Shown: in pieces, positions 1 to 64,000 of the stretch
How the letters are laid out: each line of letters opens with the position of its first letter
Numbering within the stretch: position 1 is the stretch's first letter
NCBI GenBank assembly: GCA_017442155.1
Contig: JAFSAU010000051.1
Span: 1 to 64,000 of the forward strand
Direction of reading: 5' to 3'
Source: Clostridia bacterium
GTDB taxonomy: Bacteria > Bacillota > Clostridia > UMGS1883 > UMGS1540
Length of the DNA: 64,000 nucleotides
Notes under the pieces: model-generated
What the model was told of the DNA's origin: nothing
The model's database searches: none
What the model saw: the letters and a program-made list of their open reading frames with translations, nothing else
Program-made: the position numbers and the translations under genes

Positions 1-183
1 AATTTTCTTTGTCTTATAGAAGAATTTACCGTTTTTAAACTCTTCGACCAAAAACGCAGAAAAATTTATAATACTTTTGATGCGGAGGCTGCAGCAGGGC
101 TGACGCCCTGCAAAGCCGACAAATCAAAAGGATTGAAATTTAGCAAGGTTATGGCATATTGCGTTCGAGTCTTACTGCACTAG
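1..183 (+). other. Open frame at window edge, possible gene 3' end
   Basis: Frame 1 is open from the first base to a TAG at 181-183, about 60 codons. The translation resembles no family I recognise. The second half is built from palindromic sequence (94-111 and 163-200), which argues against a genuine coding tail. It may be the C-terminus of a gene to the left or chance. Low confidence. Confidence 0.15.
94..111. repeat. Small inverted repeat
   Basis: GCAGGGC (94-100) and GCCCTGC (105-111) form a perfect 7-bp stem with a 4-base loop. No T-run follows, so it is not an obvious terminator. It may be part of a dispersed palindromic repeat. Confidence 0.4.
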
Positions 184-200
184 TGCAGTAAGATTTGAAC
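163..200. repeat. Long near-perfect palindrome
   Basis: Two 18-base arms (163-180 and 183-200) are separated by TA. The inner 10 bases of each arm (CTTACTGCAC / GTGCAGTAAG) match perfectly and the outer 8 have two mismatches. No T-run follows. The arm ends (GTTCGAG / TTTGAAC) look like tRNA T-loop sequence, but no tRNA cloverleaf can be drawn around them. Function unknown: operator, recombination site or repeat remnant. Confidence 0.5.
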
Positions 201-254
201 CCGATATGGTTTAAAAACATAAATTCATCATAGTAAGAACGAAATAAATACAAA

Positions 255-313
255 AACAGAAATGACCCCTGACTGCTTTTTTGTCTGCAATCGGGGGTCA
301 TTTCTGTTCGTTT
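255..313 (+). terminator. Intrinsic terminator-like hairpin
   Basis: A perfect 15-bp stem (255-269 with 294-308) is followed by CGTTTTT. It would end transcription coming from the left edge of the window, and could also stop leftward transcription from the promoter at 561-589. Confidence 0.6.
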
Positions 314-560
314 TTGGGTTCAGACAATTTTCGTAACCTCACTTTCTGCGGGATGTCCTTTTACAGTTGGCCTTTTTGTAAAAGGGGTAGGGGGTATTTG
401 TCCTTACATGCACCTTTCTGCCGCGCTCACATTTACTTTCTTCTTCTCTATATATAGTAACGCGTGACACCGCCGTGTTTTGTGAGCATCTGCTGTTCTC
501 TTTTTTACATGCAGGACGTTCTTACCTGTACATTGGACTTTACCTCCCTTTCTTGAGTAT

Positions 561-589
561 AGTATAGCAGAAAAAAAGCCTTTTGACAA
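561..589 (-). promoter_or_regulatory. Leftward sigma-A-type promoter with no clear gene
   Basis: On the minus strand TTGTCA (589-584) and TATACT (566-561) are 17 bases apart. A strong Shine-Dalgarno (AAGGGAGG) lies just downstream, but the ATG behind it opens only a 3-codon frame ending in TAA. Further down, a 13-codon frame is present. No recognisable protein is encoded before the hairpin near 255-308. From 314 to 652 no gene can be supported. Confidence 0.45.
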
Positions 590-652
590 TTGACATTTTA
601 GCAAAAGATTTTCCTGAGTTTTTGGCGAAAAGGGAGAAAAAACCGAAACGTG

Positions 653-681
653 TTTACAAGAGAAAAATTTTATGATATAAT
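653..681 (+). promoter_or_regulatory. Promoter for nadE
   Basis: TTTACA (653-658) and TATAAT (676-681) are separated by 17 bases. The nadE start lies 79 bases downstream with a GGAGG site directly before it. Confidence 0.65.
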
Positions 682-759
682 GATTTTATGAGCTTTTTTA
701 TTACATAGGAAATTGCGTCAGCAATGGCTTGAAAACACCGCATTTTCGGAGGGAAAACA

Positions 760-1506
760 ATGTTCAACGCAGAAAAAGTAAAAAACGATTGTGTTCAATG
801 GATTCGCGATTTCTTTTCGCAAAACGGCCCGGACTGCACGGCGGTAGTGGGAATTTCCGGCGGGAAGGACAGCAGTGTAACCGCGGCACTTTGCGTAGAA
901 GCATTGGGCCGTGACCGGGTGATCGGTGTACTGATGCCCTGTGGCAAGCAGGCAGACATAGACGCGGCCTATCTTCTCGTAAACCATCTCGGAATCCGGC
1001 ACTACGAGGTCAACGTCCAGGCAGCGGTGGAGGGCGTCCTCTCCGCACTTCCGGCAGATCTGCCGCTTTCTGACCAGAGCCGCACCAACCTGCCCCCCCG
1101 TATCCGCATGGCCACGCTGTATGCCATTTCCCAGAGTGTGAACGGCCGGGTGGCAAACACCTGCAACCTCTCCGAGGATTGGGTGGGCTATTCCACAAGA
1201 TACGGCGATGCCGCCGGCGATTTTTCGCCCCTCTCCCATCTGACCGTGACGGAAATTCTGGAAATCGGCACGCTTCTGGGTCTGCCCGATGCGCTTGTGT
1301 TTAAAACACCCATTGACGGTCTCTGCGGCAAAACCGACGAAGAAAACCTCGGCTTTACCTATGCCGCGTTGGATGTCTATATCCGTGAGGGAAAAATGGA
1401 GGACGAGGAAACCCGGAAAATTATAGACCGGAGACATAAAAACAACTTGTTCAAGCTCCGGCTGATGCCGGCATTTGTGCCGGAGGGGCTGACAGAAGGG
1501 CAGTAA
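760..1506 (+). CDS. nadE: NH3-dependent NAD+ synthetase
   Basis: This enzyme amidates nicotinic acid adenine dinucleotide with ammonia and ATP, the last step of NAD synthesis, in the cytoplasm. The 248 residues match the short ammonia-dependent class without a glutaminase domain. The ATP-pyrophosphatase P-loop SGGKDS is at about residue 29, and the conserved NLSEDWVGYSTRYGD stretch, which binds substrate in this family, is at about residue 137. The ATG at 760 is preceded by CGGAGGG. It has its own promoter (653-681) and terminator (1563-1608), so it is probably monocistronic. Identification is firm. Confidence 0.93.
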   Translation: MFNAEKVKNDCVQWIRDFFSQNGPDCTAVVGISGGKDSSVTAALCVEALGRDRVIGVLMPCGKQADIDAAYLLVNHLGIRHYEVNVQAAVEGVLSALPADLPLSDQSRTNLPPRIRMATLYAISQSVNGRVANTCNLSEDWVGYSTRYGDAAGDFSPLSHLTVTEILEIGTLLGLPDALVFKTPIDGLCGKTDEENLGFTYAALDVYIREGKMEDEETRKIIDRRHKNNLFKLRLMPAFVPEGLTEGQ

Positions 1507-1562
1507 CGCTAAAGCCCTCTGCGCAAGGGCGTAGAAGGATTCGGGAGATAAATACTGCACAT

Positions 1563-1608
1563 AGGAAACACATGAAAACATACAGGAATTTCATGTGTTT
1601 CCTTTTTT
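1563..1608 (+). terminator. Terminator after nadE
   Basis: A perfect 15-bp stem (1563-1577 with 1589-1603) is followed by a T-run. The rest of 1507-1789 is AT-rich leader DNA with -10-like TATAAT boxes at 1663 and 1675 but no good -35 element. It presumably holds the fhs promoter. Confidence 0.85.
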
Positions 1609-1789
1609 CTGTATTTTTTTAATTTTTTTTAAAATACTATATGCAATTTCCAAATTCTGTGATATAATATAAGCTATAATGGCTATGATGGGGGAAGTAT
1701 GCCCAAATACGGTATGATTTTGCCCATATATATCCTGTACTTGAAGAAAATACGCGCCGCCGTCGCGGCAGATTACAGGGAGGTTTTTT

Positions 1790-3418
1790 ATGCTTTCGGA
1801 TATCGAAATTGCATTGTCGGCAAAAATGGAGCCGATTACAAAAATTGCGGAGAAAATCGGCATCAGTCCGGAGGAGCTGGAGCCATACGGGCACTACAAG
1901 GCCAAGCTTTCGCCGGTGCTGTGGCAGAGAATTAAAAATAATAAAAACGGGAAGCTGGTACTTGTTACCGCCATCAACCCCACCCCTGCAGGCGAGGGGA
2001 AAACGACCATTTCCGTCGGTCTTGCCCAGGCACTTTGCAAAAAAGGGAAAAATGCCATTGCAGCTCTTCGCGAGCCAAGTCTCGGTCCCGTTATGGGCAT
2101 TAAGGGCGGCGCGGCCGGCGGCGGCTATGCCCAGGTCGTTCCGATGGAGGACATTAACCTCCATTTTACCGGTGACATGCACGCCATTACGGCAGCCAAC
2201 AATCTTCTTTCCGCCATGCTGGACAACCATATGCAGCAGGGCAACGCGCTCGGCATTGACCCGCGCCGGATTGTATTTAAAAGAGTGCTGGATATGAATG
2301 ACCGTGCCCTGCGGAATGTGGTGGTCGGTCTCGGCGGTGCCATGAACGGCGTTCCCAGGGAGGATGGGTTTATGATTACTGTGGCCAGTGAGGTCATGGC
2401 GATTCTTTGTCTTTCCGAGGACCCGGAGGATATGAAAGCACGTCTCGGCCGCATTGTGGTGGCCTATACCTATGATAAAAAGCCCGTGACAGCAGCGGAC
2501 CTGGGTGCCGCCGGTGCCATGGCCCTTCTTTTGAAGGATGCCATAAAACCGAACCTGGTGCAGTCGCTGGAAAATACGCCCTGTATTCTCCACGGCGGTC
2601 CCTTTGCCAATATCGCCCACGGATGCAACAGCATTATTGCTACGCGCCACGCCCTGAAGCTGGGCGACATCTGCGTGACAGAGGCCGGCTTCGGCGCGGA
2701 CCTGGGTGCAGAAAAGTTTCTGGATATTAAGTGCCGCATGGCCGGACTTTCCCCGGATGCGGTGGTGCTGGTAGCCACACTCCGCGCACTCCATTACCAT
2801 CAGAGTGCGGACAAGTTTGCAAACCTCGGTAAGCATATTGAAAATCTGCGTGCGTTCGGTCTGCCGGTGGTGGTGGCCATCAACCGCTTTGCGGACGATA
2901 CAGACGAAGAAATAGCAGAACTTACTGCCTACTGCCGCGAAAAAGGCGCGGCCTGCGCTCCGGCAGACGTATTTGCCCGCGGCGGCGAAGGCGGCGGAGA
3001 GCTTGCAGATGTCCTCCTTTCCGTTCTGGAAAATGAGAAGGCAAATTTTGCGCCCCTGTACCCCGACGAAATGAAGCTGACAGAAAAAATAGAAACGGTG
3101 GCCCGTACTATTTACGGGGCCGACGGCGTGGATTTTGCGCCCGCCGCCGCCAAAAAGCTGGCGGACTTTGAAGAAGCCGGATATGGCCGCTTCCCCGTCT
3201 GCATGGCCAAAACCCAGTATTCTCTTTCGGATAATCCCAAGCTTTTGGGCCGTCCCGAGGGCTTTCGCATCACCGTGCGGGAGGCCCGGGTTTCGGCCGG
3301 AGCCGGATTTGTGGTGGCACTGACCGGAGAAATTATGACCATGCCGGGTCTGCCAAAGGTACCGGCGGCAGAGAAAATGGATATTGACGCGGATGGCGTT
3401 ATTACGGGGTTATTCTGA
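1790..3418 (+). CDS. fhs: Formate--tetrahydrofolate ligase
   Basis: The enzyme activates formate onto tetrahydrofolate with ATP, giving 10-formyl-THF for purines and one-carbon metabolism; in acetogens it is a Wood-Ljungdahl step, but no other genes of that pathway are in this window. The 542 residues are close to the usual 555. The P-loop [10 protein letters not shown] is near residue 64 and is followed by [19 protein letters not shown], typical of the family. The ATG at 1790 follows AGGGAGG. Its stop overlaps the tsaE start by one base (TGATG). The leader does not match a ZTP riboswitch by eye. Confidence 0.96.
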
Positions 3419-3837
3419 TGCAGAAGGAATTTATAACGAACAGCCCGGAGGAAACAGAGGCCTTCGGGGAGGCACTGGCCGGGCAATACGTTGCGCCCCA
3501 CGTTTTCTGCCTTACGGGAGACCTGGGCGCGGGGAAAACGGCCATGACCCGCGGTATTGCCCGTGGATACGGCTTCGACGGCCGTGTTTCCAGTCCCACA
3601 TTTACCATTATGCATGTGTATGAAGGGGCAGAAACGGTACACCATTTTGACCTGTACCGCATTGCGGACGAGGAGGAGCTGGATGCCATCGGCTTTGACG
3701 GCTTTTTGCGGGAGGGAATTTCGGTAATCGAGTGGCCGGATGATTACGAGGTGCGTATCGGTCCCTGCACCCGGATTACCATTACCCGTGTTTCGGATAC
3801 GAAGCGGCATATTATAGTGGAGGAAAAGGACGTATGA
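3418..3837 (+). CDS. tsaE: tRNA t6A biosynthesis ATPase TsaE
   Basis: TsaE is the small ATPase that works with TsaB and TsaD to make N6-threonylcarbamoyladenosine at position 37 of ANN-decoding tRNAs. The 139-residue protein carries the Walker A sequence GDLGAGKT at about residue 38 and the family signature SPTF(T)IMHVYEG near residue 60, followed by HFDLYR. Its partner tsaB is 41 kb away at 44395 and tsaD is not in the window. It overlaps fhs by one base and the next gene by four, so translation is probably coupled. Confidence 0.94.
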
Positions 3838-4250
3838 AATCCTACAGAAAAGAATTATATTTTAACATTCCGGCCCGGCGCGGGCTTGTGAATATCACAC
3901 GAAATGTGGAGGAAGCCCTCAGGGAAAGCGGCATCCGGGAAGGGCTGGTGCTTGTAAATGCCATGCATATTACGGCCAGCGTTTTTATCAATGACGACGA
4001 GCCGGGGCTCCACTCGGATTTTGAGGCGTGGCTGGAGACTTTAGCTCCGGAAAAGCCCTACAGCCGCTATGCCCATAATGGCTTTGAGGACAACGGTGAC
4101 GCACATTTAAAGCGCACGGTGATGGGCCGGGAGGTGGTGGTGGCCGCCACAGGCGGAAAGCTGGATTTCGGCCCGTGGGAGCAGATTTTCTATTATGAAC
4201 TGGACGGCAAACGCCAAAAGCGTGTACTGATTAAGATAATTGGAGAGTGA
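3834..4250 (+). CDS. YjbQ/UPF0047 family protein
   Basis: A 138-residue protein of the YjbQ family, a small trimeric fold whose members can show weak thiamine-phosphate synthase activity; the physiological role is unsettled. Visible hallmarks are [17 protein letters not shown] (about residues 42-58) and the [13 protein letters not shown] stretch, which contains the conserved His-Leu-Lys. It starts with ATG four bases inside the tsaE stop and ends against proB, so it is co-transcribed. Family assignment is good; function is not inferred further. Confidence 0.85.
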
Positions 4251-4255
4251 GCAGT

Positions 4256-5041
4256 TTGAATATTCGGGAGACAAAGCGAATTGTAATTAAGGTGGGAACG
4301 TCTACCCTGACCCATTCTACGGGAAGGCTGAACCTGCGCCGCATTGAACATCTGACCAGGGTTTTAAGCGGTCTTAAAAATATGGATAAGGAAATTATTT
4401 TAGTTTCCTCCGGTGCCGTGGGCGTGGGCATGGCGAAGCTGGATATGGCCGCCCGGCCGAAGGAAACAAGGGAAAAACAGGCGGCGGCAGCCGTGGGGCA
4501 GTGCGAGCTGATGGGCATTTACGGACGTCTTTTCGCAGAATATGGCTACAAGGTAGCCCAGATTCTGATGACGAAGGACGTTCTCGACCACGCGGAACGG
4601 GAGCGAAACGTCAGCGGCACCATCGACACCCTGCTTTCCTATGGCGCAATTCCCATTTTCAACGAAAATGACCCGGTTTCCAGCTATGAGCTGGAGTTTG
4701 GCGATAACGATACATTGAGCGCGGTGGTTTCGGTAGTCTCCCGGGCAGATGTGCTGATTATCCTGTCGGATATCGACGGACTGTACGACGCGGACCCCCG
4801 GACAAATGATGAGGCACGTCTTATCCGCACCGTACGCGAAATCACGCCGGAAATCGAGGAAATGGCCGGGGGAGCCGGCTCGGGTCTCGGAACCGGCGGT
4901 ATGGCCACAAAAATCAGTGCGGCCCGTATCGCAACGGAAGCAGGCGTGGATGTGATTATCACAAACGGGGACCATCCCGACGTTTTGTATGATATTTTTG
5001 AAGGAAAACTGGCAGGAACAAGATTTTTAGGTAAGGAATGA
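4256..5041 (+). CDS. proB: Glutamate 5-kinase
   Basis: It phosphorylates glutamate as the first step of proline synthesis and hands the unstable product to ProA, encoded directly downstream. The amino acid kinase signature VIKVGTSTLT is near the N-terminus, with SSGAVGVGM near residue 50 and the FNENDPVS and SGLGTGGMATKI motifs later. At about 261 residues it lacks the C-terminal PUA domain of the E. coli enzyme. I chose the TTG at 4256 because GGAGAG sits eight bases before it; a GTG at 4247 overlapping the previous stop is the alternative. Confidence 0.92.
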   Translation: MNIRETKRIVIKVGTSTLTHSTGRLNLRRIEHLTRVLSGLKNMDKEIILVSSGAVGVGMAKLDMAARPKETREKQAAAAVGQCELMGIYGRLFAEYGYKVAQILMTKDVLDHAERERNVSGTIDTLLSYGAIPIFNENDPVSSYELEFGDNDTLSAVVSVVSRADVLIILSDIDGLYDADPRTNDEARLIRTVREITPEIEEMAGGAGSGLGTGGMATKISAARIATEAGVDVIITNGDHPDVLYDIFEGKLAGTRFLGKE

Positions 5042-5045
5042 AAAG

Positions 5046-6287
5046 ATGACAGATTTAACGGAACTCGGCAAAAAAGCCAAAGCGGCCTGCCGCATTCTGG
5101 CAGGCGCGGATACGGAAACGAAAAATGAAGCACTCCGGCAGATGGCGGCTTCTCTCCGGGCCCATACGGCAGAAATTCTGGCCGCCAATGGACGTGACGT
5201 GAAAGCGGCACGGGAGAAGGGAACGGGTGAATCCTTGCTTGACCGGCTTTCTCTCACAGAAGACCGGATTTCCGTCATTGCGGCAGATATGGAACGGGTG
5301 GCTACGCTTCCCGACCCTGTCGGCGAGGTGATGGACCGGTTTACCCGCCCGAACGGGCTTGCCATCGAGCAGGTGCGCGTTCCCATGGGCGTTATCGCTA
5401 TTATTTACGAATCCCGTCCCAATGTGACGGCAGATGCGGCGGCCCTCTGCATAAAAACGGCCAATGCGGTTATTTTAAAGGGCGGCAGTGATGCAATTTT
5501 TTCCAACATTGCCATTGCGGACGCACTCCGGGCAGGGCTGGAGCAGGCCGGACTTCCGGCGGATGCGGTACAGCTTCTGGCTGACACCGACCGTGCGGCG
5601 GCCACGGCACTGATGCGCCTGAGGGGCTATGTGGATTTGCTGATTCCCCGCGGCGGTGCGGCTCTTATAAAAAATACGGTGGAAAATGCCACGGTGCCTG
5701 TGATTGAAACGGGAACAGGCAATTGCCACATTTATATAGATAAGGACGCCGATATCGATATGGGCGTCAACATTATTGTCAATGCCAAGGCCCAGCGGCC
5801 CGGCGTGTGCAATGCGGCAGAAACACTGCTGGTTCATGAAAAAATTGCGGCAGACTTTTTGCCCCGGGCGGCAGAAGCCCTGCAAAAAGCAGGCGTGGAG
5901 CTAAGGGGCTGCGAAATAACACGGCAGTATATCGCGTGTACACCATGTACGGAGATGGACTTTGCAACTGAATTTCTGGACTATATTCTGGCCATACGGG
6001 TGGTCTCCGACATAGATACAGCACTGGCCCATATTTCGCAGTATTCCACCCTCCATTCCGAAGCTATCGTAACGGAAAACAACGAGACGGCAGAATATTT
6101 TCTCCGTCATATTGACGCGGCGGCGGTGTATGTAAACGCCTCCACCCGGTTTACTGACGGCGGTGAATTCGGCTTTGGTGCGGAAATCGGTATCAGCACC
6201 CAGAAGCTGCATGCCCGCGGGCCGATGGGCCTCAGAGAGCTGACCTCGTATCAGTATCGGATTCGGGGCACCGGGCAGATTCGATAA
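5046..6287 (+). CDS. proA: Glutamate-5-semialdehyde dehydrogenase
   Basis: The NADPH-dependent reductase converts glutamyl-5-phosphate to glutamate semialdehyde, the second step to proline. The 413 residues are full length for the family. The cofactor and active-site segments are recognisable: ESRPNVTADAAALCIKTAN, VLIPRGG-type loop DLLIPRGGAALI, and the catalytic-cysteine region QRPGVCNAAETLLVH. It begins four bases after proB, forming a proBA operon. No leader regulating proline genes was seen here. Confidence 0.96.
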   Translation: MTDLTELGKKAKAACRILAGADTETKNEALRQMAASLRAHTAEILAANGRDVKAAREKGTGESLLDRLSLTEDRISVIAADMERVATLPDPVGEVMDRFTRPNGLAIEQVRVPMGVIAIIYESRPNVTADAAALCIKTANAVILKGGSDAIFSNIAIADALRAGLEQAGLPADAVQLLADTDRAAATALMRLRGYVDLLIPRGGAALIKNTVENATVPVIETGTGNCHIYIDKDADIDMGVNIIVNAKAQRPGVCNAAETLLVHEKIAADFLPRAAEALQKAGVELRGCEITRQYIACTPCTEMDFATEFLDYILAIRVVSDIDTALAHISQYSTLHSEAIVTENNETAEYFLRHIDAAAVYVNASTRFTDGGEFGFGAEIGISTQKLHARGPMGLRELTSYQYRIRGTGQIR

Positions 6288-6304
6288 TAAAGGAGGGTTT
6301 CACT

Positions 6305-7243
6305 ATGCAAAAAAAACCGGAAATTACCGTTCCATTGAAAAACCTGATTGAGGAGTTTTCTCTGGAAGTGATTTACAAAACGGAGGATTTGGAGGAGAGG
6401 ATGATTCGCTCCAAGGACGTCCTCCGGCCCGGAATGCAGTTGGCAACGGGTTTTTTCGATTATTTTGATAATGAGCGCATTTCCGTTTTGGGAAAAATGG
6501 AAAATACATATCTGGCACAGCAAACGCCCGAGCGGCGGCAGGAAATTTTAGAGCGGCTGTTTGCAGAGGGTGTGCCCTGCTTTCTGATTACCCGCGGACT
6601 GGAGGTCTTTCCGGAAATTATTGCGGCGGCCCAAAAGCATAACACGCCGGTCCTCCGGACAAACCGGAACACATCCTCCTTTATTGCGGCACTGATTGCT
6701 TCGCTCCATGTACACCTTGCGCCGCGGATTACCCGCCACGGCGTTTTGGTGGAGGTATACGGCGAAGGGATTCTGCTTTTAGGGGAAAGCGGCGTGGGCA
6801 AGAGCGAAACGGCCATAGAGCTTGTTAAGCGCGGACACCGGCTCGTTGCAGACGATGCGGTGGAAATCAAGCGCGTGTCGGCCAAAACGCTGGTGGGCTC
6901 TGCCCCCGAAATGATTCGCCACTTTATTGAGCTTCGCGGTATCGGCATTGTGGATGTACAGCGTATTTTCGGTACAGGCTCCGTAAAAGAAACCGAGCGG
7001 ATTGACTTTATTCTGAACTTTGAGCCGTGGCAGACCGGAAAGTTTTACGACCGGCTGGGGCTGGAGAGCGAACATACGGAGCTTCTCGGTGTGGAGATTC
7101 CCTCTCTTACCGTGCCGGTAAAGCCGGGGCGGAATCTGGCCGTAATCGTTGAGGTGGCAGCTATGAACAACAAGCAGAAAAAAATGGGCTATAATGCGGC
7201 GGCAGCCCTGAATGACCGCTGGATGAATCAAAAAACGGAATAA
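6305..7243 (+). CDS. hprK: HPr kinase/phosphorylase
   Basis: HprK phosphorylates and dephosphorylates Ser46 of HPr, setting CcpA-dependent carbon catabolite repression in Firmicutes. The 312 residues have the N-terminal domain and a C-terminal kinase domain with Walker A GESGVGKS at residues 160-167. The family signature around IELRGIGIVDV follows at about 215. The start follows AAGGAGGG. Its gene neighbours, a glucokinase-type ROK protein, murB and rapZ, fit a block linking sugar status to cell wall precursor supply. Confidence 0.95.
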   Translation: MQKKPEITVPLKNLIEEFSLEVIYKTEDLEERMIRSKDVLRPGMQLATGFFDYFDNERISVLGKMENTYLAQQTPERRQEILERLFAEGVPCFLITRGLEVFPEIIAAAQKHNTPVLRTNRNTSSFIAALIASLHVHLAPRITRHGVLVEVYGEGILLLGESGVGKSETAIELVKRGHRLVADDAVEIKRVSAKTLVGSAPEMIRHFIELRGIGIVDVQRIFGTGSVKETERIDFILNFEPWQTGKFYDRLGLESEHTELLGVEIPSLTVPVKPGRNLAVIVEVAAMNNKQKKMGYNAAAALNDRWMNQKTE

Positions 7244-7261
7244 GAAAAGGAAGACGGTAAT

Positions 7262-8203
7262 ATGTATTATATCGGAATTGACGTGGGCGGCACGAACATA
7301 AAAGCAGGACTTGTTGACGAGGAAGGTGCGATTGTATACCGCGCACAAACCCCCACACTGGCCACGCGGCCGGGGGAGGAAATCGGTGCAGATATCGGAC
7401 GGCTGGCGAAAAAGGTAGCCGAGGAATCCGGGACGGCACTTTCGGAAATCCACAGCATCGGCATCGGAATGCCCGGTGCCTGCTCGGACGAGACGGGCAT
7501 GGTGCTTTATACAGCAAATATCAATATCAGCGGCTTCCCTTTGCGGGAAGCCGTACAGAAGGAAATCCCGCTGCCGGTGCATCTTGGCAATGATGCGAAC
7601 TGTGCCGCACTTGGGGAATATTACATGCTGGACGAAAAAGTAAGCGACATGGTGTTCATTACGCTGGGCACAGGCGTTGGCGGCGGTCTTGTTTTAAACG
7701 GAAAGCTCTATACCGGTTTTAACGGTATCGCCGGCGAGGTGGGCCATATTATGCTCCGACACGACGGCGAAAAATGCGGCTGCGGGCGGCGGGGCTGCTG
7801 GGAGGCCTATGCTTCGGTTACAGCACTGATTCGCCAGACCCGTGCCTTTGCCGAGGCGAATCCGGACAGTGCCGTGGCAAAAAGCTGCGGTGCGGATTTT
7901 TCCGAGCTCTCCGGCAAAACGGCGTTTGCGCTGGCGAAGGAAGGCGATGCGGATGCACAGCAGATTGTGGATGCCTGGATTCGGTATGTGGCAGACGGCG
8001 TTACGGACATGATTAACATTTTCCAGCCGGAAATTCTTCTGGTCGGCGGTGCCATTAGCCGGGAGGGCGATACGCTGCTTGTGCCCCTGCGCGAGAGAGT
8101 AGAGGCTGAAATGTATAAAAGCTGTGTGCCGCAGACGGAAATCAGGATTGCCAGCCTCGGCAACGATGCAGGGCTTATCGGCGCGGCATTTTTAGGCAAA
8201 TAA
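7262..8203 (+). CDS. ROK family glucokinase
   Basis: Probably phosphorylates glucose or a related hexose at C6 with ATP. The 313-residue protein has the N-terminal phosphate motif DVGGTNIKAG, the catalytic region LGNDANCAALGEY, the GTGVGGG loop, and the ROK zinc-binding cluster around GEVGHIM with CGCGRRGCWE. These residues place it among Firmicutes glucokinases rather than transcriptional NagC-type ROK regulators, since no HTH precedes the kinase domain. It sits 18 bases behind hprK. Exact sugar preference is inferred. Confidence 0.88.
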   Translation: MYYIGIDVGGTNIKAGLVDEEGAIVYRAQTPTLATRPGEEIGADIGRLAKKVAEESGTALSEIHSIGIGMPGACSDETGMVLYTANINISGFPLREAVQKEIPLPVHLGNDANCAALGEYYMLDEKVSDMVFITLGTGVGGGLVLNGKLYTGFNGIAGEVGHIMLRHDGEKCGCGRRGCWEAYASVTALIRQTRAFAEANPDSAVAKSCGADFSELSGKTAFALAKEGDADAQQIVDAWIRYVADGVTDMINIFQPEILLVGGAISREGDTLLVPLRERVEAEMYKSCVPQTEIRIASLGNDAGLIGAAFLGK

Positions 8204-8213
8204 AAGGAGTTTT

Positions 8214-9104
8214 ATGGAAGCTTTATATCGCAGTATCGAGCACATCTGTCCGGCTGAGCGCGGGGCAGATATGAAAAAATATACCAGCTTTAAAATCGGT
8301 GGCAGTGCAGCCCTTCTGGCCCAGCCCCGTTCGCGGGAGGAGCTGGCGGCGGTCCTGGCCCTTTGCCGCGATGTGCCCCATACCGTTATCGGCAACGGCA
8401 CAAACCTTTTGGTGGGTGACGGGGGATACCGGGGTGTGCTTATCCGTATCAGCGGCGGCTTTTCGGATATCCGCACCGAGGGTACAAAAATTTATGCCCA
8501 GGCCGGCGCAACCCTCGGAGCAGTGGCCCGTGCGGCGATGCTGGCGGGACTATCCGGCATGGCACCGCTTTCCGGGATTCCGGGAACAGTGGGCGGTGCT
8601 GTTCTGATGAACGCGGGCGCATACGGCGGGGAGATGGCAGACGTGATAACCGAGGTCACGGTGCTTACGCCCGACGGCCGGACCGAGGTCTGTACGGAGC
8701 ACGGTTTTTCCTACCGGCACAGTGCGTATCAGGAAAACGGATGCATTGTGACAGATGCCGTATTTACGCTCACGCCCGGCTCTGCGGACGAAATCCGGAC
8801 CGAAATGGAAACGCTGGCCGCGCGGCGCAGGGAAAAACAGCCGCTAAACTGGCCCAGTGCCGGCAGTGCCTTTAAGCGTCCGGCAGATGGGTTTGCGGCG
8901 CAGATGATAGATGAAGCAGGCCTTCGCGGCTTTTCTGTGGGCGGTGCCGCTGTCTCTGAAAAGCACGCCGGGTTTGTGATAAACACCGGCAGTGCCACGG
9001 CGAAAGATGTGCGGAAGCTTCTTTGCCTTGTGCAGAAAAAGGTGCAGGAAACCCATGGGGTACTTTTAGAGCCGGAAATCCGGTTTTTGGGGGATTTTGG
9101 ATGA
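8214..9104 (+). CDS. murB: UDP-N-acetylenolpyruvoylglucosamine reductase
   Basis: The FAD enzyme reduces UDP-GlcNAc-enolpyruvate to UDP-MurNAc, a committed step of peptidoglycan synthesis. At 296 residues it fits the shorter type II MurB of Gram-positives. FAD-binding features YTSFKIGG near residue 21, VIGNGTNLLVGDGGYRGV, and SGIPGTVGGAVLMNAGAYGGE are visible, and the substrate-loop PSAGSAFKRP appears late. It overlaps rapZ by four bases (ATGA). Confidence 0.95.
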   Translation: MEALYRSIEHICPAERGADMKKYTSFKIGGSAALLAQPRSREELAAVLALCRDVPHTVIGNGTNLLVGDGGYRGVLIRISGGFSDIRTEGTKIYAQAGATLGAVARAAMLAGLSGMAPLSGIPGTVGGAVLMNAGAYGGEMADVITEVTVLTPDGRTEVCTEHGFSYRHSAYQENGCIVTDAVFTLTPGSADEIRTEMETLAARRREKQPLNWPSAGSAFKRPADGFAAQMIDEAGLRGFSVGGAAVSEKHAGFVINTGSATAKDVRKLLCLVQKKVQETHGVLLEPEIRFLGDFG

Positions 9105-9958
9105 AATTTATTGTAATTACGGGTCTATCCGGCGCAGGTCGGACCCGGGCACTCCGGTGTCTGGAGGACATGAATTTTTATTGTGTGGACAACCTTCCGC
9201 CCGTCCTCGTCAGCAAATTTGCGGAAATGTGCAGTCAGTCTCAGGGAAAGCTGGATCATGTGGCCGTGGTGGTGGACGTGCGAAGCGGCAGTATGTTCCG
9301 GGAGCTTCGCGGAGAGCTGACGCGGATGCAGGAAGCCGCCCTGCCCTTCGAGCTATTGTTTCTGGATGCGAATGACGCGACCCTTATTGCCCGCTACAAG
9401 GAAACGCGGCGGTCGCACCCCTTGTCTCCCGGCGGACGGGCCATTGACGGCATCGTGCGGGAACGGGAGATTTTAGAGGATATCAAGCGTCTTGCTACCC
9501 ACACGATAGACACCTCCCATATGCAGCCCCAACACCTGAAAAAACGGATGCGGGACCTATTCTCCGATGCTTCCGACGGGCTTCCGATGACAATCGACAT
9601 TATGTCCTTCGGATTTAAATATGGAATTCCGCTGGACAGCGACCTGGTTTTTGACGTCCGGTTTTTACCAAATCCTTTTTATGAGCCGGAGCTAAAGCCC
9701 ATGACGGGGCTGGACGAGCCGGTGCGCGAGTATATTATGGCATATCCGCAGAGCCGGGACTTTTGCGACAGGCTTCTGGATATGGTACAGTTTCTGATTC
9801 CGCAGTATGCCGAGGAGGGAAAGAGTAATCTCGTCATTTCCATCGGCTGTACCGGCGGGAAGCACCGTTCCGTGACGGTGGCGGCTTTTCTTGCGGAGGC
9901 CCTTTCATCGAGGGGGACCGTCTGCAGACTGCTGCACCGGGATAAAGAAAAAGCATAA
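9101..9958 (+). CDS. rapZ: RNase adapter / nucleotide-binding protein RapZ (YvcJ)
   Basis: RapZ proteins bind nucleotides and, in E. coli, guide RNase E to the GlmZ RNA to control amino sugar synthesis; YvcJ in Bacillus affects competence. The 285-residue product has an N-terminal P-loop GLSGAGRT with Arg in place of the usual Lys, then CVDNLPP, and the C-terminal GCTGGKHRSV motif. The start is the ATG overlapping the murB stop. In many Firmicutes rapZ is followed by yvcK and whiA; here it is followed by a secreted esterase instead. Confidence 0.93.
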   Translation: MKFIVITGLSGAGRTRALRCLEDMNFYCVDNLPPVLVSKFAEMCSQSQGKLDHVAVVVDVRSGSMFRELRGELTRMQEAALPFELLFLDANDATLIARYKETRRSHPLSPGGRAIDGIVREREILEDIKRLATHTIDTSHMQPQHLKKRMRDLFSDASDGLPMTIDIMSFGFKYGIPLDSDLVFDVRFLPNPFYEPELKPMTGLDEPVREYIMAYPQSRDFCDRLLDMVQFLIPQYAEEGKSNLVISIGCTGGKHRSVTVAAFLAEALSSRGTVCRLLHRDKEKA

Positions 9959-9980
9959 AATGACAGACAAGAGGCTATGT

Positions 9981-11546
9981 ATGCGTAGAATTTGTTTACT
10001 CGTGGCGGCATGTTTGCTCTTTGCCGGCTTTCCGGTGCTGGCAGGGGCGGATTACGCCGATACTTTTGATATTGCACCGGTTTTTACGGATAATATGGTC
10101 CTGCAGGCCGGTAAGGAAATCGTGCTTTACGGCACTTCGCCCGACGAGGGAAAACAGCTTGCGGTTTTCCTGGGAGAAGAAAAACGGGAAGCCGCCGTGG
10201 CAGACGGACGATGGGAGGCCCGCTTTCCTGCAAGAGAGGCAGGCGGTGAGCCGTTTCCTGTCCAGGTGCAGGGCAGCAGTGCGGCCGAGCATATTTTCAT
10301 TGAAAATGTGACAGTGGGTGACGTGTGGATTGTGATGGGGCAATCCAATGTGGAATTCAATGCCACCGCTCTTACAGAATGGGACGAGCTTTCGGCCCGT
10401 TTGCCGGGAAACATCCGGGTGCTCACCTATACGAGCCTGGACCTTGCCGGGCTCCCTACAGGTGCCAGGGCAAGGCAGTGGAGACAGCTGAACCATCTTT
10501 CGGCGGCACAGGCCAGCGCGCTTGGCGTTTTGTTTGCAGAGGGGCTTGCCGTTTCCACCGGCTTTTCGACACCAATCGGCTTAATTTCAGCCGGCTTTCG
10601 GGGACAGGACCTGGCGGCATTTCTCCCTGCCCATCTGACAAAGAAAATGGACGCCGTTGAGGAAAAAGGCCGGATTTATGAAAGCGTGATTCAGCATCTG
10701 GAGGCTTTGCCTATTGCCGGTCTTATCTGGTATCAGGGTGAGGCAAACGGTGTGCTGTACAAACAATACACGGAAAAATTTTCAGCTTTTATTGCCGGAT
10801 GGCGGGAAAAAGCCGGGCACTTCCCGGTGTACGCCGTGGAGCTGTCCCCCTGCTTTGCCGCCCCTGCGGGGACGGATGGGGCGAGCCGGCAGTATATGGA
10901 TTTCGGTACGGTACGGGGCGTAATCGGCACACTGCCGCTTTTCGTGCCGGACCTTACGCTTTGCACCACCAGCGATCTGTTTGCAGATAAGCTCTACGCA
11001 AACAGCCTCCATCCGCCGAATAAGCGCGCGGTGGCAAGCCGGGTACTGGGTGCAGTGCTGGCCCGGCAGTACGGCATCGGGACGGAGGAGGCGGTGGCAC
11101 CGCAGATTGCAAGCATCTCCTTTGGTGAAACTCCCTGCGAGGTGGTACTCACCTATTCTGCGCCCCTGGCTGTCACCGGAGGGGAATGCCTCGGCTTTTC
11201 CGGCATCGACCGGGAGTGGAATCCGGCAGAAATTCTGGCACTTACCGTGGAGGACCGTCAGGTGCGGGTTACCTTTGACCGGGATATCTGCATCGTCCGC
11301 TACGGCTGTCACCCGGAGGATGTATTCGGGGAAACACTGACACTGATGGGGAGTGGCGGAATTCCGGCACCAAACCTCTGGTATAAGCTGGCGGAGCCGG
11401 ATAAGCCTTCTCTGCTTAGCTTTGCTCTCTTGTATTTCGTGACCTTTATTGTGCGTGCATGGCCGTTTATCCTGCTGGCTCTGGCAGGAGCCGGCTTGTG
11501 GTTATGGCGCAAAAAGTATAGAAAACAAAAGAAAAAGGAGAAATGA
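9981..11546 (+). CDS. Membrane-anchored sialate O-acetylesterase-like protein
   Basis: Likely removes O-acetyl groups from sialic acid or another glycan outside the cell. After a signal peptide (first about 22 residues) comes an N-terminal beta domain (FTDNMVLQ), then an SGNH-hydrolase core with VMGQSN (nucleophile Ser block) and IWYQGEAN, typical of family PF03629, and a late HPPNKRA segment that would supply the catalytic His. The C-terminus has one hydrophobic helix followed by a Lys-rich tail, so it is anchored in the membrane facing outward. The ATG at 9981 follows AAGAGG; an ATG at 9960 is possible. It overlaps the next gene. Confidence 0.8.
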   Translation: MRRICLLVAACLLFAGFPVLAGADYADTFDIAPVFTDNMVLQAGKEIVLYGTSPDEGKQLAVFLGEEKREAAVADGRWEARFPAREAGGEPFPVQVQGSSAAEHIFIENVTVGDVWIVMGQSNVEFNATALTEWDELSARLPGNIRVLTYTSLDLAGLPTGARARQWRQLNHLSAAQASALGVLFAEGLAVSTGFSTPIGLISAGFRGQDLAAFLPAHLTKKMDAVEEKGRIYESVIQHLEALPIAGLIWYQGEANGVLYKQYTEKFSAFIAGWREKAGHFPVYAVELSPCFAAPAGTDGASRQYMDFGTVRGVIGTLPLFVPDLTLCTTSDLFADKLYANSLHPPNKRAVASRVLGAVLARQYGIGTEEAVAPQIASISFGETPCEVVLTYSAPLAVTGGECLGFSGIDREWNPAEILALTVEDRQVRVTFDRDICIVRYGCHPEDVFGETLTLMGSGGIPAPNLWYKLAEPDKPSLLSFALLYFVTFIVRAWPFILLALAGAGLWLWRKKYRKQKKKEK

Positions 11547-12571
11547 TGATGAAAAGACTTCGGATTTTGTCGGTTGTTCTTTGTTTGCTGCTCTTTCCCA
11601 CTGCAGTCTGCGGAACGGGGTTGGAAGGAGTATACGACCAGGTATGCCCGGTAAACACAAAGGTGCATCTGGAAGAAACACAGATGGCCGTCAGCATGTT
11701 CAATGCCACCGGTCACGCTATCTCCCGTGTGGAATTTTCGCTGTATCTTTTTACCGGGGACGGAGAGCCGGCCCGGTATAACGGTACCCATTATTTCTAC
11801 GCCTATGCACCGGATATGCATCTGCATCCGCTGACAGAGCAGACGCTGTACTGGACGGTGGAAAAACATGCCGGAGCAGAAGAAATCCGGGATTTCCAAG
11901 TAGTAAAGGTGATTTTCGAGAGCGGTGAAACCTGGACAAAGCCGGAGGCCCCCCTTTTCTCTCAGGCCTTTTTGTATGCGACCAACCAAAAGAACGATAA
12001 CGACCGCTATTTGCTGAACGAAAACCGCGAGCTGACACTGGTGGACTACTCCTATTCGTCGGAAAGCCGCCTCTGGTACATCTGGAATGACGGCCCCGGC
12101 TGGGTCCCCTTCAGCCGGGATATTGTGGCAAGCTGTCAGGTGTGGGCACCCGAAGTCCGCATCCGGCTGGAAATTAACGGCGACCCTGCGCTTTCTGTGA
12201 CGGCAGAGTATGCTGTCACCCCCTCACCCGGGGTGGTGGCCATGCATTTTTATGCTACCGGGGAAACGGTGCAGACAAAGCCGTCGGAAATATCCTACCT
12301 CCGGACGGTGGGTACGCCTGCAACGGCGGCAAATGTGCACACTGTGGATTCGGGGCTACCCATCGGGGACGTACCCCTTTGTGTGGGCCTCTGGGATTAT
12401 ACGGAAGCCGAAGAACGTACCTGGTACATATGGGACGGCAAGGAGGAATGGCTACCTTTCTCCTTTGACCGGGCACCGATTTGCGAAATCTGGCGGACAG
12501 GGACCGTGTATCTGAAGCTTGCTTACCCGGACAGCGAGGCGGTATATGCCTTGTCAGTGAAAGGGGTCTGA
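11543..12571 (+). CDS. Secreted protein of unknown function with duplicated WYIW motif
   Basis: I do not recognise this 342-residue protein. It has a signal peptide (KRLRILSVVLCLLLFPTAVCG). The first half has a beta-rich look with a FESGETW segment. The second half has two copies of one motif: WYIW-x(5)-W-x-PFS-x-D, followed by a Cys and a Trp and a beta strand, near residues 172-200 and 292-325. It overlaps the esterase stop by four bases (ATGA) and is followed by comM after one base, so it is expressed with the esterase and may act with it at the surface. Confidence 0.7.
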   Translation: MMMKRLRILSVVLCLLLFPTAVCGTGLEGVYDQVCPVNTKVHLEETQMAVSMFNATGHAISRVEFSLYLFTGDGEPARYNGTHYFYAYAPDMHLHPLTEQTLYWTVEKHAGAEEIRDFQVVKVIFESGETWTKPEAPLFSQAFLYATNQKNDNDRYLLNENRELTLVDYSYSSESRLWYIWNDGPGWVPFSRDIVASCQVWAPEVRIRLEINGDPALSVTAEYAVTPSPGVVAMHFYATGETVQTKPSEISYLRTVGTPATAANVHTVDSGLPIGDVPLCVGLWDYTEAEERTWYIWDGKEEWLPFSFDRAPICEIWRTGTVYLKLAYPDSEAVYALSVKGV

Positions 12572-12572
12572 T

Positions 12573-14096
12573 ATGTTTACAAAAGTGAACACCTGCTGTC
12601 TGCAGGGAATAGACGGCCATCTCGTCTGCGTGGAAACCGACGTTTCGCCGGGCTTGCCGGGCTTTGAGGTGGTGGGCCTGCCGGATGCCACGGTAAAGGA
12701 AGCCCGGGAAAGAGTACGGGCCGCGATTAAAAACTGCGGTTATGAATTTCCGGCGCGGCGGCTGACGGTAAACCTTGCACCGGCAGATATGAAAAAAGTG
12801 GGCAGTATGTTTGACCTGCCTATTGCCGCGGCTATTTTACTGGCTACGGACCAGGTACAGGCGGCGGCAGAAAACTATGTTTTAATCGGGGAACTCTCCC
12901 TGGCCGGAGAAATACGCCCTGTGCCCGGCGTTCTGCCTCTTGTAATGGGGGCACGGGCGGCCGGGATAGAAAATGTAATTGTACCTGCAGAAAATGCGGA
13001 AGAGGGAGCTCTTTGCGAAGGCCTTCATGTCTTCGGCGCCGCTACGCTTGCGGAAGCGATGGCGCATCTGGAAGGCAAAACGCCGCTCCCGGAAACCACC
13101 GCCGATGTTGCCCGGCTTCTGGAGGACAGCCAGATGGCCATGGGTGATTTTGCCGAGGTCAAGGGCCAGGAAAATGTGAAACGGGCACTGGAAATTGCTG
13201 CGGCAGGCGGACACAACATTCTGATTATCGGTTCACCGGGGTCAGGAAAAAGTATGCTGGCCCAGCGGCTCCCCTCCATTCTGCCGCCCATGACCGCGGC
13301 AGAGGCACTGGAGGTTACCCGCATTCACAGCGTGGCCGGGGCACTTCCCCCCGCGTCTCCACTGCTGACTGTCCGTCCCTTCCGGGCACCGCATCACAGT
13401 GCGTCCACCGTAGGGCTTACGGGCGGCGGCGCGAGTGTGCGTCCCGGTGAAATTTCGCTGGCCCACAGAGGGGTACTGTTTTTAGATGAGCTGCCGGAAT
13501 TCCGGCGCGATGCCATGGAAATTCTGCGCCAGCCCATGGAGGACGGCACTGTGACCGTGACCCGTGCGGCGGCAACGCATACCTACCCCAGTGATTTCAT
13601 GTTGGTGGCGGCCATGAATCCCTGCCGGTGCGGCTATTACGGCGATAAAACCCGCCGCTGTAAGTGCACCGCCTCGTCCATTGCCCGGTATGTGGGAAAA
13701 ATCAGCGGGCCGCTTCTTGACAGAATTGATATCCGCGTGGAGGCAGAAACTGTTACATATTCCCAGCTTTCCGCGCCGCCGGCAGAGTCCTCGGAACAAA
13801 TACGCCGACGGGTTACAAGGGCGCGGGAATTGCAGGCAGAACGGCTTTCTGCCCTGGGACTTTTCTGCAATGCCCAGCTTTCCAAGGATGTGGAGGAACG
13901 GTGCGATCTGACGCCTGCCGCCGCCTGCATGGCAAAGGAAGCGTTTACAGCTATGCAAATGAGCGCGCGGAGTTACACCCGGGTTTTAAAGGTGGCCCGG
14001 ACCATAGCGGACCTGGATGGATGTGCAAAGGTACAGGACCACCATATTGCCGAGGCCTTCCGGTACCATCTGCCCGGGGACCGGCTGGATGTCTGA
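12573..14096 (+). CDS. comM: YifB/ComM family Mg-chelatase-like AAA+ ATPase
   Basis: ComM-type helicases promote branch migration during integration of transforming DNA. The 507 residues are full length: an N-terminal Lon-S5-like ChlI domain (PGFEVVGLPDATVKEARERV), the AAA+ core with Walker A GSPGSGKS near 225, Walker B LFLDELPEF near 305, a zinc-type CRCGYYGD insert (NPCRCGYYGDKTRRCKC), and a C-terminal domain ending in RTIADLDGC. It is the last gene before a strong terminator at 14118-14152. Confidence 0.93.
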   Translation: MFTKVNTCCLQGIDGHLVCVETDVSPGLPGFEVVGLPDATVKEARERVRAAIKNCGYEFPARRLTVNLAPADMKKVGSMFDLPIAAAILLATDQVQAAAENYVLIGELSLAGEIRPVPGVLPLVMGARAAGIENVIVPAENAEEGALCEGLHVFGAATLAEAMAHLEGKTPLPETTADVARLLEDSQMAMGDFAEVKGQENVKRALEIAAAGGHNILIIGSPGSGKSMLAQRLPSILPPMTAAEALEVTRIHSVAGALPPASPLLTVRPFRAPHHSASTVGLTGGGASVRPGEISLAHRGVLFLDELPEFRRDAMEILRQPMEDGTVTVTRAAATHTYPSDFMLVAAMNPCRCGYYGDKTRRCKCTASSIARYVGKISGPLLDRIDIRVEAETVTYSQLSAPPAESSEQIRRRVTRARELQAERLSALGLFCNAQLSKDVEERCDLTPAAACMAKEAFTAMQMSARSYTRVLKVARTIADLDGCAKVQDHHIAEAFRYHLPGDRLDV

Positions 14097-14117
14097 TAAC
14101 AGAAAACAACAAAAAAG

Positions 14118-14155
14118 AGCCGACCGCCCCGATAGATTCGGGGCTGTCGGCTTCT
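14118..14155 (+). terminator. Terminator after comM
   Basis: A 15-bp stem (14118-14132 with 14138-14152, one G-U pair) ends the long rightward block. The T-run after it is short and interrupted (TTCTT). Confidence 0.75.
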
Positions 14156-14217
14156 TGCTACGCTAACATAACAAGGTTTTCCGAAAAACCCGAGCGTTTA
14201 AGAGGTGTACTCGAACA

Positions 14218-14252
14218 GTAAACGGAGCAGAGAAAATCACTGCCCCGTTTCA
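14218..14252 (-). terminator. Terminator-like hairpin after the transposase gene
   Basis: GTAAACGGAGCAG (14218-14230) pairs with 14240-14252 with two imperfect positions. It lies just beyond the stop of the leftward transposase gene. Confidence 0.5.
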
Positions 14253-14421
14253 CTAGTATAAAAACAATCTAATTCCCATTTTAAGGGATTTGTGTCTATG
14301 TATTCCCATATTTTCTGATAATCTTTTTCACCACGAATTATATGGTCGTGATAAGACCTTTGCCAAAGGGTGTTGCCGAATTTATTTGTTGTGTATGATT
14401 TTAATTGACCGATTACGTTTT

Positions 14422-14447
14422 GTAGGGGAGGGGTTCCATCCCCTCCC
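14422..14447 (+). repeat. REP-like palindrome inside the RAYT gene, copy A
   Basis: 26 bases beginning GTAGGGG, with arms GGGAGGGG and CCCCTCCC around a 6-base loop. It lies in the transposase coding sequence, which stays open through it (a Gly-Gly-Asp-Gly-Thr-Pro-Pro stretch). It points toward copy B, 138 bases away. Confidence 0.75.
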
Positions 14448-14585
14448 GAATCTTCTAAAATCACAATTAAATGTATATGATTTGGCATAATTACATATTT
14501 ATCAATCGAAATTCCAATATAATTACCGTTAATATATTGTATTGATTTTTCAATTTCTTTTCCTATTGATGTTACTGTGTTTTTC

Positions 14586-14611
14586 GGGAGGGCACAGAGG
14601 CCCTCCCCTAC
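14586..14611 (-). repeat. REP-like palindrome inside the RAYT gene, copy B
   Basis: On the minus strand the 26 bases begin GTAGGGG and contain GGGAGGGC and GCCCTCCC arms around a 6-base loop. Same length and leading heptamer as copy A (14422) and the intergenic copy at 34226, with a different palindrome core of the same form. Confidence 0.75.
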
Positions 14612-14724
14612 AATGTTTGACAATATACATTTCCTGTTGTGTGTGCATATCGTAACAAAATATGCCCCAGGTGCCCCATAATCATATCCTTTTAATCTTG
14701 TTGTCTTTCGTTTTGGTAAATCCA

Positions 14725-14913
14725 TTATTTCACCCTGCTGTTATCAATACCATACTCTAACAAAATATTAATCAATTCATTTCTTGACCGATTTGTTTCT
14801 TCGGATTTTGTTCTCACAGAAAATGTTTTATATCCATCTTCGCCTTTTAAATCTACTGTCCTTAACGGTACACCTCTTAGTTTGTTAGGGTTTCGTGAGG
14901 TTCTTATTTTCAC
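14725..14913 (-). CDS. Small protein, possible ribbon-helix-helix DNA-binding
   Basis: A 62-codon frame whose GTG start overlaps the decarboxylase stop (GTGA) and whose TAA shares a base with the transposase ATG. The middle segment GYKTFSVRTK followed by RSRNELINILLEYG resembles a strand-helix-helix of the RHH fold, where NELINxxL is the second helix. It could be an Arc-like regulator of the transposase or an unrelated small protein. There is no separate ribosome site, so expression would depend on coupling. Base composition matches the transposase rather than the decarboxylase, suggesting both arrived together. Confidence 0.5.
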   Translation of the reverse strand: MKIRTSRNPNKLRGVPLRTVDLKGEDGYKTFSVRTKSEETNRSRNELINILLEYGIDNSRVK

Positions 14914-16238
14914 AATTCTTTTACGACGGTGCACTGCGTGATGCCGTAATAAGCAAAACACCGCACAGCTGCTTCGTCTATCCGTTCTCCGGCCGCGACA
15001 ATGGGCACAGCCGGCGGGCAGGACAACGTCGGAGATGCAAGAATACGACCCATGCTTTCTTCGGCGGGAATATCCTCCCGGGGTACAAACAGTGCCTCCC
15101 GGATACGAAGGACCTGTTCTCCTTTGCCCGGCAGAGGCGGTTTTTCCGTAATTTCCGGCCGTTTCGGAACAGCGGCCAGTACCCTTTGCAGATGGTCAAG
15201 GCCCTCCGCACCTGTTTCCGGCGTTACCATCAGCACGAGAAAATCCGGGTCGGCAAACTCGCAGATGATATTTGCTTCGGCCAGAAGCCGTGCCAGATCC
15301 GTGCCCCGGTATCCGTAGGCTTTTGCCGCGACAGTAAGCTTTTGTGGCTCATCCCCCACAAAGTAGAATCCCCGGTTTTCCAGATTTCTCCTTGTTTTTT
15401 CCACCGCCGGCAGAAAGGATGCCAGCCGTTCGGTGTGCCCGGCCAGATACGGATTCGCCTTATCCAGCGACTGCAGTATCAGATAGGACGGGCTGGTGGA
15501 GCCAAACAGGGCCAGTGCCCGCCGGGCCTCGTTTTTAAGAACCGGAGGGGCCGACGGTGAAATATGCAGATACGCGCCGCCGGTGAGCACGGGCAGGGTT
15601 TTGTGGGCAGAATCACAGCACATATCTGCGCCCAAATCTATAGGATGACGGCTTTCAGGAAGAAACTTCAGGTATGCTCCGTGGGCGTTATCCACTAAAA
15701 ACAACAGATTGTGCCGACGGCAAACGGCGGCCAGGGCCCGGATATCCGAGGTCTGGCCTAAATAATCGGGACTGGTAATATACAGAGCAGTCGGCTTTTC
15801 CGGTAGTTTCAGTATCGCAGCTTCCACCGCTGCCGCATCCGCGCGGCAGGAAAGGTAGTCCGTGCCGCGGCAATATAGCCACGACACTGTAGCATCTGCC
15901 ATGCACGCCGCGCTGATAAAGCTCCCGTGGGCGTTCCTGCCTGCCAGAATATGAAGCGGTTTTCCCTGTGCCTTGGCATGAAGGGCGGCCAGGTACACCA
16001 TGGCCCGGATGCCGTGGGAGGACCCTTCGGTGGAATACAGCGTTTTACAGCCAAACAAGGCCCCGGCGTTTTCCTCGCTTTCCCGGATGATGCCGGAGGG
16101 CGCATACAGACTGTCCGCGCCGTCAATTTCAGTAATATCCCCGCTCCATGCACCGGTACCCTTGTGGCCGGGCATATGGAGACGGAGGGCGTTTCTTTCT
16201 GTGTATTCCTTCACAAAATTGCAAATCGGTGTCCGCAT
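14910..16238 (-). CDS. Orn/Lys/Arg decarboxylase family PLP enzyme
   Basis: Likely decarboxylates arginine, lysine or ornithine for polyamine synthesis, or acts as a related PLP enzyme. The 442 residues match the short Gram-positive class (YaaO/SpeA type) without the N-terminal wing domain. MPGHKGTG is near residue 22, the EGSSHGIRA phosphate loop near 71, DNAHGAY near 187, and the PLP lysine in SAHKTLPVLTG near 215. It starts three bases after the SCIFF maturase stop; in Clostridia this pairing of genes is common. Substrate cannot be told from sequence. Confidence 0.88.
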   Translation of the reverse strand: MRTPICNFVKEYTERNALRLHMPGHKGTGAWSGDITEIDGADSLYAPSGIIRESEENAGALFGCKTLYSTEGSSHGIRAMVYLAALHAKAQGKPLHILAGRNAHGSFISAACMADATVSWLYCRGTDYLSCRADAAAVEAAILKLPEKPTALYITSPDYLGQTSDIRALAAVCRRHNLLFLVDNAHGAYLKFLPESRHPIDLGADMCCDSAHKTLPVLTGGAYLHISPSAPPVLKNEARRALALFGSTSPSYLILQSLDKANPYLAGHTERLASFLPAVEKTRRNLENRGFYFVGDEPQKLTVAAKAYGYRGTDLARLLAEANIICEFADPDFLVLMVTPETGAEGLDHLQRVLAAVPKRPEITEKPPLPGKGEQVLRIREALFVPREDIPAEESMGRILASPTLSCPPAVPIVAAGERIDEAAVRCFAYYGITQCTVVKEL

Positions 16239-16241
16239 TTT

Positions 16242-17609
16242 CTACTCCCTGAGTGCCCGGTCTACAGCCACCATAATAGCACATTCCATCCGTTTTTTGA
16301 ATAATTCACAGCCGTACCGGTATACGCCGCGTACCGAGCCGGTGGCGTGGTACGCATTGGCCGCACAGCCGCCGGAGCAGTACAGCCGCGCCCAGCAGTC
16401 CCGGCAGTCGGGACGGGCGTACACGTTGCAGTCGGCAAACTGTTTCTGGGTTTCGGGACTGGTGACGCCCTTCCAGATATCGCCGAGACGAAAAGCCTCG
16501 TCCCCCACAAACTGGTGACAGGGGTACAAATCACCCCAGGGGGTAACGGCCATGTATTCCGTTCCGCTTCCACAGCCGGAAATCCGCTTGTAAATGCAGG
16601 GGCCGCCCTCCAGATCTATCATATAGTGATAGAAGGTAAAGGGCTTTCCTTCCTTATCCCGTTCCAGCATAAGAGCCGCCAGCTTTTCGTACTGGTCCAT
16701 CACCACGGGCAAATCCTCTTTTGTCAGCTCTGCCGGGTCTCCCGCGGCACATACGACCGGCTCCATGCTCAGCTCCGTAAAGCCCAGGTCCAGCATCGTT
16801 TTAATATCTTCAAGAAAATCCGGATTTTCGTGGGTGAAGGTACCGCGCATATAGTAGTTTTTGCCGCCTCTGGCCTCCACAAGCTTCCGGAACTTCGGTA
16901 CAATCCGCTCCCAGCTGCCGTTTCCGGCGTAGTCTACCCGGTACCGGTCGTGAATCTCCTTCCGTCCGTCCAGGCTCAGCACCACATTGCTCATTTCCCG
17001 GTTTGCGAAATCAATCACATCGTCATCAATCAGAAGACCGTTGGTGGTAAGGGTGAAACGGAAGTTCTTGTTTTTTTCCTTTTCGATACTGCGGGCGTAG
17101 GCCACAAGCTTTTTCACCACGTCAAAATTCATCAGCGGCTCGCCGCCGAAAAAGTCCACCTCCAGATTCCGCCGCGTGCCGGAATTTTCCACCAGAAAAT
17201 CCAGAGCGCGCTTGCCCACCTCGTAGGACATCACGCTCCGTTCCCCGTTGTATTTTCCCTGGCTTGCAAAGCAGTAGGCACAGTTTAAGTTACAGGTGTG
17301 GGCGATGTGGAGACAAAGTGCTTTCACAACGCCTGCTGTTTTTTCTTTAAGAACGCCGGCAGATTCGGCAAACGTATCCGGCGCAAACAGCTGGCCGGAG
17401 GCCTTCAGTGCCGCTACCTGGTCGTAGCAGGCCGCAATATCTTCCTTTGAAGCAGTATGCTTTCCGGCAATTTCACAAAGAACCTCGTCCCGGTCCTTTT
17501 CTTCAAACAGGGCAATGATATCATAGGCCATGGGGTCCACGGCGTGCACGGCACCGGATGCCACATCTAAAACAATATTATACTGCCCCAGCTTGTACTG
17601 ATGGATCAT
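16242..17609 (-). CDS. scfB: SCIFF peptide radical SAM maturase
   Basis: This radical SAM/SPASM enzyme installs a thioether crosslink in the SCIFF peptide encoded just upstream, giving a ranthipeptide-type RiPP. The 455 residues include an N-terminal peptide-recognition (RRE-like) region (1-95), the radical SAM cysteines C106, C110 and C113 in CNLNCAYC, GGEPLMNFD near 155, and a C-terminal Cys-rich SPASM region (SGCGSG, DLYPCH, DCRDCWARLYCSGGC) for two auxiliary iron-sulfur clusters. The ATG at 17609 follows GAGGTGAG. A hairpin lies between precursor and maturase genes, which would favour peptide over enzyme. Confidence 0.94.
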   Translation of the reverse strand: MIHQYKLGQYNIVLDVASGAVHAVDPMAYDIIALFEEKDRDEVLCEIAGKHTASKEDIAACYDQVAALKASGQLFAPDTFAESAGVLKEKTAGVVKALCLHIAHTCNLNCAYCFASQGKYNGERSVMSYEVGKRALDFLVENSGTRRNLEVDFFGGEPLMNFDVVKKLVAYARSIEKEKNKNFRFTLTTNGLLIDDDVIDFANREMSNVVLSLDGRKEIHDRYRVDYAGNGSWERIVPKFRKLVEARGGKNYYMRGTFTHENPDFLEDIKTMLDLGFTELSMEPVVCAAGDPAELTKEDLPVVMDQYEKLAALMLERDKEGKPFTFYHYMIDLEGGPCIYKRISGCGSGTEYMAVTPWGDLYPCHQFVGDEAFRLGDIWKGVTSPETQKQFADCNVYARPDCRDCWARLYCSGGCAANAYHATGSVRGVYRYGCELFKKRMECAIMVAVDRALRE

Positions 17610-17632
17610 TCTTTCTCACCTCTGTATAAATA

Positions 17633-17661
17633 AAAACGCCGCCTGCAAAAGGCGGCGTTTT
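17633..17661 (-). terminator. Partial terminator between SCIFF gene and its maturase
   Basis: A perfect 11-bp GC-rich stem (17633-17643 with 17651-17661) followed on the minus strand by TTTTT, placed five bases past the SCIFF stop. The maturase has no visible promoter of its own, so read-through is needed and the hairpin probably sets the precursor-to-enzyme ratio. Confidence 0.75.
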
Positions 17662-17665
17662 GTGC

Positions 17666-17812
17666 TTACTTGGATTCTTTTTCGCACTGCTGATTTGCAA
17701 TGCCGCAGCTGGTCTTGCAGGCAGACTGGCAAGAGGTCTGGCATTCACCACAGCCGCCGTTTTTCGCGCTTTCACAAAGATTACGTGTCACAATTGTTTT
17801 AATATGTTCCAT
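17666..17812 (-). CDS. scfA: SCIFF (six-cysteine) RiPP precursor peptide
   Basis: A 48-residue peptide. It starts MEHIKTIVTRNL, the conserved SCIFF leader, and has cysteines at 13, 21, 24, 28, 32, 36 and 43, with the family core CGECQTSCQSACKTSC (21-36) and ANQQC. In characterised SCIFFs the crosslink joins Cys32 to Thr37; here residue 37 is Gly (codon GGC), although Thr34 is present. The ATG follows ATGGAGGG. Promoter at 17844-17872. Downstream are the hairpin and the maturase. Confidence 0.93.
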   Translation of the reverse strand: MEHIKTIVTRNLCESAKNGGCGECQTSCQSACKTSCGIANQQCEKESK

Positions 17813-17843
17813 TTTGAAACCCTCCATAAATTCAGTTTTTTAC

Positions 17844-17872
17844 AGTATATCATATTTTTCCCGGAAAGTCAA
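17844..17872 (-). promoter_or_regulatory. Promoter for the SCIFF operon
   Basis: On the minus strand TTGACT (17872-17867) and TATACT (17849-17844) have a 17-base spacer; the SCIFF ATG is 32 bases downstream. Confidence 0.8.
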
Positions 17873-17957
17873 GCCCCTTTTGCCGCATTTTCAAAAAATG
17901 CAAAAAGCAATATTTGCTTACAGACTGTGCGGCAAGGAGCTGCAGCTTCCGTTTTGT

Positions 17958-19610
17958 TCAGGCTTCTCTATAGGGCGAGGCACTGTCAATAATAATCAGT
18001 TCTTCCGCTTCGTCCCATGAAATGCCGAAATCAAGCATTTTTCCAAGATCCCGGAGCCGGAAATAGTTATACCCGTCTATATTATAGGCCGCAAATACCG
18101 TCGTTACCCCGTCGATACTGACAGCTACATCATTCCGGACTGCTACGCTTGATTTCACCCATACAAGCCCCACGTCCTCGCCGGGGAGCGGCGTATAGTT
18201 CTTCCCTGTTGTGAGACGGATGATTTTTGCCGCTTCGTCCCATTCGACTTCAAAAGGCTTCTTTGTCCCCCGCATGAGTGCCGCAATATCCCGAAGCTTC
18301 ACATAATTGTATCCGTCAATATTATAGCAGTTTGCCCCTTCATATTCTCCGTCCACCAGAACGCCTCCATGCCCTGAAGCGGCGACCGTTTCGTTTTCCG
18401 AAAGCGGAGCCTCGCCGTAAGGCGTTACGCGCAGATAGTCTGTTCCCGATTCGGTTGTGAAAGAAAAAAGCCCGTTGCCGTGATATGCCACGTCATTTAC
18501 AGCGTGTACCCTCCTTTGCCCGTACACACCGGTATAGACTCTTTCCGCAACCTGCACACCGGCACTGTTATAAATGAAAAAGCGGTCGTACAGGTTTGCA
18601 AAATCCGTGGTAACGTTTCGCGTAATATAGTATTCGCCGCAACGGTAAAACGAGTCCCCCTGGCTGGTCAGAAGCACCTGCCCGGTCTTGTCGATAAGGC
18701 AGTTTTCCCGATCGTTTATCCGCGCATAGGAGATTCCGTTTTCAAAGCCGTAAACCAGTGCATACTGATACTCTGTCAAGAGATTCCCCTGCGCGTCAAT
18801 CACTGCATACAGTCCGTCCTTCTGCACACTGGCAAGACCGTCAGAAAAACGGGTGGCACCATCGTAAACAAAGGGGATTTTCACCTCGCCGGTAAAGGCA
18901 TCCACATAGCCGCACTTGCCGGTCTGCTTATCCTGGAGTGCCAGAAGATTTACGCCGTCGCGTAGCTTTCGGATGCGCCTGAACCGGCCGCGGCTGTCGA
19001 CAGAGTTTGCCGCCTCCAGTGCGTAGGTCGTTTTGGCATCAAACCAGGCACCCGGCGCTGCAAGCTCGTAATTTGTACCGTATTCAACAACAAATTCGCA
19101 GGTTTTGAGGTCAAACAGCGCAAGCATTCCGTCAAAGGTTTGCGTTACCACATATCCGTCAAGCGTCGGCGGTGTAATCCGGTCATATTCGTCTCCCGGC
19201 AGAATATAAGGCTGGTAGTCGTAGTCCCTGACCTCCAGGAACATTTCAGCTTCTTTGGGTGACAAACCGATCTTTCTGACGTAACCGTACTGCGCGGCGA
19301 CAATGTAGGAATTACTGCCCTCTACGCCGAAATAGCCGTCGATGAGATTGTAATAGGCCGCTTCCATGGGCGTACCCTCGTAAATCTTGCCGTCACCATC
19401 CATTGTGCAGCCGTATGCCTCGTCATAGTAATAATAGGTGTCATCGATGTAACACTCGTTCTCACTATAGATTTCTCCAAACTCTGCGGCCTCTGCCAGC
19501 TTCTTCTGCCAGGTGGCCTCAAGCCCTTCGGCGATGGTTTCTGCACCGGCGGCCATACCTATGCCGCAGAAAAGCAGCACCGCCGAAATAAAACAGATGA
19601 ATTTTTTCAT
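17958..19610 (-). CDS. Secreted WG-repeat protein with two stalk-type motifs
   Basis: A 550-residue exported protein: signal peptide (1-22), a long middle region with WG-repeat-like beta segments such as YVDAFTGEVKIPFVYDGA and GLYAVIDAQGNLLTEYQY, and two C-terminal copies of the YNIDGYNY-[VF]-[KR]-LRD motif, which in Clostridia marks copper-amine-oxidase-N-like surface domains. It probably sits on or near the cell wall; ligand unknown. The ATG follows AGGAGG and the promoter is at 19644-19672. No terminator was obvious; 17890-17957 shows nothing else. Confidence 0.75.
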   Translation of the reverse strand: MKKFICFISAVLLFCGIGMAAGAETIAEGLEATWQKKLAEAAEFGEIYSENECYIDDTYYYYDEAYGCTMDGDGKIYEGTPMEAAYYNLIDGYFGVEGSNSYIVAAQYGYVRKIGLSPKEAEMFLEVRDYDYQPYILPGDEYDRITPPTLDGYVVTQTFDGMLALFDLKTCEFVVEYGTNYELAAPGAWFDAKTTYALEAANSVDSRGRFRRIRKLRDGVNLLALQDKQTGKCGYVDAFTGEVKIPFVYDGATRFSDGLASVQKDGLYAVIDAQGNLLTEYQYALVYGFENGISYARINDRENCLIDKTGQVLLTSQGDSFYRCGEYYITRNVTTDFANLYDRFFIYNSAGVQVAERVYTGVYGQRRVHAVNDVAYHGNGLFSFTTESGTDYLRVTPYGEAPLSENETVAASGHGGVLVDGEYEGANCYNIDGYNYVKLRDIAALMRGTKKPFEVEWDEAAKIIRLTTGKNYTPLPGEDVGLVWVKSSVAVRNDVAVSIDGVTTVFAAYNIDGYNYFRLRDLGKMLDFGISWDEAEELIIIDSASPYREA

Positions 19611-19643
19611 GAGAATCCTCCTATGCTGTAAAAAATCATATAA

Positions 19644-19672
19644 ATTATATCATATTTACATAAAAAAAGCAA
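19644..19672 (-). promoter_or_regulatory. Promoter for the WG-repeat gene
   Basis: Minus strand TTGCTT (19672-19667) and TATAAT (19649-19644), 17-base spacer, 34 bases before the ATG. Confidence 0.75.
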
Positions 19673-19721
19673 CATTTTTTTCCGGCCTTTGAGAGAACTC
19701 CGGAGGGAAGGGAAGAACAGC

Positions 19722-19750
19722 TTGACAAAGAATGGGACTTTTGCTATAAT
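19722..19750 (+). promoter_or_regulatory. Promoter for the GH32 gene
   Basis: TTGACA (19722-19727) and TATAAT (19745-19750) with a 17-base spacer, 42 bases before the GH32 ATG. Confidence 0.85.
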
Positions 19751-19791
19751 AATGATGGTCAAGCTTCATGAACTGAAGAAGGAGATTTTTC

Positions 19792-20895
19792 ATGGATTAC
19801 TTACAAAAACCAAAATACCACTGCAAGCCTTTAAAGGGATGGGTGAACGATCCGAACGGACTGGTGTATTTCGACGGATATTACCATGTCTTTTATCAAT
19901 ATTCTCCTCATTTTGAAACACCGGGACAGGAGCCGAAGCACTGGGGACACGCACGAACAAAGGACTTTCTGCAGTGGGAGGAGCTTGGGGTTGCACTGTA
20001 TCCGGATAAGCCTTACGATTGCGGAGGATGCTGGTCAGGAACAGCGATTGTGAAGGAGAATGTGCTCTATTTGTTCTATTCCTCGCTGGATAAGCCGGAA
20101 AATGGAGAAAAAGAAAGGCAAACTGTCAGTGTGGCGTATTCCAGGGATGGCATTCATTTTGAAAAGTACGAAAAAAATCCGATTATTGAAAGCTTTCCCA
20201 CAGACGGGGGACCGGAGTTCCGCGATCCGGCGGTAACCTGTATAAACGGAAAATATTATTGTGTAATGGCAACCGGACATCCCGGTTCCGGAAAGGGAAG
20301 ATTACTTCTTTATAAAAGCAGAAATCTGCTGGACTGGCAATATGGCGGCATCCTGCAGGAGTGGGACAATTGCTATTATACGGAATGTCCCTCGTTCGTG
20401 TCGATGGGTGACCGCTGTCTGCTCACCGTGTCCGTTTGTCCCCGGGATAAGGAACGGTATTTTTCTCTTATGTACGGACGTTTTGAAGACGGTGTCTTTT
20501 ATCCTGAAATTATCGGTGAAACCGACAAAGGCCCCGACCAGTATGCCGGGCAGGTATTTAAGGACCATTTGGGTCGGGTACTTCTTATAACCTGGATTCC
20601 CGGCTGGGCCTACAGAGGATATGCAAAGCGGGATGTCGGCTGTATGTCGGTCCCGCGGCAGATTTTTATAAAGGACGGTAAGCTGTACGGCTATCCCGTC
20701 CGGGAACTGCATCACCTCATGAAGGATAATGACCCGGCGGTACAAAAAACGGAGGATGGCTTTTGCATTCAACGGACAAACCGGGAACCCGTTGTACACC
20801 GCGGCGAGGTTACGGATTTGAAAATTTTCCGGGACGAATTTATTCTGGAGGTCTTTGTGAACGGCGGACAGGAGATTTACTCGGTTTTGCTGTAA
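19792..20895 (+). CDS. Short glycoside hydrolase family 32 enzyme
   Basis: Likely hydrolyses beta-fructosides such as sucrose, sucrose-6-phosphate or fructans. All catalytic landmarks of GH32 are present: WVNDPNG with nucleophile Asp20, WSG at 81-83, FRDP with Asp145 as transition-state stabiliser, and ECP with Glu198 as acid/base. At 367 residues it is about 120 shorter than usual: the five-bladed propeller is intact, but the C-terminal beta-sandwich is reduced to a stub ending LEVFVNGG. No signal peptide, so cytoplasmic. The ATG follows AGAAGGAG. No PTS or transporter gene is adjacent. Confidence 0.85.
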   Translation: MDYLQKPKYHCKPLKGWVNDPNGLVYFDGYYHVFYQYSPHFETPGQEPKHWGHARTKDFLQWEELGVALYPDKPYDCGGCWSGTAIVKENVLYLFYSSLDKPENGEKERQTVSVAYSRDGIHFEKYEKNPIIESFPTDGGPEFRDPAVTCINGKYYCVMATGHPGSGKGRLLLYKSRNLLDWQYGGILQEWDNCYYTECPSFVSMGDRCLLTVSVCPRDKERYFSLMYGRFEDGVFYPEIIGETDKGPDQYAGQVFKDHLGRVLLITWIPGWAYRGYAKRDVGCMSVPRQIFIKDGKLYGYPVRELHHLMKDNDPAVQKTEDGFCIQRTNREPVVHRGEVTDLKIFRDEFILEVFVNGGQEIYSVLL

Positions 20896-20910
20896 AATAC
20901 ACCTAAGGGC

Positions 20911-20939
20911 TTGACAAGACATACAATATATGATAGAAT
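20911..20939 (+). promoter_or_regulatory. Promoter for the FMN riboswitch-ribU transcript
   Basis: TTGACA (20911-20916) and TAGAAT (20934-20939) with a 17-base spacer, directly before the riboswitch. Confidence 0.8.
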
Positions 20940-20952
20940 AGGAAAAAAGCGA

Positions 20953-21065
20953 ATACACTTCGGGGCAGGGTGCAATTCCCGACCGGCGGTACAGTCCGCG
21001 AGCGCATGGCGCATGAATTGGTGAAATTCCAATACCGACAGTTACAGTCTGGATGAAAGAAGATG
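20953..21065 (+). ncRNA. FMN riboswitch (RFN element)
   Basis: The diagnostic blocks occur in order: TTCGGGGCAGGGTG, AATTCCCGACCGGCGGTA, CAGTCCGCGAGCGC, GGTGAAATTCCAATACCGACA and AGTCTGGATGAAAGAAG. It lies upstream of a riboflavin transporter gene and is followed by a terminator hairpin (21110-21138), so FMN binding should stop transcription. Confidence 0.96.
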
Positions 21066-21109
21066 CATTTGTATAAAACCGTTTTCCGGCTTTATGTTTG
21101 TTTTGCACG

Positions 21110-21138
21110 GCACCGAAGGGATTCCTTTGGTGCATTTT
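21110..21138 (+). terminator. Riboswitch-controlled terminator before ribU
   Basis: GCACCGAAGG (21110-21119) pairs with CCTTTGGTGC (21124-21133) and is followed by ATTTTTA. It is the expected off-state structure of the FMN riboswitch. Confidence 0.85.
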
Positions 21139-21159
21139 TAATTTTCGGAGGAGAAAACC

Positions 21160-21795
21160 ATGAAAACAAAAAAACTGACAACACTGGCCCTTTTATGTGC
21201 CATCGCCTATGCCGTGATGTATGTAAGCAAGCTGTTTCCACCCGTCGTTCTCTTTTTGCAGTACGACCCCAAGGACGTGATTATCGCCCTCGGCGGATTT
21301 ATTTACGGACCGCTTTCGGCACTGGCCATTTCCGCGGTGGTATCGCTTTTGGAGCTGGTGACCGTAAGTGATACAGGATTCATCGGCCTTGTGATGAATA
21401 TTATTTCGTCCTGCACCTTTGCCTGTACCGCGTCCATTCTATATAAGTATCGGCGCACGCTGTCGGGTGCGGTTATCGGTCTTGTTTCGGGCTGTTTTCT
21501 GACCACGGTGGCTATGCTTTTATGGAACTATTTCATCACGCCCATTTACATGCATCTGCCCCGGGAGACCGTGGCGGCACTGCTTCTGCCGGCCTTTCTG
21601 CCCTTCAACCTCATTAAGGGCGGCATGAATGCGGCCATTATGCTTCTTATTTATAAGCCCGTGGTTTCGGCATTGCGAAAGGCCGGGCTGATTCCCCCTT
21701 CAAATTCCACGGATCGGCGTATGAGCCTGCCCGTGACGATTGTAGCTGTGCTGGTGCTCTTGTGCCTTGCCGGGGCGATTTTGATTTTAAAATAA
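21160..21795 (+). CDS. ribU: Riboflavin ECF transporter S component
   Basis: RibU is the membrane substrate-binding subunit that captures riboflavin and works with the shared EcfA/EcfA'/EcfT module, encoded elsewhere. The 211-residue protein has about five to six hydrophobic helices, the N-terminal ALLCAIAYAV with the ECF-module contact pattern, YDPKDVIIALGGFIYGP typical of RibU, and PFNLIKGGMNA late in the chain. The ATG follows GGAGGAG. Control by the FMN riboswitch upstream strongly supports riboflavin as substrate. Confidence 0.94.
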   Translation: MKTKKLTTLALLCAIAYAVMYVSKLFPPVVLFLQYDPKDVIIALGGFIYGPLSALAISAVVSLLELVTVSDTGFIGLVMNIISSCTFACTASILYKYRRTLSGAVIGLVSGCFLTTVAMLLWNYFITPIYMHLPRETVAALLLPAFLPFNLIKGGMNAAIMLLIYKPVVSALRKAGLIPPSNSTDRRMSLPVTIVAVLVLLCLAGAILILK

Positions 21796-21797
21796 GA

Positions 21798-21986
21798 AAA
21801 GTTCGCTTTGGCCCTGCGCTATTCGCTTGCATGCAGTATAGTATATACTGGAAAAAGCGTGCGCTCTGATTGTTCGCCTCCCTTGTTTTTTTATTTGGTG
21901 GTCGACATTTAATCGTGTGGTAACGTTAAAGTCAGAGATGCTGCGTTTTTCGGTGTGTCTCCCCCCAGAGAGGCACACTTTTTTAT
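21798..21986 (+). ncRNA. Unknown structured RNA element, copy 1
   Basis: Begins right after the ribU stop. It holds AAAAAGCGTGCGCTCTGATT (from 21852), a variable middle, and a 47-base block (21915-21961) that differs from copy 2 at only four positions, then a terminator hairpin (GTGTGTCTC / GAGGCACAC) with a T-run. CTCTGA pairs with GTCAGAG across the middle. Upstream it has an extra hairpin at 21834-21850. It may serve as the ribU terminator or be a relic of the copy 2 regulator. No known RNA family was recognised. Confidence 0.5.
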
Positions 21987-22035
21987 GTATAATTTCCTAT
22001 AATTTCAAAAATTTTCCATTTTTTTGAAAAAAGTA

Positions 22036-22064
22036 TTGCTTTTTCTGTCAAAATATGGTATTAT
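22036..22064 (+). promoter_or_regulatory. Probable promoter for RNA element copy 2 and abrB
   Basis: TTGCTT (22036-22041) and TATTAT (22059-22064) are 17 bases apart; an overlapping TATAAT at 22062 is an alternative -10. Confidence 0.5.
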
Positions 22065-22071
22065 AATAGCA

Positions 22072-22248
22072 CCACACTATTATGGCGTGCAAGACACGCT
22101 GCTCATTAAGTTACAGTGTACGCTTTGGCAAAAGCGTACGCTCTGATTTCTTATGCTGTTTCTTAATGAGTGCATGGGTGTGGTAACCTTGAGGTCAGAG
22201 ATGCTACGTTTTTCGGTGTGTCTCTGAAAACGAGGCACACTTTTTTTA
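22072..22248 (+). ncRNA. Unknown structured RNA element, copy 2, upstream of abrB-like gene
   Basis: Several stems can be drawn: GCGTG/CACGC at its start; CTCATTAAG (22102-22110) with CTTAATGAG (22162-22170); a hairpin GTACGCTTT / AAAGCGTAC; and a competing long-range stem in which AAAAGCGTA-CG-CTCTGA pairs with TCAGAG-ATGC-TACGTTTTT. It ends in a terminator (GTGTGTCTC / GAGGCACAC, T7) 28 bases before the AbrB-like gene. Mutually exclusive stems before a terminator look like a riboswitch or attenuator, but I match no known class. Confidence 0.55.
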
Positions 22249-22275
22249 TTTTCCAAAGCGAAAGGAGCAAGGCGT

Positions 22276-22515
22276 ATGCTGGAATTAGGGATAATCCGCA
22301 AAATGGAGGATAACGGACGGGTGGTCATTCCTGCCGAGATCCGGAGGGAGATGAAATGGGAGCATTATACCCCATTGGAACTCTTTATTGATCAAGGCGG
22401 CGTTCTTCTGCGAACGTATGAAAAGACCTGTGTTTTCTGCGGCGGCAGGGACGATGTGCAGCTTTTTGAAAACAAACCCATTTGTCAAAGCTGTATCAAC
22501 CGTTTACAAAAATAA
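22276..22515 (+). CDS. AbrB/SpoVT-type regulator with zinc-ribbon tail
   Basis: The first 50 residues form a swapped-hairpin AbrB domain (LGIIRKMEDNGRVVIPAEIR), a DNA-binding dimer fold used by transition-state regulators. The C-terminus adds CVFCGG and CQSC, a four-cysteine zinc ribbon, as in several clostridial AbrB homologues. Total 79 residues. The ATG follows AAAGGAG. It sits just after the terminator of RNA element copy 2, so read-through of that terminator would set its level, and it is followed by a 22-bp perfect terminator. Confidence 0.85.
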   Translation: MLELGIIRKMEDNGRVVIPAEIRREMKWEHYTPLELFIDQGGVLLRTYEKTCVFCGGRDDVQLFENKPICQSCINRLQK

Positions 22516-22520
22516 TACAA

Positions 22521-22584
22521 TGAAATCCCCCGTTATAGGAACGGCACAAACCGGTGCAGTTCCTATAACGGGGGATTTCATTTT
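22521..22584 (+). terminator. Strong terminator after abrB-like gene
   Basis: A perfect 22-bp stem (22521-22542 with 22559-22580) with a 16-base loop, followed by TTTTCGG. It can act on both strands and so also closes the leftward XRE transcript. Confidence 0.85.
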
Positions 22585-22669
22585 CGGACATAGTTCGGAA
22601 CTTTTTTAATGCAAGGCTTCTCCCCGAGCAAAAGCGTAAGCTTTGGGTTTTTAAACATTTGTTAGTGCA

Positions 22670-22915
22670 CTAATCATCCACATCCGTTAACTTACTGATG
22701 GGAACACCTAATGCTTTGCTGATTTTAAAAAGCGACTTCAAAGATGGAACATACACGGTGCTCGGACCTTCAAGCTGTGAAATAAAATTCAGTGACACCT
22801 CGCTATATTCACTTAACTGTTCTTGTGTCATATTGGCAAGCCGTCTGTAATATCCCACCTTCAACCCAACTTTTATGATAAACATTTGATATTCTTTTTC
22901 ATTGAAATAGCTCAT
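22670..22915 (-). CDS. XRE-family HTH transcriptional regulator
   Basis: An 81-residue single-domain regulator. The Cro/C1 helix-turn-helix runs from about residue 12: LKVGYYRRLANMTQEQLSEY, then SLNFISQLE as the recognition helix and a final KALGVPISKL. The ATG at 22915 follows GGAGAG; a TTG five codons earlier overlaps that site and is less likely. A clear rightward promoter (22954-22982) lies back-to-back with it and may be its target. No terminator specific to it except the shared hairpin at 22521-22580. Confidence 0.88.
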   Translation of the reverse strand: MSYFNEKEYQMFIIKVGLKVGYYRRLANMTQEQLSEYSEVSLNFISQLEGPSTVYVPSLKSLFKISKALGVPISKLTDVDD

Positions 22916-22953
22916 TATATTTCTCTCCAAGTATTTTTATTTATTATATACTA

Positions 22954-22982
22954 TTGACAAATACATTTTTACTATGTATAAT
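22954..22982 (+). promoter_or_regulatory. Orphan rightward promoter opposite the XRE gene
   Basis: TTGACA (22954-22959) and TATAAT (22977-22982) with a 17-base spacer, a perfect consensus. No rightward gene lies downstream before mreB, which is encoded on the other strand. Confidence 0.7.
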
Positions 22983-22988
22983 TTATGA

Positions 22989-23140
22989 AAAGCTTATTAT
23001 TTATTATGTTTAAAGTTTTTGTGAGAAAAAAGAGTGCAGATTGGTGAAACGGATATAATCCCCTTAGAATAGTTTTGAAACATTTTTGTTATTTCAAGTG
23101 TCTACTCTAAGGGGATTATAGTAAAACTTGTGTTTTTTTA
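22989..23140 (+). ncRNA. Candidate small RNA ending in a long hairpin
   Basis: From the orphan promoter a transcript of about 150 bases would run into a perfect 15-bp stem (23054-23068 with 23106-23120) whose 37-base loop can fold further through TTGAAA/TTTCAA, followed by a T-rich stretch ending in TTTTTTT. No ORF with a ribosome site is present. The hairpin could equally be the leftward terminator for mreB. The remainder of 22916-23232 shows no gene. Confidence 0.4.
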
Positions 23141-23232
23141 CACTCCTGTTTTTACGAATACCTTGCTATTATATTTATTGGTTGCCTTTTTGCATTCTGG
23201 ACTTCGCTTTCATATACGAAGAATTGGTGGTA

Positions 23233-24258
23233 TCAGACCTGATACTTCCGTTTACTGATGCTGATATTTTCCTTCAATGCATCGATATTATCGAGTGCCT
23301 TACCTGTACCGATAGCGACGCAGGAAACGGCATCTTCGGCAACACGGACGCTGATGCCGGTTTCCTTCTGCAGAAGGAGGTCCAGCCCGTGAATCAGAGA
23401 ACCGCCGCCGGTCAGAACAATACCGCTGTTGCTGATATCGCCCACCAGCTCCGGCGGGGTTTTTTCCAGAACGGAATGTACAGCGTCTACAATAGCGGCT
23501 GCCGGTTCCTCTAAGGCTTCCAGCATTTCGGACGAGGAAACCGTCACCGTTTTCGGCAGACCCGAAACGAGACAGCGGCCGCGGATTTCCATGGTTTCGT
23601 TTTCTTCGCGGGGGTATACACAGCCGATTTTGATTTTCATATCCTCTGCTGTGCGGTCACCGATGGAAATGTTATGTTTTTTACGGATAAAGCGCACCAG
23701 CGTTTCGTCAAACGCGTCACCGGCCACCTTGATGGAATTGCTGACAACAAGACCGCCCAGGGAAATAACCGCCACGTCTGTGGTGCCGCCGCCGATATCC
23801 ACTACCATACTGCCGTAGGGTTTGGCAATGTCAATGCCGGCACCGATAGCCGCGGCAATCGGCTCTTCAATCAGATGTACCCGTCTGGCACCGGCCTGCA
23901 TGGCGGCGTCGATAACGGCGCGTTCCTCTACCTCGGTAACCCCGCTGGGAACGCAGACAATAACGTTCGGACGGAACAGCCGCTTACTGCATACCTTTTT
24001 GAGAAAATACTTGAGCATTTTCTCCGTGGTATCATAGTCGGAAATTACGCCGTCGCGAAGCGGACGGATGGCCACGATGTTGCCCGGTGTACGGCCAATC
24101 ATGCGTTGGGCTTCCAGACCCACTTCCTGCACCTTACCTGTATTTTTGTCAATGGAAACAACGGATGGCTCCTTCAGCACAATTCCCCTTCCTCTTACGT
24201 ATACGAGGACGGAAGCGGTGCCGAGGTCGATACCGATATCTTGTCCATAGCCTAACAT
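23233..24258 (-). CDS. mreB: Rod shape-determining protein MreB/Mbl
   Basis: Bacterial actin homologue that forms filaments under the membrane and steers the elongation machinery of the cell wall. The 341 residues are full length. ATPase motifs of the actin fold are visible: DIGIDLGTASVLVYVRGRG near the start, ADAxIGGGTT-type VDIGGGTTDVAVISLGG near 160, and LTGGGSLIHGLD near 285. It is alone, without mreC, mreD or rodA, which fits an Mbl/MreBH-type paralogue. ATG follows AGGAGG; promoter at 24306-24334. Confidence 0.95.
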   Translation of the reverse strand: MLGYGQDIGIDLGTASVLVYVRGRGIVLKEPSVVSIDKNTGKVQEVGLEAQRMIGRTPGNIVAIRPLRDGVISDYDTTEKMLKYFLKKVCSKRLFRPNVIVCVPSGVTEVEERAVIDAAMQAGARRVHLIEEPIAAAIGAGIDIAKPYGSMVVDIGGGTTDVAVISLGGLVVSNSIKVAGDAFDETLVRFIRKKHNISIGDRTAEDMKIKIGCVYPREENETMEIRGRCLVSGLPKTVTVSSSEMLEALEEPAAAIVDAVHSVLEKTPPELVGDISNSGIVLTGGGSLIHGLDLLLQKETGISVRVAEDAVSCVAIGTGKALDNIDALKENISISKRKYQV

Positions 24259-24305
24259 ATAACAAATACCTCCTGTATAGAATTACTGTTTTTACTGTAC
24301 CTATT

Positions 24306-24334
24306 ATTATATAATTTTTTCCACCGGAAAGCAA
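24306..24334 (-). promoter_or_regulatory. Promoter for mreB
   Basis: Minus strand TTGCTT (24334-24329) and TATAAT (24311-24306), 17-base spacer. Confidence 0.75.
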
Positions 24335-24395
24335 TTCTTTTTTTTAAAAGTTTTTCACGAAATTTTTTTGGATTTTTAGTATATATTATCCAAAA

Positions 24396-25025
24396 TCAGA
24401 TTTCTTTATTCTCTGCATCCGTCAGTCGGAGACGGGTATAGCGGCAAAAACCGGGCGTATAGCCGGGAATGTGCTCACCCATGGCATCCATCACGGTGGA
24501 GGGCTTCAGGTTTGCCTGGCTGCCTGTCGCAAGACGGAGAAAAAGGGTGCCGTCCTCTATTCTTGCATCGAAAATATCGGGACGGATATCGGCGGTTTTA
24601 ACGCCGCTCTTCGTTTTTTTCTCTGTCAGAATTTCTGTTTTTTTCATGAACGCATCCAGCTGGTCCGCTGTCGGAAGCGTTTCGGGAAGGACAGTATACT
24701 CTGCCCGTGAAACTGCCGAAAACCGGTTTTTCTCGCAGGGCACTGCCTCCACAATTTCAATGCCGCGGGGCATTTTCGGTGCCAGCTGTGCGGCAAGGGC
24801 AGGACAAGGGGCCGTAAGTTCCACCTCAAAAAGCTCCCGTTCTCCCGTAATGCCAACCCCTAAGGGATGGGCAAAGGACAGGCAGGGGTGGGGGTTAAAC
24901 CCTTCGGAAAACTTCAGCGGCAGCTCTGCCCGGCGCATGGCTCGCTGAATCAGCCGCAGAAAATCCAGATGGGAGACGAATTTCGCGTCGCCGCGTTTTG
25001 AGTACCGTACAATATATTTATGCAT
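24396..25025 (-). CDS. TIGR03936 family radical-SAM-linked protein (DUF2344)
   Basis: A 209-residue protein that in many Firmicutes is encoded directly after, or fused to, the large TIGR03960 radical SAM protein, as here. The N-terminus reads YIVRYSKRGDAKFVSHLDFL and contains the conserved SEGFNPHPCLSFAHPLGVG block. The biochemical role is unknown. The ATG at 25025 overlaps the upstream radical SAM gene by eight bases; longer starts upstream lack a ribosome site. It is the last gene of its operon; a weak hairpin lies near 24370-24400. Confidence 0.88.
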   Translation of the reverse strand: MHKYIVRYSKRGDAKFVSHLDFLRLIQRAMRRAELPLKFSEGFNPHPCLSFAHPLGVGITGERELFEVELTAPCPALAAQLAPKMPRGIEIVEAVPCEKNRFSAVSRAEYTVLPETLPTADQLDAFMKKTEILTEKKTKSGVKTADIRPDIFDARIEDGTLFLRLATGSQANLKPSTVMDAMGEHIPGYTPGFCRYTRLRLTDAENKEI

Positions 25026-26841
25026 GACAGACACCTGCCTTCCATGCGGCCGCACCGCAGCCACTGCATTTTTCGCGGCAGTTCGGCGTAACCTCACCCT
25101 TTTGGGCACGATCCCGCTCCCGGAGAAGGAAGGTACGGGAAACGCCGCAGTCAATAACCTCCCAGGGAAGAAGCTCGTCCGTCTCCCTGGCTCTTGTGTA
25201 TCGCTCCATTTCCACGCCGCAGTCGGCAAACGCTTTCTGCCAGCGGTTAAAATCGAAATGCTCGCTCCAGCCGTCGAAGCGACAGCCTAAGCCAACTGCT
25301 TTTTCCAAAACTGCGCCCAGCCGCCGGTCACCCCGGGCAAAAACGCCTTCAAGCACGCTCAGCTTCGATTCGTGGTAATTGATGGTCAGGCGTTTGGAAC
25401 GCACGGTTTCACATAAAATACGCTGTTTGTCTCTCAGCTGTGCCGCCGTATTCTGCGCCTCCCACTGAAAGGGCGTATGGGGCTTCGGCACAAAGGAAGA
25501 AACGCTGGCCGTAATCTGTACCGGCTTCTCTCCCTTTTGCTTCGGCAATTCGTAGGCCACATCCACCACCTTTTTGGCAAGAAGGGGGATTCCGGCCACA
25601 TCCTCGTCCGTCTCATAGGGCAGACCAATCATAAAGTACAGCTTAATGTTCTTATAGCCGCCGGCAAAGGCAATCCGGGCTGATTCCAGCACATTTTCCT
25701 CGGTGATGCCCTTGTTTATCACATCGCGCATCCGCTGGGTGCCTGCTTCGGGTGCAAAGGTCAGGCCCGTTTTCCGCACTTTCTGAATTCTTTGCATCAG
25801 CTCCATGGAAAAATTGTCGATGCGGAGGGATGGCAGGGCCAGGCTGATTTTCTTTTCCTCTGTCATATCCAGCAGTTTTTCCGTAAAGGGCGCAAGACAG
25901 CTGTAGTCACTGGTGCTTAGGGACAAAAGGGAAATCTCCTCATACCCGGTCTGTGCAATCAGCTTTTCTGCAAGCTCTAAAAGCCGCTCCGGTGAACGCT
26001 CCCGCACAGGGCGGTAAATCATGCCGGCCTGACAGAAGCGGCAGCCGCGGATACAGCCGCGGAACATTTCAAGGGAAATGCGGTCGTGCACAATTTCGCC
26101 GTAGGGAACAATCTGGGTTTCGGGGAAATAGCACTTGTCCATATCCTCCACAATCCGTTTTTTCACCTTTTCAGGGGCGGCAGGATGCAGGCGGCGCACA
26201 GCCGTCTGCCGGTCTCCGTCAAAGACGGGTTCATAGAAGGACGGAACATACACGCCCGCAATACCCGCCACAGTTTCCAGAAACGCCGCTTTGGGCTTTC
26301 CACTGTCCTTCCACTCCCCATAGGCATCCAGGATTTCCATATTCACTTCTTCGCCCTCGCCGATGATAAAAAAGTCAATAAAATCAGCCATCGGCTCCGG
26401 ATTCATGGCGCAGGACCCGCCGGCACATACAAAGGGAAATCCTTCGGTGCGGTCCGCACTGCGGAGCGGAATCCGGGCAAGGCGAAGCATTTCCAGCACG
26501 TTCGTGTAGCTCATTTCGTACTGGAGGGAAAAGCCCAGCATATCAAAGTCGCCCAAAGGGTCCCGGCTTTCCAGGGCAAAAAGCGGCATGTTGTGTTTTT
26601 CCATTTCGGCCGCCATATCGTCCCAGGGCATAAAGGCCCGCTCGCACCAGGTATCCTCCCGGGTGTTTTTCAGATGGTATAAAATCCGCATACCAAGATG
26701 GCTCATGCCCACCTCGTACAAATCCGGAAAGCACATACAGAAGCGGATTTTCACCTCTGCCGGATTTTTATACACGGCACCGTACTCCCCACCGATATAC
26801 CGGGTGGGTTTCTGCACGGCATTCAGAATTTTCTCAAACAT
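25018..26841 (-). CDS. TIGR03960 family B12-binding-type radical SAM protein
   Basis: A 607-residue enzyme of unknown reaction. The N-terminal half resembles a B12-binding domain (CFPDLYEVGMSHLGMRIL; DMLGFSLQYEMSYTN). The radical SAM cluster motif is FRGCIRGCRFCQAG at about residue 260, followed by GLTFAPEAGTQRMRDVINKG. A Cys-rich end (CREKCSGCGA) may bind another metal. The usual neighbours in this family, RNase G and ribosomal proteins L21/L27, are absent here. The ATG follows GAGG. It is co-transcribed with the DUF2344 partner and starts 12 bases after the carboxypeptidase. Confidence 0.9.
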   Translation of the reverse strand: MFEKILNAVQKPTRYIGGEYGAVYKNPAEVKIRFCMCFPDLYEVGMSHLGMRILYHLKNTREDTWCERAFMPWDDMAAEMEKHNMPLFALESRDPLGDFDMLGFSLQYEMSYTNVLEMLRLARIPLRSADRTEGFPFVCAGGSCAMNPEPMADFIDFFIIGEGEEVNMEILDAYGEWKDSGKPKAAFLETVAGIAGVYVPSFYEPVFDGDRQTAVRRLHPAAPEKVKKRIVEDMDKCYFPETQIVPYGEIVHDRISLEMFRGCIRGCRFCQAGMIYRPVRERSPERLLELAEKLIAQTGYEEISLLSLSTSDYSCLAPFTEKLLDMTEEKKISLALPSLRIDNFSMELMQRIQKVRKTGLTFAPEAGTQRMRDVINKGITEENVLESARIAFAGGYKNIKLYFMIGLPYETDEDVAGIPLLAKKVVDVAYELPKQKGEKPVQITASVSSFVPKPHTPFQWEAQNTAAQLRDKQRILCETVRSKRLTINYHESKLSVLEGVFARGDRRLGAVLEKAVGLGCRFDGWSEHFDFNRWQKAFADCGVEMERYTRARETDELLPWEVIDCGVSRTFLLRERDRAQKGEVTPNCREKCSGCGAAAWKAGVCHA

Positions 26842-26853
26842 AGCTTCCTCACA

Positions 26854-28134
26854 TTACTGATATTTGTTCCGCCGGCGGATTTCCGCGGCGCGGACGCGGC
26901 GGTTTTTGGCTCTGCGCTTCCGGGTGCGGATGGAGATAAGAAGCAGCAGAAGTACCGCAAGGATTCCGTAGGTCCAGAGAGAAGTGAAAATCTGCAGAAA
27001 GAAATCGGCAATCAAATTCCTTTTTTCCACGTCCTCGCTTGCCACCAGATAGGTCTGCCCCACCAGTGTACCCTTATACCGGTATTCTACCCGGCCCACA
27101 GCCGTACCGGCCGAAACCGGAGCCACCAGGTTTTTGTTAATGTACTCCAGCTTTTCCACGTCCTGTGGTGTGGCCCAGTCAGGCAAAATGGCAGAAACGG
27201 CTGTTTCCGTATGTACGGCCACGGCAGAAGTGTTCTTTGCTTTCTGGACGGGAACGCCCTCGGCCGCTGCACCTGCTTCACACAAAAGCGTGGGCTTGCA
27301 GTATTCCGCGCCCCAGGAAAGCAGTGCGCGGCTGTCCACGAAGGACATGGACCGGCCGTCCATACTTTCGGCCCCCAGCACCACGGCAATGTACATCCCT
27401 TCCCCCGCTTTTGCAGCAGAAACGAGACAGCTTTTTGCTTCGTCCGTGTAGCCGGTTTTGATGCCGACCGCATTTGCATAGTAGTATTCACTCTGCGGAT
27501 TCGTCAGGTGATTGGTAGAATTCAAGTACCGCTTTTCCTCATATTTATCCGTCGGCTCCAGCACATAGGAGCGCATCTGTACAATGTCGGCAAATTCAGG
27601 CAGCGTCATGGCATGACGGGCCAGGAGTGCCAGGTCATACGCGGTGGTATAATGCTGGGTGTTGTGCAGACCGTGGGCATTGACGAAGTGGGTGTTTTGT
27701 GCCCCCAGCTCTGCCGCCCGGCTGTTCATCATGCCGACAAAGCTTTCAATATCACCGGCAATATGCTCGGCAATCACATTGGCCGCGTCATTTGCAGAGC
27801 AGATTAAAAGGGCGTACACCATTTCCCGCAGTGTAAAGGATTCCCCTTCAAAGAGGCCGGCCTTACTGCTGTCGTAGCTGATGCTGTTCACGGCATTAAA
27901 GCTGACCGGCACAACGTCGTCCAGATTCCCGTTTTCCAGTGCCAGTATAGCCGTCATCACCTTGGTGGTGCTGGCGGGGTACGCGCGCGTATAGGCGTTT
28001 TTTTCGTACAGCACAACGCCTGATTTCGCATCCGTCAGAATCGCGCAGGGTGCGGAAACAGACGGTGCCGCCTCGGCAAAAGTGGCCAGAAGCGGGATAA
28101 GACACAGGCAGATTGCCAAAATCTTTCGTTTCAA
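26854..28134 (-). CDS. D-alanyl-D-alanine carboxypeptidase (peptidase S11, DacA/DacF type)
   Basis: Trims the terminal D-Ala from peptidoglycan stem peptides outside the membrane. Signal peptide KRKILAICLCLIPLLATFAEA, then the penicillin-binding motifs: SxxK in PASTTKVM, SxN in SAND, and KTG in GIKTGYTDEAKS. A C-terminal beta domain (PBP5_C) follows, then a membrane helix and an Arg/Lys-rich tail, so it stays anchored. I placed the start at the TTG at 28134, seven bases after AGGAGG; the frame is open further upstream but without a site. Divergent from the response regulator gene. Confidence 0.92.
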   Translation of the reverse strand: MKRKILAICLCLIPLLATFAEAAPSVSAPCAILTDAKSGVVLYEKNAYTRAYPASTTKVMTAILALENGNLDDVVPVSFNAVNSISYDSSKAGLFEGESFTLREMVYALLICSANDAANVIAEHIAGDIESFVGMMNSRAAELGAQNTHFVNAHGLHNTQHYTTAYDLALLARHAMTLPEFADIVQMRSYVLEPTDKYEEKRYLNSTNHLTNPQSEYYYANAVGIKTGYTDEAKSCLVSAAKAGEGMYIAVVLGAESMDGRSMSFVDSRALLSWGAEYCKPTLLCEAGAAAEGVPVQKAKNTSAVAVHTETAVSAILPDWATPQDVEKLEYINKNLVAPVSAGTAVGRVEYRYKGTLVGQTYLVASEDVEKRNLIADFFLQIFTSLWTYGILAVLLLLLISIRTRKRRAKNRRVRAAEIRRRNKYQ

Positions 28135-28179
28135 AAAGCATCCTCCTTTTATAAAAGAAAAAATATTTTTAAATTTTGA

Positions 28180-28208
28180 TTGAAAAATCCCGGATAATGT
28201 TATATAAT
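28180..28208 (+). promoter_or_regulatory. Promoter for the two-component operon
   Basis: TTGAAA (28180-28185) and TATAAT (28203-28208) with a 17-base spacer, 67 bases before the response regulator start. Confidence 0.7.
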
Positions 28209-28274
28209 ATACCAAATAGCGGCTAAAAGCAAGGTTTTTTTGCAAAAAAACGAAAAAGAAGGAGAAAAACGGCG

Positions 28275-28958
28275 TTGAAAATCTTAATTGTGGATGATGA
28301 AAAGCTTCTGGTAAAGGGCATAAAATTTAATTTTGAGCAGGAAGGCTACCAGGTGGAAACCGCCTACGACGGCGAGGAAGCTTTGAAGCTTGCAAGAGAC
28401 AAAAGTATTGATATCATTATTCTCGACCTTATGCTCCCCAAGGTGGACGGACTTTCCGTTTGCCAGAAAATCCGTGAATTTTCCCGCGTGCCGATTATTA
28501 TGCTGACGGCCAAAACCGAGGATATGGATAAGATTATGGGCCTGGAATACGGTGCAGACGATTATATGACGAAGCCCTTTAATATTCTGGAGCTGAAGGC
28601 AAGAGTAAAGGCCATTATGCGCCGCACGGGCACCGGCGGGGGAGAACCGACCCGCACCAGCCGTGCGATGGGCGACGTTTCTCTCGATTATAATCTTCGC
28701 AAAATTCATATCGGTGACCGGTGGGTGGAGCTGACGGCCAAGGAATTTGACCTTATCGATTTGCTCGTTTCCAATGCGGGCAAGGTCTATTCCCGCGAGA
28801 GTCTCCTGGATATTGTGTGGGGCTACGATTATCCCGGCGATATCCGCACCGTGGATGTGCATATGCGCCGTCTCCGGGAGAAGATTGAGCCAAATCCCGC
28901 TGAGCCGAAATATATCATCACCAAGTGGGGGGTAGGGTACTATTTTCAGGAAAATTAA
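28275..28958 (+). CDS. OmpR-family response regulator
   Basis: A 227-residue regulator: receiver domain with the acidic pair in IVDDEK, phospho-acceptor Asp in IIILDLMLPKVDG (about residue 52), and the conserved Lys in DDYMTKPF; then a winged-helix DNA-binding domain ending in the usual YIITKWGVGYYF. Starts at a TTG preceded by AAGGAG. Its stop falls inside the region needed for the N-terminus of the histidine kinase, so the two are translationally coupled. Targets are unknown, but the divergent carboxypeptidase suggests a cell envelope role. Confidence 0.93.
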   Translation: MKILIVDDEKLLVKGIKFNFEQEGYQVETAYDGEEALKLARDKSIDIIILDLMLPKVDGLSVCQKIREFSRVPIIMLTAKTEDMDKIMGLEYGADDYMTKPFNILELKARVKAIMRRTGTGGGEPTRTSRAMGDVSLDYNLRKIHIGDRWVELTAKEFDLIDLLVSNAGKVYSRESLLDIVWGYDYPGDIRTVDVHMRRLREKIEPNPAEPKYIITKWGVGYYFQEN

Positions 28959-29007
28959 GCTGTTTCTCACCAGTCTCCGGCTCCGGCTTGTCGCCACATA
29001 TTTCATT

Positions 29008-30375
29008 GTGATTTCGCTGGCACTGATGGGTATACTTTTCTGCGTTATGCAGGTTATGCAGCAGTATACAATAAAAACCTATTCCCGCGAGGTTCTGGAA
29101 AATGCCAACCGGCTGGCAGGCTTTGCAGGTGAGTACCTTACCGGAAAAGCGGATATTGTCGCCTTCTCTCCGGCTCTCCTTACAGACCGTAGTCCGGACC
29201 GCGTACTGCTTCTGGACCGGGACAGCCGGGTGCTGTATGACAGCAGTGAGGCATTGTCCCAGCGGGGAAAGATTATTTCCGCACCCTGGGTGCTTGCGGG
29301 ACTTTCCGGAGAAAATGCAGTCCGGCGAACGGAGGAAAACGGTCTGCATTTTGTGCAGGTGGCCGTGCCCGTCTACAGCGGACGGACCGCCGTCGGTGTT
29401 CTGCTTGCCAAAGCCTCCTCCGAAAGACTGTATACGTACTTTTCGCACCTGCAGTACCGTCTGGTGGTTATCGGAATTTCCGGCTGTCTTTTGGTCGGTC
29501 TTTTTGCCGTATTCATTTCTTCTATCTTTGCCCGTCCCCTTTCCCGGCTGACAAGCCAGATTCGTGAAATGAGTGAAACCGACGCGCGAAAGCTGGAGCA
29601 TATCCGTGGCGGAAACGAAATTACGGAGCTGGTGTCGGCCTTCAATCTGATGGTGGAGCGGATTGACGATATCGACAATCGGCGGCAGGAATTTGTTTCC
29701 AATGCCTCCCATGAGCTGAAAACACCGCTTAGCTCCATCAAGCTGATTTGTGATTCCCTTCTGCAGAATCCCGATACGGACCGGGCGATGGTCAATGAAT
29801 TTCTGGAGGACATGAATGAGCAGGTGGACAGGCTGACGAGAATTGTCAATAAGCTCCTGAGCCTTACAAAGCTGGATTCCTCCGCTGTGGAGGAAACGGA
29901 GGCCTTTAATTTCTCTACGGTGAACCTGCAGATTCTGGTACAGAATGCCGTGCGTGCCCTGTCACCCCTTGCGGAAAACAAGAATATAATGATAGAAACC
30001 CATCTGCCCGACAGTGTTTTTCTGCGGGTAGATTCCGATAAGATATGGGAAGCCGTGTACAATATTCTGGATAACAGTATTAAATATACGCCGCCGGACG
30101 GGCGTGTGTATGTGGAGCTGTACCGGGATGAGGAAAATGTGTACATAACCATTTCCGATAACGGCATTGGTATGGCAGAGGGTGAATTTACTAAAATTTT
30201 TGACCGCTTCTACCGGGTAGATAAGGCCAGAGCACGCGAAACCGGCGGCACAGGTCTTGGTCTTTCCATTGCCCTGAGTGCCGTGGAGCTTCACGGCGGC
30301 TATATCGAAGTGGAAAGCCGGGAGGATGAGGGAAGTCTGTTCCGGATTGTTCTGCCGCTGACAAATGACCTGTAG
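29008..30375 (+). CDS. Sensor histidine kinase (HAMP/HisKA/HATPase)
   Basis: Partner kinase of the preceding regulator. Two membrane helices flank an extracellular domain of about 120 residues; then HAMP, HisKA with SNASHELKTPLSSIK (phospho-His), and an ATPase with NILDNSIKYT, DNGIGM and GTGLGLS. The GTG at 29008 is the first conventional start in frame, but it would cut the first membrane helix in half. The frame continues upstream to a TAG at 28933 and encodes FRKIKLFLTSLRLRLVATYF, a normal kinase N-terminus, without ATG, GTG or TTG. A start at ATT 28942 or CTG 28960 is therefore likely. Confidence 0.9.
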   Translation: MISLALMGILFCVMQVMQQYTIKTYSREVLENANRLAGFAGEYLTGKADIVAFSPALLTDRSPDRVLLLDRDSRVLYDSSEALSQRGKIISAPWVLAGLSGENAVRRTEENGLHFVQVAVPVYSGRTAVGVLLAKASSERLYTYFSHLQYRLVVIGISGCLLVGLFAVFISSIFARPLSRLTSQIREMSETDARKLEHIRGGNEITELVSAFNLMVERIDDIDNRRQEFVSNASHELKTPLSSIKLICDSLLQNPDTDRAMVNEFLEDMNEQVDRLTRIVNKLLSLTKLDSSAVEETEAFNFSTVNLQILVQNAVRALSPLAENKNIMIETHLPDSVFLRVDSDKIWEAVYNILDNSIKYTPPDGRVYVELYRDEENVYITISDNGIGMAEGEFTKIFDRFYRVDKARARETGGTGLGLSIALSAVELHGGYIEVESREDEGSLFRIVLPLTNDL

Positions 30376-30385
30376 GAGGGACTGT

Positions 30386-31270
30386 ATGAAAAAAATTCTG
30401 ATTCTTTTATGTGCCGTTTTCCTCCTGGGCGGCTGTGCACCGAAAAACGGTGCAACCGTGAAGCTGTATTTTACTGAAAAAGGGGAAATTGCAGAAGAAA
30501 CCCGCAGTGTAGAGCAGGAGGGGAGCGTTCTGGAAACCGCCATCCGCACCCTTCTGGACGGCCCCCGGAAGATGGGGCACGAGCGGGTGATTCCGGAAGG
30601 CACAACGCTTCTGGGTGTGAATATTGTCGGTACCGTGGCGGAGATTAACCTCTCTGCGGCCTTTGATACGGGCACGGATGCACAGCGCCTCCTGTCCCGC
30701 TATACGCTGATTCATACGGCATGTTCCGCCGGGGATGTACAGAAGGTAAAGCTTCTGACAGAAGGCGTGCCGCTTCGCAGCCTGCAGGACGGGACTATGC
30801 TCGGTGCACTCGGTGCGGCAGATATTTCCCTCACAGAACCCGGTAGCAGTACACCGCTGCTTCTCACGCTGTATTTCCCCGACGCCACTGCCGCCTATCT
30901 TGTTCCCGAAACGCGGCAGATTACTCTGACGGAGGGCACGTCAACGGCTTTCGCCGCGGTGCAGGAGCTTCTTCGGGGTCCTGCATCCTCGCATCTCGTA
31001 TCTGCCTTGTCGGATAAAACCGTGCTTCTGGATGCGGAAATCCGAAATGGAATCTGCTTTGTCAACATGAACGCCGAATTTTTGAAAAACACCACCGGCG
31101 GCAGGACCTGGGAAACCGCCGCTGTCTACTCCATTGTCAATACACTCACTGCCCTGCCGGATGTGCAGGAGGTCCGTTTTCTGGTGGAGGGGGAGACCGT
31201 GTCCGGACCCGGAACCATAAATCTCCTCGGCGGATTTACAGAAAACAAATCCCTGTATATGCCCGCATAA
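30386..31270 (+). CDS. Lipoprotein with two GerMN domains
   Basis: A 294-residue lipoprotein: signal peptide with lipobox LLGGC, then two GerMN (PF10646) units, the first around AIRTLLDGPRK to KVKLLTEG and the second around AVQELLRGPAS to EVRFLVEGE. GerMN domains occur in the spore germination protein GerM and in LpqB-type proteins next to two-component systems. Its position directly behind the kinase mirrors the MtrAB-LpqB arrangement of Actinobacteria, so a role in signalling at the envelope is plausible. ATG follows AGGAGGG. Confidence 0.88.
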   Translation: MKKILILLCAVFLLGGCAPKNGATVKLYFTEKGEIAEETRSVEQEGSVLETAIRTLLDGPRKMGHERVIPEGTTLLGVNIVGTVAEINLSAAFDTGTDAQRLLSRYTLIHTACSAGDVQKVKLLTEGVPLRSLQDGTMLGALGAADISLTEPGSSTPLLLTLYFPDATAAYLVPETRQITLTEGTSTAFAAVQELLRGPASSHLVSALSDKTVLLDAEIRNGICFVNMNAEFLKNTTGGRTWETAAVYSIVNTLTALPDVQEVRFLVEGETVSGPGTINLLGGFTENKSLYMPA

Positions 31271-31343
31271 CACAGGATGTACCTTTCCCCGGAAAAACGG
31301 CGGAAAGCTTGTCAAATTTATACGAAGAAAGGAACAACGCACC

Positions 31344-32684
31344 ATGAAACAAACATTTGAAGAACTCTGCCGGGCCGCACGGTCGGCGTACTCCATAGAT
31401 GCGCCGCTGTATCAGCGATATAATGTAAAACGCGGCCTCCGTAATGCGGATAACACCGGCGTTTTAGTCGGACTCACCAACATCGGCGACGCCCACGGTT
31501 ATATTATGAATGAGGGCGATAAGCTTCCGGACCGCGGTGTACTGCGGTACCGCGGTATTGATGTTTATGATATTGTACGTGCCTGCCGGGAGGAAGACCG
31601 GCACGGTTTTGAAGAAATTACGTACCTTCTTCTTTTCGGCGTTCTGCCCACGAAAGAGGAACTTCGGCGTTTTTCGAGCCTTCTGGGAAGCCGGCGCACT
31701 TTGCCGGAGGGCTTTACGGAGGACATGATTTTAAAGGCTCCCAGCCAGAATATTATGAATAAACTGGCCCGTGCTGTGCTGGCAAGCTATTCCTACGACG
31801 ATAACCCGGACGATAATTCTCTGGAAAACATGCTGCGGCAGTCCATTGAGCTTATCGCCCGTTTTCCCACCATGGTTACCTACGGCTATTATGCCAAGGT
31901 CCATTATTATGACAAGAAGAGCCTGATTATTCATGAGCCGGACCCCTCCCTTTCCACCGCAGAAAACTTCCTGCATATGATCCGGCCGGATAACACCTTC
32001 ACAAAGCTGGAAGCAGATACCCTGGATGAGTGCCTGATTATCCACGCGGAGCACGGCGGCGGTAATAACTCGTCCTTTACCACCCACGTGGTTTCCTCCA
32101 CGGGTACAGATACCTACTCAGCCATCGCTTCGGCCATCGGGTCTCTGAAGGGTCCGCTCCATGGCGGTGCCAATATCAAAGTGCGGGAAATGATTGACAG
32201 CTTCAAGAAAAACGTGAAGGACATCACCAGTCGGGAAGAAGTGGGTGCCTATATTGAAAAAATTCTGAAAAAGGAAGCCTTTGACGGTGCAGGACTTGTC
32301 TACGGCATGGGCCATGCGATTTATACGCTTAGCGACCCGCGTGCCGTTATCCTCAAGGAAAAGGCCGCGCTTTTAGCCAAGGAAAAGGGCAGAGAGGATG
32401 AATTTACCCTCTACGCCCTGATTGAAGAATTGACACCGGGCCTTTTCTGCAGTATCAAGGGCGTGGAAAAGGAAATGTGCGCCAATGTGGACCTGTATTC
32501 CGGCTTTGTGTATAGTATGCTGGGAATTCCCCACGAACTATATACGCCTCTCTTTGCCATCTCCCGTGCCGCAGGCTGGTGTGCACATCGCATGGAAGAG
32601 GTGCTGACCGGTGGAAAGATTATCCGTCCGGCATACAAGAACGTGTTCCATAAGGAGCCCTATACGGCCATTACCGACCGGTAA
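31344..32684 (+). CDS. Citrate synthase (citrate/2-methylcitrate synthase family)
   Basis: Condenses acetyl-CoA with oxaloacetate to citrate. The 446 residues are typical of the clostridial branch with an N-terminal extension. Family signatures: LRYRGIDVYDI near residue 65, the catalytic His in LIIHAEHGGGNNSS near 235, the second His in GPLHGGAN near 275, and GMGHAIYTLSDPRA with the catalytic region near 330. No aconitase or isocitrate dehydrogenase is nearby, so it probably feeds glutamate synthesis through a partial TCA branch encoded elsewhere. ATG follows GAAAGGA. Confidence 0.93.
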   Translation: MKQTFEELCRAARSAYSIDAPLYQRYNVKRGLRNADNTGVLVGLTNIGDAHGYIMNEGDKLPDRGVLRYRGIDVYDIVRACREEDRHGFEEITYLLLFGVLPTKEELRRFSSLLGSRRTLPEGFTEDMILKAPSQNIMNKLARAVLASYSYDDNPDDNSLENMLRQSIELIARFPTMVTYGYYAKVHYYDKKSLIIHEPDPSLSTAENFLHMIRPDNTFTKLEADTLDECLIIHAEHGGGNNSSFTTHVVSSTGTDTYSAIASAIGSLKGPLHGGANIKVREMIDSFKKNVKDITSREEVGAYIEKILKKEAFDGAGLVYGMGHAIYTLSDPRAVILKEKAALLAKEKGREDEFTLYALIEELTPGLFCSIKGVEKEMCANVDLYSGFVYSMLGIPHELYTPLFAISRAAGWCAHRMEEVLTGGKIIRPAYKNVFHKEPYTAITDR

Positions 32685-32728
32685 TAGAGGAATAGGAAGT
32701 ATTTGAATACAGAAAGGAAGTGCAGTAC

Positions 32729-33088
32729 ATGGATTTCTGGGAAAACCTGAAAGACAAGGTCACACACGCCGGCCACACGGTGGCCAAAAAATCCACTGAG
32801 CTTGTGGAAATTACCAAGCTGAAGGTAGCTATCACCGACACGGAGACGACAATTGACAAAACACTCCGGAATATGGGAGAAGCACTGTACGAAGCCTACA
32901 AAACCGGTGCCGAGTCTTACACCTCACTCGAGGAAAGCTGTGAGGAAATTGACGCCGCGTATGCCAAAATCGAGGAGCTTCGCGCCCGTATTGCCGAGCT
33001 GAAGGATGTAAAAGCCTGCCCGGCCTGTAAAAAGGAAATGGAAAAGGATGCGTTATTCTGCTCCGCCTGCGGAGAAAAATTTGAATAA
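32729..33088 (+). CDS. Coiled-coil protein with C-terminal zinc ribbon
   Basis: A 119-residue protein. Residues 1-90 are helical with heptad character (ITKLKVAITDTETTIDKTLR and IDAAYAKIEELRARIAELKD), and the end carries CPACKKEM and FCSACGEKF, a four-cysteine zinc ribbon. No signal peptide. Small proteins of this layout are widespread in Clostridia without assigned role. The ATG at 32729 follows AAAGGAAG. It is followed by a terminator at 33109-33162. Confidence 0.8.
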   Translation: MDFWENLKDKVTHAGHTVAKKSTELVEITKLKVAITDTETTIDKTLRNMGEALYEAYKTGAESYTSLEESCEEIDAAYAKIEELRARIAELKDVKACPACKKEMEKDALFCSACGEKFE

Positions 33089-33108
33089 AATATAGGTACC
33101 TGTAAGCT

Positions 33109-33162
33109 AAAAAGCCATGGTGTAAACGATTTTTGAATCGGCTTCCACCATGGCTTTTTTTT
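33109..33162 (+). terminator. Terminator after the coiled-coil zinc-ribbon gene
   Basis: A perfect 14-bp stem (33109-33122 with 33146-33159) followed by a T-run. Confidence 0.85.
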
Positions 33163-33196
33163 ATGCTCCGGGCAAGGCTTTTTTAACAAAAACCTT

Positions 33197-33225
33197 GACA
33201 TTTTCGACAAGATATGGTATGCTTT
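33197..33225 (+). promoter_or_regulatory. Promoter for the zinc-ribbon/DUF2752 pair
   Basis: TTGACA (33197-33202) and TATGCT (33220-33225), 17-base spacer. Confidence 0.75.
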
Positions 33226-33249
33226 AAGAAAAATGAGGAGGATGAAAAA

Positions 33250-33753
33250 ATGAATTGTAACAAATGTGGAGCAGAAATCAGTCCCGGTGCGGCTTTTTGT
33301 GTCAATTGCGGAGAGCCGGTTTCCGCACCCCAGGCGGCACCGCAGCCGCCGGTAACACCGCAGCCCCAGGCAGCCCCCCAGCCCCAGGCAGCCCCCCAGC
33401 CCCAGGCAGCCCCCCAGCCCCAGGCAGCCCCCCAGCCGCAGGCGACACCAGCCCCGCAGGCTGTACAGTATGCTGTACCGGCACCGGTGCTTCCCGGAAA
33501 GGGCATGGGAATTGCCGCTATGGTACTCGGTATAGTTTCGCTGGCTTTATTCTGTATATGGTACATCTCCATTCCGTGCGCAATTGTCGGCGCAGTTTTG
33601 GGTGGACTTTCTGCAAGTAAGGCAAAAGAGGTGGGCGCGAAGAACGGAATGGCAACAGCGGGACTTGTATGCTCAATTATAGCAATCGGTCTCGCAATTT
33701 TGTTCGTAATTCTTGTGGCAATCGGTGTTGCAAGCATGGGTGCCTTTCTGTAA
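33250..33753 (+). CDS. Zinc-ribbon, proline-rich, DUF4190-type membrane protein
   Basis: A 167-residue protein in three parts: an N-terminal zinc ribbon (CNKCGAEIS and FCVNCGE), a Pro/Gln/Ala linker with repeated QPQAAP units, and a C-terminal DUF4190-like region with two hydrophobic helices (GMGIAAMVLGIVSLALF and GLVCSIIAIGLAILFVI). It should sit in the membrane with the ribbon in the cytoplasm. The linker is encoded by four identical 18-base units. ATG follows GAGGAGG. The next gene starts at the base after its stop. Confidence 0.8.
   Translation: MNCNKCGAEISPGAAFCVNCGEPVSAPQAAPQPPVTPQPQAAPQPQAAPQPQAAPQPQAAPQPQATPAPQAVQYAVPAPVLPGKGMGIAAMVLGIVSLALFCIWYISIPCAIVGAVLGGLSASKAKEVGAKNGMATAGLVCSIIAIGLAILFVILVAIGVASMGAFL
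33361..33432 (+). repeat. Tandem 18-bp coding repeat, four identical units
   Basis: The unit CAGCCCCAGGCAGCCCCC occurs four times without a change, with degenerate copies on both sides. It encodes Gln-Pro-Gln-Ala-Ala-Pro. Each unit is a multiple of three, so slippage would lengthen or shorten the linker without breaking the frame. Confidence 0.95.
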
Positions 33754-34143
33754 TTGAAAAAGAGAACGAAAGCATTTGCGGTGCTGTTTCTGGATGTTCT
33801 TTTGTGCGGAATGCTTTTTGCCGTTCCCTCTATAGCACAGTGGATGTCAGAAAGAGTTCCTGCGTGCATCTTTTTGAAAAACGGCATACTGTGTCCCAGC
33901 TGTGGTGCCACCCGTTGTATCAGGGACATGAGCCTGGGGGCATTTTCGTCGGCTTTTTGGTATAATCCGTTTGTTTTTTGCCTGGTTCTGTACATAGGAG
34001 GCGTCGTTCTGCTCATGAATCTGAGCGGTTTGTTTCATCTCCGGTTTGCCAGAAACGCAGTCGCCTTCGCCGTGCATTACAAAACACTCGTTACTTTAAT
34101 GGGCTGTTTTGCGGTGTTCGGATTGCTGAGGAATTTTGTATAA
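33754..34143 (+). CDS. DUF2752 membrane protein
   Basis: A 129-residue protein with three hydrophobic segments and the DUF2752 signature GILCPSCGATRCIRDM near residue 44, where the CPxCGxTR motif faces the first helix end. The role of the family is unknown. The TTG start directly follows the stop of the zinc-ribbon/DUF4190 gene, so the two form a coupled pair; DUF2752 genes are often found beside such TM2/DUF4190-like proteins. A terminator follows at 34187-34222. Confidence 0.82.
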   Translation: MKKRTKAFAVLFLDVLLCGMLFAVPSIAQWMSERVPACIFLKNGILCPSCGATRCIRDMSLGAFSSAFWYNPFVFCLVLYIGGVVLLMNLSGLFHLRFARNAVAFAVHYKTLVTLMGCFAVFGLLRNFV

Positions 34144-34186
34144 AAAACGGCTTTCTTATGAGACGTGCTTTTAAGGATAGTAATTT

Positions 34187-34224
34187 AAAAGGCAGAAACG
34201 AGCGATTTCGTTTCTGCCTTTTAT
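34187..34224 (+). terminator. Terminator after DUF2752 gene
   Basis: A perfect 15-bp stem AAAAGGCAGAAACGA (34187-34201) with 34208-34222, able to act in both directions. Confidence 0.8.
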
Positions 34225-34225
34225 C

Positions 34226-34251
34226 GTAGGGGACGATTCACGAATCGCCCG
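34226..34251 (+). repeat. REP-like palindrome, intergenic copy
   Basis: 26 bases beginning GTAGGGG with arms GACGATTC / GAATCGCC around one base. Same length and leading GTAGGGG as the two copies inside the RAYT gene at 14422 and 14586, though the palindrome core differs. 34252-34355 shows nothing else. Confidence 0.6.
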
Positions 34252-34355
34252 TTTTCATAAGGTTTTAGGATTATTTTAAAAGTTTGGAAAATGGCACACA
34301 TTTTCCCTGCTTGTTACAGCAGCGGACAGGTTAACAGGTCATAATCAGCTTGAAA

Positions 34356-36320
34356 TCAAATGGTTTTGTAAAAATAAATTTTTGCAGTACGTTTATTGGG
34401 AATAACTATTTTTAACCCTTCTTCTATAAGCTCTTTTCCGCTTATGATGAACTCACCGCCGTCTATATCCGTAAACAGATACTTACAGTTTTCGTTTATT
34501 CCACAGGGCGTAAATGTTGCTGTTTCATATGGCGAATTTTCGCGCCTGAATATCTGAACAATGCCATCCTTTTCCGACGGGCGGTCAAACTGCACGGCAC
34601 ACCATGTATCAAGCTTATCCGAAAAGTCCGTAAGAGGATAAAAGTCCTCGGAAAAATACGGACGAACCTTTAAGTATTCTTCCGTGTACTTTTTGATAAA
34701 ATCTATTTTCTCTTTTGTATCACAGAAACCTTCTCTTTCGGAAAAAGAATGGTTTGTTGTCATAGATGAATCATAGGCACTTCTGATTCGATATTCATCA
34801 TACCCTCTTCCTGTCCCGGTCCCCGAATACGGCATCCATGTATTGAAAGTCATATGATGGCATTGAGAAGCTTCAATATCATAATTGGCTTTACACTGAT
34901 AGTCACTTCTCCACAGTGGCATGCTGCGACGAAGGGTTTCTATGTCGATACGTCTTCCTCCGCCGGCGCAGTTATCAATTATCAAATTCGGAAATTTTTC
35001 AAGTAAAGAATCCCATAATTTATACAGACCGTTGATATGCTTTATTTCAGAAATGCCCTTTCTGTCCCCCCAGTCATTGCTGAGCAAATCAATCGACGAA
35101 AAATTAAAATCCTGTCTGTAGCAATCTATTTTTAATTCATCAATATAGTTCGAAAGTGTATCAAAGCAGTACTTCCATGCACTTTCATTCCCTAAATTCA
35201 GCAAACCGTCACGTACGTTGTTCTTATCCCCCAAAATAAAATATTCAGGATGCGCCAAAGCTATCGGGGTAGTGCGAACAGCTCTTTCCGGTTCAAACCA
35301 TAACAGAAATTTCATTCCCGCATCGTGAACGGCTTTTGAAACATCTTTAAGTCCATTTGGATGGATGAATGGACTGACTCTCCAATCACCGACATGCTGA
35401 GGCCAGTCTCCTCCAAATTCATCGGGAGTAGGCAAGGTGCTGCCTCCATACCATCCTGCATCCATCCATATATATTCAAAAGGCAAATTATTGTTCTTGA
35501 TTTTTTCAATTCTGTCAAGCACAGATGCGGTTGACATTCCGCCCCACATACAGGCGCACAAAGGACCGTACGCATCGCGCCCCTCCGTTCCTATAAGCGA
35601 AAAATGTTCTTTTAGAAGTCGTCTCCACTTGTTTTGAGAAGCGGTCACATCTCCCTCGTACGGCATTATGACAACAGACGATGTGCGAAATTTCTCTCCG
35701 GGCATCACCCTGAAATATGTATTTTCGATTTTTGATTTGAATGTTATATCCTCTTCTGTTCTTTCTATTTCACAGTTCCATTGTCCGGTCCAACCTACAG
35801 CAAAAATATATCCTTTTCCATTTTTATGCACATTAAAAAACGGAGCATTGTTTTCACTTGAGAGACCTCCGGAGGCTGAATAAGATTTTGACATGTCCGC
35901 GTAAATGTGATTTATCCGTCTGTTCTTCTTTACTACGTCCGCATCTGCATAAAATTCATCCTTTGTACATGTAGAGCCAGACGGAGCATAAATTTTTGTG
36001 GCAATATTTTTATCGGGGAGAAATGCCTCCCTTTTTCGTGGGTCTTCGTGTCCTAACGGAAGAGCACAATTACAATCCCATAACTCGGATAGTATTTCGG
36101 TAGGTGTATCGGATGTGTTTTCGATATAGTTAACCCATTCGTATGCACCAAATTTTTTATATTTTTTGGCAACATTGGTTACCTTGAGTCCACCCTTGAA
36201 GGAATATGTAGTAGTCAGTGCATCTTCGGTTTCTTCTATCTGGGATTTATACTCCAAATCCCATGCATTTTTATTGCCAAGTTTAAACGAAAATCTTTTA
36301 TTTTCTTTTAAAAAGTTCAT
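34356..36320 (-). CDS. GH36-type alpha-galactosidase
   Basis: Probably removes terminal alpha-galactose from raffinose-type sugars. The 654-residue protein follows the GH36/melibiase plan: N-terminal beta-supersandwich, a TIM barrel from about residue 270 with WMDAGWYGG, FLLWFEPERA, the nucleophile region DCYRQDFNF, NCAGGGRRID and the acid/base Asp in WRSDYQ, and a C-terminal beta domain. No signal peptide, so cytoplasmic. The ATG at 36320 follows AAGGAGG. It is AT-rich relative to the core genes and divergent from an AraC-type regulator, a common layout for horizontally gained sugar loci. Confidence 0.88.
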   Translation of the reverse strand: MNFLKENKRFSFKLGNKNAWDLEYKSQIEETEDALTTTYSFKGGLKVTNVAKKYKKFGAYEWVNYIENTSDTPTEILSELWDCNCALPLGHEDPRKREAFLPDKNIATKIYAPSGSTCTKDEFYADADVVKKNRRINHIYADMSKSYSASGGLSSENNAPFFNVHKNGKGYIFAVGWTGQWNCEIERTEEDITFKSKIENTYFRVMPGEKFRTSSVVIMPYEGDVTASQNKWRRLLKEHFSLIGTEGRDAYGPLCACMWGGMSTASVLDRIEKIKNNNLPFEYIWMDAGWYGGSTLPTPDEFGGDWPQHVGDWRVSPFIHPNGLKDVSKAVHDAGMKFLLWFEPERAVRTTPIALAHPEYFILGDKNNVRDGLLNLGNESAWKYCFDTLSNYIDELKIDCYRQDFNFSSIDLLSNDWGDRKGISEIKHINGLYKLWDSLLEKFPNLIIDNCAGGGRRIDIETLRRSMPLWRSDYQCKANYDIEASQCHHMTFNTWMPYSGTGTGRGYDEYRIRSAYDSSMTTNHSFSEREGFCDTKEKIDFIKKYTEEYLKVRPYFSEDFYPLTDFSDKLDTWCAVQFDRPSEKDGIVQIFRRENSPYETATFTPCGINENCKYLFTDIDGGEFIISGKELIEEGLKIVIPNKRTAKIYFYKTI

Positions 36321-36462
36321 TGATAAATTCCTCCTTATATAAACATAACTGTGCCGATAACACACAAAACGATACTTACAATTAAATTTTTTGATAGCCT
36401 TTCTTAAAAGAAAATTTCACCTCCTTTTTAGCTATTATATCAATTAAATTTTCATATTTATA

Positions 36463-36492
36463 TTGAAAATTCACCAAAAAATATGATATAAT
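36463..36492 (+). promoter_or_regulatory. Promoter for the AraC-type gene
   Basis: TTGAAA (36463-36468) and TATAAT (36487-36492), 18-base spacer. Just downstream TCACC and GGTGA (36492-36508) make a small palindrome that could be an operator. No clear promoter was found for the divergent alpha-galactosidase. Confidence 0.55.
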
Positions 36493-36512
36493 CACCAACA
36501 GAAGGTGATTTT

Positions 36513-37337
36513 GTGAAATTAATAAGTAACCACGAACATTTCGACAGTGTCAGGGCGTTTGCGTTTTCGACTACATACGCAGAACTGTATGCCGACTCAG
36601 TTGAAAATGTAGATGATTCGCATATTCACGAAGAATGTGAAATATACGTAAACCTGAGTGGCGATGTATCTTTCGTTGTCGAAAACCATATTTATCCCAT
36701 AAAACCCGGGGATATTATAATTACCCGCCCCTTTGAATATCACCACTGTGTTTACCATAGCAATAAACTGCACAGGCATTTCTGGATTTTATTTTCCTCA
36801 TCGGGAAATGAATATCTGTTAGATGCTTTTTTTAACAGAAAATCCGGCAATGCGAACCATCTGTTCCTTTCTCCGGAGGATACCGATGCGCTCATATCTC
36901 TTTGTTATAAAATGACAGAAGAAGAGCCTCTGCAAAGCAGGAAATACTATAATTTTTTTAAGTTGATTACTATTTTGCAAAATGCAAATGCTGTTAAAGG
37001 CAATGCTGTAAATTACCCGTCAGACACATATTATGCCATCAAGTATATCAACAGTTATTTTGGAAATGATATATCTGTGTATGAAATCGCAAAAGGAGCG
37101 CATGTGAGTGTCAATACATTAGAGCGTCATTTTAAGAGAACTTTGAACATTTCTCCGTATGAATATATAAAAAAGAAACGACTGACAAATGCATTAAAGC
37201 TATTGTCAAATGGTTGTACAGTTGCTGAAGCTTCTTCTCAAAGCGGATTTCCTGACTATTCAAATTTCATTGCTCTTTTTAAAAAGACCTACGGAATAAC
37301 ACCGCTAAAATACAAGAAAAATAAGCATAATCTATAG
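36513..37337 (+). CDS. AraC-family transcriptional regulator
   Basis: A 274-residue regulator: an N-terminal cupin-like sugar-sensing domain (HIHEECEIYVNLSG, PGDIIITRPFEYHH) and a C-terminal double helix-turn-helix (ISVYEIAKGAHVSVNTLERHFKR split over the first HTH, then GFPDYSNFIALFKKTYGITP). It starts at GTG 36513 after GAAGGTG. Divergent from the alpha-galactosidase gene, its likely target, with ligand presumably galactose or an alpha-galactoside. Confidence 0.9.
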   Translation: MKLISNHEHFDSVRAFAFSTTYAELYADSVENVDDSHIHEECEIYVNLSGDVSFVVENHIYPIKPGDIIITRPFEYHHCVYHSNKLHRHFWILFSSSGNEYLLDAFFNRKSGNANHLFLSPEDTDALISLCYKMTEEEPLQSRKYYNFFKLITILQNANAVKGNAVNYPSDTYYAIKYINSYFGNDISVYEIAKGAHVSVNTLERHFKRTLNISPYEYIKKKRLTNALKLLSNGCTVAEASSQSGFPDYSNFIALFKKTYGITPLKYKKNKHNL

Positions 37338-37342
37338 AAAAA

Positions 37343-37392
37343 GAGCGCGTCTCGTCAGTGAAAATCACGCACTGAAACACGCTCATATTTTT
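37343..37392 (+). terminator. Terminator after the AraC-type gene
   Basis: GAGCG...CGCTC outer stem with an inner CAGTG/CACTG stem (37343-37384), followed by ATATTTTT. Confidence 0.65.
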
Positions 37393-37430
37393 CTGACTTC
37401 AAAACCTAATCTTCCTTGCCGGCATCCAGC

Positions 37431-38240
37431 TTATGCAGGGCCGTTTTTATTGGTCATAGTTTTTTCGGAACTTTTATATCTGATTTTTTGCATGACAAAG
37501 AAGGCAAGGGAAAGACAAAACAGAAAAATGCTGATCCACTTGGACGTGGTAAGGGCGAAAAACTGACCGCGGACCGCATCGCCCCGTAAACACTCTGTGC
37601 AAAAGCGCAGGATAGAGTACAGGAAAAGATAGCGGAAGAGTAAGGTCCAGCTTTTCAGCTCTTTTTTTGACCAGAATAGCAGGCAGAGCATAATGCAGAT
37701 GTCAAAAAAGGCTTCCACAAACTGAACGGGAAAATACCCCACGTCCGCAGGAAAAGGAAAAACAGTATCCGGGTAATATATCGCGCCCGGGCCGTCATAT
37801 TCTATGCCATAACAACAGCCGGCCAGTGCACAGCCGATTCTGCCAATCGCATGTCCCAGGGGAAGAAAGGGGACAATGGAAGATTCCAGACTGGCAAGGG
37901 GAAGCCCTGCAATTCTTGCGCCCAAAAAGGCTCCCAGAATCCCGCCGATGAGCCCGCCGTAAAAAACCAACCCGTCGCCGGTCAGGAAGGAAAAGTCTCC
38001 TGATGCCAGCATGGCGGTAATATCAGCCCACGTGTATGTGACCAGAATGTACAAAAGTTTTGCGAGAAAAATCGCATTTGCAACTGCTGTCACGCCTACA
38101 ATGATAACGTCCTCCATGACAATGCTTTTCTGCTTTGCCCGCCGGACGGACAGTGCAAAAACCAGAAAAAAGGCAAGAAGCATACAAACACCATAGGATG
38201 GAATATCGCGCGAAAAAATGCGGAATAAATACGGATACAT
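37431..38240 (-). CDS. Lgt-like prolipoprotein diacylglyceryl transferase, divergent
   Basis: A polytopic membrane protein (269 residues, about seven helices) of the Lgt family, which adds diacylglycerol to the lipobox cysteine of prolipoproteins. The Lgt signature is altered: GRIGCALAGCCYG instead of the usual GRIGNFxNxExxG, and LVFYGGLIGG in place of the HGG motif, so residues equal to E. coli His103, Asn146 and Glu151 are changed, while the signature Arg is kept. Similar Cys-rich variants are common in Clostridia and may be paralogues with another substrate. ATG at 38240 follows GAGGTGAGG. Confidence 0.8.
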   Translation of the reverse strand: MYPYLFRIFSRDIPSYGVCMLLAFFLVFALSVRRAKQKSIVMEDVIIVGVTAVANAIFLAKLLYILVTYTWADITAMLASGDFSFLTGDGLVFYGGLIGGILGAFLGARIAGLPLASLESSIVPFLPLGHAIGRIGCALAGCCYGIEYDGPGAIYYPDTVFPFPADVGYFPVQFVEAFFDICIMLCLLFWSKKELKSWTLLFRYLFLYSILRFCTECLRGDAVRGQFFALTTSKWISIFLFCLSLAFFVMQKIRYKSSEKTMTNKNGPA

Positions 38241-38275
38241 AAACCTCACCTCGGAGTATAGAAAACAAAAACCCC

Positions 38276-38310
38276 GCCGGTCTGTAAAATCGAAAGCGGG
38301 ATTTTTGATG
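38276..38310 (-). terminator. Probable terminator before lgt-like gene
   Basis: On the minus strand CCCGC and GCGGGG flank about 20 bases and are followed by TTTTTG. It lies between the small DUF4190-like gene and the Lgt-like gene. Confidence 0.45.
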
Positions 38311-38327
38311 GTTTCACCATTTTGATT

Positions 38328-38567
38328 TTAGAGCAGAGAACCAATGCAAGCGGCACAGGCAATCCAGCAAATTACGCCAAGAGCCACAGAAATAATGGAC
38401 AGGACCAGACCTGCTGTGGCCATGCCGGAAGCACCGGGCTTCTTTTTAGCAATAGCACCAAGAATGATACCGAGAACGCCGCAGAGAAGAGCCGGCCAGC
38501 CGAGAGCACTGAAAAACAGCGAAAATACCAGAGAAACAATGCCGAGAACAAGCGATGCAACAGCCAT
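38328..38567 (-). CDS. Small DUF4190-like membrane protein
   Basis: 79 residues with two long hydrophobic helices (VASLVLGIVSLVFSLFF and GLVLSIISVALGVICWI) separated by GAIAKKKPGASGMATA, the same pattern as the C-terminal part of the zinc-ribbon protein at 33250, but without the ribbon and linker. Role unknown. The ATG lies behind AAGGGG. Confidence 0.75.
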   Translation of the reverse strand: MAVASLVLGIVSLVFSLFFSALGWPALLCGVLGIILGAIAKKKPGASGMATAGLVLSIISVALGVICWIACAACIGSLL

Positions 38568-38679
38568 GAGTACAACCCCTTTCTTTTTCGTATGCTATAA
38601 GTATACCATATTCGACATAATTTGTCAATGAAATTTTTTCTTTTTGTTCATATTTTAGCAAAAAACGAAGAAAAATACC

Positions 38680-38715
38680 CCCCCAAACCGAAGCCGGGGG
38701 GGCAAAAAGCCCGCC
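38680..38715. terminator. GC-rich hairpin downstream of the small membrane protein gene
   Basis: CCCCCCC and GGGGGGG flank an 11-base loop just past the stop of the leftward gene at 38725, with AT-rich flanks on both sides. Confidence 0.55.
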
Positions 38716-38724
38716 AGTGTAATA

Positions 38725-39150
38725 TCAGGCGGCATCCGAACTGAGCAAACAGCCGGCAACGCACCGGATAAAGCAAGCCAGCGTTGCAAAAAGCAACGAA
38801 AGGAAGAAAATCAGTGCACCCACAAGCAGTGCAAAGAGGAAGCTGGCGGCTGCAGGGGGAAACGCCAGCAGAATCACGGCCAGCAATATTGCGCCCAGAA
38901 CGGCGAGCAGCAAAATCCGAAGAATCGGGCAGGCACAGGCTCGCACATCACTGTTTCGGATTGCAGGGGAAAGGACCAGCAAAAGAGCCAGAAACAGAAT
39001 GGCGATACCGCCCACAATCGCCACAAAGAGGGGCGAAAGGGTAATAAAGCCCAAAAACTGCAGAAATGCTGCGATAATGCCGATGAGTACGCTTGCAACA
39101 AGGGCCAGGCCCGTGCAGTTTACTTTGCAGCAGCAACTGAAGTTTGTCAT
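38725..39150 (-). CDS. Hydrophobic membrane protein of unknown function
   Basis: I do not recognise this 141-residue protein. It begins with a Cys-rich stretch (NFSCCCKVNCTG), then has four strongly hydrophobic segments and a second Cys pair region (FIRCVAGCLL) at the end. The layout suggests a four-helix membrane protein with cysteines on one side; small clostridial and Bacillus spore-coat-adjacent proteins can look like this, but nothing ties it to sporulation here. ATG at 39150 follows GGAGGTG. Confidence 0.65.
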   Translation of the reverse strand: MTNFSCCCKVNCTGLALVASVLIGIIAAFLQFLGFITLSPLFVAIVGGIAILFLALLLVLSPAIRNSDVRACACPILRILLLAVLGAILLAVILLAFPPAAASFLFALLVGALIFFLSLLFATLACFIRCVAGCLLSSDAA

Positions 39151-39240
39151 AAAAATCACCTCCGATTGCAGTATATGCAGTCGGAGGCAAGGCTGTGCAG
39201 AAAAAGGCGAAAAACAGGATTTTTTGACAAAAGATGAATA

Positions 39241-39939
39241 CTACACAACAAATCCGCCGTTTATGGCGATGACCTGGCCTGTCAGAAAGGGTGCTTCTGC
39301 GGCATAAAGCACAGCACCGGCCACGTCCCGGGGTGTGCCGATGCGGCCGAGGGGTGTTTCTTCTGCCAGAGCCTTTTTGTCTTCGGATGAAAACCCGGCC
39401 AGCATTTCTGTTTCAATGACGCCGGGCGACACGCAGTTTACGCGAATATCTGACGGCCCTACTTCTTTGGCAAGCGCACGGGTCATTCCGATTACAGCAG
39501 CCTTGGCTGCAGAATAGTGCACCTCGCAGGAAGCACCGACCTGCCCCCACATGGAGGCGATATTTACAATGCTCCCGGCTTTTTCACGAATCATTCCCGG
39601 CAGAAAAGCGCGGCAAAGACGGTAGGTGCCCTTAACATGTACGTCAAACATGGCATCCCACTCGTCCTCGGTAATATCGGTAAACAGCCTTTGCGCCGCA
39701 ATTCCTGCATTATTTACCAGTACGTCGCATCTGCCCACTGCCTCCGTAAACGTCCGGACGGATTCCGCCCGGCACACATCCAACTGCAGTGCTGCACCGC
39801 CGATCTCTGCGGCCAGGGCTTCTGCACTCTTTTTGGAATGGTTATACCCGACAAAAACTTTGTAGCCGGAAGATGAAAGCATCCGGCAGATTGCACTTCC
39901 AATACCGCCGGCCCCGCCGGAAACAGCCGCTGTTTTCAT
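39241..39939 (-). CDS. FabG-like short-chain dehydrogenase/reductase
   Basis: An NAD(P)-dependent oxidoreductase of the classical SDR type, 232 residues. The cofactor motif SGGAGGIGSAI is at the N-terminus, NNAG near residue 75, the catalytic Ser in NIASMWGQ and the Tyr/Lys pair in YSAAKAA near 140, and a C-terminal INGG. It is closest in appearance to 3-oxoacyl-ACP reductases, but no fatty acid genes are nearby, so the substrate is open. It appears to be transcribed alone. Confidence 0.85.
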   Translation of the reverse strand: MKTAAVSGGAGGIGSAICRMLSSSGYKVFVGYNHSKKSAEALAAEIGGAALQLDVCRAESVRTFTEAVGRCDVLVNNAGIAAQRLFTDITEDEWDAMFDVHVKGTYRLCRAFLPGMIREKAGSIVNIASMWGQVGASCEVHYSAAKAAVIGMTRALAKEVGPSDIRVNCVSPGVIETEMLAGFSSEDKKALAEETPLGRIGTPRDVAGAVLYAAEAPFLTGQVIAINGGFVV

Positions 39940-39982
39940 GTTTTTTCTCTCCGTTATCTTTTAAATTTGAATACAACAAATC

Positions 39983-40010
39983 AACCATAAGCCTTTGGCT
40001 ATGGCTGATT
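39983..40010 (-). terminator. Probable rpsT terminator
   Basis: AACCATAAGCC and GGCTATGGCT flank a short loop beyond the rpsT stop; pairing is good with one mismatch and the minus-strand side is T-rich. Confidence 0.5.
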
Positions 40011-40044
40011 AAACTGCTGTTTTCAGAAAAAAGCAAAAAAAGCT

Positions 40045-40311
40045 TTAGGCAGCAATTGCCTGATACTTCAATGCCATCTGCGATTTTTTGCGGGCTGCCG
40101 TATTCTTATGCACAATGCCCTTGGCAACGGCCTGGTCCAGCTTCTTCACTGCATAGCGGTATGCTGTGGTCGCAGCTTCTGCGTCCTTGTTTGCAACAGC
40201 GATTTCAAAACGCTTGATAGCGGTTTTGAGTGCAGACTTAATCATCTGATTACGCAGTGTCTTCTTTTCGATAACCAGAACTCTCTTTTTAGCAGACTTA
40301 ATGTTAGGCAT
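40045..40311 (-). CDS. rpsT: 30S ribosomal protein S20
   Basis: Binds 16S rRNA early in 30S assembly. The 88-residue basic, helical protein starts [11 protein letters not shown] and ends [13 protein letters not shown], the classic S20 pattern, with [14 protein letters not shown] in between. The ATG at 40311 follows GGGAGGTG; the long frame upstream is not coding. It is monocistronic, as usual for rpsT. Confidence 0.96.
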
Positions 40312-40516
40312 GATTTCACCTCCCAAAATAGTGACTATGATAGTATAACACATCTTTTTGCAAAAAGCAAGATTTTTTTCAAAAATTTTCAAAAAAAACT
40401 GATTTCCAATTTTTTCCGTGTGTATTCTGGCCGCAAATACACATACTGTAACAGGAATCAAATACGGCAAGCGTAAATTTTCTTTACATGTTGCCGCAAA
40501 AAAGGAGTTGGAGTTT

Positions 40517-40726
40517 TTGGATAACACCGCACTGGTACTTGTGATTCTCGGTGCCCTCAATTGGGGTGCCATCGGATTGTTCGGCGTTGATATCCTGGGC
40601 ACGCTGCTCGGCGGTCAGGCTTCCGTTCTCGCCCGCATCGTCTTTTCTGTGGTAGGGCTGGCAGGACTTTGGTGTATCACCCTTTTATTTAAGGAAAAGC
40701 TGCCGGCAAACCACAGAGGGGAGTAG
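40517..40726 (+). CDS. DUF378 family membrane protein
   Basis: A 69-residue protein with two hydrophobic helices and the DUF378 hallmark [13 protein letters not shown] after the first helix. Function unknown; YuzA in Bacillus is a relative. The start is a TTG at 40517 nine bases after AAAGGAG. It may be cotranscribed with the ClpP-like gene 66 bases downstream. Confidence 0.88.
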
Positions 40727-40792
40727 CGTATATCCGGCTGTAGAATGAATTATTCATTTTACAGCACCTTACATAATGAGGGGGGGAGAAGA

Positions 40793-41443
40793 ATGCAGGA
40801 GGAAAATGCGGCGCAGATACAGGAAAGCGGCTCGGTGGATATCCGTTCGTCCCGGGGGAATTTTCATTGCCTGACGATTATCGGGCAGATTGAGGGGCAT
40901 ATGCTTCTTCCGCCGCAGAATAAAACCACGAAATATGAACATGTGATTCCCCGGCTTGCGGCCATTGAGGAAAGCCCGGATACGGACGGGCTTCTGCTCA
41001 TTCTGAACACAATGGGCGGCGATGTGGAGGCGGGGCTGGCCATTGCGGAAATGATTGCCGGTATGAAGAAACCGACGGTGTCTCTCGTGCTTGGCGGCGG
41101 GCACAGCATCGGTGTGCCCCTGGCCGTTTCCGCTGATTTTTCTTTTATTGCACCCACGGCCACCATGACACTGCATCCCATCCGCTATAGCGGCACGGTG
41201 GTGGGGGCACCCCAGACCTTTGCGTATCTCAGCCGTATGCAGGAACGGGTGATTCGGTTTGTAACCTCGCATTCCCGCATGTCGGATGAGGATTTCCGTC
41301 GCATGATTCTGACCACCGGCGAACTGCTCGGTGACGTCGGGACTGTCCTTCTGGGACACGATGCAGTGGATATAGGCCTTATAGACCGGGTGGGCGGCCT
41401 TTCGGATGCGCTGGAGATGCTTTATAGCATGATTCAAAAATAG
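40793..41443 (+). CDS. ClpP-class serine protease, TepA/YmfB type
   Basis: A 216-residue crotonase/ClpP-fold protein. The nucleophile Ser lies in [10 protein letters not shown] near residue 108, the likely catalytic His in [10 protein letters not shown] near 130, and [12 protein letters not shown] matches the oxyanion region. YmfB/TepA proteins degrade signal-peptide remnants or assist export in Bacillus and do not need a Clp ATPase. No signal peptide. The ATG at 40793 follows GGGGGGAGA. Ends at a bidirectional terminator. Confidence 0.85.
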
Positions 41444-41464
41444 ACAGGAAATGTAAAAAGTTCA

Positions 41465-41505
41465 GAACGCAAAAGCAGGTCGTTTGAGGGACTGCTTTTG
41501 CGTTC
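41465..41505. terminator. Bidirectional terminator between convergent genes
   Basis: A perfect 14-bp stem GAACGCAAAAGCAG (41465-41478) with 41492-41505, between the convergent ClpP-like and DivIVA-like genes. Confidence 0.75.
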
Positions 41506-41516
41506 CGGACATTCGT

Positions 41517-41966
41517 CTATTCTTCTTCGTCCTCATCTTCCGGCGGAACAAGCTCCGAAAGTGCGCCTTCATACTTCCGGAGGGCCGCCGCGGCCTGCAG
41601 ACGCATTGTGTGTATTTCGCTTTTCAGCACCGACATTTTGCTTTCCATACGGATGGCTTCCTGCTCCTTCTCCCGGAGCAATGCCTCGCCTCTGGCCCGT
41701 GCCTCCTCTAAAATGGAATCCGCTTCGCGCTGGGCACTGATGACGGCACGGGACACCGAGTCCCGCTCTGCCTCCAGAGCTGAGAGCTTTTCAAATAGCT
41801 TCGCATTTTCTTTCACAGCCGCATCCGCTTCTGCACGGGCGGCCTTCGTGGCCTCCTGCTCCAGCGAAAGCTGTGCCTCGTATTTTTTTATCAGCGTGTC
41901 AATATAAGCCGCAACATCCTCGCGCTTATATCCGCCCATGGTTTTCCGAAGTTGCAATTCTTCCAT
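41517..41966 (-). CDS. DivIVA-domain coiled-coil protein
   Basis: A 149-residue protein with a short N-terminal DivIVA membrane-binding segment (MGGYKREDVAAYIDTL) and a long coiled coil rich in Glu, Arg and Ala, ending in an acidic tail (PPEDEDEEE). DivIVA-like proteins mark curved membrane at poles and septa or link wall enzymes, as GpsB does. The ATG follows GGAAAGGAA. It is the last gene of the walRK-tsaB-rpiB-nrdR-gltX operon. Confidence 0.85.
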   Translation of the reverse strand: MEELQLRKTMGGYKREDVAAYIDTLIKKYEAQLSLEQEATKAARAEADAAVKENAKLFEKLSALEAERDSVSRAVISAQREADSILEEARARGEALLREKEQEAIRMESKMSVLKSEIHTMRLQAAAALRKYEGALSELVPPEDEDEEE

Positions 41967-41997
41967 TTCTGTTCCTTTCCTCCGCCGGTGCGGACGC

Positions 41998-43446
41998 TTA
42001 TTTTTCGAGAAGTGCAATGCCGTTCCGGATGCGGCGCAGACTTTCTTCCCGGCCTAAAATCGCCGCAAGCTCAATGCCGCCACCGGGGGTAAACGCTTTA
42101 CCGGAAAGGGCTGTGCGAAGCGGCCAGAGAATAATGCCGTTCTTCACTTCCATCTGCTGGGCAAGACCCAAAAGGGCCTCGTGCAGGGCGTCCTTTGTCC
42201 ATTCCGTCATCCCTTCCAAAAGCGGCAGAATCGCCTTGAGGGAGGTGAGGGAATTTTCTGTGTCGGTTTTCATCTTCTTGTGGCAGTACAGCTCCTTGTC
42301 GTAAGCGGGGAGTGCGTCGATAAAGTCAATCTGCTCCTCAATATCGCAGAGCCGTTCCGTGCGCTGCTGCAGTACAGAACTGAGTAGCCTGAGATCCACA
42401 TCGGTGTGGATGCACTTTTCATAGTAAGGCAGGGCCTTTTCATGAAATTCTTCCGGAGACAGGGCGCGGATATATTCGCCGTTGAGCCAGCGAAGTTTTG
42501 CCTCGTCAAAAATAGCCGGAGATTTGCTGATGCCCTTTACATCAAATAGATTGATCATGTCCTCCAGGCTCATAACCTCACGCTCATCACCGGGGCTCCA
42601 GCCAAGGAGGGCGATGTAGTTGAGTACGGCATCCTTCAGATATCCCTTTTCCACAAAATCAGCGTAGGAGGCATCCCCTTCGCGCTTGGAAAGCTTTTTG
42701 TGTGCGTCCTTCATAATGGCACTGCAGTGGATGTACTGGGGGATTTCCCAGCCGAAGGCTTCGTATAAGAGGTTGTATTTCGGTGTGGAGGACAGATATT
42801 CACTGCCCCGTACCACGTGGGTGATGCCCATGAGATGGTCGTCAATAACATTGGCAAAATTATAGGTGGGCATTCCGTCAGACTTTAAAAGAATCATATC
42901 GTCCAGTGTGTCGTTTGGTGCCGTAATCGTACCGAATACTGCATCCACAAAGGAGGTGTTGCCCTCTCTTGGTACCTTCTGCCGGATAACATACGGCTCG
43001 CCGGCGGCAATACGGGCCTGTACCTCTTCCTTGGAAAGAGAGGCACAGCGGCCGTCATATTTGGAGGGGATTTTCAGTGCTTCCTGCTTTTGCCGCAGCT
43101 CGTCCAGCCGCTCCTTTGTGCAGAAGCAGTAGTATGCGGCCCCTTTTTCCACCAGCTCTTCGGCGTATTTTTTATAAATCTCCATCCGCTCGCTCTGCAC
43201 GTAAGGGCCGAAATCGCCGCCCACGTCCGGACCTTCGTCATGGACAAGGCCGGTTTCAGCCAGCGTATGGTAAATGAGGTCCACGGCACCGTCCACATAC
43301 CGTTCCCGGTCCGTATCTTCAATACGGAGAATGAAGTCGCCTCCCTGGGATTTTGCCAGAAGATAGGCATACAGTGCCGTGCGCAGATTGCCGATGTGCA
43401 TATAGCCCGTCGGGCTGGGCGCAAAGCGGGTTCTAACTTTTGTCAT
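41998..43446 (-). CDS. gltX: Glutamyl-tRNA synthetase
   Basis: Charges tRNA-Glu, and probably tRNA-Gln when an amidotransferase is present as usual in Clostridia. The 482-residue class I synthetase has the HIGH-type motif in [15 protein letters not shown], the zinc-free [14 protein letters not shown] region, and the KLSKR motif ([12 protein letters not shown]) near residue 250. It starts 13 bases after nrdR with GGAGCG before it. Confidence 0.95.
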
Positions 43447-43459
43447 TTTTTTCGCTCCT

Positions 43460-43915
43460 TTATTTTTCGGTCAGAAGCTTGCGAAGCTCCTGCATGAATG
43501 TATTGATATCCTTAAACTGACGGTAAACGGAGGCAAACCGCACATAGGCCACCTCATCGATGCCCTTCAGCTGGTCCATCACCAGGTCCCCGATACGGGA
43601 GGAGGTAATTTCCCGGTCCAGTGAATTCTGGATAATGTTTTCAATGGTGGAAACCATATTTTCCATAATTTCTACGGAAACAGGCCGTTTTTCGCAGGCC
43701 TTGACGATGCCGCGCAACAGCTTTTCCCGGTCAAACGGCTCTCGGCCCTTGTCCTTTTTGATGACCATAATCGGCACGCCTTCAATTTTTTCATAGGTGG
43801 TAAACCGCCGTTTGCACAGCATACATTCCCGGCGGCGGCGGATGGACGCTCCTTCCTCAGTGGGACGGGAATCCAGCACCTTACTGTCCTGTGCGTCGCA
43901 ATAGGGACACTTCAT
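43460..43915 (-). CDS. nrdR: Transcriptional repressor NrdR
   Basis: NrdR senses ATP/dATP and represses ribonucleotide reductase genes. The 151 residues have the N-terminal zinc ribbon ([11 protein letters not shown] and CMLCKRRF) and the ATP-cone ([20 protein letters not shown]). Exactly the usual length. It lies in the operon between rpiB and gltX, with no nrd gene in the window. Confidence 0.95.
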
Positions 43916-43950
43916 ATTTTTTCTTCCTTCCTGCGGCAGACCGCAAAAAC

Positions 43951-44382
43951 TTAATATGCAGAGGGTTCAATTTTCTGAACGCGTGCGGCGTGTCTGCCGC
44001 CCAGAAATTCAGCCCCGAGCCATGCATCCACGCAGGCCGCCGCTAAAACGGGGCCTGTTACCCTGCCGCCGAGGCATAAAATGTTGGCATTATTATGCTC
44101 CGTGGCAAGTCTCGCCGAAACCGGCTCGGACACCAATGCCGCCCGGATGCCGGCATACTTGTTGGCGGCAATGGAAATACCAATGCCGGTACCGCAGCAA
44201 AGAATGCCGCGTTCACATTCGCCGGACAGAATTTTCTTCACCGCTACCCGGGCATAGTCCGGATAGTCGCAGGACTGGCCGTCACAGCCGATATCCACAA
44301 ACGGGATTTCCTTTTCTGTCAGATACGCTTTCAGATACTCCTTCAGTTCATAACCACCGTGGTCACTGCCGATAACTAACAT
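43951..44382 (-). CDS. rpiB: Ribose-5-phosphate isomerase B
   Basis: Interconverts ribose-5-phosphate and ribulose-5-phosphate in the pentose phosphate pathway. The 143 residues match the RpiB/LacAB family: [13 protein letters not shown] at the N-terminus, the catalytic Cys in [17 protein letters not shown] near residue 68, and [13 protein letters not shown] near 97. It follows tsaB by 12 bases in the operon, with AAGGAG before its ATG. Confidence 0.93.
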
Positions 44383-44394
44383 ATTGTTTCTCCT

Positions 44395-45075
44395 TTACTG
44401 GTTCTTTTTTTCATTATATTCCCGCTCGGCCTGAGAAAGCCGAAGATAAAAAGGCTCCGCCTCGTGGGGAGATACAGGGGGGATGTGCCGTGCTGCCATG
44501 GCCACGGAAGCGGCCCTGTGATACAAAAGATGGGCGGGGGCAAAGCTTGCTGCGTCCCCCATGGTTTCCCGTATAACCGCTTTATGCACCGGTACGCCGT
44601 CACCAACAAAGAGGGCCGTGTCCAGCTCTGTCAGAAGCTGGGAAAGCGACATGGCCCGCATCGGTGTAATTTCTTCGAGTGCACCGCCCTCTGCGTAATA
44701 GGTGGCTGTGTATACCTCGCCCCGCCGCGCATCCATGATGGGCACAATCACACCGCCAAAGGCCGCCGCGTTATGGGCAAGACCTAAAAGGGTGGGTACC
44801 GGTATCAGCGGCAGGTCCGCACCGAGAGCAAGACCTTTGGCCGTACCCATACCAATCCGCACGCCCGTAAAGGAGCCGGGACCGGCACTGACGGCCACTG
44901 CATCCATGTCCCCGATGCGCTTTCCGGCGGCAGACAAGGCCGCGTCAATAAGGGGCAGAAGGGTCTGGGAATGGGTAAGCCCGTTATTTACAAACTGTTC
45001 ACTGAGAAGCGTGTCGCCGTAAAGGACAGCGGCACCGGCACTTTGAGCCGAACTCTCAATCGCTAAAATATTCAT
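44395..45075 (-). CDS. tsaB: tRNA t6A biosynthesis protein TsaB
   Basis: The scaffold partner of TsaD and TsaE in threonylcarbamoyl transfer to tRNA. The 226-residue ASKHA-fold protein begins ILAIESSAQSAGAAV and has the diagnostic SAGPGSFTGVRIGMGTAKGL near residue 63 and MDARRGEVYTA near 118. It overlaps the histidine kinase gene by four bases. tsaE is at 3418 in this window; tsaD and rimI, often next to tsaB, are not here. Confidence 0.93.
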   Translation of the reverse strand: MNILAIESSAQSAGAAVLYGDTLLSEQFVNNGLTHSQTLLPLIDAALSAAGKRIGDMDAVAVSAGPGSFTGVRIGMGTAKGLALGADLPLIPVPTLLGLAHNAAAFGGVIVPIMDARRGEVYTATYYAEGGALEEITPMRAMSLSQLLTELDTALFVGDGVPVHKAVIRETMGDAASFAPAHLLYHRAASVAMAARHIPPVSPHEAEPFYLRLSQAEREYNEKKNQ

Positions 45076-46856
45076 TCTTCCTCCGTTTTTGTATCCTCGG
45101 GCGTGCCGTAAATCGGCAGAAGCACCTGCACCTTGGTGCCGCGCCCTTTGCCGCTTTGAATCGTTATCCGGCCCCCGTGGGCTTCCACAATTTCCCGGGC
45201 GATGGCAAGGCCCAGTCCCGTGCCGCCCATTTTGCGGCTTCTGGCCTTATCCACCCGGTAGAAGCGTTCAAAAATCCGGGGCAGGTCCGCATCGGGAATT
45301 CCGATGCCGGTGTCGGTGACGGTTACAATCGCCTCCGTCAGGCGCGCCGTACATTCCACATGGACCATGCCGTGCTCCGGCGTATATTTTATGGCGTTGG
45401 AGACCACATTGACAAGCACCTGCTCTACGCGGTCCTTGTCCCCGTTGACGGGGGGCATCTCCGGTGCCCGGTTATCATACGTAAAAGATAAACTGCGTTT
45501 TTCTGCCTCCAGACGCAGACGCTGTACCACGCTTTCTGCAAGGTCCGGAAGAGAAAAGGGGGCTTTCCGGAGGGCGTTGCCGTAGTCCAGCTGGGAAAGC
45601 ATCAGCAAATCCCGTACCAGCCGGGTCATCCGGTCAGCCTCGCCGCAGATAACGTTCAGGAAATTTTTCTCCATGGAGCCTTCCTCGGCGGCCTCCAACA
45701 GTGTTTCGCCATAGCTTTTCACATTGGTGAGCGGTGTGCGCAGCTCGTGGGATACGTTAGCCACAAATTCCCGGCGGGAATCTTCCAGCCGCTGTTGTTC
45801 GGTAATATCCTGCAGTACCGCCACAATACCGCTGGCCGGTCCCTTTTCGGGCGTGAGCTTGGCAAAGTAGGCACGGATATGGGTGTCGCACACGGTAAGG
45901 CTCTTTTCCACCGTGTTATCCGTTTCCAGATAGAGGAGACTGTTCATGGTAAGACCTGTGTCAAGCCGGGCAAACAGCTCGTCAAAGGATTCCTCACCGT
46001 CGCCAATATCCAGCATTTTGCGGGCGGCAGGATTTACGTGCATCACGCTTCCGTCCCGGTAAAAGGCCATAACGCCGTCGGCCATGTAGGTAAGAATTGT
46101 TTCCACCTTGTTTTTTTCGGCCGCAATATCCGCAAGGGTCTGTCGCAGTTCGGATGCCATGGTGTTGAAGGAGCCGGTAAGCTGGCCGATTTCATCAGCA
46201 TAGCGAACTTCAATATTGCTTTCAAAATCACCGGCGGCAATTTTTTCTGCCCGTTTTTTCAGGGATACAATGGGTGCCGTAATCGTCCGGGATAAAATCA
46301 GCCCTAAAAGCACGGCAAGGCCGAGCCCCAGCAGAAGTCCGCCGAGAATAATTGTAAAAATACTTTCCATAATGCCGTACAGCTCTTCCTTGCTGTCGCT
46401 GATATAGACAATATATGCCGTACGGCTGTGCTGCATGACGGGATAGGCATAGTCCATAACGGCACTCTGCCGGTCCACACTGCCGCCAATCCGCCCGGAA
46501 ACCGCCGCCAGCACGTTGCTGGTGGCCCGGACCTCCTGTGCACCGTCCGGTGCGTACAGAACGGCCGCGTTTTTTCCGTCCAGGAGATAAAAATTGCGGT
46601 ACGAGTCGATGCCCATGCGCCCTGCGAAGCTGTCAAGCAGCGTCCGGAGAGCCGCTTCCGGTGCATCTGACGATGCCGCCGTGTCCAGTTGGCTGACAAA
46701 ATCAGCCGTAAAGACCGACTGCTCCATCTGCATCCGGAATTCATCATGATAATATCTTGAGATACTGTTTAGAAGGAACGTACCCACCACCAGCATAACA
46801 GATATAACCAGCAGGAGAAAAACGGTGAGCACCTTCCACTGAATCTTTTTAAACAT
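45072..46856 (-). CDS. WalK/PhoR-type sensor histidine kinase
   Basis: A 594-residue kinase: membrane helix near residues 10-32, an extracellular sensing domain, second helix near 165-190, HAMP (KRAEKIAAGDFESNIEV), a PAS domain (LTYMADGVMAFYRDGSVMHV), HisKA with FVANVSHELRTPLTNVKSY, and an ATPase with VVSNAIKYTPEHG and GTGLGLAIAREI. The TM-HAMP-PAS-HisKA plan is that of WalK, which governs wall hydrolases, though PhoR is similar. It overlaps the regulator by one base. The accessory genes yycH/yycI are absent. Confidence 0.88.
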   Translation of the reverse strand: MFKKIQWKVLTVFLLLVISVMLVVGTFLLNSISRYYHDEFRMQMEQSVFTADFVSQLDTAASSDAPEAALRTLLDSFAGRMGIDSYRNFYLLDGKNAAVLYAPDGAQEVRATSNVLAAVSGRIGGSVDRQSAVMDYAYPVMQHSRTAYIVYISDSKEELYGIMESIFTIILGGLLLGLGLAVLLGLILSRTITAPIVSLKKRAEKIAAGDFESNIEVRYADEIGQLTGSFNTMASELRQTLADIAAEKNKVETILTYMADGVMAFYRDGSVMHVNPAARKMLDIGDGEESFDELFARLDTGLTMNSLLYLETDNTVEKSLTVCDTHIRAYFAKLTPEKGPASGIVAVLQDITEQQRLEDSRREFVANVSHELRTPLTNVKSYGETLLEAAEEGSMEKNFLNVICGEADRMTRLVRDLLMLSQLDYGNALRKAPFSLPDLAESVVQRLRLEAEKRSLSFTYDNRAPEMPPVNGDKDRVEQVLVNVVSNAIKYTPEHGMVHVECTARLTEAIVTVTDTGIGIPDADLPRIFERFYRVDKARSRKMGGTGLGLAIAREIVEAHGGRITIQSGKGRGTKVQVLLPIYGTPEDTKTEEE

Positions 46857-47542
46857 CAGTTTGCTTTCAGGTAGTAGCCTACGCCGCGTTTTGTGATAAT
46901 ATACTGCGGCTCGGCAGGGTTGTCCTCAATCTTTTCGCGCAGACGGCGGATGGTTACGTCCACGGTGCGCACTTCACCGAAATATTCGTAGCCCCACACC
47001 TGTTCCAGAAGATTTTCACGGGTGAAAATCCGGCCGGGATGCTGGGCGAGGAATTTAATCAGTTCAAATTCCCGGAGTGTCAGTTCAACGACCTGCCCGT
47101 CCCGGGTAATCTCATACCGGTCGCACAGAATGCAGAAGTCACCGAAACGAATCACTTCGTCGGTTTTGGCCTCCTCGGCGTCCAGCCGGCGGAGATGGGC
47201 TTTTACTCTGGCCATCAGCTCCCGCACGCCGAAGGGCTTGGTAATATAATCATCTGCGCCCATTTCAAGGCCCAGCACTTTATCCAGCTCCTCGTCCCGT
47301 GCAGTCAGCATCAGAATCGGAACACGGCTCTTTTCGCGGACGCGGCGGCAGACATCAAAGCCGTCTATGCCGGGAAGCATTACGTCCAGAAGAATTAAAT
47401 CCGGGGCCTTGGAGAGAGCCATGGAAAGGCCGGTTTCTCCGTCCAGGGCAAAAATGACTTTATAATTTTCCCGCTCCAGATTAAATTTCAGAATATCCAC
47501 AATCGGTTTTTCGTCTTCGATAATCAGAATCAGCTTTTGCAT
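46856..47542 (-). CDS. WalR/PhoB-type response regulator
   Basis: A 228-residue OmpR-family regulator, first gene of its operon. The receiver has IIEDEKPIVDIL, the phospho-Asp in LILLDVMLPGIDGFD, and DDYITKPFG; the winged helix ends YIITKRGVGYYLKAN, the typical WalR/PhoP C-terminus. I chose ATG 47542, which follows GAGGTGA; the GTG three codons earlier is part of that site. WalR identity is suggested by partner architecture, not proven. Confidence 0.88.
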   Translation of the reverse strand: MQKLILIIEDEKPIVDILKFNLERENYKVIFALDGETGLSMALSKAPDLILLDVMLPGIDGFDVCRRVREKSRVPILMLTARDEELDKVLGLEMGADDYITKPFGVRELMARVKAHLRRLDAEEAKTDEVIRFGDFCILCDRYEITRDGQVVELTLREFELIKFLAQHPGRIFTRENLLEQVWGYEYFGEVRTVDVTIRRLREKIEDNPAEPQYIITKRGVGYYLKAN

Positions 47543-47618
47543 CTCTGTCACCTCGCACAGTTATTTCCTTTATTATACAATAAAAAAATTGTCTTGTCAA
47601 GAATTTGAAAGCGTTCTT

Positions 47619-48506
47619 CTATCCTTCTTTTTCCAAAAGGGAAAGAAGAGCCTCTAAATTTTCGTCAGAGTATTCAATTTCTTCGGAATAGGCCCGGGCG
47701 GCGTCAGGTAGAGGGGTAGCTTTCGTCAGTGTAGAAATGAAGATGGCGGCGTGTAAGGCGAAGGCAATCCGCGCCTGATAACGCCCATCGGAAAGACCGC
47801 CGGGAAGATGGCGGCAAAGGAAATAGGCGAACAGCCGGGGGGTGTATATATCCGGTTTTGCTTCGCCTATATTTTGCAGCAGTTTCCGCCAGTCATCATG
47901 CAGGATTTCCAAGGTTTCATAAACGTTTCGCCATTCGTCTGCCGTTTTTTCCGGGAGACAGATTCCGCATCGCGCTTCAATGCGTTCCAGCCGCTCCTGC
48001 ACGGAAAACCCCCGGTCAAAAGCCATGTCCAGAAGAAGCTCCCGGAGGCAGAATACCTGCTGCTCTGCCACGTCCGGCTTCTCCGGTGCATCCCCGGACA
48101 GGCGGATGAATTCCGGCTTTTCCTCCTGAAATAAGATCAGCTCTGCCGCCGCTTCACAGCATAGCCCAAGGCCCAGCTCTACCCGGTCGGAAAAATAATT
48201 CCTGTACCGCGGATGGTCAGAACAAATGTCGCAAAGAGCCTCCTTGCCCAAAGTGCGGATAATAACACAAAGGCCGCTTTGGTCCAGAAAAGGACAGCGA
48301 CCTTTCGCATCCAGAATAAAATGGGCACCATCATCCGTATCGGCAATGCTTTCTGCAAGACGAGTGCCGAAACTACCGGGTACACGGCGGTATTTTTCCA
48401 GTGTCGGGGCGTCCACATCAATTTCCCAGCCTATGCAGCAGCTGTGACGGCATTTGTCCGCGATGCAGGAGAAAGCAGGATAATAGGACGGTACATAGAT
48501 ATTCAT
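47619..48506 (-). CDS. FliB-family flagellin lysine-N-methylase-like protein
   Basis: A 295-residue Cys-rich protein of the FliB family, members of which methylate flagellin lysines in Salmonella. Conserved cysteines occur in CIADKCRHSCC (residues 14-24), GRCPFLDQSGLC, CDICSDHPRYRNYF and LGLCCE, suggesting an iron-sulfur or zinc site. Its start overlaps the aroQ stop by four bases, so it is translated with the aromatic operon. No flagellar gene is in the window; in Clostridia such proteins often occur away from flagellar genes, so another substrate is possible. Confidence 0.83.
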   Translation of the reverse strand: MNIYVPSYYPAFSCIADKCRHSCCIGWEIDVDAPTLEKYRRVPGSFGTRLAESIADTDDGAHFILDAKGRCPFLDQSGLCVIIRTLGKEALCDICSDHPRYRNYFSDRVELGLGLCCEAAAELILFQEEKPEFIRLSGDAPEKPDVAEQQVFCLRELLLDMAFDRGFSVQERLERIEARCGICLPEKTADEWRNVYETLEILHDDWRKLLQNIGEAKPDIYTPRLFAYFLCRHLPGGLSDGRYQARIAFALHAAIFISTLTKATPLPDAARAYSEEIEYSDENLEALLSLLEKEG

Positions 48507-48937
48507 ACGCCGAACTGCTCTTTCAGATAGAGGATTGCCCGGCGGTAGCCTTCAAACCCAAGCCCCATAAAGGTTTTTACACAGGCGAGACGGGCATAGG
48601 AAATCTGGCGAAACTCCTCCCGTTTTGTCACATCCGAAATATGCACCTCCACGGCGGGCAGGGATACGGCCTTGAGCGCGTCCAGAATTGCCACACTGGT
48701 GTGGGTGTAGGCGGCCGGATTTATGACAATGCCGTCCTTTTCGCCCCAGGCCTCCTGAATTTTTGTTACAATTTCCCCTTCATGGTTGGATTGAAAAATT
48801 TCCGCTTCGACCCCCGCTTCCAGGGCGGCAGATTGGATAAAGCTTACTAAATCGGCATAGGTTTCGCGGCCATAGATGTCCGGCTCCCGTTTGCCGAGCA
48901 TATTCAGATTCGGTCCGTTAATAACAAGAATTTTCAT
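48503..48937 (-). CDS. aroQ: Type II 3-dehydroquinate dehydratase
   Basis: Dehydrates 3-dehydroquinate to 3-dehydroshikimate, third step of the shikimate pathway. The 144-residue type II enzyme has NGPNLNMLGKREPDIYG at the N-terminus with the catalytic Tyr, INPAAYTHTSVAI near 73 and VEVHISDVTKREEFR near 97 with the catalytic His. It overlaps the upstream aroE-aroK fusion by 20 bases. Confidence 0.96.
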   Translation of the reverse strand: MKILVINGPNLNMLGKREPDIYGRETYADLVSFIQSAALEAGVEAEIFQSNHEGEIVTKIQEAWGEKDGIVINPAAYTHTSVAILDALKAVSLPAVEVHISDVTKREEFRQISYARLACVKTFMGLGFEGYRRAILYLKEQFGV

Positions 48938-50153
48938 ACAGAGAAAGCACCCTTTCTGTTATATTTTCAGTTTCAAAGCGGTTTTCTATACGGATATCGG
49001 CAAACCGCTCGTATAGGGGCCGGCGCACGGCGTACATTCCGGCCAGATCCCCTTTTTGCGAGAGGGGCCGTCCGTCAGTGGGCAGGGCCTTTATATCGCG
49101 CTGGAGCCATATAATTGTGCCGTTCTGGTGCAGGAGAGGATAATTTTCTTCCCGCGTGACGCATCCCCCGCCGGTGGCAAGCACAAGGCCGCTTTTCATG
49201 CCAAGCTCGGAAAGCACCTCGGTTTCAATGGCACGAAAGCCGGCTTCGCCCACCTTTTCAAAAATTTCGGGAATAGACGTGCCTGCTTTTTCGCGGATGG
49301 CATCATCAGCGTCCACAAACGTGCGGCCCGTTTTCTCTGCCAGAGCCCGGGCAAGGGTGGACTTGCCGGAGCCCGGCATTCCGATGAGCACAATGTTTTT
49401 CTGCCTTTGCCGGAGAGATGCGGTTGTACTTTCAATCAGGTCGTCCGGAAGCGGTTTTTCCCCAAAATATTCCGCACTCTCCTTTGCCTGGGCCACCAGC
49501 ATGGAAAGCCCGTTTTCGTGGGGAATCCCCAACGCTTCTGCCTGCAGGAGAAAAGCCGTTTTGTCCGGATTGTAGATTAAATCCAGTGCGCCGAGGCACT
49601 TGGGAAAATCCGCCAGATTCACCGGTGATACACCCGGATGGGGATACATGCCCACGGGGGTAGTGTTGACGATGAGTTCTGCATCATGGTGGCGGTAGAG
49701 GTTTTCATAATTGTCCGGTCCGTTCCGGGAAATGACGGTGACGGAAGCCGCACCCCGGTCCCGGAGCACAGCGCAGACGGTAACGGACGCACCGCCGCTG
49801 CCGAGCACCAGCACCTTTTTTCCTTCCGGAGAAATCCCGCTTTTGTCCAGCATATAGGAAAATCCGTAATAGTCGGTGTTGTGACCGAACAGGCGACCGT
49901 CCTCTCCCTTCACCACCGTATTGACACTGCCCAGCCGCTGCGCCGTTTCCGACAGGGTGTCCATGAAGGGCACCACGGTTTTTTTGTACGGAATTGTCAC
50001 ATTGATGGCATCGAAGGGTTTTTCCGTCATAAAGGCGGCAACCGCTGCGTTTTCTTTTTCAAAAAGGTCGTAGGCGTAGTCGCCGAGATAGGTATGAATC
50101 TGGGGGGAGTAGCTGTGGGAAAGCTTCTCCCCGAGTAAACCGCACTGTCTCAT
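48918..50153 (-). CDS. aroEK: Shikimate dehydrogenase-shikimate kinase fusion
   Basis: One 411-residue chain carries two consecutive steps. Residues 1-245 are AroE: SHSYSPQIH substrate loop, NVTIPYK with the catalytic Lys57, NTDYYG with Asp94, and the NADP loop LGSGGAS. Residues 252-411 are AroK: P-loop GMPGSGKST at 258-266, DADDAI, the FR-AIE-type GEAGFRAIE and ATGGGCV. The shikimate made by the first half could pass straight to the second. The ATG overlaps the pheA stop (ATGA). Confidence 0.94.
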   Translation of the reverse strand: MRQCGLLGEKLSHSYSPQIHTYLGDYAYDLFEKENAAVAAFMTEKPFDAINVTIPYKKTVVPFMDTLSETAQRLGSVNTVVKGEDGRLFGHNTDYYGFSYMLDKSGISPEGKKVLVLGSGGASVTVCAVLRDRGAASVTVISRNGPDNYENLYRHHDAELIVNTTPVGMYPHPGVSPVNLADFPKCLGALDLIYNPDKTAFLLQAEALGIPHENGLSMLVAQAKESAEYFGEKPLPDDLIESTTASLRQRQKNIVLIGMPGSGKSTLARALAEKTGRTFVDADDAIREKAGTSIPEIFEKVGEAGFRAIETEVLSELGMKSGLVLATGGGCVTREENYPLLHQNGTIIWLQRDIKALPTDGRPLSQKGDLAGMYAVRRPLYERFADIRIENRFETENITERVLSLYENSCY

Positions 50154-51304
50154 ATCATTTCCGAATAACTGCCCAGATACCGGAATTCCTCACTTATCTT
50201 GTCCAGCTCGCAAATCAGCTGGATAAAGGCTTCGGAATACACACTGGTTTCCAGGTCAAAGTAGAACATGAACTCAAAGTTCCGGCTGGGCATGGGACGG
50301 CTTTCCAGCTTGATGAGGTTAATGCCGATGGTATAAAGCCGGGCCAGCACCTTGTAGAGAGCACCGGGCTTATGAGGCAGAATCATCATAATGCTGGTTT
50401 TGTCCGCACCGGGATAGATTTCCAGATTTTTGGAAATGCAGATAAAACGGGTGTAGTTATTGCCGGAGTCCTGCGCCGCCTCGCACAAAACCTTCAGGCC
50501 GTAATGCTGGGCGCAGTAGCGGGAGCTGAGGGCCGCCACGTCCCGGCGGTCAGACTCAGCCACCATTTTAGCGGCAAGGGCGGTATTTTCCACTGTGGTT
50601 ACCTTCACGTCCGGACCAAGGGTTGCCAGAAAGCCTTCACACTGCCGCAGTGCCTGCTCGTGGGAGAAAATTTCTTTTACCCCGGAGAGGTCCACGCCTT
50701 CTTTAACAAGAAGCGTGTGGTCCACCTTGATGCGGACGCTCTTGGTAATGTAGAAATTATGCTCCAGCATCAGGTCGTACACCTTGTTGACGGACCCGGC
50801 GGTGCTGTTTTCTATGGGCAGTACGCCGTAGCGGCAAAGCCCCTTTTCAATTGCGGAAAAAACCTTGTCAAAGGTATCAAAATACATAATGCCGGCATTG
50901 GAAAACAGGCGGTCACATGCAATCTGGGAGTAGGCACCGTCCACGCCCTGGCAGGCAATCATGGCACTTTGCGGAAACTCCTTGTTCGTATTTTCGCTGA
51001 TGGCTTCGGTAATGGTTTTGTGGAGGGCGTTTTCCTTGTCCAGCATTTTTTCCTGATAGGAACGGCTCAGCTCAAAAAGGAGAGAGTACAGTGCACCGGT
51101 ATAGGATGCAAATTTTTCTTCGGATTTGGCCTGTACATCTGCTAGCTTTTCGCGCTCACGTTTTGCATCTAAAACGGGAAGACCGTTTTCCTTTTTGTAG
51201 GCGGCAATGCCTCCCGCCACTTCCATTCTTTCCTGGAACAGACGGACGATTTCGTCGTCTATCCGGTTGATTTCGTCCCGGTATCGGGATAACTTATTTT
51301 CCAT
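50150..51304 (-). CDS. pheA: Bifunctional chorismate mutase-prephenate dehydratase
   Basis: Converts chorismate to prephenate and then phenylpyruvate, the Phe branch. The 384 residues divide into an AroQ-type chorismate mutase (1-90; RYRDEINRIDDEIVRLFQER), the prephenate dehydratase domain (about 113-290; QGVDGAYSQIA, LPIENSTAGSV, and NYTRFICIS with the catalytic Thr), and a C-terminal ACT domain (PGALYKVLARLY and KLESRP) that should bind Phe for feedback inhibition. It is the only mutase in the operon, so it also supplies TyrA. Confidence 0.95.
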   Translation of the reverse strand: MENKLSRYRDEINRIDDEIVRLFQERMEVAGGIAAYKKENGLPVLDAKREREKLADVQAKSEEKFASYTGALYSLLFELSRSYQEKMLDKENALHKTITEAISENTNKEFPQSAMIACQGVDGAYSQIACDRLFSNAGIMYFDTFDKVFSAIEKGLCRYGVLPIENSTAGSVNKVYDLMLEHNFYITKSVRIKVDHTLLVKEGVDLSGVKEIFSHEQALRQCEGFLATLGPDVKVTTVENTALAAKMVAESDRRDVAALSSRYCAQHYGLKVLCEAAQDSGNNYTRFICISKNLEIYPGADKTSIMMILPHKPGALYKVLARLYTIGINLIKLESRPMPSRNFEFMFYFDLETSVYSEAFIQLICELDKISEEFRYLGSYSEMI

Positions 51305-52415
51305 TTTCTTTCTCTCCTTTTTTCCAATTCATATCGTGGTCATACAGCGCGTCCAGCACAGTAAGGGCTGTCACGGCTTCCATTACGGGTACGGCACGGG
51401 GAACGATGCAGGGGTCATGCCGTCCGGTAACAATAAGCGTCTCGGCCGTCTTTTTTGAAAGGCGGATGCTTTCCTGCTCCCGACCGATGGAGGGGGTGGG
51501 CTTTATCGCCGCCCGGAAGACGAGGGGCATCCCCGTGGTGATACCGCCTAAAGTGCCGCCACAGCGGTTAGTGCGGGTTTTCACTGTGCCGTCCGTATCG
51601 TAATAAAACGAATCATTATTTTCACTGCCGTACAGCTCTGCGGCGTCAAAGCCGTTTCCGAATGCAATGCCCCGTACCGCCGGCACACCAAAGACTGCCG
51701 CCGAAAGTCTGCCCTCCATACGGGAAAACATCGGGGTGCCAAGCCCGGCCGGAAGCCCGAAAACAGCGGTTTCAATGATGCCGCCCACGGAATCCGCATT
51801 TTGCCGTGCCCGGTCAATTTCTGCCTGCATTTTTTCGCCCTGCCCGTCATCCCAGACAGGGAAGGGCTTTTGGGCTATAGCGCGGAGTGCGGGCAAAGAA
51901 AGGGGCGTATAGTCGGGTACTTCTCCTTCCACGCCGTGAATGGCGCGGATATGGGAAAAAATTTCGATTCCCTTTTCTGCGAGCATTTGAAGCGCGATGC
52001 CGCCGGCAATGCAGAGAGGGGCCGTCAACCGGCCGGAAAAATGACCGCCGCCGCGCACGTCCTGAAAGCCGCCGTATTTCAGCTCTGCCGTAAGGTCCGC
52101 ATGACCGGGACGGGGCACATCCCGCAGGTTGTCATAATCGGAAGAGCGGGTGTTGGTATTCCGGATCACGGCCATAACGGGTGCACCCGTGGTCACGTTT
52201 TCCAAAAGCCCCGCCAGAAATTCCGGCGCATCGGCCTCCTTCCGCGTAGTAGAAAACCGGTTTTGCCCTGGGGCACGCCGCCCCATAAAGGCGGACAGGG
52301 CTTCCATATCTACCGGAAAGCCTGCCGGAAGCCCGTCGATAATTACGCCGATGGCGTCTGCGTGGGACTGCCCTGCCACAGAAATTCTGATATGCGTTCC
52401 AAAGGTACTGCTCAT
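51294..52415 (-). CDS. aroC: Chorismate synthase
   Basis: Forms chorismate from EPSP with reduced FMN as cofactor. The 373 residues show the family pattern: GQSHADAIGVIIDGLPAG at the start, the RRAPGQNRFST and RNTNTRSSDYDNLRDVPRPGHAD blocks, GGGHFSGRLTAPL, and NRCGGTLGGITTGMP. It overlaps pheA (downstream) by 11 bases and aroA (upstream) by four. Confidence 0.96.
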   Translation of the reverse strand: MSSTFGTHIRISVAGQSHADAIGVIIDGLPAGFPVDMEALSAFMGRRAPGQNRFSTTRKEADAPEFLAGLLENVTTGAPVMAVIRNTNTRSSDYDNLRDVPRPGHADLTAELKYGGFQDVRGGGHFSGRLTAPLCIAGGIALQMLAEKGIEIFSHIRAIHGVEGEVPDYTPLSLPALRAIAQKPFPVWDDGQGEKMQAEIDRARQNADSVGGIIETAVFGLPAGLGTPMFSRMEGRLSAAVFGVPAVRGIAFGNGFDAAELYGSENNDSFYYDTDGTVKTRTNRCGGTLGGITTGMPLVFRAAIKPTPSIGREQESIRLSKKTAETLIVTGRHDPCIVPRAVPVMEAVTALTVLDALYDHDMNWKKGEKENGK

Positions 52416-53686
52416 GGCGTTTCTCTCCTTTCAATCTGACCGCCTAAAGAGGTGAAATGGTCCCAGAAACCGGGATACGATTTATTGACAGCCTGTGCGC
52501 CGCGCACGGTGACCGTTTCACTGCAAAGCATGGATGCCACCGCCGCACTCATGGCAATGCGGTGGTCTCCGGCACTGTCCACCGTGCCGCCGGTGAGAGG
52601 CTTGCCACCCTGAACGACCAGACCGTCCTCCGTTTCCGTGATGCTTGCACCGAGGGCAGTGAGCATCGCCGAAACCGTAGATAGCCGGTCACTTTCTTTT
52701 ATCCGCAGCCGTCCGGCACCGTGGATGCGCGTTGTCCCTTCTGCCGCCGCGGCCGCCACGGCCAGGATAGGCACGAGGTCGGGAATCTGTGCCGCATCAA
52801 TCTCTATTCCTCGCATTGGTGCGCGCTGCGCAGAAAACGAACTGCCACATTGCTGTACGTTGGCTCCGAATTTTTTAAGAAGCTCCACAATCGCTCTGTC
52901 ACCTTGCAGAGAATCCGGATGCAGTCCACTACAGGTAATGCCTTCCCCCAGTGCCCCGGCCACCAGCCAGAAGGCGGCGTTGGACCAGTCACCCTCCACG
53001 GAGAGCAGCTCTGCTTCGGAAAAGGCGGGCGTCTGACCGCCGGGAATGATGTAGGTGTTATTTTCATATGTAAACTGTATGCCGCATTGCCGGAGAACGG
53101 CCTCCGTCATGGCAATATACCGTGCAGATTCGATTTTTCCTGTCAGCTGGAGAGAACTATCCTCGGGAAGGAGCGGGAGCGCAAACAAAAGACCGCTGAT
53201 AAACTGGGAGGAAATATCTGCGGGGAGAGTGTAGCTTCCACCCCGGAGCTGTCCGCCGGTGGCAATCACGTTTTCTGACTCCCAGGAAAGCATCATACCG
53301 TGCGCCTCCAGCGTTTCCCAGAGAGGAGAGAGAGGCCGCTGCGGTAGTCTTCCGGCAAGAACGAGCCGCGCGCTTTTGCCAAGCGCACCCACCACCGGCA
53401 GAAGAAACCGGAGCGTAGAGCCGCTTTCGCCGCAGTCCAGCACAGCAACGCTGTCTTTTTTAGCAGACGGACACACCGAAAAACCTTCCGGTGTCCGGTT
53501 GATCCGGAACCCGAGGGCCGAAAGGCACCGGGCCGTGGCATCAATATCCTCGGAAGAGGTGTTGCATCTGAGGGATACCGGGCTACATGAAAGAGCCGCA
53601 CAAATCAGCAGACGGTGCGCCTGGGATTTGGAGGCAATGCTTTCCACACTGCCCCGAAGCCGCCGGGGCGTAATTTTTACTTCCAT
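52412..53686 (-). CDS. aroA: 3-phosphoshikimate 1-carboxyvinyltransferase (EPSP synthase)
   Basis: Transfers enolpyruvate from PEP to shikimate-3-phosphate. The 424 residues fit the family, with SKSQAHRLLICAAL at the N-terminus carrying the conserved Lys, DCGESGSTLRFLLPV near 84, where the usual Asn-Ala-Gly-Thr of plant and enteric enzymes is replaced by Glu-Ser-Gly-Ser, and RIKESDRL near 330. The GESGS form is that of class-variant enzymes from Gram-positives. Starts five bases after the aroB stop. Confidence 0.94.
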   Translation of the reverse strand: MEVKITPRRLRGSVESIASKSQAHRLLICAALSCSPVSLRCNTSSEDIDATARCLSALGFRINRTPEGFSVCPSAKKDSVAVLDCGESGSTLRFLLPVVGALGKSARLVLAGRLPQRPLSPLWETLEAHGMMLSWESENVIATGGQLRGGSYTLPADISSQFISGLLFALPLLPEDSSLQLTGKIESARYIAMTEAVLRQCGIQFTYENNTYIIPGGQTPAFSEAELLSVEGDWSNAAFWLVAGALGEGITCSGLHPDSLQGDRAIVELLKKFGANVQQCGSSFSAQRAPMRGIEIDAAQIPDLVPILAVAAAAAEGTTRIHGAGRLRIKESDRLSTVSAMLTALGASITETEDGLVVQGGKPLTGGTVDSAGDHRIAMSAAVASMLCSETVTVRGAQAVNKSYPGFWDHFTSLGGQIERRETP

Positions 53687-53690
53687 ATGC

Positions 53691-54746
53691 TCACTCCATT
53701 CCTTTTTTTAAAAACGGCAGAAGGTCCGGTACCGGCAGGGGATACAGCACGCACTTCCCAATCGTTTCCGGCACCACCAGTGTCACCGTATTCCCTTTGC
53801 GTTTTTTGTCAGACAGCATGGCATCGTACAGTGTCTGGGGTGCGTATTCCGTTTTCGTCGGCAAGCCGAAAGCAGTACAGACCTGTTCGATTTCCGCGGC
53901 AACCGCGCCATCACAAAGTCCGGCCTCGGCCGCACTTTTTGCCATGATGACCATTCCGATGGCTACGGCACTCCCGTGTGAGAGGGCAAAATGACTGTTT
54001 TTTTCAATGGCGTGGCCGAAGGTGTGACCGAAATTTAAAAGCTGGCGGAGCCCGGTGTCAAATTCATCTTCGTTTACAATCCGGCTTTTCATTTCAATAC
54101 ATTCCGCAATCACCTGCACCCGGTCAAACAGCAGTCCATTTTCTTTTAGATGTGCAAACAGGGAGGCACTGCCCAAAACGCCGTATTTGATTACCTCGGC
54201 ACAGCCGTCGGCAAATGTGGCATCCGGGAGGGTTTTCAAAACCAGGGGGTCACAGAGGACTGTTTTCGGCTGATAGAAGGCCCCGGCCAGATTTTTCCCG
54301 GCACGGAGGTCGATGGCTGTTTTGCCGCCCACGGAGGAATCCACCATCGCAAGGAGCGTTGTGGGAATCTGCACAAAATCTACGCCCCGGAGAAACGTGG
54401 CCGCCGCAAAGCCGGCTAAATCTCCGACAACACCGCCGCCGAGGGCGATAATAAGGTCACTTCGTGTCAGATGGTTTTCGGCCAGAAATTCAAGAAGTGC
54501 AACATAATTTTCCGCATTTTTTGACGATTCCCCATGGGGAAGCACGAATTTGACGGTGCGGATGCCGGCTTCGGTGAGATGGGCTGTAAGGGCAGTTCCG
54601 TACAGCGCGTCTACCGTGTCATCCGTCACAATGGCGGCGTAGCGGTTCTCCGAGTAGGGTGCAATATAGTCTGCCGCTTTTTCGAGACAGCCCGCTTCGA
54701 GCACTACGTCGTAGGGCCGGGAGGCGGCTACATGAATTTTTTTCAT
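53691..54746 (-). CDS. aroB: 3-dehydroquinate synthase
   Basis: NAD- and metal-dependent cyclisation of DAHP to 3-dehydroquinate, second step of the pathway. The 351 residues contain LPHGESSKN near 70, the nucleotide motif GGGVVGDLAGFAAATFLRG, QIPTTLLAMVDSSVGGKTAID, the metal-binding Glu in GCAEVIKYG, and FGHTFGHAIE with the metal His. Its ATG overlaps the tyrA stop by four bases. Confidence 0.96.
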   Translation of the reverse strand: MKKIHVAASRPYDVVLEAGCLEKAADYIAPYSENRYAAIVTDDTVDALYGTALTAHLTEAGIRTVKFVLPHGESSKNAENYVALLEFLAENHLTRSDLIIALGGGVVGDLAGFAAATFLRGVDFVQIPTTLLAMVDSSVGGKTAIDLRAGKNLAGAFYQPKTVLCDPLVLKTLPDATFADGCAEVIKYGVLGSASLFAHLKENGLLFDRVQVIAECIEMKSRIVNEDEFDTGLRQLLNFGHTFGHAIEKNSHFALSHGSAVAIGMVIMAKSAAEAGLCDGAVAAEIEQVCTAFGLPTKTEYAPQTLYDAMLSDKKRKGNTVTLVVPETIGKCVLYPLPVPDLLPFLKKGME

Positions 54747-55573
54747 CCGTCAATCTCTCCTTTTATCCGCCGTCCGTCGTCTAATAGCTGCCAGAGCTTT
54801 TCGGCGTCTTCGCTTGAAAGGGCATCGCGGTATTCCCGGATGTGGTGCAGAATCCCGTCCAGTTCCTCTAAAAGATGTGTCCGGTTTTCCAGAAACAGCT
54901 CCGTCCACATGTCCGGATTCAGCCAGGCCACGCGGGTGAGGTCTTTATAGCTTCCGGCCGAAAGCCCTTTGTGCATTTTTGCTTCCGGCGATTTTACATA
55001 GGCGTTGGAAACAACGTGGGCCAGCTGGGAGGTAAAGGCAATCCGCTTGTCATGACTGTCTGCATCCGTGACGGAAAAAGAGCCGAATTCCAGTGGAGAA
55101 AGCACCTTTTTAATACTGTCCAGGAGGGCCATATCGTCATACACCGGCGGAACAATGACCATCGGTGCCCCCCGGAACATATCGCTCCGGCTGTACTTAA
55201 AGCCGGAATTGTGCGTGCCGGCCATGGGATGACCGCCCACATACAGAAATCCGTGCTTCTCTGCCAGTGCAAAGCCGGCGTCGCACACCCTCTTTTTTGT
55301 GCCGCAGAAATCAATTACAAACCCTTTTTTCGGAAATGCCGCGGCGTTTTCTTCCATATATTCAATTACGGCTCCGGGATACAGGCACAAAAGTACCAGG
55401 TCGCATTCTGCCAGGTCCGCCGTGGCCAGCGGCCCGTCCACGGCACCGCAGAGAATGGCGTAATCCAGCATTACCCGGTCCCGGTCGGTCGCCAGAACGG
55501 TGTGCCCGGCTTCTTTATAGGCCCGTGCGGCACTGCCGCCGATAAGACCGAGACCAACAATTCCTACTTGCAT
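54743..55573 (-). CDS. tyrA: Prephenate dehydrogenase
   Basis: Oxidative decarboxylation of prephenate to 4-hydroxyphenylpyruvate, the Tyr branch. The 276-residue protein has the Rossmann motif GLGLIGGSAARAY at the N-terminus, the catalytic His region in GGHPMAGTHNSGFKYS near 130 and the C-terminal helical domain. It has no mutase or ACT domain, so Tyr feedback would have to act on the core enzyme or through the leader attenuator. It is second in the operon, 20 bases behind the DAHP synthase. Confidence 0.93.
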   Translation of the reverse strand: MQVGIVGLGLIGGSAARAYKEAGHTVLATDRDRVMLDYAILCGAVDGPLATADLAECDLVLLCLYPGAVIEYMEENAAAFPKKGFVIDFCGTKKRVCDAGFALAEKHGFLYVGGHPMAGTHNSGFKYSRSDMFRGAPMVIVPPVYDDMALLDSIKKVLSPLEFGSFSVTDADSHDKRIAFTSQLAHVVSNAYVKSPEAKMHKGLSAGSYKDLTRVAWLNPDMWTELFLENRTHLLEELDGILHHIREYRDALSSEDAEKLWQLLDDGRRIKGEIDG

Positions 55574-55593
55574 ACTTTCACTTCCTTATATAG

Positions 55594-56592
55594 TTACAGA
55601 ATTTCACGAAGCTTTCCGATTTTGCCTGCAAGATGCGCAAAAGCGTCCGGGGTCAGTGACTGTGCCCCGTCGCAGAGGGCATGAGCCGGGTCGTTATGCA
55701 CCTCTATCATCAGGCCGTCGGCACCGGCGGCTACGGAAGCCATTGCCATCGGCTCCACCAGGCGGGATTTGCCCGTGGCATGGCTGGGGTCTGCAATCAC
55801 CGGCAGGTGAGACAGCTCATGCAGAAGCGGAATCGCAGAAATATCCATTGTATTTCTCGTATAGGTTTCATAGGTGCGGATGCCGCGTTCGCAAAGGATG
55901 ATGTTGCCGTTTCCTTCGCTCATAATATATTCGGCACTCATCAGAAATTCCTTCAGGGTGTTGGCAAGCCCGCGCTTTAAGAGAATGGGCTTCTTCGTTT
56001 TTCCCAGCTCCTTTAAAAGCTCGAAGTTCTGCATGTTCCGGGCACCTACCTGAATCACGTCCACCTCTTCAAAGAGGGGGAGATGGTTTGCATTCATAAT
56101 TTCGGTGACAATGGGCATTCCGGTTGCCTTTTTGGCTTCCAGCAGGTATTCAATGCCGTCAGCCTTCAGCCCCTGAAAATCATAGGGGGAGGTGCGGGGC
56201 TTGAAAGCACCGCCGCGCAGCAGCGTGGCACCCGCAGCCTTTACACTTTCCGCTACGGCAATCATCTGCTCCCGGGATTCCACCGAGCAGGGGCCGGCGA
56301 TAATGGCAAAGTTACCGCCGCCGATTTTCACATCGCCCACTTCCACCACAGTGTCCTCCGGGTGGAAGGTGCGGTTGCACTGCTTGAAGGGGTCGGACAC
56401 CCGCTTCACAGTGTCCACAATGGCAAGGCTGTCGAGAAGCTCCATGTCAATTTTAGAGGTGTCTCCCACAAGCCCCAGCACGGTATAGTCCACACCGTAG
56501 GAGGCATGGACCTCCACGCCCTGTTCCTCAATCCAGTGGGTCAGATGGTCAATTTGCTCCTGGGTGGTGTTCTTTTTGATAACGGCAATCAT
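55594..56592 (-). CDS. aroF: 3-deoxy-7-phosphoheptulonate (DAHP) synthase, type I-beta
   Basis: Condenses PEP and erythrose-4-phosphate, the committed entry to the pathway. The 332 residues are of the Thermotoga/Bacillus type: an N-terminal ferredoxin-like regulatory domain of about 70 residues (MIAVIKKNT...), then the barrel with [13 protein letters not shown] near 101, [17 protein letters not shown] and DPSHATGK near 265. The regulatory domain in this class can bind Tyr or Phe. It is the first structural gene after the leader; GGAGGAGG precedes the ATG. Confidence 0.95.
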
Positions 56593-56620
56593 TTCGTATT
56601 CCTCCTCCGTTTTAATTCGT

Positions 56621-56654
56621 AAAAAAAGGCTGCACAGAGGGTTTCTGTGCAGCC
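56621..56654 (-). terminator. Attenuator terminator of the aromatic operon
   Basis: On the minus strand GGCTGCACAGA and TCTGTGCAGCC (56654-56644 and 56638-56628) form a perfect 11-bp stem with a 5-base loop and are followed by seven T. It stands between the leader peptide and aroF, where it would block the whole operon unless an upstream structure prevents it. Confidence 0.9.
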
Positions 56655-56681
56655 GGATTTACGACTTTGCGGGCTTAAAAC

Positions 56682-56777
56682 TTACGCCATGCTGTCTGCA
56701 ACACAAAAATCCCTTACTTCGCGGTTTCTAAAGTAAAAGTAAAAGAAATATTCGTATGCAAACGTATTTTTATGCAT
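56682..56777 (-). CDS. Phe/Tyr-rich leader peptide of the aromatic operon
   Basis: A 31-codon frame from ATG 56777 to TAA 56682. Residues 6-16 read FAYEYFFYFYF: nine of eleven are Phe or Tyr, far beyond chance. GGAAGGG lies about ten bases before the ATG. The stop is 28 bases before the terminator stem. Bases 56713-56696 (codons 21-28 of the peptide) can pair with the first arm of the terminator through CTGCA, CA, AAA and CCC segments, giving an antiterminator. Low Phe- or Tyr-tRNA would stall the ribosome at codons 6-16 and leave that segment free; normal translation to the stop would cover it and let the terminator form. Confidence 0.85.
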   Translation of the reverse strand: MHKNTFAYEYFFYFYFRNREVRDFCVADSMA

Positions 56778-56811
56778 GAAACGTTGCCCTTCCTGTATTT
56801 TTATTACATTC

Positions 56812-56840
56812 AGTATACACCCTGCAGTCGGGTTTGTCAA
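56812..56840 (-). promoter_or_regulatory. Promoter of the aromatic operon
   Basis: Minus strand TTGACA (56840-56835) and TATACT (56817-56812), 17-base spacer. Transcription would begin near 56805, about 28 bases before the leader ATG. It is divergent from the promoter at 56873. Confidence 0.9.
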
Positions 56841-56872
56841 GTGTTTTTTAGAAAAAATAAAAATTTTTTTGG

Positions 56873-56901
56873 TTGACAGCGCACGCCGCCCATAGTATAA
56901 T
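56873..56901 (+). promoter_or_regulatory. Promoter for the stalk-domain/parvulin gene
   Basis: TTGACA (56873-56878) and TATAAT (56896-56901), 17-base spacer, 34 bases before the ATG. Confidence 0.88.
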
Positions 56902-56934
56902 AAAAGTATATTTTTTTAAAGGAGACAAACCAGT

Positions 56935-58149
56935 ATGAAAAAACGAATCGGTATACTTTTATGCGCCGCCCTTTTAGGGATACAGGCCTCGGCCGCAGTG
57001 GTGGATTTCCAGGTGGAAAACACAAGCTTTCGGGTTCAGAACGAGGGGGAAGTCACAGACAAAACGCTGGAGGCCGCGCCCTTTGTGAATGACCGGTGGC
57101 GTACCATGGTGCCTGTCCGCGCTATTTCGGAGGCCTTCGGGGCCACGGTGGACTGGAACGGTACACTCCGGGAAGTGATAGTCCGCCTCGGTGGGGTGGA
57201 AATCCGTTTGTATGTGGACAGTACGGAAGCCCTTGTCGGCGGCGAAAAGGTCACACTGGACTGTGCCCCCGTCATTGTGGAGGGCAGAACATTTGTGCCG
57301 CTCCGGTTTGTGAGCGAGGCTCTTTCCTGCAACGTAAACTATGCGGCGGCATCCCGGCATATTGTGATTGACGACACGGAAACGGTGCTCCGGTGCGGAG
57401 ACACCACCTTCTCCTTCGCGGAGCTGGAGACGCTGTACGCCATGTTTCTGGAAGCAAACCGGCCGATGGCAGAAATGTACGGTATGGACGAGACGGCACT
57501 GCAGTCAGCCTGCCTGCAGACAGCAGTGGAAACGGCAACAAAGTATGCCTGGATAAAAACTGCCTTTCCTGCCGCACTTAGTGAATCCTCCCTGCAGGAA
57601 ATTCTGTATTCTGCCGAAAGGGATGGCCTTACAGTGCCTTTGACGGGTATGCGGGATGTTTTGTACGAGAAGCTGTACTATTCCGGCGGGGAAGCGGCGG
57701 CATCTTATATAGAGGAAAGCGCGGACCTGGAAAGTGTGTATACGGCCCGGTACACTTGCGCCAAGCACATTTTAGTGGAAGAGGAAGAAACGGCGAAAGC
57801 GGTTTATGAAAAGGCTGTGGGCGGAGCGGATTTCGATGCGCTGGTTGCCGAGTATAACACGGACCCGGGTATGGAACAAAATCCCAATGGCTATGTATTC
57901 ACTTTCGGCGAAATGGTACCGGAATTTGAAACGGCGGCCTTTGCCGCGGCAGAAAACACGGTTACGGAGCCGGTACAGACGGCCTATGGCTATCACATTA
58001 TCCGCAGAGAAGCTCTGCCTGCTTTTTCGGAAGAAATAAAGGTCCGGGTTATCAACGTTTTGATAAACCAGACCCTGGAACAAACGGCCGCACCCACCCA
58101 GCTCATTGACACCGCTGCGCTGGCGGCACGGCTTGGAATCAGTGAATAA
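56935..58149 (+). CDS. Secreted stalk-domain protein fused to parvulin-type peptidyl-prolyl isomerase
   Basis: A 404-residue exported protein: signal peptide (1-21), a copper-amine-oxidase-N-like stalk domain (about 50-142) with MVPVRAISEAFGATVDW and FVPLRFVSEALSCNV, a helical chaperone-like middle (about 150-270), and a C-terminal parvulin domain (about 275-375) with AKHILVEEEETA, GYVFTFGEMVPEFETAAFA and TAYGYHIIRRE. It resembles PrsA/SurA foldases but lacks a lipobox and would be held by the stalk domain instead. The last 11 bases overlap the convergent thiT gene. Confidence 0.85.
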   Translation: MKKRIGILLCAALLGIQASAAVVDFQVENTSFRVQNEGEVTDKTLEAAPFVNDRWRTMVPVRAISEAFGATVDWNGTLREVIVRLGGVEIRLYVDSTEALVGGEKVTLDCAPVIVEGRTFVPLRFVSEALSCNVNYAAASRHIVIDDTETVLRCGDTTFSFAELETLYAMFLEANRPMAEMYGMDETALQSACLQTAVETATKYAWIKTAFPAALSESSLQEILYSAERDGLTVPLTGMRDVLYEKLYYSGGEAAASYIEESADLESVYTARYTCAKHILVEEEETAKAVYEKAVGGADFDALVAEYNTDPGMEQNPNGYVFTFGEMVPEFETAAFAAAENTVTEPVQTAYGYHIIRREALPAFSEEIKVRVINVLINQTLEQTAAPTQLIDTAALAARLGISE

Positions 58150-58687
58150 GTGTTTCCTTTATAATCCATTTTGCAACGAAGACCGAGAGGACTGCGGTTA
58201 TAATCAGTTCAAACAGCATGTAGCTTCCATTATAAAGGAAGGAATACCATGCCGCACCGACGCCCTCCCAGGCATAGACGCTCCAGATGAGGATTCCGGA
58301 GAGAAAATGACAGAGGAAGCGGAATGCAATGGCTACTATGGCGGCTACAGGTACGGCAAAGGCTTTTTTCGGCAGAAGGCGGTAGATGCCGCCGGCAAGC
58401 CCCAGACCGCCAAAGGCCAGTACATAGTCAAGAAGAATAACGAGACAATAGGAAGCTGCATCCGCCACAGGCGGAGCCGGTATGCCGGTGAGCAGCATAT
58501 TCAGTGCAGCATACACAAGACCCGATAAAATGCCCCAGCGCATCCCGTACAGGAGTGCGACTGTGATAACCGGCAGCATAGAGCCTAAAGTCACACTGCC
58601 CCCGAAGGGTGCATCAAACAGGCGAATCAGCGAAAGTACAACGGAAAGGGCCAGCATAACCCCTGTGACGGTGAGTTTCTTTGTCAT
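58139..58687 (-). CDS. thiT: Thiamine ECF transporter S component
   Basis: ThiT binds thiamine in the membrane and is energised by the shared ECF module. The 182-residue protein has about six helices; TGVMLALSVVLSLIRLF at the N-terminus, FGGSVTLGSMLPVITVALLYGMRWGILSG typical of ThiT (split here by helix), and FRFLCHFLSGILIW later. The ATG at 58687 follows AGGAG. Placement under a TPP riboswitch fixes the substrate as thiamine. Confidence 0.93.
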   Translation of the reverse strand: MTKKLTVTGVMLALSVVLSLIRLFDAPFGGSVTLGSMLPVITVALLYGMRWGILSGLVYAALNMLLTGIPAPPVADAASYCLVILLDYVLAFGGLGLAGGIYRLLPKKAFAVPVAAIVAIAFRFLCHFLSGILIWSVYAWEGVGAAWYSFLYNGSYMLFELIITAVLSVFVAKWIIKETLIH

Positions 58688-58714
58688 GTAAAAATCTCCT
58701 TGTTTACTGTAAAT

Positions 58715-58736
58715 AAAAAGGCTTCCCGAAGGAAGC
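58715..58736 (-). terminator. TPP-riboswitch-controlled terminator
   Basis: GCTTCC-TTCG-GGAAGC hairpin (58736-58721) followed on the minus strand by CTTTTT, placed between the riboswitch and thiT. Confidence 0.85.
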
Positions 58737-58747
58737 ATAAGAGCCGA

Positions 58748-58841
58748 TATACTCCCTACGTTGGTATTACCCAAATCAGGTTAACGGGTCGGAACCTTTG
58801 TCCCCTCTCAGCCGCTTCGGCTCCCCGGATTTATGAGTATA
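58748..58841 (-). ncRNA. TPP riboswitch (THI element)
   Basis: Minus strand shows the conserved blocks GGGGAGC, GCTGAGAG, ACCTGATTTGGGTAATACCA and ACGTAGGGA, closed by the stem GAGTATA/TATACTC turned on this strand. It controls thiT through the terminator at 58715-58736. Confidence 0.96.
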
Positions 58842-58869
58842 TTGTAGCATGGACAGAAAAATTTGTCAA
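58841..58869 (-). promoter_or_regulatory. Promoter for the TPP riboswitch-thiT transcript
   Basis: Minus strand TTGACA (58869-58864) and TACAAT (58846-58841), 17-base spacer, directly before the riboswitch. Confidence 0.85.
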
Positions 58870-58924
58870 GGGTTTTTCTACAACTTTATTTTCTGCGGAA
58901 ATGCAGCGATACGGAGGTAAATGA

Positions 58925-60949
58925 ATGTTTTCTGTAAAAAAAATAATTTTTAAAAGTGTTATATGGATTTTGATTTTTTCAATTTCATTGTCGGTTATGC
59001 CAATCCATTCGCTTGCCATAACAAGGTCTATAGGTACAATTTTATCTTTGCCGGATGAAAGGCTTATACAAAAAGTGTATGTTTTTTCACCCGACAAAGA
59101 GTTTTTGAAGATTCTCGAAGAGTTTTACGGGGAAACAGAAACGGCACTGGTCCGTATGGATACCGAGAAATACGATTCCTTTGCCATCTGCACTTTTGCA
59201 GGCAACCTGAAAAAGACACTTGAAAAAGCGCAGGAAAATGCAAAAACCTATACAGGTGATTCAATCTATTTGGGCGATATTCTTGACATCATTGACGATT
59301 ACATCGTTTTGCTTGATAAAATTTTAATCAAGGCTAAAGGTCTTGACCCCGACAATATGGGAACGCCCGGTTTTCATAACTTTGATTTCAGCAGGGAGAA
59401 TGTAGGATTTACAGATGTTCCTGAAGGAATATGGTATGAAGAGGATGTTAAAAGGCTTGCTTCAGCAGGAATTTTTAAAGGAACGGGAAACAATCAGTTT
59501 TCGCCCGATGCTGTTTTGACCAAAGCAGAGGCAATGGCACTCACCTCCAGAATTAATGCAATATATAACGGACGGCTTTACGATTATGAAAAATTTATGG
59601 AAAAGGGTGGAGAAAACTGGAAGCAGGCCGTATATGATTACTGTGAAAAATATGACATTTCACTTTGTATGCCCAGAGAGTTTGATGAGGTTTGCAGCAG
59701 AAATGATGTGGCGCGTTTAATTCTGGGCGCACTGCCGAAAGATACATTTACCTTTAAAAATTCTACCTTTGATATCCCTGACCACAGCGAAAGAAAGCAC
59801 TTTGTAGCACAGGAAACGCTTTTATTGTTCGTGTATGGAATTTGTATGGGAACAGGAACGGCTTTAGACGGTAAAGGGGAATTAACCCGTGCGCAGGCGG
59901 CGGCTCTTATATACCGCACGGCAAACCCCGAGGCAAGAATTACACTTCGTGATTATTTGTATATTCCTGATAAGCTTATAACAAAATATCCCGAAAGCTA
60001 TTCTTATATGAAAGCCGATAACAGCCAAAAAGAATATAAAAGAGTATATCAGATTTTCGGAACAAAGTGGAATGAGGGAATGAGAGATTTAACAGGGAAT
60101 GTTAATACTCTGCCTACAGGCAATGCTTATTGGAGTTATAAATACGGTGCAGGTCATATTTACTTTACAGCCAATCAGGAACAGTATGATTTTGTTACAG
60201 ATACTGCCATAGAAGCATTTGCGTATGCCAACGACCCCCTTAATTGGAAAAAAGATGATTATTATTGGGTGGTAACGCATTATAATAAGGACAAGAAAGA
60301 GGTTCCTGCCATCCAAAGCTATGCAAAAGGGGAAATCAGCTATGAGGAAATGGTTGAAATATACTTTGGGAAAGGTTCAAGAGGAAAACCCGAAGAAAAG
60401 AGAAAACGCATCGACAAGGTGAAGGAAATGTTTGGGTTTACTTCGGATGCGGACTATTTTAATCTGATGCGCGTGTTTGAAACTGTAAATCTCATGTGGG
60501 CTTATCTTGGTGACGTTGCGAGCAAAAATGCAGTTCCGAATGCAATAGAGTATTCGGCAAAAACCGGTAGTGGTAGTTTAACGCACGCCGGAGGGGGGTA
60601 TCAGCAAAACGAATCCTATTATTATCTTACAAAGGGTATGCCCATTGACTGTGACGGAGAATCGACAATCAATATGCTTATATATGATACGCTCGGGTTT
60701 TCAACCAGAATGATGGCGGCGGATTATGTAAACCATGCAATTCCTGAATTCTATATAGGAGACAGATGGTTTTGCGTTGGCGATGGAAAAATAGGCGTTC
60801 AGTTTACGCACGAAGAGCTTCTTTACGACATTGCAACAATGAATCCCGAAACACGTGACAATTCTACTACAAACAATCTTTATGTACAGGGAGCGGCGAC
60901 AGATATTCACGTTTCTATAAGTCCGAATCATACAGGATTTCATGAATAA
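58925..60949 (+). CDS. SLH-domain surface protein with transglutaminase-like domain
   Basis: A 674-residue exported protein: signal peptide (about 1-31), a helical region, three S-layer homology units from about residues 160-335 (FTDVPEGIWYEEDVKRLASA is the clearest; the second and third are weaker), and a C-terminal domain with GMPIDCDGES, NHAIPEFYIGDRW and VGDGK. Cys576, His604 and Asp620 fit a transglutaminase/cysteine-protease triad. It would hang on the wall polymer by its SLH part. Codon and base composition are AT-rich relative to the core genes. Start follows GGAGGTA; ATG four bases earlier reading MNVF is out of frame. Confidence 0.78.
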   Translation: MFSVKKIIFKSVIWILIFSISLSVMPIHSLAITRSIGTILSLPDERLIQKVYVFSPDKEFLKILEEFYGETETALVRMDTEKYDSFAICTFAGNLKKTLEKAQENAKTYTGDSIYLGDILDIIDDYIVLLDKILIKAKGLDPDNMGTPGFHNFDFSRENVGFTDVPEGIWYEEDVKRLASAGIFKGTGNNQFSPDAVLTKAEAMALTSRINAIYNGRLYDYEKFMEKGGENWKQAVYDYCEKYDISLCMPREFDEVCSRNDVARLILGALPKDTFTFKNSTFDIPDHSERKHFVAQETLLLFVYGICMGTGTALDGKGELTRAQAAALIYRTANPEARITLRDYLYIPDKLITKYPESYSYMKADNSQKEYKRVYQIFGTKWNEGMRDLTGNVNTLPTGNAYWSYKYGAGHIYFTANQEQYDFVTDTAIEAFAYANDPLNWKKDDYYWVVTHYNKDKKEVPAIQSYAKGEISYEEMVEIYFGKGSRGKPEEKRKRIDKVKEMFGFTSDADYFNLMRVFETVNLMWAYLGDVASKNAVPNAIEYSAKTGSGSLTHAGGGYQQNESYYYLTKGMPIDCDGESTINMLIYDTLGFSTRMMAADYVNHAIPEFYIGDRWFCVGDGKIGVQFTHEELLYDIATMNPETRDNSTTNNLYVQGAATDIHVSISPNHTGFHE

Positions 60950-61040
60950 TATGATAAGGAGCAGTATAACAAATTAAAGTAACGGCGGAGTTAAAAAATT
61001 ATTCCACAGATAATAAAGTTATAGGGGTTTTTAAAAAAAC

Positions 61041-61069
61041 TTGCAAAGGAAAACAGAATTTGATATAAT
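61041..61069 (+). promoter_or_regulatory. Promoter for asp23-mscL-nnr
   Basis: TTGCAA (61041-61046) and TATAAT (61064-61069), 17-base spacer, 34 bases before the Asp23 gene. Confidence 0.8.
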
Positions 61070-61103
61070 AAATATAATACTTCTGGAAAGGATGGAAAAA
61101 AGA

Positions 61104-61502
61104 ATGGACGAAATCAAAATGCCGGAAACCGGCAACGTAAAAATTTCAGATGACGTCGTGCAGATTATCGCCGGCATTGCCGCAGGCGAGGTGGACGGCG
61201 TACAGGCTATGGGCAGCTCCTTTTCCGGCGGGATTGCTGAGCTTCTCGGCGGTAAAAAACCCGTTTCCCGTGGTGTGAAGGTGGATGTGCAGGAAAACAC
61301 AGCGGCCATTGATATTCATGTGGTGGTGCGGTACGGTGTACGGATTCCCGATGTAGCCTGGAGCATCCAGGAAAAGGTGAAAGAAGCTGTGGAAACCATG
61401 ACGGGGCTGGAGGTCCTGCGGGTAAATATTCATATCGACGGTATCAGCATCGAAAAGGAAGCTCCGGCGGCAGAAGAGGTTGCGGAAGAAACGGAAGAAT
61501 AA
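61104..61502 (+). CDS. Asp23/Gls24 family envelope stress protein
   Basis: A 132-residue member of the Asp23 family, membrane-associated proteins linked to envelope stress. The domain runs from about residue 8 with [20 protein letters not shown], through [20 protein letters not shown], to [20 protein letters not shown]. The C-terminus is a Glu-rich tail. ATG 61104 follows AAAGGATGG; ATG 61092 is an alternative. It is the first of three genes with mscL and nnrDE. Confidence 0.9.
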
Positions 61503-61515
61503 AGGAGACGGACAA

Positions 61516-61932
61516 ATGAAAAAGTTCTTGCATGAATTTAAAGAGTTTATTATGCGCGGCAACGTGGTGGATCTTGCCGTCGGCGTTATCATCGGTGCGG
61601 CGTTCAAGGCCATTGTGGATTCGCTGGTAAAAGATGTGGTGTCCCCTGCTATCGGAATTTTTGCAAAGCAGGATTTTTCCTCGCTTGTCCTCAGAGTGCG
61701 GGGCGTGGAAATTCGTTATGGGGCTTTTATTACTGCGGTTATCAATTTCCTTATCATGGCCTTTGTTATCTTCCTGCTCGTAAAGACAATTAACGCTATT
61801 GCGAGGATTGGTAAGAAGAAGGAAGAACCGAAGGAAGAGAAACCCACTACAAAGAAATGTACTTACTGCTGCAGCGAGATTGCCATCGAGGCCACCCGCT
61901 GTCCGCACTGTACCTCCCTTTTGGAGGAATAA
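61516..61932 (+). CDS. mscL: Large-conductance mechanosensitive channel with zinc-ribbon tail
   Basis: MscL opens under membrane tension to release solutes on osmotic downshock. The 138 residues have the conserved N-terminus and first helix ([21 protein letters not shown]), the second helix ([19 protein letters not shown]) and the Lys/Glu-rich cytoplasmic linker. In place of the usual C-terminal helical bundle there is a four-cysteine ribbon, [18 protein letters not shown], with CTYC and CPHC as metal ligands. ATG follows AAAGGAGACG. Confidence 0.92.
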
Positions 61933-61946
61933 GAAAGGAGGCCCAT

Positions 61947-63398
61947 ATGCTTCCCCTGCTTACTTGTGAACAAATGCGCGCACATGACCGCGCAGCGATT
62001 GCGGCCGGAATTCCCGGCCGCGTTCTTATGGAAAATGCCGCTACAGCCACCTTGCACGTTGTCCGGTCGGAGAAGCCGGCATACGTAGCTGTGTTTTGCG
62101 GCAAGGGGAATAACGCCGGTGACGGGTTTGCCCTGGCCCGCCGGCTTCACGTATCCGGCACGGCGGCAGAAATTGTGCTGTGTGCTTCTGCCGACACGCT
62201 TTCCGGGGATGCGGCAGAAAACTTTAAGGCGGCATGTTCCTTCGGTGTGCCGGTAAGCCCGTTTGCGGCGTTTCGCACCCGTGGGGCACTTCCCCATGGA
62301 ACGCTTATGGTGGATGCCCTTCTCGGCACGGGCCTTCGCGGCACTGTGACAGGAGAGCTGGCAGAGGCTATCGGATTTATCAACGAAAGCGGATGTCCTG
62401 TGATTTCCCTCGACATTCCCAGCGGCATCTGCGGCGACACGGGAAAGGTCTTTGGCACCGCGGTACGGGCGGACAAAACGGTGACTTTCGGCCACAGGAA
62501 GCTGGGACTGTATTCGCCCCTGTCGGCAGATTTTGTGGGCGAGGTCATTTGGGATGACATTTCCCTGCCCGTCCCCGGCGGCATTTCCCGCTTTCTCCTC
62601 GAAAAAAAGGATATCCACCTTCCGGAATTGTCCCGCGCCGCCCACAAGGGGACACGGGGGCACGCCGTGGTTATCGGAGGCAGTACGGGCATGGCCGGAA
62701 GCATAACAATGGCCGCAAAAAGTGCGGAATACGGCGGTGCAGGGCTTGTAACGGCCATGGTGCCAGCTGCGCTTCTGCCGGTGATGATGACCCGCCTCTG
62801 GGGCAGTATGTGTGCAGATATGGAGGGCGAAATTCCGGCAAAAGCCAACGCGGTTTTAGTCGGACCCGGTCTCGGCAGGGAAGAAACGGGAAGACGGGCA
62901 CTTCTGAAAGCCGCGGATTCCGGGCGCGACACCCTTGTCATCGACGCGGATGGGCTGTACCATTTGGCAGAAAACAAAGAAATTCTGCACAGGGCGGCAC
63001 GGCAGATCATTCTCACGCCGCATCTTGGCGAAATGTCCCGTCTCTGTGGCCTTTCTCCCGAAGAAATTGCGGAAAACCGGGTGGAAGTTGCAGAGAATTT
63101 TGCCGCAGAATGGAATGTAACGCTGGTACTGAAGGGCGCATACACGGTAGTAGCAAACCCAAACGGCAGAACATATATTAATATGACAGGCAATGCAGGT
63201 ATGTCAAAGGGCGGCAGCGGCGATATTCTGGCCGGCCTTATCTGCGGCCTTGCCGCTCTGGGGACAGAAGAACCGGCGGCGACAGGCGTTTTTCTGCACG
63301 GGATGGCAGGCGATATGGCCGCCGAAGAGTATTCGACCCTTGCACTTACGGCGGAAACGCTGGTGAATTTTCTTCCGAAAGCAATAAAATGTATGTAA
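61947..63398 (+). CDS. nnr: Bifunctional NAD(P)H-hydrate repair enzyme
   Basis: Repairs damaged, hydrated NAD(P)H: the N-terminal half is the epimerase NnrE (YjeF-N) and the C-terminal half the ADP/ATP-dependent dehydratase NnrD. The 483 residues include GKGNNAGDGFALARRL near 53, SLDIPSG near 150, and in the second half GHAVVIGGSTGMAGS, LTPHLGEMSRL and GNAGMSKGGSGDILAGLI. ATG at 61947 follows AAAGGAGG. Confidence 0.95.
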   Translation: MLPLLTCEQMRAHDRAAIAAGIPGRVLMENAATATLHVVRSEKPAYVAVFCGKGNNAGDGFALARRLHVSGTAAEIVLCASADTLSGDAAENFKAACSFGVPVSPFAAFRTRGALPHGTLMVDALLGTGLRGTVTGELAEAIGFINESGCPVISLDIPSGICGDTGKVFGTAVRADKTVTFGHRKLGLYSPLSADFVGEVIWDDISLPVPGGISRFLLEKKDIHLPELSRAAHKGTRGHAVVIGGSTGMAGSITMAAKSAEYGGAGLVTAMVPAALLPVMMTRLWGSMCADMEGEIPAKANAVLVGPGLGREETGRRALLKAADSGRDTLVIDADGLYHLAENKEILHRAARQIILTPHLGEMSRLCGLSPEEIAENRVEVAENFAAEWNVTLVLKGAYTVVANPNGRTYINMTGNAGMSKGGSGDILAGLICGLAALGTEEPAATGVFLHGMAGDMAAEEYSTLALTAETLVNFLPKAIKCM

Positions 63399-63451
63399 AT
63401 CTCATTTTTTGTACAGAATAATACCGTAGCCAGAGTAACCAGAAATTACAT

Positions 63452-63480
63452 TTGACTTTGCCTGCGGGAAGCTTTATAAT
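63452..63480 (+). promoter_or_regulatory. Promoter for the MazEF-type module
   Basis: TTGACT (63452-63457) and TATAAT (63475-63480), 17-base spacer, 40 bases before the antitoxin start. Confidence 0.8.
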
Positions 63481-63519
63481 AAGTATGAAGGCTATTGTAC
63501 GAATGGAGGCTTGGTTACG

Positions 63520-63786
63520 TTGGCAGAGCACAAAAAAATATTGGTCAGCCTGCCCAAAGCATTTCTGGCGGAGATTGACAGCTTTCTGCTTTCGGAGAGT
63601 GTAAGCAGAAGTGAATTTGTCCGCCGGGCACTGCAGTTTTATCTGGAGGAAAAACGGCGGGAGAAAATCCGTCTCCAAATGGAACAGGGCTACCGCGAAA
63701 TGGGCGAAATAAACCTGGAGATTGCCTGTGCCTGTTTCCACGCTGATACCGAAACTACGCTAAGGTATGAGGAGAATTTAGGGTGA
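63520..63786 (+). CDS. EndoAI/MazE-type ribbon-helix-helix antitoxin
   Basis: A protein of about 88 residues: N-terminal RHH domain ([20 protein letters not shown] and [16 protein letters not shown]) and a C-terminal arm that in this family wraps the toxin ([12 protein letters not shown]). This is the layout of Bacillus EndoAI. GGAGG lies 10 bases before the TTG at 63520; a TTG at 63511 is too close to it. Stop overlaps the toxin start by four bases (GTGA). Confidence 0.88.
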
Positions 63787-64000
63787 TTGTAAAAAGAGGC
63801 GATATTTATTACGCGGACCTCAGTCCCGTAATTGGGTCGGAGCAGGGAGGCGTGCGCCCCGTTCTGGTGATACAGAATGACGTGGGCAACCGCTACAGCC
63901 CGACTGTGATAGCCGCGGCAATTACGAGTCAGATAAACAAGGCAAAAATGCCCACACACATTGAAATCGACGCCGAAAACTGCGGGCTTTCCCGCGATTC
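63783..64000 (+). CDS. MazF/EndoA (PemK-type) mRNA interferase, cut by window end
   Basis: The first 72 codons of a sequence-specific mRNA endoribonuclease. It starts at GTG and reads [20 protein letters not shown] then [12 protein letters not shown] and [10 protein letters not shown], with the catalytic Arg in GGVRPV and Thr in the AITSQ segment. In Bacillus the homologue cuts UACAU. The reading frame is intact to the last base of the window. Confidence 0.93.

Follow-up and report, generated by a model that had tools for sequence, protein, structure and literature searches.

The window, as we call the whole 64-kb stretch of DNA that was analysed, carries at 14237..14725 on the (-) strand a RAYT (REP-associated tyrosine transposase, or TnpA-REP), a small transposase-like gene from a gut bacterium. 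The frame is unbroken over 162 aa, with the HUH motif formed by H83/H85 and the catalytic tyrosine, Y142, located in YIDTNP; H83, H85 and Y142 are invariant among 54 aligned sequences of RAYT relatives. The Pfam Y1_Tnp model scores 23.1 against the protein, barely above the cut-off of 23, and NCBIfam NF047646 (REP_Tyr_transpos) scores 69.3 (E 3e-19), below the cut-off of 80. The profile match to E. coli TnpA-REP 4er8 is 1.3e-10, and 4er8 is also the best fold match of the AlphaFold model (pLDDT 83.8), with a TM of 0.62 and an rmsd of 2.5. The protein thus combines the HUH motif and the single catalytic tyrosine on an IS200-like fold that characterize RAYTs, and the family's tie to GTAG-tagged REPs is seen in its two internal REPs and in relatives with internal or flanking REPs. 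The curated Y1 model yielded 0 matches when run against the window's own genome.

Two GTAGGGG-tagged 27-nt hairpins lie in frame within the gene. Site 1 (14585..14611, (-), GTAG tag at 14611) encodes residues 39–47, in the turn between strands 36–39 and 48–51, and site 2 (14422..14448, (+), GTAG tag at 14422) encodes residues 93–102, in the loop between the HUH strand 83–90 and helix 101–116. Each folds into an 8-bp hairpin with a 6-nt loop (z -3.5 and -4.0, respectively), and both sites are surface loops in the predicted fold. The two REPs are mutually inverted, their hairpins pointing inward and their GTAG tags outermost, which is the geometry of a REPIN. The window contains four GTAGGGG heptamers compared with 5.5 expected, that is, no excess over chance. 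However, a perfect 8-bp hairpin follows two of the four, compared with none in 150 simulated 64-kb windows (order-1 Markov), and a chance origin of these hairpins was rejected. A third REP, at 34226..34251 (+), has a different and imperfect arm (hairpin z -2.7). The preliminary description, which had reported a RAYT gene with an intact frame and two in-frame palindromes, agrees with this picture, as does its proposal that the REPs settled in surface loops and were taken up into the coding sequence; the predicted fold places both sites in loops, and RAYTs without internal REPs exist. Its term "head to head" captured the inversion but is misleading, the tags being outermost and the hairpins inward, and its third element at 34226 is real but not of the same form.

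The RAYT gene lies in a unit bounded by terminal inverted repeats (TIRs). The downstream repeat, TAAGAGGTGTACTCGAACAGTAAA (14199..14222, (+)), has a 12-nt exact inverted match to the upstream end and was extended by eye, and the upstream repeat, TAAGAGGTGTACCGTTAAGGACAGTA (14854..14879, (-)), carries three mismatches to the consensus, with 0 matches in 100 shuffles. A search of the loci for such repeats (GGTGTACTCTAAAGGACAGTA) gave 24 matches, compared with 0–2 for shuffled patterns. Three full units, those of L028 (1751–3562), L034 (1842–3532) and L063 (1702–3548), comprise a reverse-oriented gene for a secreted-looking protein (Cu_amine_oxidN1 and NPCBM), a small regulator (RHH or HTH_3) and the RAYT. 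The window unit (14199–14879) appears to be a shortened, internally deleted form of ~0.68 kb in which the upstream repeat is joined to a ribbon-helix-helix gene remnant. This remnant is a 78-aa ORF (14725..14961, (-)) that ends at the RAYT start and is related by tblastn to L034, L027, L036, L037, L050 and L069; Pfam gave no match to the ORF. The intact small gene of L034 is RHH_1, and such genes precede several related RAYTs.

Several further features of these units were noted. Just outside the third REP, 34160..34193 (+) resembles by eye the left end of a TIR-bounded unit, with ~6 mismatches in 21 positions, beyond the search cut. Outside the repeats of L028, L029, L034, L037, L067 and L095 an A-tract and an inverted stem are visible by eye, an arrangement that would fit insertion of the unit into an intrinsic-terminator loop. 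Two 628-bp segments carrying the same RAYT (L077 2949–3576 and L078 1228–1855), on two contigs of one Desulfotomaculum assembly, are 99.5% identical and represent either recent movement of the RAYT unit or an assembly duplicate. An empty site of the window unit was not encountered: the same-family genomes carry the decarboxylase, but the fetched 1.5 kb yielded no comM. A search for plasmid relatives gave four weak matches.

Distribution and types of the internal REPs

The internal pair was followed in 81 genes, the window gene and the best 80 of 162 relatives found in genome contigs with the window protein as query, a sample biased to the window's clade. In a lenient scan, 66 genes carry REPs at both sites, 5 at site 1 alone, 7 at site 2 alone and 3 at neither; the corresponding numbers in a stricter scan are 61, 6, 8 and 6, genes with one or zero detected REPs being retained in both. 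Decayed partner REPs can be recognized by eye at site 1 of L031, L049, L060, L071 and L079 and at site 2 of L085 and L088. The site-1 loop of L067 is plain, and L070, which lacks an internal REP, has flanking REPs that resemble the window's type. The two inverted REPs, with tags outermost as in a REPIN, span 158–245 bp (median 190 bp, 65 genes). In a phylum-wide sample that offsets this bias to the clade (L107–L124, matches >90 bits only; 73 of 299 genomes gave some match, mostly weak), none of 18 RAYTs has both internal REPs and 14 have neither by a position rule, although one of the 14, L117, has a site-2-like REP just outside the cut. The pair therefore marks the window's clade and not RAYTs at large. 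The comparison of homologues with and without palindromes did not bear out an ancestral Gly-rich segment lacking the palindrome, the outcome that the preliminary description had named as counting against its proposal.

Translation of site 1 uses frame 0 in 69 of 71 genes, and one of the two others (L027) is frame-broken. At site 2 all three frames are used (46, 22 and 5 of 73 genes), so more than one gain or re-gain is likely. Two unusual arrangements were observed. In L084 a ~100 bp insert splits the site-2 REP and the frame is broken, and L067 (3001–3498) has a REP at site 2 and a second one at a third place, before the WQ motif, with the tags facing each other.

The two REPs of a gene match each other. 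With GTAG excluded, their mean similarity is 0.912 within genes and 0.662 between genes (68 genes, without L067, whose second REP sits elsewhere), and the maximum reached in 10,000 permutations was 0.716. A similarity >0.85 is found within 51 of the 68 genes, compared with 6% of cross-comparisons at 60–70% core identity. Around 17 arm types occur, and their distribution tracks RAYT clades. A tree of 78 proteins was computed with the REP columns excluded (L027, L051 and L095 omitted, many forks unresolved). On this tree the types, whose labels come from regular expressions that pool near variants, are distributed clade by clade, with a minimum of 18 changes at site 1 and 17 at site 2. The same type label is assigned to both sites in 65 of 66 two-REP genes, and in the one exception, L034, the arm is the same but the foot is mutated. 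L038 and L049, which lie apart in the tree among ACGGCG genes, both have the CCGGCG type; each time it is present at both sites with the partner bases changed. The ACGGCG arm has a recurrent G-A mispair at pair 11–20: of the distinct sequences, 15 of 33 at site 1 and 7 of 27 at site 2 show it. A mispaired bulge is required by the E. coli enzyme, according to the text of PMC8266576.

Constraint on the REP segments

Among 33 distinct 27-nt site-1 REPs the arm covariation is 0.463, compared with 0.136 after shuffling (reached in 0 of 500) and 0.026–0.168 in slid controls. Since the REPs were detected via their hairpins, paired-cell percentages and pairing counts are inflated, but the variety of paired changes is not produced in this manner. 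Synonymous and non-synonymous differences were compared in 27 disjoint gene pairs, the test omitting L027, L051, L060, L084, L095, L067 and L052, genes without both REPs and pairs with REPs of unequal length. The synonymous difference is 0.099 in the REP codons and 0.632 elsewhere in the gene, about six-fold lower, and it is below that of the rest of the gene in 25 of the 27 pairs (Wilcoxon 9e-6). The low synonymous difference indicates that the constraint acts on the DNA. The non-synonymous difference is 0.087 in the REPs and 0.166 elsewhere, such that the two kinds of change are nearly equal within the REPs, whereas the core, with a dN/dS of 0.04–0.17 between the window gene and five relatives, is under strong protein-level constraint.

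REPs elsewhere in the genomes and a deleted second copy

Forty-nine genomes were searched for exact copies of three arm types, each genome being assigned a type by the RAYTs sampled from it. CCGACG copies are present in all four genomes with a RAYT of that type and in 2 of 45 others, and CGATTC copies in 7 of 8 matched genomes and 17 of 41 others. CAGGGGC copies are present in all five matched genomes compared with 7 of 44; however, in G018, G029 and G031 these are only the internal pair, and after subtraction of the internal copies the association is weak (2 of 5 compared with 7 of 44). For the three types together, with internal copies subtracted, dispersed copies are found in 13 of 17 matched and 26 of 130 unmatched genome-type cases (Fisher 6e-6), and hidden RAYTs may stand behind some of the 26. 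Two observations count against regarding the internal pair as the enzyme's own substrate, the reading preferred below. Dispersed exact copies of the internal type are absent from G000 (the window's genome), G018, G029 and G031, so no other substrate is visible there, and G053 has 35 CCGACG-type REPs though the RAYT sampled from it (L097) is of another type. In the window's whole genome no GGGAGGG-type palindrome was found besides the internal pair, but additional GTAGGGG palindromes with other arm types are present. The genome search for GTAGGGG palindromes that the preliminary description had called for was thus positive for other arm types and negative for the exact internal type.

Many opposite-strand pairs of CCGACG-type REPs, ~90–125 bp apart, were seen in G053, G037 and G028; in the pairs examined the spacers resemble one another and contain a separate CCCCGGCGAA hairpin, so that these pairs form a REPIN family shared by several genomes. 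Twenty REP regions were fetched, mostly picked as opposite-strand pairs, so that an outward-tag geometry among them is no test. Two (L140 and L152) are RAYT loci and the other 18 have weak RAYT matches <50 nt or none. In the dispersed pairs examined, the spacer is not the RAYT-internal segment, which was rejected as the source of these pairs. Only the REP arms are common to the dispersed copies, and in this respect the internal pair departs from a REPIN, which is dispersed as a many-copy unit.

REPs are also found beside the genes. A flanking REP lies within 200 bp of only 12 of the 61 genes with both internal REPs. An inverted REP lies downstream of 4 of 6 genes scored without site 2, compared with 6 of 69 with site 2 (Fisher 0.002), and in the two site-2-negative genes without a downstream REP (L062 and L084) site 2 is imperfect or split. 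All three site-2-only genes of the phylum sample have a forward REP upstream. From these single-site genes, the REP bracket seems to be kept, either outside or inside the gene.

The window's genome contains a second RAYT copy (L017/L166, G000 C38:68336-68660), which consists of residues 1–38, one double-foot REP and then the part that follows site 2. Compared with L029, exactly the segment between the REPs is gone, the HUH motif included. Among the double-foot REPs examined in 33 genomes, this is the only one within a RAYT remnant. The text of PMC6006769 suggests that central deletion of an inverted pair can yield double-foot REPs. The deletion is only suggestive of RAYT-driven mobilisation, as near-palindromic repeats also recombine by slippage.

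Relation to known systems and interpretation of the pair

In-frame REPs within tnpA-REP genes have already been described for "subclass 2.4" in the text of Quentin 2018 (PMC6006769), in which this subclass is given as Bertels group 4 and its insertion region is viewed as peripheral and perhaps of little effect. The window gene resembles subclass 2.4 in containing an in-frame REP in the loop that joins the HUH strand to the following helix, and in the absence of a C-terminal extension. Of the motifs NH[IFV]H, WQ and YIxNNP printed for the subclass, the window protein has NHIH and WQ, and its YIDTNP is one place off; site 2 corresponds to the variable REP-derived insertion between strand 3 and helix C. 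Unlike the subclass as described in that text, the window's clade has a pair of REPs at fixed positions, one of which precedes the HUH motif, and the two are oppositely oriented, of matched type and under DNA-level constraint. The two inverted REPs with outer GTAG tags are like a REPIN or BIME (as presented in the texts of PMC3116915 and PMC6006769), but here the pair is inside a coding sequence, its spacer is the HUH part of the RAYT gene and its span is ~190 bp. The text of PMC3733652 treats REPs that lie within genes and also RAYTs with REPs or TIRs on their flanks. The Rickettsia palindromic elements and the intragenic REPs discussed there are likewise palindromes in frame in genes; however, those genes are assorted, whereas here the host is the gene of the presumed acting enzyme and two sites are conserved. 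TIRYT/TIRtron elements of the same text share the RAYT gene between long inverted repeats, but the units described here combine TIRs with internal REPs and a small regulator and, in the three relatives examined, with a secreted-protein gene. The portions of PMC2817692 and PMC8266576 that were available make no mention of internal REPs. No matched internal REP pair was recognized in the open-access text that the literature searches covered. In-gene REPs as such are therefore not new; their organisation as a matched inverted pair at fixed sites was not found in the literature text covered.

At the level of sequence comparison, the clade displays fixed sites and orientation, an intact frame, pairs of the same type, paired clade-wise turnover, synonymous constraint confined to the REPs, strand-specific features on opposite strands and frequent copies of the same type elsewhere. 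We consider it rather probable that the RAYT keeps its cognate REP pair inside its coding sequence, instead of or besides its flanks, as an internalised REPIN and a putative DNA substrate of its own. The broader proposition, that this is a Clostridia RAYT clade with an obligatory internal REPIN, whose coding sequence is its own putative substrate, selected as DNA, with ~17 specificities and both sites changing together, is in our judgment evenly balanced. Two tolerant surface loops flanking the HUH core would house the inverted REPs, GTAG tags outermost, and the RAYT may recognize them as folded single-stranded DNA, a binding step suggested by the cleavage of GTAG hairpins by TnpA-REP of this family (text of PMC8266576). 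The preliminary description had likewise proposed a gene that carries its own ssDNA substrate, and the pair now appears a likely one. Recognition, perhaps with strand exchange among REPs, would keep the pair intact and in step with the specificity of the enzyme; arm covariation and synonymous constraint argue for maintenance at the DNA level, and the within-gene match together with types that track clades argues for co-evolution of enzyme and REP. The loop peptides would be by-products. Candidate advantages are that enzyme and substrate would always stay linked, that the gene could regulate itself through DNA, or that it could be mobile. The absence of the pair from all 18 RAYTs of the phylum sample counts against this reading, as it indicates that RAYTs in general do not need it.

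The internal REPs might instead be neutral passengers, inserted in cis into the nearby RAYT gene and surviving only as in-frame loop insertions with no role. That the sites are loops and some internal REPs have decayed fits such an origin, as do the view of the subclass 2.4 region cited above and the REPs reported within unrelated genes of other species (text of PMC3733652). Yet the constancy of the two sites and of their opposite orientation in 66 of 81 genes, the matched types, a synonymous constraint far above that of the rest of the gene, the covariation and the persistence of the pair where no other copy remains make passengers unlikely. We assign a similarly low probability to homogenisation alone, in which gene conversion, driven by the RAYT or by recombination, would overwrite both sites with whatever REP type the genome currently has and no selection would act on the pair. 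The internal type is often the dispersed type, and odd variants are common to the inside and outside of genes (L085, and L097 with two variants in both), such that gene conversion could keep the types matched without a selected role, a point against the substrate reading. However, G000, G018, G029 and G031 keep the pair without dispersed exact copies, and conversion leaves the retention of both sites and of their orientation unexplained.

Control at the level of the mRNA, by hairpins that bind RAYT or slow translation, is very unlikely although both palindromes would also fold in RNA. At site 1 the coding strand bears the strand-specific features of the REP (loop, mismatch), but at site 2 these features, like the GTAG tag, belong to the non-coding strand; even when the GTAG tag is left out of the comparison, site 1 resembles the REP strand of site 2 more than the complementary strand in 65 of 68 genes, with the reverse in one and a tie in two. 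The mRNA therefore cannot be the common target, and a single mRNA target was rejected; the mRNA-binding variant put forward in the preliminary description is not supported. A function of the loop peptides, for example in DNA contact, with the palindromes as a by-product, is the most improbable of these alternatives. Site 2 adjoins the HUH strand and G40 is nearly invariant among relatives, but the loop columns are far more variable than the core (mean entropy 2.47 and 2.42 compared with 1.46 bits), site 2 is read in three frames, and peptide function was rejected on this entropy and on the near equality of non-synonymous and synonymous differences within the REPs.

REPs and RAYTs are widespread, and two questions about them are by what means a RAYT selects its REP and what lets such genes persist. 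Should the internal pair prove to be the cognate substrate, each gene would carry enzyme and target in one sequence. The recognition code would then be testable across ~17 arm types without guessing which REP belongs to which enzyme, and the gene set would be a ready-made key to RAYT-REP recognition. It would also represent an unusual form of dual coding, in which constraint on the DNA dictates the loops of the protein.

Follow-up and report, generated by a model that had tools for sequence, protein, structure and literature searches.

Leader-peptide attenuation is usually linked with Proteobacteria, in which the pheA, pheST, trp and his leaders carry a short frame with many codons for the amino acid that the operon serves, followed by a protector, an antiterminator and a terminator in that order. 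T-box leaders (RF00230) likewise read tRNA charging and control the same kinds of gene as the leader described here, but unlike it they bind tRNA directly, without translation. Three further described systems can be compared with this leader. Upstream of aroF in Acholeplasma, the motif uORFC-13-1 has a frame with Phe codons and a terminator and was proposed to be a Phe attenuator; it is found only in Acholeplasma and unassigned environmental sequences (24 representatives), with a U run that encodes at least one Phe (PMC8632094). Among hisS paralogues in bacilli, regular histidine leader peptides replace the T-box, and such exchanges have been stressed (PMC2965389). The trpB motif RF04312 is composed of two hairpins, the second of which is the terminator, while the antiterminator strand lies in the first (PMC11109978).

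The leader that we describe lies upstream of aroF in a clostridial genome, on a 64,000-nt stretch of DNA (the window). Compared, from general knowledge, with the proteobacterial attenuators, it has the same kind of product-rich short frame and the same order of elements, but differs from them in its host, which belongs to the Clostridia, in the use of both Phe and Tyr in one leader, and in its association with the whole chorismate pathway together with tyrA and pheA. In contrast to this leader, uORFC-13-1, the nearest system in the literature searched and compared here by its published description, is described with neither a Tyr run nor a link to operon content (PMC8632094). The hisS leaders are, like this one, leader peptides that replace a T-box in Firmicutes, but they encode histidine, serve a tRNA synthetase family and occur in Bacilli (PMC2965389). 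RF04312 shares the two-hairpin layout (PMC11109978), but the similarity is weak (21.4 bits in the window versus a gathering score of 59), and we rejected it as the parent family; its sole match among the relatives, L114, is a gene terminator with tRNA genes. No Rfam leader family matches positions 56400-57000, and this clostridial Phe/Tyr leader family was found neither in Rfam nor in the literature searched, which mostly excludes subscription journals.

The elements of the leader locus are listed here in order of transcription.

56812..56840, minus strand: sigma-70-type promoter, TTGACA-17-TATACT, 11/12 consensus matches
56787..56794, minus strand: leader ribosome binding site AGGAAGGG, 9 nt 5' of the ATG, read directly
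56682..56777, minus strand: leader peptide frame of 31 codons, MHKNTFAYEYFFYFYFRNREVRDFCVADSMA, read directly and supported by homologous frames before aroF
56730..56762, minus strand: control codons 6-16 (5 Phe, 4 Tyr), which are also most of protector region 1
56693..56764, minus strand: protector hairpin 1:2, in which the codon run pairs with the 3' portion of the leader frame (minimum-energy fold, duplex versus shuffles, covariation)
56696..56713, minus strand: region 2, the antiterminator strand, exclusive with both protector and terminator
56639..56652, minus strand: region 3, the 5' arm plus loop of the terminator and partner of region 2
56621..56654, minus strand: intrinsic terminator 3:4 with T7, all 11 pairs of which covary in 36 leaders

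An earlier note on this DNA had named most of these elements, and they were recovered as described. The promoter that it called consensus is near-consensus, with 11/12 matches at 56840-56812, and both hexamers are retained in two congeners of the window genome. The ribosome site and the frame (ATG at 56777, stop codon at 56684-56682) can be read directly, residues 6-16 being F A Y E Y F F Y F Y F, with nine Phe/Tyr among the eleven; when the 300 nt upstream of aroF were shuffled 5000 times with dinucleotides preserved, a density of 9 Phe/Tyr in 12 residues never arose (maximum 8, seen once). The segment 56713-56696 is indeed complementary to the 5' arm and loop of the terminator (56652-56639), and the terminator stem, at 56654-56628, has 11 pairs, 7 of them G-C, followed by T7 and located 35 nt before aroF. 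The leader as a whole folds with z = -5.0, and 0/200 shuffles were equally low. The note's remark that no T-box is present also holds: the window has none that reaches the Rfam gathering score, and a search of 56400-57000 with E values up to 10 found none either.

Downstream of the leader are eight genes, oriented in the same direction and either overlapping or separated by gaps of no more than 20 nt.

55594..56592, minus strand: aroF, DAHP synthase (NF006421, 495 bits; TIGR01361, 404.8 bits)
54743..55573, minus strand: tyrA, prephenate dehydrogenase (best NCBIfam E 7e-42, below the curated cut-off)
53691..54746, minus strand: aroB, 3-dehydroquinate synthase (TIGR01357, 372.9 bits)
52412..53686, minus strand: aroA, EPSP synthase (TIGR01356, 336.8 bits)
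51294..52415, minus strand: aroC, chorismate synthase (NF003793, 395.8 bits)
50150..51304, minus strand: pheA, chorismate mutase-prephenate dehydratase (NF008865, E 2.5e-62, and a chorismate mutase domain, both just below cut-off)
48918..50153, minus strand: aroE-aroK fusion, shikimate dehydrogenase and kinase (residues 4-248 match aroE models, 245-404 shikimate kinase models)
48503..48937, minus strand: aroQ, type II 3-dehydroquinate dehydratase (TIGR01088, 186.1 bits)

The proposal that the leader governs the whole shikimate pathway with tyrA and pheA was upheld by profile searches as far as the gene identities are concerned; its other part, control through one transcript, is suggested by the gene spacing, from which we infer that all eight aro genes are probably transcribed together. 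One further gene (47619-48506, minus strand) overlaps aroQ by 4 nt and may share this transcript; its start, MNIYVPSYYPAFSCIADKCRHSCCIGW, resembles lysine-N-methylase-like cysteine-rich proteins as judged by eye only.

Aromatic frames recur upstream of aroF in relatives of the window genome. We gathered aroF genes from related genomes, together with a scan of 84,980 species' genomes, and counted a frame as aromatic if at least 7 of 12 residues were Phe or Tyr. Such a frame is present in 71/101 distinct aroF upstream regions, compared to 0/101 on the reverse strand and 0.5% of shuffles, and Phe+Tyr ranks first among all 190 residue pairs in these regions; the conservation proposed for the frame is therefore borne out. 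We listed 72 homologous leaders with their terminators. An ATG start is found in 71 of the 72, and an SD-like match (at least 4 of 6) lies 5' of 59. The leader accompanies the downstream aro genes in the operons that could be read.

The RNA pairings recur along with the frame. The duplexes 1:2 and 2:3 are stronger than those formed with a shuffled region 2 (mean z of -3.1 and -2.1, respectively, in 69 leaders), and they use the same part of region 2, which takes in the 3' portion of the frame and extends past it, in 69/69 leaders. In a 36-sequence alignment, the covariation score of 1:2 and 3:4 is 0.398, versus 0.203 for shuffled and no more than 0.172 for slid structures. Because the core of 2:3 is invariant and its loop poorly aligned when 2:3 alone is viewed column by column, we relied on swapped-arm tests for the antiterminator: arms swapped between loci pair worse than cognate arms for 1:2, 2:3 and 3:4, and the cognate advantage persists within two subclasses of terminator sequence. 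The alternative stems coevolve as expected, for 2:3 on the swapped-arm tests. Between the window and its congener L009, the terminator differs by one compensated G-C to A-U pair. At column pair 53:86, U-A is changed to A-U in 11 sequences, in which a Phe codon has become Tyr (TTT to TAT) and the partner has changed to match; peptide and RNA constraints appear to meet at this pair. The comparison shows that protector, antiterminator and terminator recur and coevolve as mutually exclusive stems. Every comparative prediction of the earlier note that we examined was borne out.

Folding of the leader region with the ribosome masked yields the antiterminator or the terminator, depending on where the ribosome stands. 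For the window, 1:2 has 26 expected pairs in the ribosome-free fold. A ribosome stalled on codons 11-16, with transcription only as far as the end of region 3, leaves 12.9 expected pairs in 2:3; moving it to the stop codon yields 10.9 in 3:4. In the homologues, a stalled ribosome leads to 2:3 in 68/68 and a ribosome at the stop to 3:4 in 68/68. Ribosome-free homologue folds are mixed, with 27/68 keeping at least 6 pairs of 2:3, and the protector is favored in part of them only. A leader transcribed through region 4 favors the terminator over the antiterminator at equilibrium; the choice must therefore fall while transcription is under way, which makes the switch a kinetic one, like that of known attenuators.

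The testable features of an attenuator are thus present: a frame with a start and a ribosome site, enrichment of product codons, a terminator, and an antiterminator excluded by the protector. By these features the leader would work mechanistically like the classical attenuators, with a predicted response to the supply of Phe and Tyr. We consider it very probable that the leader controls the aro operon by ribosome-mediated transcription attenuation, with the supply of charged tRNA-Phe and tRNA-Tyr as its signal, in a scheme in which leader translation, stalling and read-through are the predicted steps. RNA polymerase would start near 56805, and a ribosome would translate the leader frame behind it. 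As long as both Phe and Tyr suffice, the ribosome would reach the stop codon at 56684-56682 and cover region 2, the terminator at 56654-56628 would form, and transcription would stop before aroF. If either charged tRNA is short, the ribosome would stall on codons 6-16 and cover region 1, leaving region 2 (56713-56696) free to pair with region 3 (56652-56639) ahead of the synthesis of region 4; with the terminator blocked, aroF-tyrA-aroB-aroA-aroC-pheA-aroE/K-aroQ would be read.

The earlier note had one attenuator sensing both amino acids, and the composition of the leaders agrees: both Phe and Tyr are present in 68/68 aroF leaders. The composition also shifts where tyrA or pheA is missing or moved, while the response to supply itself is the part of that claim that we infer. 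A covariance model built from the aroF leaders (R1) found second copies of the leader in one genus (f44/g61), located before a standalone pheA; these leaders contain 92 Phe and 0 Tyr in 13 loci (for example L194, MNNFAFTSFGFFFAFTSRGI). The aro operon of this genus keeps tyrA and has no prephenate dehydratase. The Tyr share is 0.66 in its aroF leaders, 0.46 in operons with tyrA and pheA (38 loci), and 0.27 in operons with pheA and without tyrA (5 loci, about three lineages), differences that are significant without correction for relatedness and that come from few lineages. Leader content tracks the genes controlled, being mixed, Phe-biased or Phe-only according to operon content, a relation that is new here and offers a natural experiment in how the signal of an attenuator is selected. 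In two loci of genus g61 (L241 and L242), the aroE-aroK protein also includes a region similar to chorismate mutase (pheA profile E about 1e-17), and prephenate dehydratase is encoded elsewhere. No leader was found before a standalone tyrA in genomes whose aro operon lacks tyrA. We rejected a candidate before pheS in G078 (L226), a frame that lacks a clear terminator and overlaps other sequence.

An attenuator that works as described might effectively sense one amino acid only, if one charged tRNA limits first and the other codons are passive. Composition alone cannot show which codon stalls the ribosome, and both kinds of codon contribute to a single RNA stem. However, both residues are retained in every one of the 68 leaders, Phe and Tyr are exchanged for one another with compensated pairing, and mixed leaders stand before tyrA and pheA operons while Phe-only leaders stand before standalone pheA, and we consider this version of the attenuator unlikely.

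A more distant alternative is that the leader RNA is a riboswitch or a protein-binding element and that the aromatic frame merely reflects a U/A-rich stem, TTTTACTTTTACTTT:AAAGTAAAAGTAAA. In its favor, region 2 (AGYGATTTGTGCTGCA) shows strong conservation at the RNA level, which extends to leaders whose stop codon precedes it. A pure RNA stem would, however, permit TTA and TTG equally to TTT and TTC, and the aromatic core has 293 TTT/TTC codons versus 1 TTA/TTG, plus 260 Tyr codons; outside the core, the counts are 48 TTY versus 35 TTR, so that the Phe/Tyr codons are held while flanking codons drift, as had been predicted. The aromatic run also occupies a single frame, which has an ATG and in most cases an SD (aromatic fraction 0.75, compared to 0.20 and 0.15 in the other two frames), its Phe/Tyr content tracks the downstream genes, and no Rfam riboswitch matches 56400-57000. 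Because of the TTY/TTR skew, the confinement to a single frame and the presence of both residues in all 68 leaders, the run is kept as a Phe/Tyr peptide and not merely as a U-rich strand of RNA, and we regard the riboswitch or protein-binding explanation as very improbable. Least probable of all is a direct action of the peptide, whether through ribosome arrest or as a product in trans, in place of charged-tRNA supply: a partly conserved FAAxY segment lies 5' of the aromatic run, but it forms the outer strand of stem 1:2 (TTTGCAGC with GCTGCAAA), residues outside the run drift, and leader length ranges from 16 to 47.

The attenuator is not confined to the genus of the window. R1 matches with aroF leaders are found in many families of the class Clostridia and in a few genomes outside the class but in the same phylum; named carriers with the frame include Sporobacter termitidis DSM 10068, Angelakisella massiliensis, Yanshouia hominis and Emergencia sp. 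Matches with E above about 1e-4 (e.g. L126, L127, L130-L134), mostly without an aromatic frame, were left out. In the aroF tree, all leader rows lie within one supported clade of 92, in which absence is repeated; a simple origin by one gain was rejected, as at least 16 changes are required. Within the aroF clade that excludes the most distant genes, 25/95 rows have neither a recognized leader nor a T-box. The more distant aroF genes L022 and L026, both outside the clade that holds all leaders, carry T-boxes instead; in L026, two T-box matches stand in tandem before aroF, at 868-981 and 1301-1429 (62 and 42 bits).

On balance, we lean towards a widespread clostridial attenuator family that takes the place held by T-boxes in other Clostridia and whose control codons were retuned in evolution to the downstream genes: mixed Phe/Tyr before combined operons, Phe-biased where tyrA is missing, Phe-only at standalone pheA, and Phe-rich at a phenylacetate-CoA ligase gene. 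The spread of the leaders indicates that gut and rumen Clostridia, in which T-boxes are expected, make wide use of leader-peptide attenuation for amino acid genes. The ligase locus (L161 814-1002, G131) has a Phe-rich leader, MFLSVLFVFICLYFYFFAFLFCKSKSVLCCG, with the region 2 and terminator of the family, and a small ACT-like protein is encoded after the ligase; this leader may be linked to Phe synthesis from phenylacetate.

The earlier statement that Phe/Tyr operons of Firmicutes are normally under T-box control fits the host genome in part: it has six T-boxes, one of which is directly upstream of pheS (contig C50:90601-90819, L001, G000; 120.6 bits), and none at the aroF leader. Leader peptide and T-box thus divide the aromatic genes within one genome. 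The specifier of the pheS T-box, read by eye, is UUC (Phe).

Trp is nearly missing from the leaders, with 1 in 737 core codons. Searches of the window's genome turned up neither trpE nor trpC; as this genome is 92% complete, their absence there is weak on its own, and agreement across genomes strengthens it, with trpC not found in 15/18 and trpE not found in 10/13 of the leader-bearing genomes searched. The lack of Trp codons in the leader is in keeping with a pathway whose only end products are Phe and Tyr, and suggests that the carriers, most of which are seemingly unable to make tryptophan, run the chorismate pathway for these two amino acids alone. The three leader-bearing genomes with trp genes all belong to genus g61, in which a T-box precedes trpE in G258 and T-box core sequence also occurs in G157.

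The window has other regulatory elements. About 30 nt from the aro promoter is a perfect (12/12) divergent promoter at 56873-56901 (plus strand), which serves 56935-58149, the gene for a PrsA-like peptidylprolyl isomerase that carries additional sequence at its N terminus. A TPP riboswitch (58736-58837, minus strand, 66.7 bits) precedes the frame of a 211-aa membrane protein (58139-58774), probably a thiamine transporter, and an FMN riboswitch (101.5 bits) lies at 20953-21068 on the plus strand.
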